Below are positions 1 through 32,111 of a stretch of DNA of 32,111 nt, one piece after another. The position numbers and the translations under genes were made by a program. The DNA is taken from the NCBI GenBank assembly GCA_016933195.1, contig JAFGBN010000018.1:1-32111 (forward strand), written 5' to 3'. The DNA comes from Dehalococcoidia bacterium (GTDB lineage Bacteria > Chloroflexota > Dehalococcoidia > GIF9 > AB-539-J10). The notes under the pieces are model-generated. The model did no database searches, had not been told where the DNA came from, and was given only the letters and a program-made list of their open reading frames with translations. How positions within the stretch are numbered: the stretch's first letter is position 1; the number at the start of each line of letters is the position of its first letter.

Positions 1-75
1 ACCTGGATTCTGACTTTCCCTATCTGCGGTGTCGTCGGCTGGCTAATTGCCCTTATCTTAAAACACGCCTTTTAA
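1..75 (+). CDS. C-terminal end of a membrane protein, probably PiT-family phosphate transporter (partial)
   Basis: Frame 1 is open from the window edge to a TAA at 73-75 and encodes 24 residues ending in a hydrophobic segment (TWILTFPICGVVGW and onward to KHAF). A final transmembrane helix beginning with a W-x-L-T-x-P pattern is typical of the C-terminus of PiT-type inorganic phosphate transporters, which cotransport phosphate with cations across the inner membrane. Only the tail is visible, so the family call is an inference. Another polytopic membrane protein is possible. Confidence 0.45.
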   Translation, partial: TWILTFPICGVVGWLIALILKHAF

Positions 76-113
76 GACGAAATAAACCCCGCGCTACGAT
101 TAAATTCTCTTAA

Positions 114-150
114 TCACCTCGCCTCTCCCTTGAAGGGAGAGGCGAGGTGA
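114..150. repeat. 18-bp perfect palindrome (hairpin) downstream of the transporter
   Basis: Bases 114-131 and 133-150 are exact reverse complements around a single centre base. The arm reads TCACCTCGCCTCTCCCTT. It would form a very stable GC-rich hairpin in RNA. It lies 39 bp after the stop codon of the upstream gene, so it could act in termination or 3'-end protection. No T-run follows it on the plus strand. It may instead be a copy of a dispersed palindromic repeat. Confidence 0.75.
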
Positions 151-205
151 GGATGGCGACAAAACCTTGTTGCCTCCCAAGAACATCTGTGCTATTATCA
201 CGGCG

Positions 206-379
206 ATGAAGCTATTAAAAGCAGCCCTGGAGAAACAGGATTACAACCTGGCGGCACATGTCCTCGTCTATGGACTGATGAAAGCGCAGGTAAAATACCC
301 AAACTTTTCTTCAAAGTTCCTGGGGCACCGTGACTATTATGGCAAGAAGAACGACAAAAGGCAGCGGCGAAAGGAGTAA
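206..379 (+). CDS. Small hypothetical protein, first ORF of the terminase module
   Basis: An ATG at 206 opens a 57-aa frame with an amphipathic helical start (MKLLKAALEKQDYNLAAHVL) and a very basic tail (KKNDKRQRRKE). I do not recognise a family. It runs in the same direction as the next two genes and overlaps the start of the next by 41 bp, which suggests translational coupling. The same frame is open upstream to a TTG at 167. No good ribosome binding site is visible before the ATG. It could be a small packaging accessory or a chance ORF. Confidence 0.4.
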   Translation: MKLLKAALEKQDYNLAAHVLVYGLMKAQVKYPNFSSKFLGHRDYYGKKNDKRQRRKE

Positions 380-683
380 CCCATATGGATTTTACCGTCT
401 TGCCCTGGATGAAGCAGAGAAGGTGGAATTTGAAGAAGCCTCGCAAGTTGAAGGGATTGATGAGGAGATTGCCCTTCTTAGAGTAAAGCTCAGGGAGCTT
501 GTGGAAAATCAGCCCGATAGGATTGACCTGCATTTCTCCGCCGCCAACACCATAGCCAGACTGGTCAAAACCAGGTACCAGATCAGCAAAGAGCAGAAGA
601 AGCCCCTCAAGGAAGCCATCACCAAGGTGCTTGCTGAAATAGCGATGCCTCTTGGAATAGGCATAGGCATCAGTAAGCTTTAG
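339..683 (+). CDS. Small terminase subunit-like protein (hypothetical)
   Basis: ATG at 339 gives 114 residues; a GTG three codons upstream (330) is the alternative start. The N-terminus is basic and glycine/serine rich (MARRTTKGSGERSN). The rest is predicted helical with a patterned core (EIALLRVKLRELVE, then NTIARLVKTRYQISKEQKK). Small helical proteins of this size and composition immediately before a terminase large subunit commonly occupy the DNA-recognition (TerS) position in phage packaging modules. That role is inferred mainly from context, because no diagnostic motif is visible. It overlaps the preceding 57-aa ORF and is separated from terL by 129 bp that include a dispersed repeat. 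Confidence 0.55.
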   Translation: MARRTTKGSGERSNPYGFYRLALDEAEKVEFEEASQVEGIDEEIALLRVKLRELVENQPDRIDLHFSAANTIARLVKTRYQISKEQKKPLKEAITKVLAEIAMPLGIGIGISKL

Positions 684-718
684 CATTATGTATAACTGAG
701 AGGACGGCTTTGTATTTC

Positions 719-750
719 GCCATTGCGAGGGCGAAGTTCCGAACCAATCT
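719..750. repeat. Dispersed palindromic-type repeat, copy 1
   Basis: This 32-bp stretch starts GCCATTGCGAGG and ends CCGAACCAATCT. It matches, in reverse complement, the repeat at 5432-5464 (ends AGATTGCTTCGG and CCTCGCAATGGC). It lies between the TerS-like gene and the preferred ATG of terL. This argues that the TTG-extended N-terminus of terL (from 723) is repeat sequence and not protein. Confidence 0.6.
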
Positions 751-812
751 CAATCTCCAGCAGAAAGCGCTTAACGGGTAAGCAATACCAAATTTGCATT
801 AGTAGATACAAA

Positions 813-2192
813 ATGAAGCTAAGACCCTATCAAAACGAAGTAGCCAAGGCCGTACTGGACAGCATCCAGAACGGAAAAGGCCTGACCTTCTCAGTGGAGA
901 TTGCCCGCCAGGGAGGCAAGAACGAACTCTCGGCCCACCTGGAAGTCCTGCTATTGACCCTCTACATGGCCAGGGGTGGCAACCTGGTTAAGTGCTCCCC
1001 CACGTTCAAGCCTCAGACCATCATATCGATGCAGAGGCTTAAGGAAAGGCTCGATGAGTTCGGCTACGACGGCATCTATCATACCGAAATGGGATATATC
1101 ATCACCCTCGGCAGCGCCAGGGAGATATTCCTGTCGGCGGAGGAGTCGTCTTCGGTTGTGGGACATACCGCCGATATTCTCCTGGAGATCGACGAGTCCC
1201 AGGACGTCAGCAAAGAAAAATACACCAAGGAGTTCCGCCCTATGGGCTCCTCCACCAACGTAACCACCATACACTACGGCACAACCTGGGACGACGCCAC
1301 GCTACTGGAGGAGATAAAGCAGACCAACATCGAATTACAGAACAAGGACGGCATCAAGCGCCACTTTAGATTCGACTGGCAGGAGGTGGCCCGGCACAAC
1401 CCGGCATACGGCAGCTATGTTGAAGGCGAGAAAATAAGGCTAGGAGAGAACCACCCGCTATTCCGCACGCAGTATGCTTTGCTACCCATCAGTGGAGGCG
1501 GAGGCTTTCTTACCCGCCAGCAGATAGTCTTGATGATGGGCACGCACCTCAGACTCAAAGAGCCGCAGGACCGCACGGTGCCTTACATCGCAGGAATAGA
1601 TTTGGCAGGCGAGAGGGAGGAGACCAGGGAAGAAGCCCTTATGGCAGCCAGGCCAAAGCAGGACTCCACCGTCATCACAATAGCGCAGATGGAAACCGCC
1701 CAGCACTCCCGATTTCTATTAGCCGAGCCAACCCTTAAGGTGGTGGAGCAATACCAGTGGACGGGCACTCCGCACAGCAGGCTATACCCTCAAATGGTGG
1801 ATATCCTCAAGAAGTGGAATTGCCACAGGGTCCTGGTTGACGCTACCGGTATCGGCCAGCCAGTGGCCAGCTTCTTGAGAAAAGAGCTCGGCAGCCGGGT
1901 ACACCCGTTCACATTTACCCAGAGGAGCAAATCGGACATGGGCTTCGAGCTATTGTCCTTCGTTAATAGCGGCAGGCTAAAGCTGTATAAACAGGACGGC
2001 TCCAAGGAATACAAGGAGACCATGTTTCAGCTGGAGAAGGCCAGGGCTCAATACCGTCCCAATCAGACCATGAACTTCTACGTCGACCCCCAGGAGGGGC
2101 ACGACGACTTTTTGATGAGCCTGGCCCTGGCAGCAGAAGCAGCCAGAGACTTTAGCCCCAGAGCAGCCAAAGGTCTATTGAGGGCAAGTTAG
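813..2192 (+). CDS. terL: Phage terminase large subunit (ATPase plus nuclease)
   Basis: This is a 459-residue protein from the ATG at 813. The frame is also open back to a TTG at 723, but that extension is a dispersed repeat. In phages this protein drives DNA into the prohead with an N-terminal ATPase and cuts concatemers with a C-terminal RNase H-fold nuclease. Visible here are a Walker A-like loop A31-R-Q-G-G-K-N, a Walker B strand ending in D127-E128, and acidic nuclease positions in GIDLAG (D263), VDATG (D343) and HDDFLMSL (D431/D432). The length is normal for the family and both domains look intact. No portal, capsid or tail gene is adjacent, so this is an orphan packaging gene, either a prophage remnant or a gene kept for another use. 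No clear ribosome binding site precedes the ATG. Confidence 0.85.
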   Translation: MKLRPYQNEVAKAVLDSIQNGKGLTFSVEIARQGGKNELSAHLEVLLLTLYMARGGNLVKCSPTFKPQTIISMQRLKERLDEFGYDGIYHTEMGYIITLGSAREIFLSAEESSSVVGHTADILLEIDESQDVSKEKYTKEFRPMGSSTNVTTIHYGTTWDDATLLEEIKQTNIELQNKDGIKRHFRFDWQEVARHNPAYGSYVEGEKIRLGENHPLFRTQYALLPISGGGGFLTRQQIVLMMGTHLRLKEPQDRTVPYIAGIDLAGEREETREEALMAARPKQDSTVITIAQMETAQHSRFLLAEPTLKVVEQYQWTGTPHSRLYPQMVDILKKWNCHRVLVDATGIGQPVASFLRKELGSRVHPFTFTQRSKSDMGFELLSFVNSGRLKLYKQDGSKEYKETMFQLEKARAQYRPNQTMNFYVDPQEGHDDFLMSLALAAEAARDFSPRAAKGLLRAS

Positions 2193-2439
2193 ACAGATCA
2201 TCTCATACTGCCCTCAGTCTTCTCAGTTTGCTACTTCATATCCTTTAACAGAGATTCTTCGCTACTCTCTGAAGCAAACTGTTTATCAACCCCAGGCTCC
2301 AGAAGAGCCTGACTATCCCATCGCTAGCAACGTAGCAACTTATCACATAGCCAACTTCCCTACACTACCTGACGATTTCTTGAGAACCATATTTGTAGTT
2401 GCCTGATTTATCAGACACAATCGCCCAATAAATGGGCAA
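2193..2439. other. Non-coding spacer with repeat fragments
   Basis: No supported gene is seen here. The spacer holds a 9-bp inverted repeat, CAGTTTGCT at 2224-2232 and AGCAAACTG at 2273-2281. It encloses GAGATTCTTCGCTAC, which resembles one end of the dispersed repeat family seen elsewhere in the window. A second palindromic element begins at 2395. Confidence 0.5.
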
Positions 2440-2443
2440 CTAC
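2395..2443. repeat. 49-bp palindromic element overlapping the end of the tubulin-like gene
   Basis: GTAGTTGCC (2395-2403) is the exact reverse complement of GGCAACTAC (2435-2443). An inner stem, GCCCA (2423-2427) and TGGGC (2433-2437) with a 5-base loop, competes with the outer pairing. The right arm contains the TAG stop codon of the minus-strand tubulin-like gene (2440-2442). The element may also serve as a weak 3'-end hairpin for that transcript, although no T-run follows. Confidence 0.65.
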
Positions 2444-3618
2444 CCCAAACTAGGCAGCTCCTTGGCTAAATCAGCCAGGGCATCAATCTTATTCTTAGCT
2501 TCCGTTATCTCCCCTTTGTGCTCCTGTCCATATTTGACCGCCCCCTCATAGAAATCCTTTACCTTGGGAACAAAGGATAATTGGGATAATATAAGGGTAA
2601 CATCAATGAAGTGTTTTTCTCCCGGGAAATCGCCGCCTCGAATCAAAGCAGTTGGAGCCATCTCCTTGATATAATCGCTGATGCTCTTGACCATGTCCAT
2701 ATTCATTTCTCTAGGTGGACCAGACAAAATATACATAGCTTTGGCGGCATCTTTGGGGCTGCAGCCGACAGAAAGGTCAGATATAGTGGCATCCAGAGCT
2801 TGTGACCCTCTAAAGCTTTCTAGAGCCTTATCACGGAAATGTTTCTTCCTTATCTCCCAGGGAAAGCGTAAGCTGGGGAGCTCGGTTCTGCCAATTCCGA
2901 TAGCCGTCCATCCTTCTATAGTGGCAATCAAATCCCCGGCGTCTATCGTCCTTGAGCCCACATGTTTACCCTTGGTTACCTCGCCAGCGCACATCAAATC
3001 GTAGAAGGGCTCGGCAATCTGCCGATTTATCTTTTCCATGTTATTAACCAGGCTGGCATCCTTTCTCACATACCTCTGGTTATCAGCCAAAAATACGGCA
3101 TCAACCAAATCATACGTGGACTTGAGGCAGGTAGCTGAGTTATACACGCTTCTGGCCTCCGTTGCCTGCTCATGCTCAAAGGGCAGCACGACTAGAGCGT
3201 AGACTGGTCTGCTGGGGTAGCGTTCTCTAATCATCCTGGCGATTACTGGCATTGCTCCTGAGCCCGTGCCGCCAGCAGACCCGGCGATGAGCAAGAAGGC
3301 ATGCGTCTCATAGAACCTGCGCTCCGCTTTCATAGCATCCATCACCTTATCACCATCCTCCCTGGCTAACTGGGCACCAAGCTCATTTATCTTTCCCACT
3401 CCATGTCCCAATGTCTGGCGCAGGCCGATGAGTACGCGATGCATATAATCCTTCTTGATAAACTTGAGCCCTGTCAAATCCGCCTGGTCAGTATTCATGG
3501 CGAGGATAACAGGAGCTATGCTTGCTTTGCGCTCTGCATGCGCTTTAAGGTCTAGCCTGCCAAAATGGTCAGCGATCCTACAACCACACTGACCCAGTCC
3601 AATAACTGTTAGCTTCAT
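2440..3618 (-). CDS. Tubulin/FtsZ-like GTPase (non-canonical)
   Basis: This 392-aa protein has the tubulin/FtsZ nucleotide fold. The N-terminal strand-loop is GLGQCGCRI (residues 7-15). The glycine-rich tubulin signature appears as AGSAGGTGSGA (112-122). A T7-like catalytic loop, TIDAGDL followed by WTAIGIG, matches the N-x-D-x-x-D pattern of FtsZ with both aspartates kept and Asn replaced by Thr. It is expected to bind GTP and polymerise in the cytoplasm, but it is too divergent to be called the cell-division FtsZ. CetZ-like or another FtsZ paralogue is possible. AGGAGG precedes the ATG. It lies 36 bp downstream of a membrane-anchored surface protein on the same strand, suggesting one operon and a linked envelope or shape role. 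Confidence 0.8.
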   Translation of the reverse strand: MKLTVIGLGQCGCRIADHFGRLDLKAHAERKASIAPVILAMNTDQADLTGLKFIKKDYMHRVLIGLRQTLGHGVGKINELGAQLAREDGDKVMDAMKAERRFYETHAFLLIAGSAGGTGSGAMPVIARMIRERYPSRPVYALVVLPFEHEQATEARSVYNSATCLKSTYDLVDAVFLADNQRYVRKDASLVNNMEKINRQIAEPFYDLMCAGEVTKGKHVGSRTIDAGDLIATIEGWTAIGIGRTELPSLRFPWEIRKKHFRDKALESFRGSQALDATISDLSVGCSPKDAAKAMYILSGPPREMNMDMVKSISDYIKEMAPTALIRGGDFPGEKHFIDVTLILSQLSFVPKVKDFYEGAVKYGQEHKGEITEAKNKIDALADLAKELPSLG

Positions 3619-3654
3619 TTTTTAATCCTCCTACTTTTTATTTCTGTGCTTGCT

Positions 3655-5307
3655 TTAATCATACGCTACTCTCCGCCTTACACCGAAGAAGTAAACCAGC
3701 ACCCCAATGAGCACCACTATTGAAACAATGGCAACAATGAATGCCCATAGAGGCAAGAACCCAGACTTGAAGAAGTAAGCATTTGACCACTCACCGGCAT
3801 TCTGAGCCCCATCTACCGCCTTTACCCTCCAGTAATAAGTACCATATGGTAGAGCCTCAATTTCACTTAAGGTATAGCTAGTCTCGCTCAAGCCCGTCCT
3901 AGATGATATTGGATAGGCAAAATCAGCACTAGTCGCTATTTGGAAATTATAGCTAATTCCGCTATCATCTGTTACCGTTGACCATTCAAATGTCGGAGCT
4001 TGATTGCCGATAAAGCCTACTCTGCTACTATTTGCTGGCGCAGCAAGCGTCGGCTTAGACGGCGCTTGCGATTCCATAGTGAAATTGGCCGTGAACGTAG
4101 TAGAGCTACAGGTGACCACTACAGGATGATCTGCTGTATGCGTGCTTTGTGTATGAGTGGCTTCAAAGCTAATGTCTGAGAAGCTGCCATTACTATTGGT
4201 AGTACTGCTGCCTTTTTCTACCTGGTCATAGGTAACGCTCACCTGCTTATTGGCAGGGAAGCCATTGCCGGTAACGCTCAGGCTTGTGCCTACATGCCCT
4301 TCGGTGGGAGACAGCACCATGCTTGGCTTTACTTTAAATTCTACCTCATCAATGTCTTTTTTGTCGGTATACGTTCCATCAGCCGTCACGGCGTATGTAT
4401 CCATGGCAAGCTCGGGCACCTCGAGGGTTTTTGTCCAGCAGCCATCTTCATCAGCTATGATACCCGAGGCTATCATATCGTTATCAAACAATATCCTGAT
4501 ACTCTCCTCATCTTCCTCAAACCCGCTGCCCGTTACTACCAAGCTATCGCCGACATAACCCTCAGTAGTGTCTAAGCTTATCCCCGGCAGGACTTCAAAT
4601 TCGTCTTCTGCCCCTTTAATTTTATCATTTATAAGATCGTCAGCCTTGTCACCCACAGCGTAGACTTTGTGGTCTCCTTTATTGGCAGGGGGCACCTTAA
4701 AGGTAAAGTCATCCCAGCTTCCATAATCATCAACATCGATGTCCTGGGCAGATATCTCAACATAATAATCCCTATCATCTAAATGAGAACTGCCAGGGTC
4801 ATTAAGGTAAAACCTTATCTCAATTTCCGATTCATTCTCATGCCATCCCTTGCCCGTTACTCCAACCTCAGTTCCCACGGGCCCTTCTGTCTCATCTATC
4901 TCTATTGAGGGGTAAACGTTGAACTCCACGGTATCAATATCATGGTCGGGGTCGGAAGAATAGCAGATAAAAATGTCGTGTTCTCCCATGCAGCTTTCTG
5001 GTATCTCAAAATCGGTGTAAAAATAGTAAAGGCCATTCACAGTATCGTGCTCGGAGTAACTTACTTTCACATAATCCCAATCGTCTTTATCCTCGTTATA
5101 TAGTTCATAGTAGATATAGATATAAGAACCATGGGTATCATCCCAATTGCCAGATATTCTTATCTCATCTCCCACATAGCCCTCATCGCTTGAGATACTA
5201 CCGTGTGAAACATAGAAGGCCCCCGTGGCCTGGACAGGTATAGCCATGATGGGAATAGCTATAAGGCAGATGAGCAAAGCGACAATCGACCGAGATAATA
5301 ACTTCAT
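3655..5307 (-). CDS. Secreted IPT/TIG-repeat surface protein with C-terminal membrane anchor
   Basis: This 550-aa protein starts with a classical signal peptide (MKLLSRSIVALLICLIAIP, cleavage probably after PVQA). At least three repeats share a signature of the type S/E-x-T-E-G-x-V-G-T/D followed by V-T-G-x-G (for example SPTEGHVGTSLSVTGNGF), and a first, more diverged copy begins SSDEGYVGDEIRISG. This is typical of IPT/TIG immunoglobulin-like folds. A fibronectin-III-like module follows (FEWSTVTDDSGISY to YYWRVKAVDG). A single transmembrane helix (FIVAIVSIVVLIGVLVYFF) then leads to a short RRRVAYD tail. This predicts an extracellular stalk anchored in the membrane with only a few cytoplasmic residues. 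GAGGAGG precedes the ATG. It is the first gene of an operon with the tubulin-like GTPase. Confidence 0.8.
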   Translation of the reverse strand: MKLLSRSIVALLICLIAIPIMAIPVQATGAFYVSHGSISSDEGYVGDEIRISGNWDDTHGSYIYIYYELYNEDKDDWDYVKVSYSEHDTVNGLYYFYTDFEIPESCMGEHDIFICYSSDPDHDIDTVEFNVYPSIEIDETEGPVGTEVGVTGKGWHENESEIEIRFYLNDPGSSHLDDRDYYVEISAQDIDVDDYGSWDDFTFKVPPANKGDHKVYAVGDKADDLINDKIKGAEDEFEVLPGISLDTTEGYVGDSLVVTGSGFEEDEESIRILFDNDMIASGIIADEDGCWTKTLEVPELAMDTYAVTADGTYTDKKDIDEVEFKVKPSMVLSPTEGHVGTSLSVTGNGFPANKQVSVTYDQVEKGSSTTNSNGSFSDISFEATHTQSTHTADHPVVVTCSSTTFTANFTMESQAPSKPTLAAPANSSRVGFIGNQAPTFEWSTVTDDSGISYNFQIATSADFAYPISSRTGLSETSYTLSEIEALPYGTYYWRVKAVDGAQNAGEWSNAYFFKSGFLPLWAFIVAIVSIVVLIGVLVYFFGVRRRVAYD

Positions 5308-5369
5308 TTGATTAACCTCCTCTTAGTTTCTTTCCTTGCATTCCGTTTTTATTGTGAGCCTATTCTATC

Positions 5370-5491
5370 ATGTCCTTGCAATAAGCCGAAGCCCTGAGTA
5401 TAGCGAGAGGGAAGCGTGGCAACCTCCTGTAAGATTGCTTCGGCACTTTGTGCCTCGCAATGGCAAACGGAAAGACTCCTTGTAAGGACAT
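5370..5491. mobile_element. MITE-like element with 12-bp terminal inverted repeats
   Basis: ATGTCCTTGCAA (5370-5381) and TTGTAAGGACAT (5480-5491) are reverse complements with one mismatch. They bound a 122-bp non-coding segment. It contains the dispersed repeat at 5432-5464. No clear target-site duplication is visible and there is no transposase. It could be a non-autonomous element or simply a compound palindromic repeat. Confidence 0.45.
5432..5464. repeat. Dispersed palindromic-type repeat, copy 2
   Basis: This 33-bp segment begins AGATTGCTTCGG and ends CCTCGCAATGGC. It matches 719-750 in reverse complement. Degraded relatives appear at 6455-6480 and 12811-12847. Confidence 0.6.
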
Positions 5492-5729
5492 ACCATTATT
5501 ATAAACGAAATCCTCCTCAAAAAGTAAATAGTAAAATTGCACTTTTGGAACGAAGTGGTGAGAGGAGATTCACCCGGGTTGCTCCAGCATCCTGCCTATA
5601 GGATTGCTCCCATGTTAGCGCTAATCAGAGCTGCTGGCCTTCCAGCTAAATAGTCAATGAGAGCAGCGGCGTATCTTGCTGGAAAGCAAAATCTAGGCCA
5701 GCTAGTAAGGAAAAGACGATTGCCAAAAG

Positions 5730-5802
5730 TGGAGCTGGAGGGATTCGAACCCTCTACCTTTTGACTGCCAGTCAAACGCTCTCCCAATTGAGCTACAGCC
5801 CC
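5730..5802 (-). tRNA. tRNA-Ala (anticodon GGC)
   Basis: The minus strand folds into a complete cloverleaf of 73 nt. The 7-bp acceptor stem is GGGGCTG with CAGCTCC and contains the G3-U70 wobble pair that is the identity element of alanine tRNA. The D arm is GCTC/GAGC. The anticodon stem is TTTGA/TCAAA with loop CTGGCAG, so the anticodon is GGC. The T arm is GAGGG-TTCGAAT-CCCTC. The discriminator base is A and CCA is not encoded. A promoter is visible just upstream. Confidence 0.95.
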
Positions 5803-5814
5803 ATGCAGTTCATA

Positions 5815-5843
5815 AATATAACAAAAGGGATTGAGTAACTCAA
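5815..5843 (-). promoter_or_regulatory. Promoter of tRNA-Ala
   Basis: On the minus strand, TTGAGT (5843-5838) and TATATT (5820-5815) are separated by 17 bp. The expected transcription start lies a few bases before the tRNA 5' end at 5802. Confidence 0.5.
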
Positions 5844-5844
5844 G

Positions 5845-6414
5845 TCAAAAGCTTAAGCCCAGCCATTGCAGTACGGAGCGTAAACCAAAGTATCCCAGAT
5901 AGGCCAAAACCATATTCTTAATTGTCCTTCCCGCCCAAGTCGCCAGAAAAAACCTCAAGAATCCAAAACGAATCATGCCCATAAACAGGGCGAAGGGGTA
6001 ATAAAAAGGGTTGATGATAGACGCCATAAAAAAGACGCCTTTGGAACCATGGCGATGCAGCATATCGTTAAAACGAAGGTAAAGGCTATTGTTACTGTCT
6101 CGGAATAATCCTCTGCCACTATAGCCAGTAAAATATGCGGTAACAGCGCCTACAGCTTCACCGATTCCAGCTACAGCACCTACTATGGCAGGGTTCAGCA
6201 CTCCGCCCAGGGTGAAAGTAATTATCATGCCCAGACCGGGCATAGCTATAGTCCCGCTAGCAAGTATGTTGGTGATGAAACAACCAATGTAGCCATACCG
6301 TGCTATATGCTCTAAATAGCCTCGATGCTGAATAATGAAAATACATAGGGTTACGGTAATTGCTAGAGATATGCCGCCTACTAAGGCTTCCCGTTTAGTA
6401 GGTCTTCTTTTCAT
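5845..6414 (-). CDS. VTT (SNARE-associated/DedA-type) integral membrane protein
   Basis: The ATG at 6414 is preceded by GAAGGC and gives 189 residues; the frame also opens at a TTG at 6429. A basic N-terminus (MKRRPTKREAL) precedes four or five hydrophobic segments. The central glycine-rich region (GIGEAVGAVTAYFTGYSGRG) and the C-terminal stretch (RFFLATWAGRTIKNM) match the VTT/DedA fold, whose members move or flip lipids or couple to proton-motive force. It is somewhat shorter than typical DedA proteins. The exact substrate cannot be told. It stands alone between the tRNA and the clp operon. Confidence 0.7.
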   Translation of the reverse strand: MKRRPTKREALVGGISLAITVTLCIFIIQHRGYLEHIARYGYIGCFITNILASGTIAMPGLGMIITFTLGGVLNPAIVGAVAGIGEAVGAVTAYFTGYSGRGLFRDSNNSLYLRFNDMLHRHGSKGVFFMASIINPFYYPFALFMGMIRFGFLRFFLATWAGRTIKNMVLAYLGYFGLRSVLQWLGLSF

Positions 6415-6454
6415 TTTTGCCTTCGGCAAAGATTGTTACGGAAGCTTCTTGTTT

Positions 6455-6480
6455 AGATTTGGATGGGCCTCACAATGACG
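6455..6480. repeat. Degraded dispersed repeat, copy 3
   Basis: AGATTT...GGGCCTCACAATGACG resembles the repeat at 5432-5464 with several mismatches. It sits in the 170-bp spacer between the VTT gene and the clp gene; nothing else is recognisable there. Confidence 0.4.
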
Positions 6481-6584
6481 ATAGGGAGAAGCCGTCATTG
6501 GTAACAGGTTATTCCTTTTGCCTCTGAACAAACTTTGCCTCTGGCAGGTATTATACAGGAAAACTAGCCGTGGGGAACCAATAT

Positions 6585-9017
6585 TTACTTTTTTGCTTTG
6601 GCAGTCTTCATGGCAGAGAAACTCAAGTTATCCTCCTGCAAATTGATAGCTATAGTGTCTCCTTCCTTAAACTCGCCCTGTAATATCCTGGTTGATATGG
6701 GATTCTCTAAATAGCGCTGAATAGCCCGGCGTAAAGGGCGAGCTCCATAAATCGGGTCGAACCCTTTCTGGGCTAACCAAGCCTTGGCTTCATCGGTAAT
6801 CTCAAGTTTGATACTTCGCTCAGCTAACCTCTGTTCTACCTCGTGAATTAGCAGATTAACAATGCTCTTCAAGTCCTCCTCCGTAAGAGGGTGAAATATG
6901 GTGACATCGTCTATTCTATTGAGCAACTCAGGGCGAAAGGTTCGCTTCAAGGCGTCCTCTATAGCTGTTCTCATTCTTTGCTCGTCGCCCTCTCCTTTGC
7001 GAGAGAAGCCAATGCCTGAGCGTTGGAATTCCTCGGTGCCCAGGTTACTGGTCATGATTATCACTGTATTCTTGAAATCCACAGTCCTGCCGTGGCCATC
7101 GGTAAGCCTGCCATCCTCCAGTAGCTGCAATAATATGTTAAATACATCGGGATGCGCCTTTTCCACCTCGTCGAATAGGATAACCCTGTAAGGACGACGG
7201 CGTACTGCCTCAGTCAACTGGCCTCCCTCTTCGTATCCCACATATCCCGGCGGAGCTCCGATAAGGCGAGACACGGTGTGCTTTTCCATGTATTCCGACA
7301 TGTCTAGTCTTACCATAGATGCTTCATCGTCGAAGAGAAACTCGGCTAAAGCACGAGCCAACTCGGTTTTCCCCACTCCGGTGGGGCCAAGGAAAATGAA
7401 GCTGCCAATGGGACGTTTGGGGTCTTTGAGCCCGGCTCGGCCTCGTCTGACAGCTTCAGCAACACTTGATACAGCTTCCTCCTGGTCCACTATCCTCTGG
7501 TGAATCCTTTCCTCCATATGAATCAATTTGTCAGTTTCTGCTTCTAGCATTCGGGAAACAGGTATGCCTGTCCACTGGGCGATTAATTCAGCGATACCCT
7601 GTTCATCTACCACAGTATCAATTTTCTTGTCTCGCTGCCATTCCTGCTTAGCCTGATCATATTCTTGCTCCAGATGCAATCTTTCCGCTTTCAGTTCGGC
7701 CGCTTTTTGATAGTCCTGCCGTTGGGATGCGGCATCTTCCTCATCACGCAAATGCTTCATCTTCTTATCCAGTTCCTTAACCCCATCTGGAGCACTTTCC
7801 ATATCAATGCGTAATTTGCTGGCTGCTTCATCTATCAAGTCGATTGCCTTGTCAGGTAGGAATCTATCGGATACATACCTCTGACTCAGCTTGGCAGCGG
7901 CTACCAGCGCGGAATCCTCGATTTTTATTTTATGGTGCGCTTCATATCTGGGGCGGAGTCCTCGTAGCATCTCTATGGTTGCTTCTATGCTAGGTTCGCT
8001 GACGAAAACGGGCTGAAAGCGTCTTTCCAGAGCTTTATCTTTCTCGATATGCTTTCGGTATTCATCCATAGTAGTGGCGCCGATGCACTGGAGTTCACCG
8101 CGAGCCAGCGCTGGCTTTAACATGTTGCTGGCATCAATTGCCCCCTCGGCAGCCCCACCCCCTACAACGGTATGAAGCTCGTCGATGAACAAAATAACTT
8201 CACCAGCCCCCTGACGAACCTCGTCTAAAACTGCCTTTAACCTTTCCTCAAATTCACCGCGGAATTTGCTTCCAGCCACAAGAGCTCCCATGTCTAAAGC
8301 TACCACCTTTTTCCCTTTAAGGGAGTCGGGGACATCTCCAGAAACAATCTTCTGGGCCAGTCCCTCAGCAATAGCTGTCTTACCAACACCAGCGTCGCCA
8401 ATGATTACAGGATTATTCTTAGTACGTCGGGAAAGTATCTGCGTCACGCGTTTAATTTCATCCTCTCGTCCGATTACAGGGTCGAGTTTGCCCTGATGAG
8501 CCATTTCCGTGAGGTCATGGCCATATTTTTCCAGGGAGCGATATTTGCTTTCCGCCTGGCGGTCAGTGACCCGATGGCCGCCACGAATTTTCTGCAAGGC
8601 TTGATAAATCTTTTCCTGGTCAACACCAGATTCGGATAGAATCGCGGCAGCTTCACCTCTGGCCTCGCCCGCGATAGCAATAAACAGGTGCTCAGTGCTG
8701 ACGAACTCATCCTTAAGCCTGTCAGCTTCACGGTTAGCGCTTTCCAGAAGGTGAGAAATTCGAGGAGTAGCATAAATTTGCCCTGCCTCATAAGCTACTT
8801 TGGGGAAGCGGTCCAGCGTTGCCCCTACTTTTCTTTTTAGTGCTTCGACATCAACACGTAGCTCCCGCAATATTTCCTGAGTTACCCCTTTTTCTTGCTC
8901 CAGCAAAGCCAGCAAGACGTGTTCCACATCCCATTGGTTATGTTTATAGCGCCGGACTAACTCCTGTGAGGCTGCCAAAACTTCTTGTGCCTGCTCAGTA
9001 AATCTCTCTGGTTTCAA
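6585..9017 (-). CDS. clpC: Clp/Hsp100 AAA+ unfoldase, ClpC-type
   Basis: This 810-aa protein has two AAA+ modules. The order is a Clp N-domain (about 1-145), AAA1 with Walker A GDAGVGKT (207-214) and Walker B LFIDE (to 280), a short middle domain (about 415-460) carrying a UVR-like helical pair, then AAA2 with Walker A GPTGVGKT (544-551), Walker B and arginine fingers. The short middle domain and an IGF loop (669-671) fit ClpC, which feeds proteins to ClpP. ClpB disaggregases have a long coiled-coil M-domain and no IGF loop. The start codon is TTG, 9 bp after a perfect GGAGG. It is the last gene of a dnaJ-hspR-clp operon and its start lies 4 bp after the hspR stop, so it is translationally coupled. 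HspR probably represses it. Confidence 0.88.
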
Positions 9018-9021
9018 CTTT

Positions 9022-9387
9022 CTATACCTCCTTCCATTCTACGTCTTCTATTATGTCCTCCATTACTTCTTCCATCTCAGCTAGCGCAATCTTCTTGATT
9101 TCTCTCTCCATTTCCTCCATTTGGCGTTGCATGTCTTTCATCCTTTGCATTAGCCTCATGGCGACCTCCACACCCGCCAGATTAACGCCACAATCGCTCA
9201 TCAAAGCCTTGATGTAGCGCAAGCGGTCAATATCATCTTCCGAATAGAGGCGTATATTCCCGCTTGAGCGCTCTGGCTGGATAAGCCCTAGCCTCTCATA
9301 ATACCTCAAGGTATGAGGTTCTATGCCTACCAATCTGGCGGCTATGCTTATTACATACCTTGATTCGGTTTCCCAATCCATCGTCAT
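9022..9387 (-). CDS. hspR: HspR, MerR-family heat-shock repressor
   Basis: This 121-aa protein has a MerR-type winged helix at the N-terminus. The motif [20 protein letters not shown] is the classic MerR/HspR recognition region (about 25-44). It is followed by the [16 protein letters not shown] segment and a C-terminal coiled coil rich in Glu and Met. HspR uses DnaK/DnaJ as co-repressor and controls chaperone operons. Two in-frame ATGs (9387 and 9381) are possible; GAGG sits 9 nt before the second. It lies 10 bp after the dnaJ/cbpA-like stop and 4 bp before the clp start. Likely operator sites are in the divergent promoter region at 10415-10488. Confidence 0.9.
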
Positions 9388-9397
9388 TTACCTCACT

Positions 9398-10387
9398 TTA
9401 TGTAGGTCGCAGAGACCGTAATTTCTCAAACAGCCGCTTTTCCTCCTCAGTTAAATTAGCGGGCAGGACTACTTTTGCCGTGGCAAACATATCGCCGTAC
9501 TTTGTATTGCCTAACTGCGGCATGCCTTTACCTTTCAGGCGGAAAGTCTTGCCATTTTGAGTTTCCGGTGGTATTGTAAGACTCAGGTTACCATTAAAAG
9601 TAGGTAGTCTAGCCTCGCCGCCCAACATAGCAGTAAGCAAAGGCACCGAGACCTCGGTGTAAAGGTCTTCTCTCTGGCGCTTGAAGAGTGGATGAGGTAG
9701 AACTTTCACTACAAGATACAGATTGCCTTTAGTGTTCCCCGCACGGCTGCTCCTGCCTTCTCCAGCTATGCGAATTCTGGAGCCGTCTTCAACCCCTGCT
9801 GGAATCTTGACTTCGAGGCGTTTCGGACTCATTTTCACTCCTGCACCATTACAGATGGTGCAGACTCGATTGCCCACCCTGCCTGTGCCACCACAGGCTA
9901 CACAAGGTTCCTGAGTTTGAAGTTGAATAATGCGCTTGGAACCATGATAAGCCTCTTCGAGAGTAACCTCAATAGAGTAATCTATATCCAGAAGAGCGCC
10001 CTGCGGCGGACGTCTCGTCCTAGCGCCTGTGTCAAAACCGCTGAATAAGTCTGAAAAGACATCGCCGAAGTCGCCTATATCACCGTATTGGAAGGTTGTA
10101 CCGCCTTTGCCGAAATCCCACCTGACGTCCCCCCGCTCAGCCGCTTTGTCAAATTGCTCAGCGTATTGCCACTGTTCCCCAAAACGGTCGTATTTCTTAC
10201 GTTTTTCAGGGTCAGAAAGAACTTCATAAGCCCCGTTTATCTCCTTGAATTTAGCCTCAGCAGATTTATCGCCAGGGTTGAGGTCGGGATGGTGCTTACG
10301 CGCCAAACGGCGGTAGGCTTGCTTAATCTCCTTTTCCGTAGCATCCCTCTTTATACCCAAAATCTGGTAGTAATCTCTAGCCGCCAT
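9398..10387 (-). CDS. DnaJ/CbpA-like co-chaperone with a half zinc finger
   Basis: The ATG at 10387 begins [12 protein letters not shown] and gives 329 residues; the frame is open further upstream but that part overlaps the promoter. A J-domain with the HPD motif ([11 protein letters not shown]) is followed by a G/F region and the DnaJ C-terminal substrate-binding domains. Only two CxxCxGxG-type motifs are present (CVACGGTG and CTICNGAG), so it has one zinc site where classical DnaJ has four motifs and two sites. It stimulates Hsp70 ATPase activity. It is first in the operon with hspR and clpC, diverges from hsp20, and is distinct from the full dnaJ at 11684. Confidence 0.88.
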
Positions 10388-10414
10388 TTGTTTCTTTCCC
10401 AAAAGATTTATCTT

Positions 10415-10443
10415 ATTATAAAAATGTTTAGTCTTGTTGTCAA
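10415..10443 (-). promoter_or_regulatory. Consensus sigma-70 promoter for dnaJ/cbpA-hspR-clpC
   Basis: On the minus strand TTGACA (10443-10438), a 17-bp spacer and TATAAT (10420-10415) form a perfect consensus promoter. Transcription should begin about 20 nt before the ATG at 10387. It is the exact mirror of the hsp20 promoter. Confidence 0.8.
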
Positions 10444-10466
10444 GTCCGTTTGATAAAACTTGACAA
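10437..10466. promoter_or_regulatory. 9-bp inverted repeat over both divergent -35 boxes (candidate HspR operator)
   Basis: TTGTCAAGT (10437-10445) and ACTTGACAA (10458-10466) are perfect reverse complements with a 12-bp spacer, centred exactly between the two promoters. The arms contain the -35 boxes. The orientation and spacing do not match the actinobacterial HAIR consensus (CTTGAGT-N7-ACTCAAG). Binding by HspR is therefore an inference from the neighbouring hspR gene. Confidence 0.6.
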
Positions 10467-10488
10467 ATTTGTTTAATAATCCTATAAT
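10460..10488 (+). promoter_or_regulatory. Consensus sigma-70 promoter for hsp20
   Basis: TTGACA (10460-10465), 17 bp, TATAAT (10483-10488). The predicted start of transcription is near 10495, giving a leader of about 50 nt that contains AAAGGAGG just before the hsp20 ATG. Confidence 0.85.
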
Positions 10489-10497
10489 AGTAACTAA

Positions 10498-10512
10498 ACT
10501 GAGAGTGGGGCC
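10498..10512 (+). repeat. Left arm of a 15-bp inverted repeat flanking hsp20
   Basis: ACTGAGAGTGGGGCC at 10498-10512 is the perfect reverse complement of GGCCCCACTCTCAGT at 11012-11026. This arm lies within the first bases of the predicted hsp20 transcript, and its partner lies just after the hsp20 stop codon. Confidence 0.8.
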
Positions 10513-10543
10513 GGAGGAAAAACAAAGAAAGGAGGTTACGAAT

Positions 10544-11002
10544 ATGGCAATACAAAGATGGGAGCCTTTTTCCGAGTTAATGAGCTTGAGGCAGGCAATG
10601 GATAGGCTGTTTGAAGACAGTTTTGTTCGGCCTTCTCGTACCTTAGCTACTATTGGTGAGGCAGCAACGCCGGCACTGGATATCTACCAGACTCCAAATG
10701 AGGTTGTGGTAAAGGCGGTCTTGCCTGGTATCAAGCCAGAGGATGTCAATATTGACATCACCGGTGACACTTTGACCATCAAGGGAGAGACCAAAGCGAA
10801 GCAGGAAATCAAGAGAGACGACTATCTCTATCAAGAAAGACGTTATGGTACCTTTTCTCGCAGCGTGGTGCTTCCCGGTGGACTTAAACCAGACAGGGCT
10901 GAGGCAACGATGGAGGACGGTGTTCTAGCCCTCACCATACCTAAAGCTGAAGAGCTTAAGCCTAAGTCAATTAAAGTCAAAGCTAAAAAGGAAGAGAAGT
11001 GA
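10544..11002 (+). CDS. Small heat-shock protein Hsp20 (alpha-crystallin family)
   Basis: The ATG at 10544, 9 nt after AAAGGAGG, gives 152 residues of normal family length. The frame is open upstream to 10460 but that overlaps the promoter. The alpha-crystallin domain runs from about residue 45 ([19 protein letters not shown]) to [12 protein letters not shown], which is the conserved A-x-x-x-G-V-L motif. The tail is lysine rich ([12 protein letters not shown]) and lacks a clear I-x-I/V anchor apart from SIKV. It holds unfolding proteins for refolding by Hsp70/Clp. Its stop codon directly abuts the stop codon of the convergent Nudix gene. It is divergent from and probably co-regulated with dnaJ-hspR-clpC. 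Confidence 0.92.
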
Positions 11003-11584
11003 TTAACCCAAGGCCCCACTCTCAGTCTCAGAGCGCAGTAATTCAGTGAACTGTCTTAAAATCCTGGCTGTAACCCCCCAAATAATATGTCCTTCGTACT
11101 CATAGGCGTAGCCAGGTCCACTTTTATTCTCAGTAGGGTAATAATCCTGTCTCAAATTATTTTCATCCATCAGAGCTAAGAGGGGAACAGAGAAAATTGC
11201 TTCCACCTCCTTATGGTTTAGTTTAAAGGGGTAGGGATGAGGTATAAAGGCAACAAAAGGCGAAACGACATAGCCGCTGGTGAGAGTTAGATTATCATCA
11301 AGCTCCCCCCAAATCTCCACATCTTTAGCGTTTAAACCTACTTCCTCTTCCGCCTCCCTGAGGGCAGTTTGAAGGAGGCCGGAGTCACATGGCTCGGGGC
11401 CTCCGCCAGGAAAGCAAACTTGACCTTTGTGAAAGTCTAAATCATAGCTTCTTTTAGTAAACAGGACATGATACTGCCCTTCCTTATAAAATAAGGGTAT
11501 AAGCACCGCTGAGGGTTTAAGGTTTTCACCAGTGCTCTTTTTTTTCTTATATTGGCGAAGGACTCTTTCGATTGTCTGTTTCAC
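11003..11584 (-). CDS. Nudix hydrolase, CoA pyrophosphatase (NudL) type
   Basis: This 193-aa protein starts with GTG. The Nudix helix is visible as LREAEEEVGL (75-84), following FPGGGPEP (58-65). The preceding LFTKRSYDLDFHKGQVCFPG corresponds to the motif that marks CoA pyrophosphatases, which split CoA into phosphopantetheine and 3',5'-ADP. The downstream EVEAIFSVPL segment also fits. The Glu of the first half of the Nudix box is replaced (CDSG region), so activity should be tested. An extended -10 box (TGATATAAT on the minus strand) ends 9 nt before the GTG, which suggests a leaderless or near-leaderless mRNA. It converges on hsp20 with zero spacing between stop codons. Confidence 0.85.
   Translation of the reverse strand: MKQTIERVLRQYKKKKSTGENLKPSAVLIPLFYKEGQYHVLFTKRSYDLDFHKGQVCFPGGGPEPCDSGLLQTALREAEEEVGLNAKDVEIWGELDDNLTLTSGYVVSPFVAFIPHPYPFKLNHKEVEAIFSVPLLALMDENNLRQDYYPTENKSGPGYAYEYEGHIIWGVTARILRQFTELLRSETESGALG
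11012..11026 (+). repeat. Right arm of the 15-bp inverted repeat flanking hsp20
   Basis: GGCCCCACTCTCAGT pairs perfectly with 10498-10512. The arm starts 10 nt after the hsp20 stop and lies inside the last codons of the opposite-strand Nudix gene. Confidence 0.8.
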
Positions 11585-11593
11585 TGGGGTATG

Positions 11594-11602
11594 ATTATAT
11601 CA
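11594..11602 (-). promoter_or_regulatory. Extended -10 promoter of the Nudix gene
   Basis: The minus strand reads TGATATAAT, a TGn-TATAAT extended -10 element. Only 9 nt separate it from the GTG start, so the transcript probably begins at or next to the start codon. Confidence 0.5.
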
Positions 11603-11668
11603 TTTCTTAAAGGTGTTGACCTTTTCACCTCTGCCACCTGAAAGTTGCCAGCACAACCGCTTAGGGAT

Positions 11669-11674
11669 TATACT
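11669..11674 (+). promoter_or_regulatory. Candidate -10 box of dnaJ
   Basis: TATACT lies 9 nt before the ATG at 11684, with TTGCCA (11645-11650) 18 bp upstream as a possible -35. No Shine-Dalgarno sequence precedes the ATG, so a leaderless mRNA is likely. Confidence 0.35.
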
Positions 11675-11683
11675 GATAAGATT

Positions 11684-12766
11684 ATGGCTCTAAAGCAAGA
11701 CTATTATGAAGTTCTGGGAGTGTCTCGAACCGCCAATGCAGAAGAAATTAAAAAGGCGTTTCGTAAGCTAGCTTTCCAGTATCATCCCGACCACAATAGG
11801 AATCCGGAGGCGGAGGACAAATTTAAGGAAATAAATGAGGCCTATCAAGTCCTTTCCGACCCTAATAAGAGGAGCAGTTATGATCGCTACGGCCGAGTGG
11901 TTGGGGAGGGGAACCTTCCAGATTTTGGCTTTAGTGGGCTGGGAGATATTTTCGAATCCTTCTTCGGTGGCTTTGGAGGAACCCCATTTGGTAGAACTGC
12001 CCAACGTGCTCCGCAAAAAGGGCGTAACCTACAAGGTCACCTGAGCCTTTCTTTTGAAGAGGCAGTCTTTGGCTGTAAAAAAGAAGTTGCAATAGAGCGT
12101 ACTGAGATTTGCTCCTCATGCCATGGGATTGGTAGCCAACCGGGAACAAACCCCCAAGCTTGCCCTGATTGCCAGGGCACGGGGCAGGTAAGGAGAATGC
12201 AGCAGAGCATTTTTGGGCGTTTTACTCATGTTACCACCTGTCCTCGCTGTGGCGGCAGCGGCACCGTAATAACCAATCCTTGTACTCAATGCCGTGGGAA
12301 GGGGAGGATAAAGACAAAACGCAAGCTAACAGTAGACATTCCTGCTGGGGTGGATGATGGCTCCGAGATGCTCCTTGACGGCGAGGGAGATGCTGGTATA
12401 TATGGAGGAGTGCAGGGTGACCTCTATATCGCTCTTTCAGTGAAGCCACATAAGATATTCCACAGAGAAGGAGCTGATATTTTTTATGAGTTGCCCGTGA
12501 ATGTTGCCCAAGCTGCTCTTGGTGATGAGATAGACGTGCCATCTCTAGATGGGAAGTTAAGTCTAAAGATGCCACCAGGCACTCAGAATAACAAAGTTTT
12601 TCGTCTCAAAGGCAAAGGCATTCCCTACATCAATCACAAAGGCAAGGGGGATATGATTGTCAGAATCCAGATAGTTACTCCTCAACATTTGGATAAAGAC
12701 CAACGGCGCCTTTTTGAGGAGCTGGCTAAGATATTGCCCCAGGCTAAGTTACCTCAAGACGTCTAA
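11684..12766 (+). CDS. dnaJ: Chaperone protein DnaJ (full type I)
   Basis: The ATG at 11684 begins [15 protein letters not shown] and gives 360 residues; the frame is open to a TTG at 11645, but that would include the putative promoter. The order is a J-domain with HPD ([10 protein letters not shown]), a G/F-rich linker (about 75-115), and a zinc domain with all four CxxCxGxG motifs ([32 protein letters not shown]). The two beta-barrel C-terminal domains and the dimerisation tail follow. It works with DnaK and GrpE, which are not in the window. It is separate from the heat-shock operon next door and carries its own weak promoter. Confidence 0.93.
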
Positions 12767-12810
12767 CGCAGGTTATCTAATATCATTTGATTCTGGGCCC
12801 TTCGCTTCTT

Positions 12811-12847
12811 GTCATTTTGAGGCAGGGAAGCGACCGAAGAACCTGGA
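12811..12847. repeat. Dispersed repeat in the dnaJ-gpsA spacer
   Basis: GTCATTTTGAGG...GAAGCGACCGAAGAACCT resembles a family of short palindrome-derived repeats related to those at 719, 2251 and 5432. It lies between the convergent dnaJ and gpsA genes. No terminator with a T-run is visible there. Confidence 0.4.
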
Positions 12848-12899
12848 GACCCTTAGCTAGCGCCAGGATAATGGTTAAGTGCTTTACCAACGAAAGCCG

Positions 12900-13859
12900 C
12901 TAACAGCTCTGTGCTAATCTCTTGAACTCATTCAGCAGTGCCCGACTTAAAGGAAAGCCCTCAAAGAGGATTTGATAAATAAGGTCAATAATAGGCGTCT
13001 TCAAATTCAGTTTCTTACGCAGCTGATGAACGGCCATGGTAGTGGTGACTCCTTCGGCAACTTGCGACATAGAGGCAGCTATTTCAGACAGGGAGCGACC
13101 TTTAGCTAGCTCGTAGCCAACGTAGTGATTGCGGCTGAGAGTGCTGGAGCAAGTTGTTATCAAGTCGCCCAAACCGGCCAATCCGTAAAAAGTGTTAGCT
13201 GCAGCTCCTAAACTTACTCCTAAGGAAACAATCTCATTCCATCCCCAAACAATGAAGGTGCTTTTAGCATTGTCACCCATGCTTAACCCATCTACCATAC
13301 CGGCGCCCAGGGCTATAACGTTTTTCAGGGCTCCGCATAACTCAACTCCGACCACGTCATCACTGGTAAACAAGAGAAATTCCGCTGAGCTCATCAACTC
13401 TCGTGCTCTTTCAGCAACGGCGATATCTTTAGATGCAATTATGGAAGCAGCGGGCAAGCCCTGGGAAATTTCTCTGGCCAGGTTTGGACCCGAGAGAACA
13501 CAAATTTGATGTTCCAGGGCAGGAACAACTTCCGCTATCACTTGAGACATTCTCTTGCCGCTACCTGCCTCTAATCCCTTGGCGGCGTTCATCAGCAACA
13601 TCGAACTGTCCAGATAATCCCTGGTTTGACTGACATTTTGTCTCAGTTTTTGAGAAGGAACTGCCCAGATTACCAGGTTAGTCTCGTGCAGGGCATCTTC
13701 GATGTAGCTAGTAGAAGAGTAGCTGTGTGTTCTCTGCCTCAATTCTTCAGCCTCTGCCTCGCTTCGCGCCCACAGCTTTACCGCTACACCTCTGCTACTC
13801 AATAGAGCGGCTAAAGTATTACCCCAGGTGGTATTGCCTATAATAGTAGCTTTGGCCAT
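12900..13859 (-). CDS. gpsA: Glycerol-3-phosphate dehydrogenase [NAD(P)+]
   Basis: This 319-aa protein makes sn-glycerol-3-phosphate from dihydroxyacetone phosphate for phospholipid synthesis. Visible are the N-terminal Rossmann strand, the substrate/cofactor segment SGPNLAREISQGLPAA, the catalytic-lysine region GALKNVIALGAGMVDGLSMGDNAK, and GLAGLGDLITTCSS. The dinucleotide loop reads IIGNTTWGN where most homologues have GAGSWGT, so the second glycine is replaced. The length is close to normal. It is the last gene of der-plsY-gpsA, 31 bp after plsY, which supplies the next step of the same pathway. No clear Shine-Dalgarno precedes the ATG. Confidence 0.92.
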   Translation of the reverse strand: MAKATIIGNTTWGNTLAALLSSRGVAVKLWARSEAEAEELRQRTHSYSSTSYIEDALHETNLVIWAVPSQKLRQNVSQTRDYLDSSMLLMNAAKGLEAGSGKRMSQVIAEVVPALEHQICVLSGPNLAREISQGLPAASIIASKDIAVAERARELMSSAEFLLFTSDDVVGVELCGALKNVIALGAGMVDGLSMGDNAKSTFIVWGWNEIVSLGVSLGAAANTFYGLAGLGDLITTCSSTLSRNHYVGYELAKGRSLSEIAASMSQVAEGVTTTMAVHQLRKKLNLKTPIIDLIYQILFEGFPLSRALLNEFKRLAQSC

Positions 13860-13890
13860 GATTTAGAGGATAACTTACCGTCTGGCCCTT

Positions 13891-14529
13891 TCACCATAAT
13901 TTGCGTTCTGTGCCCTGTTGTAAACGCTTTATGTTATCCTGATGCTGGAAGACAAGCAATGTCACAACTGCCAGGCCGTAAGCTAGATAAATAGGGGGAA
14001 AATTGTAAGTGATGGTTAGCGGTACCATCAGACACCAGGCAGCTAAGGCTCCAAGTATAGAGCCCATGGACATTCGCTGGCTGCGTAAGGCTGAAACGGC
14101 GAGAACTTCGGCACCAAATATGCCTGCTGGAGGACAAATAGCAAATAACGTGCCAAAATAAGCAGTTACACCTCTGCCACCTTTGAACTTGGCAAATACG
14201 GGCCAGTTATGTCCTGCCACTACAGCCAGGCCAGCCATGACTTGAGCTGCTTGCCAGTGAAGAAAAAAACCACCAGCGTACAAAATATCACTGCCCACAA
14301 TTGCCTTGGCCAGCATAACTGCTCCAGCAGCCTTCACTACATCAAGAATTAAGGTTAAAATCCCAAATTTGGTTCCTGCAGTTCTCATTACATTAGTGGC
14401 CCCGGTCTTGCCGCTTCCATGCTTTCTGACATCAACACCACTTGTGAGCTTGCCTATTATCAGGCCGAAAGGAATAGAGCCGAGAAGATAGGCAATGACT
14501 ACCGCAGCAACAAATTTAGCTACTATCAT
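13891..14529 (-). CDS. plsY: Acyl-phosphate:glycerol-3-phosphate acyltransferase PlsY
   Basis: This 212-aa polytopic inner-membrane enzyme transfers an acyl group from acyl phosphate to glycerol-3-phosphate, the first acylation in phospholipid synthesis. All three signature loops are visible: HGSGKTGATNVMR (near residue 37), GHNWPVFAKFKGGRG (near 110), and HQDNIKRLQQGTE at the C-terminus. The first usually reads GSGNxGATN, so Asn is replaced by Lys here. Its ATG overlaps the der TGA (ATGA), and gpsA, which makes its substrate, follows 31 bp downstream. Confidence 0.93.
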   Translation of the reverse strand: MIVAKFVAAVVIAYLLGSIPFGLIIGKLTSGVDVRKHGSGKTGATNVMRTAGTKFGILTLILDVVKAAGAVMLAKAIVGSDILYAGGFFLHWQAAQVMAGLAVVAGHNWPVFAKFKGGRGVTAYFGTLFAICPPAGIFGAEVLAVSALRSQRMSMGSILGALAAWCLMVPLTITYNFPPIYLAYGLAVVTLLVFQHQDNIKRLQQGTERKLW

Positions 14530-15890
14530 GCTCTTGCTTGTCCCTTTTTATCGCTCTTACGGACAGCCTTGGTGAAAATTAACTGCAAAGGAATGCCATG
14601 AAAACCAAACTTTAGGCGAAGCTTGTTCTCCAGGTAACGCTGATAGGAAAAATGAACCAGTTGCGGGTCATTAACCTCCATAATGAAAGTTGCAGGCCGA
14701 GCTTCATCTTGATAGGCTTGAGTAATACGCAACCGCTTCGAACCCTTGCGAGGTGTGAGGTGGCTGCTTATCGCTTCTTTGACCACTGCGTCAACTTCTG
14801 ATTTTGGCAAACGTTTCTGCCTTTCCAGCCATACTCGCCAGGCTTCAGGGAAAATTTTGTTTATATTTTGCTCTAACTTGGAGGAAATGTAAATAACAGG
14901 TGCATAAGGCATAAATTTAAGTCGCTGCTCTAGATGCTGCTTAAATTCTCGCCTCTGTGCCTGAGGAACCAGGTCCCATTTATTAACCAACAGCACTATG
15001 CCCTTGCCAAAGCCAACAATATAACCAGCGATGTGCATGTCTTGAGCAGTAATGAATTCAGAGGCATCAACCAGTAGCAAGGCAATATCACAGCGATTAA
15101 TAGCCTGAAGGGCACGCAGCATGCTATAGTAGTCCACTCCGACACCGACTCGTCCACGTCGTTTAATACCAGCGGTATCAATAAGCAAGATTTTCTTATC
15201 ATTCCAACGGACTACAGCATCAAGAGAGTCGCGGGTCGTGCCCGGAGACTCGTGGGTAATAGCTCTTTGGCTTCCCATCAGGGCATTTAGCAACGTTGAC
15301 TTACCCACATTAGGTCGTCCCACAATGGCTAACTTTGCCTCTTCTGGCTCTACCAAGCTGGGAGGCGATGGGGGGAGGAAGACCAGCATAGCATCCATCA
15401 ATTCTCCTATTCCTCGATTATGATAAGCGCTAATAGCTATAGGCTTACCCATGCTGAGGTGATAAAAATCAGCCACCTGGTTTGCTTGTTTGGCAGAATC
15501 TATCTTGTTCACTGCCAGGACTACAGGCTTGTCGGTGGCACGCAATATATCAGCTATTTCCTCATCGGTGGTAACGATTCCCTGGCAAGCATCTACCAGG
15601 AAAATGATGGCATCTGCTTGAGCAATAGCTGCTTCTGCTTGTTGCTTAACCATTTCATCCAGGATTGTGGATGGCTTCGCTTGCCATCCGCCAGCGTCAA
15701 CCACGATTAGCTCTCTTCCCTGCCACGAGGTGGAGGCGAAAACACGGTCTCGGGTAGTTCCCGGTAAATCGGCGATGACGGCCAGGCGTTTACCTGCCAG
15801 GCGGTTAAGCAGGGTAGACTTGCCCACATTAGTCCTGCCCACAATAGCTATAACAGGGGTTCTTTGTTCCGGGCCTAATTCCCTATTCAT
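14526..15890 (-). CDS. der: Ribosome assembly GTPase Der (EngA)
   Basis: This 454-aa protein has two tandem G domains and a C-terminal KH-like domain, the Der architecture needed for 50S subunit maturation. G1 motifs are GRTNVGKST (18-26) and GRPNVGKST (191-199). G3 motifs are DAGG and DTAG; G4 motifs are NKID and NKWD. The KH-like domain occupies about 365-454 (HLTPRKGSKRLRITQAYQ). AGGAG lies only 3 nt before the ATG, an unusually tight spacing. It heads the operon with plsY and gpsA. Confidence 0.95.
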   Translation of the reverse strand: MNRELGPEQRTPVIAIVGRTNVGKSTLLNRLAGKRLAVIADLPGTTRDRVFASTSWQGRELIVVDAGGWQAKPSTILDEMVKQQAEAAIAQADAIIFLVDACQGIVTTDEEIADILRATDKPVVLAVNKIDSAKQANQVADFYHLSMGKPIAISAYHNRGIGELMDAMLVFLPPSPPSLVEPEEAKLAIVGRPNVGKSTLLNALMGSQRAITHESPGTTRDSLDAVVRWNDKKILLIDTAGIKRRGRVGVGVDYYSMLRALQAINRCDIALLLVDASEFITAQDMHIAGYIVGFGKGIVLLVNKWDLVPQAQRREFKQHLEQRLKFMPYAPVIYISSKLEQNINKIFPEAWRVWLERQKRLPKSEVDAVVKEAISSHLTPRKGSKRLRITQAYQDEARPATFIMEVNDPQLVHFSYQRYLENKLRLKFGFHGIPLQLIFTKAVRKSDKKGQARA

Positions 15891-16109
15891 TGCTCCTGAA
15901 GTTTTCGATACAATCGCATCGGCATCTTTTATTCTTAACCGGATAACATTATACAGGGTAAGACCATCTTCTCTAAAATTGCAAGGTAGAGCTAAAAACT
16001 GTTGCCCGCCTTTAGATAAGCCCCGCCTCTATCAAAGTTTCCAGCTCTATAATAGCAATTAGCGCATGGATTTCCGCAAAGCACCGAGGGTATTTTCGAG
16101 TTTGTCCTT

Positions 16110-17024
16110 CTATCCGCCCTGGCGAAGCGCCTTGGCCAGCAATGCTTTTTGCATGTGGAGCCTGTTTTCTGCCTGGTCGAAGACTACTGACCTTGAATCG
16201 CCCAGCACTCCCTCAGAAACTTCCTCACCACGATGGGCTGGCAGGGGATGCATAAACAAGGCGTCCTGCCTGGCTAAGGCCAACAATTCAGCGTCTACCT
16301 GATAGCCCTGAAAAGCAAGGCGACGTTCTACCTCTGCTTCCTGGCCCATGCTAATCCATACGTCGGTATATACTATATCAGCACCTTTAACCGCCTCGCG
16401 AGGCTCATCAGTTAGCCGAATTTGACTGCCGCTAAGGGCAGCAAATTCTCTGCCCTGCTTTAATAGCTCCTTCTTGATTTCATAACCGGATGGGGAAGCA
16501 ATATGGAAATTCATGCCTGTAAGTGAAGCAGCCAGGAGCAGGCTATTAGCTACATTATTGCCATCGCCAATAAATGCTACAGTCAAGCCGGAAAGCCTGC
16601 CTTTCTTTTCGTATATTGTAAGGAGGTCGGAGAGTGCCTGGCAGGGATGCTCTAAATCGGAAAGTGCATTGATTATGGGCACGGATGAATTCTCAGCTAA
16701 AACGCGCAAGGTCTCGTGGGAAAATGTGCGGGCAGCAATTCCATCAACATAGCGACTGAGCACCCTGGCCACATCAAGCACCGGCTCCCGCTTGCCCAGG
16801 CCTACTTCATCCGGGGAGAGATAAATGGCATATCCACCCAGCTGATGCATGGCTATTTCAAAGCTAACCCTGGTCCGCAGGGAAGGCTTCTCGAATAGAA
16901 GAGCCAGGGCTTTTCCGGGAAGAAGGCCCGATGTATCCTCCTGCTTCATAATCATAGCTTGCTCTATGAGTTGCTCGATTTCCTCACGGCTAAGCTCGGA
17001 TACTGAAAGTAAACCTCTTTTCAT
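16110..17024 (-). CDS. argF: Ornithine carbamoyltransferase
   Basis: This 304-aa enzyme makes citrulline from ornithine and carbamoyl phosphate in arginine synthesis. The carbamoyl-phosphate site appears as S48-L-R-T-R and H126-P-C-Q. The ornithine-side SMG loop is in DVWISMGQEAE (about 225-227). The C-terminal motif reads H259-P-L-P-A-H-R-G where most ornithine enzymes have H-C-L-P. The SMG loop favours ornithine as substrate over aspartate, so the call stands with a caution. GAGG precedes the ATG. It stands alone, divergent from polA, with an extended -10 box upstream. Confidence 0.88.
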   Translation of the reverse strand: MKRGLLSVSELSREEIEQLIEQAMIMKQEDTSGLLPGKALALLFEKPSLRTRVSFEIAMHQLGGYAIYLSPDEVGLGKREPVLDVARVLSRYVDGIAARTFSHETLRVLAENSSVPIINALSDLEHPCQALSDLLTIYEKKGRLSGLTVAFIGDGNNVANSLLLAASLTGMNFHIASPSGYEIKKELLKQGREFAALSGSQIRLTDEPREAVKGADIVYTDVWISMGQEAEVERRLAFQGYQVDAELLALARQDALFMHPLPAHRGEEVSEGVLGDSRSVVFDQAENRLHMQKALLAKALRQGG

Positions 17025-17062
17025 CTATGACCTCAGGGCTATGATGGTTGGAAAACAGCTTT

Positions 17063-17071
17063 AGTATATCA
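17063..17071 (-). promoter_or_regulatory. Extended -10 promoter of argF
   Basis: The minus strand reads TGATATACT, a TGn-TATACT element. It lies 38 nt before the argF ATG, leaving a short leader that contains the GAGG ribosome binding site. Confidence 0.45.
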
Positions 17072-17085
17072 TGCCTGTAAGGTAG

Positions 17086-17091
17086 TATAAT
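17086..17091 (+). promoter_or_regulatory. -10 box of polA
   Basis: TATAAT ends 8 nt before the polA ATG. No Shine-Dalgarno sequence fits between, so transcription probably begins at the start codon. A convincing -35 is not visible. Confidence 0.45.
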
Positions 17092-17099
17092 AGGCTGAG

Positions 17100-19847
17100 A
17101 TGCCTGAGAAACAAAAGCCTCTACTCCTGCTCTTCGATGGCAATGCTTTAGTGCATCGTGCATTTCATGCTTTGCCTCCACTAACGGTATCAAAGACCGG
17201 CGAGATTGTAAACGCCGTTTATGGTTTTGCCGCTACCCTGCTCAAAGTGCTTGCTGAATTTAAGCCTGCCCACTGGGTTGTCGCCTTTGACCGTCCTGCT
17301 CCAACCTTCAGGCATGAGAAGTTCGCAGAGTATAAGGCACAGCGCCCTGCTACACCAGACGAACTGAAAGGCCAGATAAAACGAGTCCACCAACTGGTGG
17401 AGACCTTCCATATCCCCATCTTTGAAATCGATGGCTTTGAGGCTGACGATATTCTGGGCACCTTAAGTAAGCAGGCTACTGAGCAGGGCATCCAGACTAT
17501 AATCGTCAGCGGGGACAATGACATGCTTCAAGCGGTATCGCCAGAAGTGAAAGCCCTCGTCCCCAGGCGAGCCTTTACCGATACCGTTCTTTATGATGAA
17601 GAAGCAGTCCACCAGAAATACGGCATAAAGCCGGGACAACTCACTGACTTTAAGGCTTTGGTTGGTGATGCCTCAGACAACATTCCAGGTGTGCCCGGTA
17701 TTGGTGAGAAGACAGCCGCAAAGCTAATTCAGCAGTTCGACAGCATCGAAGGAATCTATGGTCATATTGAAGATATAACTCCGGGCAAGCTGCAAACAGT
17801 GCTGCGCCAGTACCAGTCTCGGGCCTTCCAAAACAAAGAATTAGTCACCATAGTTAGAGATGTCCCTATAAATCTAAACCTGGAAACTTGCCAGGTGAGC
17901 AGATATAACCGGGATGAAGTAGTAGGGCTGTTCCGGGAGCTCGAGTTTATTAACTTGCTTCCCAGGCTGCCGCAGGAAATAGGGGAGACGGCAGGTATAA
18001 AGGAAGCCCATTCCAAAGGCATTTATCAAATAGTAAATACCGATACAGGCCTGAGTGAGCTTATCAGCCAGCTCGAAAGAGCAGGAGAGATAGCCATTGA
18101 TATCGAAAGCACCCTGCCCCTTGAAGAGGGGGAAATTAAAAATGAGAGCCTGTGGGCAGGAGTGGTGGGCATGACGGTATCACCGGCTTTCGGGAAGGCA
18201 TTCTATATACCTATGGGGCACCGAGGTCTGAATCAGCCCCGGCAACTGCCACTGGCCCAGGTCTTAGCCGGGCTAAGACCAGTCCTGGAAAACATGAATA
18301 CCCAGAAAATCGCCTATGATGGCAAGCGAATCATTAGCATTTTAGCTGGCTGCGGGATAGAAGTTAAAAATTTGAATTTCGACCCCATGATTGCCGCCTA
18401 TCTTTTGGGGGAAAAGGGCCTGGGCCTTAAAGCACTTGCCTTCAACAGAGTAGGCATTGAAATAACGCCCTTCACTGAATTCATAGGCACAGGTAAGAAA
18501 CAAAGCTCGATAGCTACGCTGGAGGTAGAACAAATTGCTGACCATGCTTGCACTGACGTGGATATCCTGTGGGGTTTAAAGGAGAGCTTACAGGATGAGC
18601 TACGCCGGCAAGGGCTGTGGAAACTCTTCAGCGAAGTGGAAATGCCCCTGGTCCCAGTGTTAGCAGCTATGGAGAGAAATGGCGTTCTCCTGGACGCTGA
18701 TTTGCTTCGCAAAATATCCCTGGAATTAGGCCGGGAAATACTAAAACTGGAGGCGGAAATCTACGATAGCCTGGGACATGAATTCAATATCAATTCCCCG
18801 CAGCAACTGGGCAAGGTGCTCTTTGAAGAACTCAGGTTACCCCAAGCCCGCAGGACAAAAACCGGCTATTCTACTGAGGCTTCGGTTATGGAAGCGTTGC
18901 GGGGCACTCACCCCATAATCGAGCTTGTGTTGCAATATCGCCAGCTTACCAAGCTCAAGTCGACCTATGTCGATACATTGCCGAGGCTCGTTAAGCATGA
19001 GACGGGAAGGATACACACCAGTTTCAACCAGACGGGCACCACCACGGGACGGCTTTCCTCTAACGAACCGAACCTGCAAAATATCCCCGTACGGGGAGAA
19101 ATGGGAAGGAAAATAAGGCAGGCTATCATAGCGCCACCCGGGTCACTACTTTTCAGTGCCGATTATTCTCAAATTGACCTCAGGGCTTTAGCCCACCTCT
19201 CGCATGATGCTGCCCTCATTGCCGCCTTTGCCAGTGATGAGGATATTCACGCCATGACTGCCTCCAGAATCTTTGGTGTTTCCAGGGACGAAGTGACCCC
19301 TGAGATGCGCCGTAACGCCAAGACGGTCAATTTTGGTGTTATCTACGGCATGAGCGGCTATGGCCTGGAGCAGGCCACTAATTTTACCCGGGAGGAAGCA
19401 TCCCAGTTCATCGCTCTATATTTCGAAAAATATCCTGAGGTAAAGGAATACATTGAAGCGACTAAAGAACAGGCTAGGAAGCTGGGCTATGTACAGACGG
19501 TGATGGGCAGGCGAAGGCTTATACCCGAAATCAACTCCCCCAACCGGCAAATCAGGCAAGCTGCTGAGAGAATGGCTGTAAATGCGCCGGTGCAGGGTAC
19601 CTCAGCCGACATCATCAAGGTTGCCATGCTCGACCTGCATCGAGAAATGAAAGAACATAAGCTCAAAAGCAAGATGCTGCTGCAAATTCATGATGAATTG
19701 ATTTTTGAAGTACCTGAAGAGGAGATAGCAGAAATGAAATCCCTGGTCACCGAGCTTATGCCCCGGGCTATAAAGCTCCTTGTGCCGATAAAGATAGACA
19801 TCAAGACAGGCAACAACTGGGGCGAGATGGCATACATCAACGAATAA
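17100..19847 (+). CDS. polA: DNA polymerase I
   Basis: This 915-aa protein has all three classical domains. The N-terminal 5'-3' flap nuclease (about 1-290) includes DGFEADDILGTL and GDNDMLQAV with a helix-hairpin-helix GVPGIGEKTAAKL. The 3'-5' exonuclease domain (about 310-500) keeps the acidic residues of DIE (motif I) and later aspartates, while the Tyr of motif III appears to be His (HACTDVD). The polymerase has motif A DYSQIDLR (688-695), motif B RRNAKTVNFGVIYG and motif C HDELIFEVP. In motif A the usual Glu (E710 in E. coli) is Asp693. It serves repair and Okazaki fragment processing. The ATG follows a -10 box by 8 nt. Confidence 0.95.
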   Translation: MPEKQKPLLLLFDGNALVHRAFHALPPLTVSKTGEIVNAVYGFAATLLKVLAEFKPAHWVVAFDRPAPTFRHEKFAEYKAQRPATPDELKGQIKRVHQLVETFHIPIFEIDGFEADDILGTLSKQATEQGIQTIIVSGDNDMLQAVSPEVKALVPRRAFTDTVLYDEEAVHQKYGIKPGQLTDFKALVGDASDNIPGVPGIGEKTAAKLIQQFDSIEGIYGHIEDITPGKLQTVLRQYQSRAFQNKELVTIVRDVPINLNLETCQVSRYNRDEVVGLFRELEFINLLPRLPQEIGETAGIKEAHSKGIYQIVNTDTGLSELISQLERAGEIAIDIESTLPLEEGEIKNESLWAGVVGMTVSPAFGKAFYIPMGHRGLNQPRQLPLAQVLAGLRPVLENMNTQKIAYDGKRIISILAGCGIEVKNLNFDPMIAAYLLGEKGLGLKALAFNRVGIEITPFTEFIGTGKKQSSIATLEVEQIADHACTDVDILWGLKESLQDELRRQGLWKLFSEVEMPLVPVLAAMERNGVLLDADLLRKISLELGREILKLEAEIYDSLGHEFNINSPQQLGKVLFEELRLPQARRTKTGYSTEASVMEALRGTHPIIELVLQYRQLTKLKSTYVDTLPRLVKHETGRIHTSFNQTGTTTGRLSSNEPNLQNIPVRGEMGRKIRQAIIAPPGSLLFSADYSQIDLRALAHLSHDAALIAAFASDEDIHAMTASRIFGVSRDEVTPEMRRNAKTVNFGVIYGMSGYGLEQATNFTREEASQFIALYFEKYPEVKEYIEATKEQARKLGYVQTVMGRRRLIPEINSPNRQIRQAAERMAVNAPVQGTSADIIKVAMLDLHREMKEHKLKSKMLLQIHDELIFEVPEEEIAEMKSLVTELMPRAIKLLVPIKIDIKTGNNWGEMAYINE

Positions 19848-20140
19848 AGGCAGTCGCTAAACTCCCCAATGCTCTCACGGTTCCACATAAAGTACGCTAT
19901 ATCGAACGATGGAAAGTCCTGGTAAATGCTCCCCAGAATGAGCTCCTGCAATGGAAGGCGCGGTGATGCTGTCCAGCTCTGAGTTTCAACGGCTAGCAAA
20001 CCGCCAGCAAGTGGCTTTAGGCATATTGGTCGTGTAGCGAGATTGACCATCATATTCCGAACAAGGATAGTTTTCTTCGTTATTCAGGAAGTTAATGCCG
20101 CATATCGTATTTATGAATAATCTCAAGGAGAGGCTACAAT

Positions 20141-20212
20141 ATGATAAAGACAGGGGATAAAAAAAGAGGCATTACCGCGGGACGGAACCCTTTGGATGGC
20201 CTCTCATCGTGA
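20141..20212 (+). CDS. Possible 23-codon small ORF
   Basis: ATG at 20141 follows AAGGAG (20125-20130) by 10 nt and encodes MIKTGDKKRGITAGRNPLDG plus three residues before TGA. It has no recognisable family and may be a chance ORF or the remnant of a longer gene cut at the island junction. Confidence 0.2.
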   Translation: MIKTGDKKRGITAGRNPLDGLSS

Positions 20213-20256
20213 TTCTGGTATAAGTGTAACAAATACATATATTCTGTCAAATAGTC

Positions 20257-20314
20257 TAACAGGAGCATCAGCTTGAAGCCTGAAGACATCGCGCCTGCTT
20301 AAACTTTCTGACGA
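20257..20314 (+). repeat. Island-bounding direct repeat, left copy
   Basis: This 58-bp segment starts TAACAGGAGCATC and ends CTGACGA. It aligns without gaps to 31716-31773 with roughly nine mismatches and weaker similarity beyond. The two copies are in the same orientation and enclose the defence operon and the hydrolase gene. They are candidate recombination or insertion scars. Confidence 0.75.
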
Positions 20315-20343
20315 TTTGTTACCTTTAACCAGCTTCTCCAAAA

Positions 20344-20393
20344 TGGTTATGTATTGTTCACTCTCGTATACGGATGTATAATTTACATAACCA
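20344..20393 (+). promoter_or_regulatory. Defence operon promoter within a 50-bp dyad
   Basis: TTGTTC (20354-20359), 17 bp, TATAAT (20377-20382) form a good promoter. It is bracketed by a perfect 10-bp inverted repeat, TGGTTATGTA (20344-20353) and TACATAACCA (20384-20393). An 8-bp palindrome, CGTATACG (20365-20372), sits at the same dyad centre. This looks like an operator for a dimeric or tetrameric repressor, or a cruciform-forming site. Confidence 0.6.
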
Positions 20394-20434
20394 AGAAGAT
20401 TTCCTAGTAGATAGGTAAATAATGAGACTATCTG

Positions 20435-23400
20435 ATGAGTAAATCTAAGAGAAGTAAGAAGGATCAACTGGGCTTGGGAGATGAGCTATATGGGACCAGA
20501 CTTGGAGAATTCCGTGATCGTTCGCCAAAGAAATCTGGTACTGACCTATTTATCATCGATAACAGTGATGAAGACTGGAAAGTAATCGATTATCTCCATG
20601 ATTGGTGCCAGCTTTCTCAGTCGATTGATGTAGCAACAGGGTTTTTCGAAATTGGCTCTTTGCTTGCTTTAGAGGGTGAATGGCAAAAAGTTGATAAATT
20701 CCGGATATTAATGGGTGATGAGGTTTCTTTACGTACAAAGAAAGTCTTTGATCAAGGACTAGAAAATATTACTCGCAGATTGGATAGTAGCATAGAGACT
20801 GTAAAGGAAAACAATGACTTTTTAGTAGGTGTACCGGCGATAGTAGAAGCGATTAAAGCTAAAAAGATTGAGTGTAAAGTCTATCGAGAGAACAAATTTC
20901 ACGCAAAAGCCTATATTACTAGAGCTCGTCAAGAAGTAATCGGCTCTTTCGGGCTGGTGGGCTCGTCAAATTTCACTCTGCCTGGTTTATCAAAAAACGT
21001 TGAACTTAATGTTCAAATTACAGGCAGACAGGTCAATGCTCTACAAGAATGGTATGAAGAATACTGGAGGCATGCTGAAGATGTGTCTCATGAAATACTC
21101 CGTGTTATTGAAAGACATACGCGTGAATATCAGCCTTTTGAAATATATGTCAAAGCGCTTCAGGAGTTTTTCCGCGGTCACGAAATTACCGAATCTGAAT
21201 GGGAACTGACCGGATCGAAAATGCTTCCCGTACTTGACCAGTATCAGAAAGAGGGCTATTGGTCACTGGTAAAAATCGCCAAGCAATATGGTGGGGCATT
21301 CCTGTGTGACGGAGTCGGACTAGGGAAAACCTTTATCGGGTTAATGCTTATCGAACGATTGATTATGCACGAGAGAAAACGGGTTGTCTTATTCGTCCCG
21401 AAAGCTATCCGAAAAGATGTTTGGGAAAGAGATATTCGTCGATACCTCCCTGATTTGTGGGGGGATTTCAGTAATTTGGCAATTTTTAATCACACAGATC
21501 TGAGTAGAGAAGGTGAATTTCCTCGAAGATTCGAAAAAATAGCAGAAATGGCCGATGCCATCGTCATTGATGAAGCACATCATTTCCGGAATCCAGGAAT
21601 TAAAGGTACTGGCGAAAGAAAGCCTTCCCGCTACTGGAAGCTGTTGGACCTCATCGGCGGTTCTCATGGCACCAAACAGGTCTATATGTTGACAGCCACT
21701 CCGATTAATAACCAGCTTGACGATCTCCGACATATGATTGAGTTATTTTCACGGCAAAGAGAGGATTACTTTAAATCCACGCTGGGTATCCATTCCTTGA
21801 AGGGACGTTTCATCACGATGGAGCGTGAACTTAAGAAAAAAACAGAAACTAAACAAACGGACGACGAACCGATGAGCACAGATACTAGTGAAGCTGAGAA
21901 GGTTCTCAGTTCTGATAATTTATTTAATGCCCTGGTCGTACAGAGGAGTAGGGCCTATGTTAAGCAGAGTCAAATACAAGAAGGCGGCAGGATTACCAGT
22001 TTCCCAGAGCGAAAGCCACCGCAAGTTGCACAATACTCAGTAAGAAAAACCTACGGCAAACTGCTCGATGATGTCGATAAGGCTTTTAAGAAAGAAAAGG
22101 CTCTTTTCGTCCTCGGTATTTACTACCCTCTTTATTATTATAAAGGACCAGATACGACAATCGACCCTCTGCTGCATGGTCGTCAGAGACAGGTCGTTAG
22201 TCTGATACGAACCCAGTTTCTCAAGCGCTTCGAAAGCTCAGCAAGCGCTTTTGAAAGTTCCTGTGATAGGTTGCTTATTAAGTTATTAGCCTGGGCAACG
22301 AAGCATAGTGAAACCGAAAGCGAACGTCGAAGACTGGAACGGTGGAAAGAAATGCATTCAGACTTGATTCACTATGTGCACTCGCGCCAGCTTGAACTAT
22401 GGGGTAGCGAAGAGGATATCCAAGAACTGGAAGAAGACGTTATTACCGAGGAAATGCTAGAGGAAATCGAATATCTCTCCCGGGCTGATTACAAAGTTGA
22501 AGAAATATTAAATGATACAAGAGACGACCTCGACCAGATAGCTATCTTTCTTGAGGAACTGCATAAATTTAAACCAGCACAGGATGACAAGCTACAATCC
22601 TTAATTAGATTACTAAAGACAGACCCAGTGCTGAAAACAAACAAGGTCATTATCTTCTCCGAATTCGCCGATACGGCACGTTATCTGAAAAAACAATTGC
22701 AAGCAGCCGGCATAGAAGGAGTTGAGCAGATTGACAGTGGTACAAAAGGAGACAGGAGCGCAATAATCAGGCGATTTGCTCCATATTACAACGATTCATC
22801 AAGTTCTCAGTTGAAAACGCATGGCAGTAAAGAGATAAGGATCATTATATCCACAGATATTCTTTCAGAGGGTCTCAACCTCCAAGACGCCACCCGACTC
22901 ATTAACTATGACCTGCACTGGAACCCTGTTCGACTTATGCAACGCATCGGCCGTATTGACCGTAGATTGAACCCGGAAAATGAAGCTCGGATTATTGCAG
23001 ACCATCCGGAACAAAAGGAACTACGCAGCAAAGTAGCTTACTGGAATTTCTTGCCTCCGGAGGATCTGGATGTACTGCTCCGCCTTTACCAGCTTGTCTC
23101 CCATAAAACCCTACGCATTTCCAAGACGTTTGGTATAGAAGGTAAGAAACTGCTAACGGAAAAAGATGATTATGAAGCTCTTAAGAATTTCAATGAAACA
23201 TATGAAGGTACAACGACCCTGATTGAAGACATGCACCTGGAGTACCAGCGGATTCTAAAAGAACACCCCGAGCTAGCTGATAGGCTTAAAATGTTGCCGG
23301 GGCGTGTCTTCACGGGTAAAGAGCATCCTTCAAAGAAAGCTCAGGCAGTCTTTTTCTGCTATCGGATACCGAGACCCGACTATTCTCTTGCCGGTGACAA

Positions 23401-23668
23401 TGACGAGCATCCCTGGACTGAAGAAGCCGGCGAAACCAAGTGGTATCTCTACGACCTAGCTACCGAAGCGATACTTGAAGAACCCGCGGAAATCGTCGAT
23501 ATTATCCGTTCCACTCCTGAAACTCCGCGAGTATGCCGGATTGAAAAACAAACCCTGACCGATATCAGAAAACAAGTAGAAAAGCACATTAAGAACACAT
23601 ATCTTAAACGAGTACAAGCCCCGGTAGGCATCCAGCCTAAATTGAAGGCCTGGATGGAACTTGCGTAA
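20435..23668 (+). CDS. PLD-nuclease/SNF2-type helicase fusion (defence)
   Basis: This 1077-aa protein has an N-terminal phospholipase-D-like nuclease domain (about 30-215) with H156-A-K158 and GSSN179. A full superfamily 2 SNF2-type helicase follows: motif I DGVGLGKT (292-299), motif II D379-E-A-H, motif III LTATP (419-423), and C-terminal motifs STDILSEGLNLQ and QRIGRIDR (836-843). A charged insertion lies between the lobes (about 460-720). Such enzymes translocate on DNA and cut it in restriction-like systems, for example DrmD/DrmC in DISARM, where the two activities are separate proteins, and the helicase of helicase-methylase-ATPase systems. It is the first gene of the operon. The methyltransferase ATG follows its stop by 10 bp. 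The ribosome binding site is weak. Confidence 0.88.
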   Translation: MSKSKRSKKDQLGLGDELYGTRLGEFRDRSPKKSGTDLFIIDNSDEDWKVIDYLHDWCQLSQSIDVATGFFEIGSLLALEGEWQKVDKFRILMGDEVSLRTKKVFDQGLENITRRLDSSIETVKENNDFLVGVPAIVEAIKAKKIECKVYRENKFHAKAYITRARQEVIGSFGLVGSSNFTLPGLSKNVELNVQITGRQVNALQEWYEEYWRHAEDVSHEILRVIERHTREYQPFEIYVKALQEFFRGHEITESEWELTGSKMLPVLDQYQKEGYWSLVKIAKQYGGAFLCDGVGLGKTFIGLMLIERLIMHERKRVVLFVPKAIRKDVWERDIRRYLPDLWGDFSNLAIFNHTDLSREGEFPRRFEKIAEMADAIVIDEAHHFRNPGIKGTGERKPSRYWKLLDLIGGSHGTKQVYMLTATPINNQLDDLRHMIELFSRQREDYFKSTLGIHSLKGRFITMERELKKKTETKQTDDEPMSTDTSEAEKVLSSDNLFNALVVQRSRAYVKQSQIQEGGRITSFPERKPPQVAQYSVRKTYGKLLDDVDKAFKKEKALFVLGIYYPLYYYKGPDTTIDPLLHGRQRQVVSLIRTQFLKRFESSASAFESSCDRLLIKLLAWATKHSETESERRRLERWKEMHSDLIHYVHSRQLELWGSEEDIQELEEDVITEEMLEEIEYLSRADYKVEEILNDTRDDLDQIAIFLEELHKFKPAQDDKLQSLIRLLKTDPVLKTNKVIIFSEFADTARYLKKQLQAAGIEGVEQIDSGTKGDRSAIIRRFAPYYNDSSSSQLKTHGSKEIRIIISTDILSEGLNLQDATRLINYDLHWNPVRLMQRIGRIDRRLNPENEARIIADHPEQKELRSKVAYWNFLPPEDLDVLLRLYQLVSHKTLRISKTFGIEGKKLLTEKDDYEALKNFNETYEGTTTLIEDMHLEYQRILKEHPELADRLKMLPGRVFTGKEHPSKKAQAVFFCYRIPRPDYSLAGDNDEHPWTEEAGETKWYLYDLATEAILEEPAEIVDIIRSTPETPRVCRIEKQTLTDIRKQVEKHIKNTYLKRVQAPVGIQPKLKAWMELA

Positions 23669-23678
23669 AGGTAACGCC

Positions 23679-26600
23679 ATGATAGAGCAGCAAAGAGTCT
23701 ATCGTATCAAAGACGTGGATTCTTTGTTAGGTTTCCTGCAGGAAACTTTGTGCTGGGAATTACCGGAAGCCAGTATCGATGACGTTTCCTTTGAGTGGAC
23801 TGGACTAGACCTGAACCTTTCTGAAGATGTCAACAAAAAACTTAAGGACGGGTTGATACGTCAGTTGCAACCCTTTGCCACTCATCAACCGTGGGGAATC
23901 TTCGTCGTTGAGTTTGTCACCCGTCAAGTCTCAATAATCACCTTGCGGCAAATACTCCGGTCCTTCGTCGCCAAAAGGCGTGGTGCCCGGCCTGACCTCC
24001 CCGCCTGGCAATGCGAGAACCTCTTGTTCATCTGCCTGTATGGCGAGAATGGCTTCACCTTTGCCCACTTCAAAGGAGATAAACCCTATTCCTCAAGGTT
24101 GACCACATTCAGCTGGCATCCTGGGGAGCCTGTCCGGACGGTCTGCGAATTTAACTTGCCGGCGCTCGTCTACGATCACACTTGGACACTTGAAACCTGG
24201 GTTGAACAATGGCAGAAAGCCTTCGATGTTGAAAAGGTCAATAAAGATTTCTACAAACAGATTGCCCGGTTCTATTACCGGCTTACTGGAAAAGAAGGGC
24301 AAAAACGTGAGCTCGTGCTGCCATATGTTGGGGATGATTCTGGCAGCATCAGTATTTATGAAGAGTTTGCGATACGGCTTATTGGCCGCTCTATATTCTG
24401 CTGGTTTCTTAAGCACAAACTATCCGAAGAATCCAATGTGCCGCTGATTCCTCCAGAGGCGTTGTCGCTGGCTGCCGCCCGAGAGACGGAAGACTTCTAT
24501 CACTCTATGCTGGAACCTCTCTTCTTCGAGGTGCTGAACAAGCCGCTCAAAGACAGAGTATCCGTCCCAGTTCCCCGGTCGGAGATAATCCCGTTCCTCA
24601 ACGGCGGCCTCTTTGAACCTCACCCCGACGACTTTTATCCGGGCGTTGCGAATTACGGATTGAAGATACCTGCCGCCTGGTTCGTCGACTTCTTCAGCCT
24701 CCTTGAGAGATACAACTTCACCATCACGGAGAACAGTAGCATCGATGTTGATGTGGCGGTCGACCCGGAGATGCTCGGCAGAATCTTCGAAAACCTTCTG
24801 GCTGAGGTCAATCCGGAGACTGGAGAGACCGCCCGCAAAGCCACCGGCAGTTACTACACCCCACGCACAATAGTAGATTACATGGTTGACCAAAGCATCA
24901 AGCGTTATTTATTCAACAAAACAGGGGTTGACGAGGGCAAGCTGGCAGACTTGCTCTCCTATGAAGAACCGGAGGTCATTTTAAGTGGCAAGGAAAAAGA
25001 TTCCATAATATCTGCGCTTGATGAGATTAAGATTATCGATCCGGCTTGTGGGTCCGGAGCTTTTCCGATGGGTATTTTACACAAGATCCTGCTGGTACTG
25101 GGAAAGACGGACCCAGAAATGAAACGTTGGTTTAAACAGAAGTTTGGTACCATCGATGATGTCCTGTTGAAGAAAGAAATCATGGAGCGCCTGGAAAAGG
25201 AAAATTGGGAATATGTGCGGAAGTTGCTCATTATTCGTAACTCCATTTACGGTGTTGATATCCAGACGATCGCGGTGGAAATATCGAAGCTGCGTTTCTT
25301 CCTGTCACTGGTGGTGGATGAAAAGATAGATGACCAGGATGAAAACAGGGGTGTAAAACCTTTGCCGAACCTTGAGTTCAAATTTGTAGCTGCCAATACC
25401 CTGATAGGCGTCCCAAAACCGGAGACAAAGAAGAAGGCCTTAATTGATTTTGAGGACAACGAATCCATCGAAGCTCTTGCCAAGATACGTAACAGCTACT
25501 TCACCAGTTACGGGGAAGACAGACTAGAGGTAAAAAAGGACTTTACTGCAGTACAGCAAAAGATGTTTGAATTCTACTTGCAGAATTTGAATCAGGAACA
25601 GCGGAATCTGGTTGGTGCTGTCAAGAAAGTAAATACCTCCGGGAAAACCGCTACGCAAATGCTCTCAGAATGGGAACCGTTCTCGTTTAAGCGATGCGAT
25701 TGGTTTGATCCAAAATGGATGTTCGGAGTAGCTGATGGTTTTGACATCGTTATCGGTAACCCTCCATATTTGCGGGTTCAGGGCATTCAGCAAACTCAAC
25801 CGGAGTATATGTCCTATTACCGTGATAATTATCAGTCAGCGAAGGGGAATTTTGATTTATATGCATTATTCATTGAGCGCGGCTATCAGCTTCTGAATTC
25901 CCAAGGACAATTCGCCTACATCGTGCCTCATAAGTTCTTCCAGGCATCTTTTGGGGGAGCACTCCGCCGGTTTCTCACTGAGCGGGGAGCTTTGCGTGAG
26001 ATCGTTCGTTTTGGCTCTTCGCAGGTATTTGAAGAAAGTACCACTTACACCTGCCTGCTTCTCCTGGGGGCTGAGCCTAGTTCCAGCTTCGATTTATTGG
26101 AAGTAAAGACACTGGATCGCGGCGAAGAAGTGTTACAGGCGGCCCGGACCCGGACAAACCATCCCGATTATGCTTTCGAGCCCTATCCGGAACCAACCAT
26201 CAGCCGAGATAATAAAGCCGTAGAGTGGGACTTTTCGATAGGTGAAGACAGACGCATCATAGGACGCCTGCAACAACATGAAAGTACGTTGGGCAACCTC
26301 GTGCGCAAGATATTCCAAGGATTAGCGACGAGCGCCGATAGAATCTATGTGCTGAAGATCCTGGATCAATATACGGACTCATACCTCTGTTATTCGAATT
26401 ATTGGGAAGAGGAGGTGGAAATTGAACGCGGCTTGGTGAAGCCGTTCCTAATGGGCAAGGATGTCCACCGTTACGAGCCCGCCAGAGCGCACAACCTTGT
26501 GATCTTCCCGTACATCATAAGGAACGGCCGAGCCGAGTTGATGTCCCAGGAATACATTCAAGCAGCCTTTCCAATGGGATGGGATTATATAAACCAAAAT

Positions 26601-27314
26601 AAGAAAGAGCTTGCTGCCCGTGAGCATGATCGGTTTGCGGTGGATTGGCATGCCTTCAGCCGACCACAGAATCTAACTGAGTTCGAAAATCCCAAGATAA
26701 TTACACCGGAGATTGCTTTCGGGTGTCGGATGACTTTTGACTCCGTAGGTATTTATCATACTACCAAAGTTTATGGTTTTGCGCTCAAATCGGGAATCAA
26801 ACAGTCACCCAAGTTCTTATTAGGTCTTCTCAATTCCAAACTTCTATGGTTTTTCCTTTCGTGCACTGGTTATGTATTACGTGGGGGCTATCGTACTTTC
26901 AAGACCGAATATCTCAAGCCGTTTCCTGTCGCGGAGTCCACACAGAAGCGGGAACGGTTAATTGAGACTTTGGTAGACTATGTGCTTTTTCTGAAATCTC
27001 TGGACAAACCGACTGAGATAGACCTGGCATCTAGCCTGAGTGTGATGACAGCCTATTTCGAGCAGCTGATAGATGCGCTGGTATATGAGATGTACTTCCC
27101 GGAGGAATTTGTCGATTCTAGCAAGTCCCCCAGTCAGTTGTTGATCAAGGAGCAATTACCTGCTATTAGCGAATTGAAAGGCGACAAGGCTTCTAACCTG
27201 CGGAAACTGTTTAGACGACTGTATGCCACTGACCATCCAGTACGCTCAATGATATTCTTCTTGGATACCCTTGAGACCGTACGCGCGATTGAAGCTAAGT
27301 CGAAAATACAATGA
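23679..27314 (+). CDS. Eco57I/PglX-like N6-adenine DNA methyltransferase
   Basis: The ATG at 23679 follows AAAGGT and gives 1211 residues; a TTG at 23661 would overlap the helicase stop. The order is an N-terminal domain of about 370 residues of unassigned fold (includes EFVTRQVSIITLRQILRSF), YYTPRTIVDYM (about 390), SAM-binding motif I DPACGSGAF (454-462), YGVDIQTIAVEI, catalytic motif IV N694-P-P-Y, and a C-terminal target-recognition region containing GGYRTFKTEYLKPFP. It should methylate adenine to mark self DNA. Large single-chain methylases of this kind are used by type IIG, BREX (PglX) and DISARM (DrmMI) systems. I see no clear nuclease motif in it, so cutting is probably left to its neighbours. 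Its TGA overlaps the ATPase ATG (ATGA). Confidence 0.88.
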   Translation: MIEQQRVYRIKDVDSLLGFLQETLCWELPEASIDDVSFEWTGLDLNLSEDVNKKLKDGLIRQLQPFATHQPWGIFVVEFVTRQVSIITLRQILRSFVAKRRGARPDLPAWQCENLLFICLYGENGFTFAHFKGDKPYSSRLTTFSWHPGEPVRTVCEFNLPALVYDHTWTLETWVEQWQKAFDVEKVNKDFYKQIARFYYRLTGKEGQKRELVLPYVGDDSGSISIYEEFAIRLIGRSIFCWFLKHKLSEESNVPLIPPEALSLAAARETEDFYHSMLEPLFFEVLNKPLKDRVSVPVPRSEIIPFLNGGLFEPHPDDFYPGVANYGLKIPAAWFVDFFSLLERYNFTITENSSIDVDVAVDPEMLGRIFENLLAEVNPETGETARKATGSYYTPRTIVDYMVDQSIKRYLFNKTGVDEGKLADLLSYEEPEVILSGKEKDSIISALDEIKIIDPACGSGAFPMGILHKILLVLGKTDPEMKRWFKQKFGTIDDVLLKKEIMERLEKENWEYVRKLLIIRNSIYGVDIQTIAVEISKLRFFLSLVVDEKIDDQDENRGVKPLPNLEFKFVAANTLIGVPKPETKKKALIDFEDNESIEALAKIRNSYFTSYGEDRLEVKKDFTAVQQKMFEFYLQNLNQEQRNLVGAVKKVNTSGKTATQMLSEWEPFSFKRCDWFDPKWMFGVADGFDIVIGNPPYLRVQGIQQTQPEYMSYYRDNYQSAKGNFDLYALFIERGYQLLNSQGQFAYIVPHKFFQASFGGALRRFLTERGALREIVRFGSSQVFEESTTYTCLLLLGAEPSSSFDLLEVKTLDRGEEVLQAARTRTNHPDYAFEPYPEPTISRDNKAVEWDFSIGEDRRIIGRLQQHESTLGNLVRKIFQGLATSADRIYVLKILDQYTDSYLCYSNYWEEEVEIERGLVKPFLMGKDVHRYEPARAHNLVIFPYIIRNGRAELMSQEYIQAAFPMGWDYINQNKKELAAREHDRFAVDWHAFSRPQNLTEFENPKIITPEIAFGCRMTFDSVGIYHTTKVYGFALKSGIKQSPKFLLGLLNSKLLWFFLSCTGYVLRGGYRTFKTEYLKPFPVAESTQKRERLIETLVDYVLFLKSLDKPTEIDLASSLSVMTAYFEQLIDALVYEMYFPEEFVDSSKSPSQLLIKEQLPAISELKGDKASNLRKLFRRLYATDHPVRSMIFFLDTLETVRAIEAKSKIQ

Positions 27315-28732
27315 AAATAACCAAGGTAACACTTAACAATTTCGAGGCATTCAAAAGCGAATGCACAATTGATCTTCCCAAAGGGAAGAATCTCTTGCTA
27401 TACGGGGAGAACGGGAGCGGGAAATCGTCGTTATTCCATGCGCTCAACTTATGTTTAGCGCCTGCCACAGCAATTGGCGAATACAAGAATATATTTGTAT
27501 CAACTGATGACAGCTCTGTAAAACTCGAAGTCGACGATGGTTCCAAGCTTGAATGGGACGAAACCTCACATCCTTATACTCAACCTGTAATAGTCGAAGC
27601 CTCCAAGACAAAAGGATTCCTCGATTACCGCGCCTTATTGGAAACGCACTTTGTCCACCGCCAAAAACACAGCGTTAATATATTCGACTTGCTAGTGAAG
27701 AATCTATTGGCCAATATTCAAAATCCCATTACCAGTAGGTTGTTTGGGGATGAATGGGCAATAATCGAACAAAAGCTTCCTGAGAGAAAGAGTGCTTTCC
27801 ATACCGAATACGTAAGCGACCTTGTATCTAGTTTCAGTGCCGGCCTAAGCGGAGTACTGGAGGACTTAGCTGACAAGTCAAATGGAATTCTGGACAGCTT
27901 CGAACAAAATGTCGTTATCAATCTTTCCCTTCCCACCGAGGGTATGTCATTTGATGCTGATTTCAAGTTGGTGCACAACCATGATGTGGTGCTTACCGCA
28001 AGTTACTATGGACACGACATACCCCGCCACCATCTGTTTCTCAATGAAGCACGTCTCTCTGCTATAGCTATTTCAATTTACTTGGGGGCTCTATTACTTA
28101 ATCCTCCCAGTCAGTTAAGAGTGCTGTTTTTGGATGATGTGCTAATTGGTCTGGATATGTCCAACCGATTACCCCTGCTAGATATACTAGAAAAGCATTT
28201 CTCCGATTGGCAAGTTATTCTCGCCACCTTTGACAAGGTATGGTTCGATATGGCATGGCAGCGAGTCAAGGACTTGAAGACGTGGGAACAAGGTGAGTTA
28301 CGTTGCGCCCGTGACAACGAATGTGATGTTCCCGTCTACAAAGGAGACACTGAATATCTCAACGTTGCTAGAAGCCATCTTGACGCAGGTGATCTTAGGG
28401 CAGCCGCAATCTATATCCGTGCTGCCTACGAGAGGGAATTGAAGCGCTTCTGTGATAAGTTTCACCTTCCCGTCCGCTATTGCGAGAACACAAAGGATCA
28501 GAAAGCCGAAGATTTCTGGAGAGTCGTCAAAGCTCAGAAACGTAAGGGCGGCAGTGACTTACTCACTCCTCAAGTAATTACCAATGTCCAATCGTTTCGA
28601 TCTACAATCGTAAACCAGCTTAGCCATACGGCTCCAGTAAACCTTGTTCGTAGTGAGGTTGAGAAAGCCTACACATCGATAGATACGTTGCGGGATACCC
28701 TTAAACCGGTAAAGAAAAGTGATCTGCAATAG
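27311..28732 (+). CDS. ABC/SMC-like ATPase, Septu PtuA-like
   Basis: This 473-aa protein has Walker A G32-E-N-G-S-G-K-S-S, a signature-like region NEARLSAIAISIYLG, Walker B LFLDD (D275-D276) and an H-loop-like ILATFDK. The ATPase head is nearly complete and has no long coiled coil, unlike true SMC proteins. After about residue 345 a separate helical C-terminal domain begins (LNVARSHLDAGDLRAAAIYI). It overlaps the methylase gene by 4 bp and is followed 110 bp later by an HNH nuclease. That pair recalls Septu, where PtuA is the ATPase sensor and PtuB the HNH effector. It also fits the ATPase of helicase-methylase-ATPase operons. Confidence 0.82.
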   Translation: MKITKVTLNNFEAFKSECTIDLPKGKNLLLYGENGSGKSSLFHALNLCLAPATAIGEYKNIFVSTDDSSVKLEVDDGSKLEWDETSHPYTQPVIVEASKTKGFLDYRALLETHFVHRQKHSVNIFDLLVKNLLANIQNPITSRLFGDEWAIIEQKLPERKSAFHTEYVSDLVSSFSAGLSGVLEDLADKSNGILDSFEQNVVINLSLPTEGMSFDADFKLVHNHDVVLTASYYGHDIPRHHLFLNEARLSAIAISIYLGALLLNPPSQLRVLFLDDVLIGLDMSNRLPLLDILEKHFSDWQVILATFDKVWFDMAWQRVKDLKTWEQGELRCARDNECDVPVYKGDTEYLNVARSHLDAGDLRAAAIYIRAAYERELKRFCDKFHLPVRYCENTKDQKAEDFWRVVKAQKRKGGSDLLTPQVITNVQSFRSTIVNQLSHTAPVNLVRSEVEKAYTSIDTLRDTLKPVKKSDLQ

Positions 28733-28842
28733 CGTTTTGTATAAGAGAACAGAATGACCGAGAGTGAACCATTGGAGGGCAGCACGACCACTCCCGATTG
28801 AGAGCGTGGTGATTATTACCAATTAAAGTAAGGAGCATATTC
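28733..28842 (+). other. Spacer between ATPase and HNH genes
   Basis: This 110-bp gap is unusual in an otherwise tight operon. It contains a 15-codon frame (28754-28801, MTESEPLEGSTTPD) without a ribosome binding site. AAGGAG appears just before the HNH ATG. No clear promoter is seen. Confidence 0.35.
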
Positions 28843-29649
28843 ATGTCAAAAATCAGAACCCAAACTGGCAGCTATGCCTACGCCAAATATCAGCTTAAAC
28901 GAGCTCTCCTAGAGAACGCTGTAGACGATAATTATACAAGCAAAGACCGCGAAGAAGCTTTGGAGTTCTTTGGAGGATGTGCTTTTTGTGGTAGTGTGCC
29001 AGCACCCAGAAATGACCACCTAATCCCGGTTTTCGAATGCGGAGACCGTGTTCGCAGGAATATCGTTCCTGCATGCCAACCATGTGACGATTCCAAAGGG
29101 AAAAAGGAATACCGTAAATGGGTGAGGACATCGCATTCTTCCCGCTCATTGAAGAAATTCCGAAAACTTTCAGATGCAGAAATAGAGAAACGTATCAAAT
29201 TGATTGAAAAATGGAGATCAGGCTATAAACCAAAGATGGAAGCAGAACTATTTGGCAAAGATTATGATAAATATCTGGGGATACTGAAAAGGATGGATGA
29301 ACTCTGTGCTGAGGCTAAACAATTAACAGATAGTATTAAAGCAAGAAAGAATGTCGCTAGATCAGTAAGAAATACGGCAGTCTTACACAAGAAAGGTGAG
29401 CCTAGTGACGCGGATCAAATACGTCAGTTTGTTCTTGAGAATTATATCCTTCCTGCCCGCCAGCGCGGTGCTAAGACCAGCACTGTTAACGCAGGGGATG
29501 TGCATGATCAAATGTGGTTTGTTAAGCGGCTTCCAAACGTGTGTCAGGCGCTAGGAGGAGAGAAATTTCAGAAACTGGCAAACGTCGAGAAACCGGTAAT
29601 AAAGGGGCCTCCGCAAGGAAGTACTACCACTTTCACCTATAAATTATAA
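28843..29649 (+). CDS. HNH endonuclease, Septu PtuB-like
   Basis: The ATG at 28843 follows AAGGAG and gives 268 residues. The HNH/zinc-knuckle core is clear: C46-x-x-C49, D58-H59-L-I-P, N73, and C78-x-x-C81 with DDSKG. It coordinates a structural zinc and one catalytic metal. The remaining two-thirds is helical and charged (KLSDAEIEKRIKLIEKW) and is not recognised; it may bind DNA or the ATPase. It is preceded by the PtuA-like ATPase and is the likely effector of that pair. It is followed by a REP-like palindrome and the EVE-nuclease gene. Confidence 0.85.
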   Translation: MSKIRTQTGSYAYAKYQLKRALLENAVDDNYTSKDREEALEFFGGCAFCGSVPAPRNDHLIPVFECGDRVRRNIVPACQPCDDSKGKKEYRKWVRTSHSSRSLKKFRKLSDAEIEKRIKLIEKWRSGYKPKMEAELFGKDYDKYLGILKRMDELCAEAKQLTDSIKARKNVARSVRNTAVLHKKGEPSDADQIRQFVLENYILPARQRGAKTSTVNAGDVHDQMWFVKRLPNVCQALGGEKFQKLANVEKPVIKGPPQGSTTTFTYKL

Positions 29650-29664
29650 ATTTGCTCAATTCTG

Positions 29665-29735
29665 GGGAATTGTAAGGACATCATATTGATCAAATCTACT
29701 ACAAATCAGTCAATACATCGCCAGAATATCAAAGG
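29665..29735. repeat. REP-like palindrome R1 (diverged)
   Basis: This segment starts GGGAATT, contains CTACTACAAATCAG, and ends near CCAGAATATC. It aligns with R3 (31599-31666). It is the most diverged of three intergenic copies. Confidence 0.5.
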
Positions 29736-29753
29736 CGGAAAGGAGGATGCCAG

Positions 29754-30662
29754 ATGGCTAGACAATTTTGGGTAGTGTCGCCGAATGTGGACGGCACAGG
29801 GAAGAACGTTGAAGCATGGAAGCAAGAAATCATCCGCCACCGTGCTGCAATTATAGGATGGGAACCGAACAATTGGGAGAGTGGTGCTATGGGTCCGAGG
29901 TTCGCAGGCAGTAGGGATGCAGGAAGCAAGGTGCAGCTCGGTGACATTGTTCTCATTGCGCGGGGTAAGAAATCGGCAGACATTGTTGGTTTCGGTGTAG
30001 TGAAAGGGCGGATAAAAGCACAGCAACTTCCGCCATGGAACCGTCGTGTTTACATGCGTGAGCTAGAACCTTTCAAACAGTGTGAGCGGGTGCCAAAAAG
30101 TATCCCAATCCTTGCAGTCCTACAGCATACGTGGGCCCTCGTCCAATTGCATCCGGAAGTAAAGCCAGACACCCGAAAAGTGTGTGAATGGATGGAGAGA
30201 CAACTTACAGAGCAGGAGAAGCATAGCAAGGAACCGAGAAAAGTCCCCCTGCGTAAATCTAAGAAATCTGACTACGAGGTAAGGACTCGAGAGCAAGTCA
30301 AGAAGCTTCATAAGCGCGAAGAAAGGTTGCTGCGTGGCTACCAGCATTGGCTGATGACTCAGGGCCGGCAACTTACTGCATTACAATATGGTCGGAATGA
30401 ATGCGACGCTTGGGAAGCTGAGAGGCAAAATATAATCGAGGCAAAAGCACAGACACGCCGTGAAGACATTAGGATGGCCGTGGGACAGCTTTTCGACTAC
30501 GCATTTCAAATGCGCGGGCAATTCGAAAACCCCAATAAGGCTATCCTACTTCCAAGTGAACCTCCTGAAGACCGTGTTGAATGGTTGGAGCCTCTGGGTA
30601 TCAAGTTGATCTGGCGTAGTGGTCGATCATTCGAAGACAATGCAGGCGGCCAGTTTACCTAG
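29754..30662 (+). CDS. EVE-like domain fused to a PD-(D/E)XK nuclease
   Basis: The ATG follows AAAGGAGG and gives 302 residues. The N-terminal about 110 residues (FWVVSPNVDG... then LGDIVLIARGKKSADIVGFGVVKG) have the layout of EVE/PUA-like domains, which read modified bases. The C-terminal part has D218 and E229-A-K231 followed by REDIRMAVGQLFDYA, a characteristic PD-(D/E)XK pattern with the conserved GQL-DY helix. A linker rich in Lys and Arg joins them. Fusions of a modified-base reader to a nuclease are typical of type IV-like, modification-dependent restriction. It is the last gene of the defence operon and might also guard against phages that carry modified DNA. The domain assignments are from pattern recognition. 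Confidence 0.7.
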   Translation: MARQFWVVSPNVDGTGKNVEAWKQEIIRHRAAIIGWEPNNWESGAMGPRFAGSRDAGSKVQLGDIVLIARGKKSADIVGFGVVKGRIKAQQLPPWNRRVYMRELEPFKQCERVPKSIPILAVLQHTWALVQLHPEVKPDTRKVCEWMERQLTEQEKHSKEPRKVPLRKSKKSDYEVRTREQVKKLHKREERLLRGYQHWLMTQGRQLTALQYGRNECDAWEAERQNIIEAKAQTRREDIRMAVGQLFDYAFQMRGQFENPNKAILLPSEPPEDRVEWLEPLGIKLIWRSGRSFEDNAGGQFT

Positions 30663-30698
30663 GAGTCAACAGTAGTGGCTTCGTCCAAAATACCGGAA

Positions 30699-30754
30699 AC
30701 ACCATACGAATCAAGCCTACTAAAAAAGCAGGTATTATGTCCCCAGAATACCAC
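30699..30754. repeat. REP-like palindrome R2
   Basis: ACACCATACGAATCAAGCC... to ...GTCCCCAGAATACCAC aligns with 31612-31666 with about 85% identity and one 1-nt indel. The two copies lie on either side of the hydrolase gene. Confidence 0.7.
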
Positions 30755-30764
30755 CAATTATTTA

Positions 30765-31565
30765 TCAGCTCAGCAGGAAAGCTCTTATTTCTTCACCGAA
30801 CTGGCGGCTTTGCGCGAACATGGCGTTGTGCCCGAGGTTCGGATACAGGACCAGCTTGGCATTGCGTATTTTCCTGGCTGTCTCACGAACAGGATAGAAG
30901 AAGTCTTCTTCACCGCCAATCACCAGCGTATCCGCCTTAATCTTGTCCAGGTGGTCACTCAGGTCATGGCGGTCCTCTGCTTCAATTTCCACAATCCCGT
31001 CCGAGGGGTCGGTAGGGATACTGAGAGGGCCTAGCAGCCACATAAACCATTTGAAAACGTGTTTCGCAATTCCCCTCCTGATGATAGCTGTACCCAGTAA
31101 TGCGGATGCTGCGCGCCGCTTGCGTTTTCGTGCGAGGTCTGCAACTTTCATCTGCAGTTCTTTGCCTTCCTCAGTCAGACGGAAACCGGTCATGGCAAGG
31201 ACGAGACGCCTCACTAAATCTGGATGGTTAATGGCAAAGTGCTGGGCTATCGCCCCCCCTGTGGAGACGCCGATTATGTCGGCCACACCGCCCAGCTCAT
31301 TCTTAATCATGACAGCGTAATCATCTGACATATCACTCAGTGAATATCCCGGGGGAAGACCGGGCCTCCTGTTCACAATGTAAATCTTGTAGCTATTTGC
31401 GAGTCCCGTTAAATAACCGGTACTCATCCGTAGCATAATGCCGGATGGCGGCTTATGCCGAAATTCTAACCCCCCAAATATAACGAGGTTACGGGCGCCG
31501 TTCCCAATACAGGCATACGGAAGGCCATTACTGGAATACCCAGTTATCGCTCTTCGTTTGGCCAT
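30765..31565 (-). CDS. Alpha/beta-hydrolase
   Basis: This 266-aa protein has a nucleophile elbow G-V-S-T-G-G (about 98-103), an acid in GGEEDFFYP and a catalytic His in LGHNAMF near the C-terminus, which is a complete Ser-Asp-His triad in the expected order. There is no signal peptide, so it is cytoplasmic. The substrate is unknown. GGGGAAT precedes the ATG. It is opposite in strand to the defence operon and lies between two REP-like palindromes (R2 and R3), so it looks like a passenger gene. Confidence 0.85.
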   Translation of the reverse strand: MAKRRAITGYSSNGLPYACIGNGARNLVIFGGLEFRHKPPSGIMLRMSTGYLTGLANSYKIYIVNRRPGLPPGYSLSDMSDDYAVMIKNELGGVADIIGVSTGGAIAQHFAINHPDLVRRLVLAMTGFRLTEEGKELQMKVADLARKRKRRAASALLGTAIIRRGIAKHVFKWFMWLLGPLSIPTDPSDGIVEIEAEDRHDLSDHLDKIKADTLVIGGEEDFFYPVRETARKIRNAKLVLYPNLGHNAMFAQSRQFGEEIRAFLLS

Positions 31566-31598
31566 CTTAATTCCCCATTATAGAAAGCATTATCATTC

Positions 31599-31666
31599 GG
31601 GAATTCCAGGGACACCATACCAATCAGGCCTACTACAAATCAGGTATCATGTCCCCCGAATACCAC
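31599..31666. repeat. REP-like palindrome R3
   Basis: The left arm (GAATTCCAGGGACACCATAC, 31601-31620) and the right arm (GGTATCATGTCCCCCGAAT and onward, 31643-31666) are imperfect reverse complements, about 16 of 21 positions. This resembles REP/RAYT-type or MITE palindromes. R1 and R2 are relatives. Confidence 0.65.
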
Positions 31667-31715
31667 ATAGCTTCGCCGCACACTCAGTTGGTACACCCTG
31701 CTTTGCCGGTATTTT

Positions 31716-31773
31716 TAACAGGAGCATCTGCCTGAAGCCTGAGGACACCGCGCCTGTCTAGACTTTTTGACGA
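31716..31773 (+). repeat. Island-bounding direct repeat, right copy
   Basis: This segment starts TAACAGGAGCATC and ends TTGACGA. It matches 20257-20314 without gaps and marks the right edge of the candidate island. Confidence 0.75.
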
Positions 31774-31828
31774 ACTGTGACTTCAGCGGGCTCAGGAACA
31801 AATTGTGCCTTTCCCTTCTTGTACAGAA

Positions 31829-31857
31829 TTGACAAGCGCCTGCAGAAAGAGTATCTT
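31829..31857 (+). promoter_or_regulatory. Promoter of the mazE-like gene
   Basis: TTGACA (31829-31834), 17 bp, TATCTT (31852-31857). Transcription should start about 25 nt before the ATG. Confidence 0.6.
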
Positions 31858-31869
31858 CATTGTAGATAC
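31851..31869 (+). promoter_or_regulatory. Operator-like inverted repeat over the mazE -10 box
   Basis: GTATCT (31851-31856) and AGATAC (31864-31869) are perfect inverted arms around a 7-bp spacer and cover the -10 region. Antitoxins of this family normally repress their own operons through such sites. Confidence 0.5.
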
Positions 31870-31887
31870 CGTGAATGGAGGTTTGAC

Positions 31888-32111
31888 ATGAAGACGCGTG
31901 TTCAGAAATGGGGTAACAGTCTCGCTTTGCGCATTCCGAAATCCTTCGCTGATGAAGTGGGACTCCAGAAAGAGACGGCCGTCGAAGTATCGCTGGCAGA
32001 CGGGAAAATCGTTGTCACGCGGCTAACTAAACCGAAGCTGACTCTCGAACAGCTCCTATCAAAGGTCACCAAAGATAACCTGCATCACGAAGTTGATACC
32101 GGCTCTGCCGT
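31888..32111 (+). CDS. MazE/AbrB-type antitoxin (partial at window end)
   Basis: The ATG follows GGAGG (31877-31881) and the frame runs off the window after 74 codons. The start MKTRVQKWGNSLALRIPKSF is the classic SpoVT/AbrB swapped-hairpin DNA-binding domain of MazE antitoxins, followed by EVGLQKETAVEVSLADGK. The remainder (about residue 45 on) should bind a MazF-type toxin, which is expected just beyond the window. Promoter and autoregulatory repeat are visible upstream. Confidence 0.88.
   Translation, partial: MKTRVQKWGNSLALRIPKSFADEVGLQKETAVEVSLADGKIVVTRLTKPKLTLEQLLSKVTKDNLHHEVDTGSA

Follow-up and report, generated by a model that had tools for sequence, protein, structure and literature searches.

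The closest described counterparts of the GTPase presented here are CetZ1 and CetZ2 of the archaeon Haloferax volcanii (PDB 4b46 and 4b45), which carry a Tubulin GTPase domain and a CetZ_C domain. In the accessible text of PMC9856176 CetZ is called specific to archaea, and archaeal cetZ neighbourhoods are described there that include pilin, envelope and surface-protein genes. CetZ-like proteins of Chloroflexota-Dehalococcoidia with similarity to CetZ_C have already been reported briefly (PMC9871819, 2023), and they are the same protein group as the one described below. The accessible part of that article describes no subfamilies, no pair with a surface protein, no overlap with wall genes and no C-terminal peptide. 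Archaella in Chloroflexota are reported to have been acquired from archaea (PMC12488501), in an article whose main text nowhere uses the word CetZ.

The window, i.e., the whole stretch of 32,111 nucleotides that was analysed, corresponds to contig C52 in a draft genome of 1.93 Mb, with a completeness of 92.3% and a contamination of 5.14%. By the cetZ-A protein its nearest named relatives are Dehalococcoidia MAGs (Chloroflexota). On the minus strand the gene of a surface stalk protein comes first and cetZ-A follows after a spacing of 36 bp (Table 1). The sequence-only reading had placed this pair of open reading frames here and had described strong ribosome binding sites for both genes as well as the motifs SAGGTGSG and TIDAGDL, and all of this was confirmed: AGGAGG is present 8 bases 5' of each ATG, and both motifs were found in the cetZ-A translation. 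Among the relatives an SD-like motif, searched with a loose pattern, precedes the start in 34/37 cetZ-A genes. The pair is preceded by a VTT-domain gene and by the heat-shock genes dnaJ-hspR-clpB, and downstream of it a terminase-like gene runs in the convergent direction.

Table 1. Features of the cetZ-A/stalk gene pair in the window.
Feature	Position	Strand	Basis
cetZ-A, 392 aa GTPase, CetZ family	2440..3618	-	Pfam Tubulin and CetZ_C; best PDB sequence match 4b46; CetZ1/2 fold
Surface stalk protein, 550 aa	3655..5307	-	Pfam TIG; model; alignment
Ribosome binding site AGGAGG of cetZ-A	3627..3632	-	sequence
Ribosome binding site AGGAGG of stalk gene	5316..5321	-	sequence
T4 loop GGTGSG of CetZ-A, residues 116-121	3256..3273	-	conservation, 31 aligned rows
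T7 loop DAGD of CetZ-A, residues 226-229	2932..2943	-	conservation, 31 aligned rows
C-terminal peptide ELPSL of CetZ-A, resembles FtsZ C-terminal peptide	2446..2460	-	pattern in class rows
Predicted signal peptide of stalk, residues 1-27, end estimated by eye	5227..5307	-	hydrophobic N-terminus, helix 3-21
Predicted C-terminal membrane helix of stalk, residues 520-543	3679..3750	-	hydropathy; helix in model

The cetZ-A protein matches Pfam Tubulin (E 1.3e-31, 110.8 bits, cut-off 33) and CetZ_C (PF21011, E 4.2e-19, 69.1 bits, cut-off 21.6) and is therefore no chance open reading frame. In the same Pfam scan no match was obtained to FtsZ_C, nor at E 0.01 to Tubulin_C, by which eukaryotic or BtubAB-type proteins would be recognised. 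Among PDB sequences 4b46 and 4b45 match best. An AlphaFold2 model of CetZ-A was built from 31 rows (pLDDT 86, pTM 0.87), and CetZ2 and CetZ1 rank first for this predicted structure with Z 44.9 each (rmsd 1.5-1.8 Å over 326-331 residues, 30-33% identity), followed by Methanosaeta CetZ (37.9), FtsZ (35.4) and tubulins (about 34). Within the 31 aligned rows G116, G119, S120 and G121 of the T4 loop are invariant and G117 and T118 nearly so; in the T7 loop the same holds for G228 and D229 (invariant) and D226 (nearly invariant). From the superfamily we take the T4 loop to bind nucleotide and the acidic T7 loop to be the one thought to be catalytic.

The host genome holds three tubulin-family genes, namely cetZ-A, a second CetZ gene (CetZ-B) and an ftsZ, which lies directly 3' of ftsA on contig C73 and whose product scores over the cut-off of the NCBI FtsZ model TIGR00065 with 404 bits. 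That cetZ-A itself is the organism's FtsZ or a phage- or plasmid-derived TubZ-like protein could be read from its weak matches to TIGR00065 (55.7 bits vs a cut-off of 295.2) and to phrog_17961 (E 5.7e-06). However, such a reading is already contradicted by the separate FtsZ, by the CetZ_C domain and by the first rank of the CetZ structures, which rule out the organism's FtsZ; TubZ structures rank below CetZ, and apart from the one terminase-like gene the scanned neighbours of the pair look chromosomal. We consider it extremely improbable. On sequence and predicted fold together the GTPase is almost certainly a bacterial CetZ. It shares with bacterial FtsZ the superfamily, the GTPase loops and a similar C-terminal peptide, but it has no FtsZ_C and stays far under the TIGR00065 cut-off. 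The proposed phylogeny places it with CetZ and not with FtsZ (100/100, with two FtsZ rows and no TubZ rows). Thus, of the earlier description as a divergent tubulin-family protein the superfamily stands and the looser label is sharpened to CetZ, and the claim that the GTPase is distinct from the division FtsZ holds, as the genome has a separate ftsZ.

For the trees, four duplicates and 19 rows removed by hand were subtracted from 114 CetZ-survey rows, giving a 91-row tree. The main tree comprises 50 of these 91 rows, with an archaeal sample that is haloarchaeal only and with no tubulin or TubZ rows. In this 50-row tree all CetZs split from the two FtsZ rows at 100/100. The Dehalococcoidia CetZs except L108 group together, adjoining the haloarchaeal CetZs, so that CetZ-A, in difference to archaeal CetZ1/2, is placed on a branch separate from the haloarchaeal sample, with support that is not strong (90/75). 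L108, from a genome (G007) of the same family as the host, is placed among the haloarchaeal CetZs (99/96); the tree does not include L109, which is the counterpart of L108 in G020. Forcing L108 together with the other Dehalococcoidia CetZs is mildly rejected (p-AU 0.031). This suggests a second transfer, of which the long branches leave us unsure.

The Dehalococcoidia CetZs fall into subgroups with different neighbours. CetZ-A has the stalk gene upstream, CetZ-C mostly adjoins AMMECR1 and mgsA-type genes, and CetZ-G, in other Dehalococcoidia, mostly adjoins GAPDH and dnaX-type genes and has no surface protein beside it. CetZ-B faces one or both of two genes in 23/23 rows of the 91-row tree, a small helical one and a long helical-repeat one, directly in 22/23 and after a 70-aa ORF in L094. 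All 41/41 CetZ-A sequences fall into one clade (FastTree, support 0.994) that otherwise contains only the six rows of CetZ-C; in the 50-row tree the support for CetZ-A to the exclusion of CetZ-C is weak (87/66). CetZ-A loci outside the 91-row tree were placed later with FastTree. A second, independent pairing with a surface protein was considered for the CetZ L114, which follows a 1597-aa MBG/FG-GAP/Ig protein, and was discarded, as the relatives L135, L136 and L137 show no such arrangement.

The partner of cetZ-A has the features of C-terminally anchored TIG/Ig-like surface proteins, i.e., a signal peptide, exported beta-sandwich repeats and a single C-terminal membrane helix, as judged from hydropathy, alignment and model; in difference to these it is linked to cetZ. 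A Pfam TIG match (E 9e-07) together with the hydropathy and the modelled C-terminal helix agrees with the membrane-anchored IPT/TIG surface protein proposed from the sequence. In the model (pLDDT 84, pTM 0.61) an N-terminal helix (3-21) is followed by about five beta-sandwich domains, the strands of which were read by eye, and by one C-terminal helix. The predicted cytosolic tail behind the membrane helix has about 7 residues in the model and differs from family to family (RRRxYD-like vs SKGGWxS-like). Beyond TIG the profile searches gave weak matches under the cut-offs and one weak PDB profile match, with no S-layer domain among the profile matches, and the fold search was uninformative with many generic beta-sandwich matches (TM-scores <=0.19). 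Relative to the host copies the stalk proteins show 28-62% identity and the CetZ-A proteins 57-81%, hence the stalk diverges more. One further stalk paralog (38% identity) is encoded on a different contig of the host genome, and the cetZ-linked stalk copies are not set off from the unlinked paralogs as a single clade.

The pairing was surveyed in 39 listed CetZ-A loci, of which three with <500 bp of upstream sequence were set aside. In 35 of the remaining 36 a stalk gene lies upstream on the same strand; the ORF calls showed it in 32 of these, phmmer and tblastn in the other three (L041, L051 and L059). The gene calls were longest-ORF picks, which missed the stalk in these three loci and the cetZ in L043; both searches recovered them. 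With L043 and L031, which lie beyond the 36 and also have the stalk upstream, the pair is kept within the taxonomic order of the host in 37/38 loci with at least 600 bp of upstream sequence. The sole exception is L104, an additional CetZ-A of genome G058, which also contains L031. At other positions around cetZ-A the commonest family is found in 8/23 (-2), 12/34 (+1) and 7/27 (+2) loci. The pair is kept across at least three families and down to CetZ-A identities of about 57%. A lack of conservation, which had been named beforehand as evidence against the pairing, was thus not what the survey found.

Judged from direction and spacing only, the stalk gene and cetZ-A are likely co-transcribed as an operon. 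This is weakened by the gap between the two genes, which ranges from 36 to 616 bp among the relatives, and, if they are real, by two minus-strand terminator-like sites at 3742-3755 and 3697-3716, within the 3'-terminal part of the stalk gene. Terminator-like sites are above chance (9 found vs 2.9 expected, both strands), whereas the number of promoter-like sites is close to the chance level (10 vs 6.6 expected).

Among the conserved features of these CetZs is the C-terminal peptide. FtsA and SepF act as partners of the corresponding peptide of FtsZ. Division proteins such as ZipA are also bound by it (PMC4835091, accessible text). The pattern [DEGQNS][ILV]Px[LIVMF] in the last 12 residues is present in 90/99 non-identical Dehalococcoidia CetZ rows and in 8/981 other ORFs (>=150 aa) of these loci; with only [DE] at the first position it is found in 74/99 CetZ rows vs 3/981 other ORFs. 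As the pattern was written after inspecting the tails, these counts are descriptive; two 3'-truncated rows were excluded. The nine CetZ rows without it are six CetZ-C rows, L108, L109 and L115. The tails of five haloarchaeal CetZs that were compared do not have the pattern, so that CetZ-A differs from them by its proline-containing peptide. The host FtsZ ends in DLPSFLR and B. subtilis FtsZ in DIPTFLR, and ELPSL of CetZ-A has neither the F nor the R of the host FtsZ peptide. SepF was dropped as docking partner of the CetZ-A peptide, since it was found in 0/46 genomes (26 CetZ-positive and 20 CetZ-negative); the control matched in 7/14.

These 46 genomes were compared for wall and shape genes. 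For this, 400 genomes were drawn from the phylum, 26 with CetZ_C and 374 without, and all 26 belong to the class Dehalococcoidia; the 20 CetZ-negative genomes are the class members listed among the 374. As all 46 stem from one class they are not independent, and with this restriction mraY is over the cut-off in 0/26 CetZ-positive vs 7/20 CetZ-negative genomes (an eighth, G359, lies just below) and murC in 0/26 vs 8/20. At E <=0.001 the murC model matches 35/46 genomes, but only eight pass the cut-off of 335; the scores below it reach 30.2 bits in the host genome and 44.7 bits in the best CetZ-positive one, and we take these matches for related ligases such as FolC. The MreB model matches all 46 genomes. 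Counting only matches of at least 329 bits, full-length MreB is found in 0/26 vs 8/20, in the same eight genomes as murC, and the best score elsewhere is 63.5 bits. One low-scoring match to the MreB model in the host genome is its ftsA (C73). FtsW/RodA is present in 1/26 CetZ-positive (G398) vs 8/20 CetZ-negative genomes. In this sample CetZ is confined to genomes without this wall gene set, apart from the FtsW of G398. However, 12/20 CetZ-negative genomes have no mraY, murC, full-length MreB or FtsW/RodA either, which shows that the wall can be lost without CetZ and that the overlap is one-sided. Shared ancestry may explain it. According to the accessible text of PMC10608941, the common ancestor of Dehalococcoidales and SAR202 lost the dcw genes but retained ftsZ and ftsA, and the wall of D. 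mccartyi is S-layer-like and free of murein.

A cell-shape, appendage or contact system had been suggested from the gene pair. A shape role of CetZ-A is plausible because of the analogy to archaeal CetZ1 and the absence of full-length MreB. For an appendage or contact role no support was obtained, with no archaellin match in the host genome and no pilus domain among the scanned neighbours. A link of CetZ to the archaellum was likewise rejected, as archaellin is matched in 4/26 CetZ-positive and 5/20 CetZ-negative genomes.

Our preferred reading, to which we give a probability of roughly 0.45, is a CetZ scaffold at the membrane that serves cell shape and the organisation of the surface coat and is separate from FtsZ division. 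Judged from the conserved motifs CetZ-A would bind and probably hydrolyse GTP, and by its family it would polymerise beneath the cytoplasmic membrane. The ELPSL peptide probably docks it to the membrane via an adaptor such as FtsA, in the manner of the FtsZ peptide; FtsA is present in the host, in difference to archaeal CetZ1/2. The filament would take part in shaping a cell without murein-synthesis genes and full-length MreB, and, because the gene pair is conserved, it may also organise where the anchored Ig/TIG stalk, as a surface-coat component, is inserted or held. FtsZ and FtsA, both being present, would run division separately. A direct contact of CetZ with the stalk tail is not favoured over an indirect link, as the short and family-variable tail of the predicted structure would leave little room for it. 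Against the scaffold speak the CetZ-G copies with their metabolic and dnaX-type neighbours instead of a surface protein, the CetZ-negative genomes in which the same wall genes are missing, the FtsW/RodA match of G398 and the lack of F and R in the peptide. A bolder version, in which these murein- and MreB-less bacteria are shaped by CetZ docked on FtsA, with CetZ-A and the Ig stalk replacing the MreB-to-murein link and the other subfamilies having partners of their own, e.g., the two helical-repeat proteins beside CetZ-B, seems unlikely.

CetZ-A could instead be an accessory division protein that joins or regulates the FtsZ-FtsA ring via its peptide, the stalk gene being merely a neighbour. 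The resemblance of the peptide to the host FtsZ tail and the presence of ftsA in the host genome fit this, but the peptide has no F and R, cetZ-A never adjoins ftsA or ftsZ among the loci examined, and its conserved link is to a surface gene, so we hold a division role to be rather unlikely, if the most serious of the competing explanations. The many CetZ-G copies beside GAPDH and enolase-type genes, together with the metabolic neighbours of archaeal cetZ discussed in the accessible text of PMC9856176, would suit a CetZ-A that holds a membrane or metabolic complex in place or stabilises it, a role already suggested for archaeal cetZ regions, with an incidental stalk link. However, such neighbours are not seen beside CetZ-A, where the stalk is nearly always present, and this explanation is doubtful. 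We give as little credit to an adjacency that is inherited and functionally neutral, i.e., to two unrelated genes that were never separated. The link may have arisen only once, in an ancestor from which one order descends, and the variable gap, preceded by terminator-like sites, points the same way, yet other neighbours were reshuffled in the same loci and the pair persisted over the families and identities given above.

In the mostly non-subscription literature on CetZ and Dehalococcoidia that was searched, and in the text accessible there, CetZ in Dehalococcoidia is known, and we found no account of partner-specific subfamilies, the stalk pair, the FtsZ-like peptide or the wall-gene overlap. 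CetZ appears here as a diversified bacterial group, in contrast to its description as archaea-specific. Like some archaeal cetZ genes, for which envelope-gene neighbours are described (PMC9856176, accessible text), cetZ-A adjoins a surface gene. If the pair works as proposed, bacterial shape-keeping without murein becomes testable, as does the question whether CetZ accompanies an S-layer-like envelope in both domains. For D. mccartyi three transcripts are annotated as FtsZ in the accessible text of PMC5102406, DET0343 (which is linked to DET0342, the transcript of FtsA), DET0589 and DET0636, and one or more of them probably encode a CetZ. Genomes presumed to be Dehalococcoides, which are used in bioremediation, carry two CetZ copies.

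In the 91-row tree, all 23 members of CetZ-B, the group of the genome's second CetZ, face a small helical gene and/or a gene for a helical-repeat protein of 425-910 aa, and this arrangement is spread across the class. The helical-repeat protein carries a motif like R[LM]xxLxxM[YF] at its C-terminus and has an acidic end. No Pfam match over the cut-off was obtained for the six CetZ-B neighbours that were scanned (four long and two small proteins).

A CetZ of another kind occurs in two genomes of the window's family (L108 and L109). The one at L108 groups with haloarchaeal CetZ in the tree and has the strongest CetZ_C score of the phylum genome survey. The genes around it are bacterial, and this type is possibly a separate transfer from archaea. 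In the CetZ-C copies, the alignment shows GSLGSG or GGVGSG instead of GGTGSG in the glycine loop and a G in place of the first acidic residue of the T7 loop, and the C-terminal peptide is absent. Judged from these sequences, they could be inactive GTPases.

Coordinates of genes and loci discussed in this part
Feature	Locus	Position	Remark
CetZ-B with helical neighbour(s)	L090	8957-12306	also L069, L111, L113, L119, L138, L142 and others
CetZ of another kind	L108	9495-10553	genome of the window's family
CetZ of another kind	L109	8203-9261	second genome of this family
CetZ-C, changed GTPase loops	L061	13587-14690
CetZ-C, changed GTPase loops	L058	10525-11625
1597-aa protein (FG-GAP, MBG and Ig domains, C-terminal hydrophobic helix)	L114	4151-8944
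Phage terminase-large-subunit-like gene	window	723-2192	convergent to cetZ-A
Terminase-like gene or genes in a relative	L101	7789-9515
Helicase/PLD-domain gene, then Eco57I-type methylase gene	window	20435-27314

The 1597-aa protein is encoded immediately upstream of a CetZ in one genome, and this arrangement is absent from three relatives. The CetZ-A and stalk pair was also present, with 76% identity, on a contig titled candidate division WWE3 (L078), which is probably a mis-binned Dehalococcoidia contig. The sole FtsW/RodA match among the 26 CetZ-positive genomes (G398:C2:402-1445) lies close to a contig end and may be contamination.

The terminase-large-subunit-like gene is the next gene, convergent to cetZ-A, in 12 of 34 loci, and in relatives it is accompanied by a small-subunit-like gene. 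The helicase and methylase genes of the window are likely a restriction or defence cassette. Ahead of the stalk gene, on its upstream side, the intergenic DNA at window 5380-5500 resembles a dispersed repeat element by eye.
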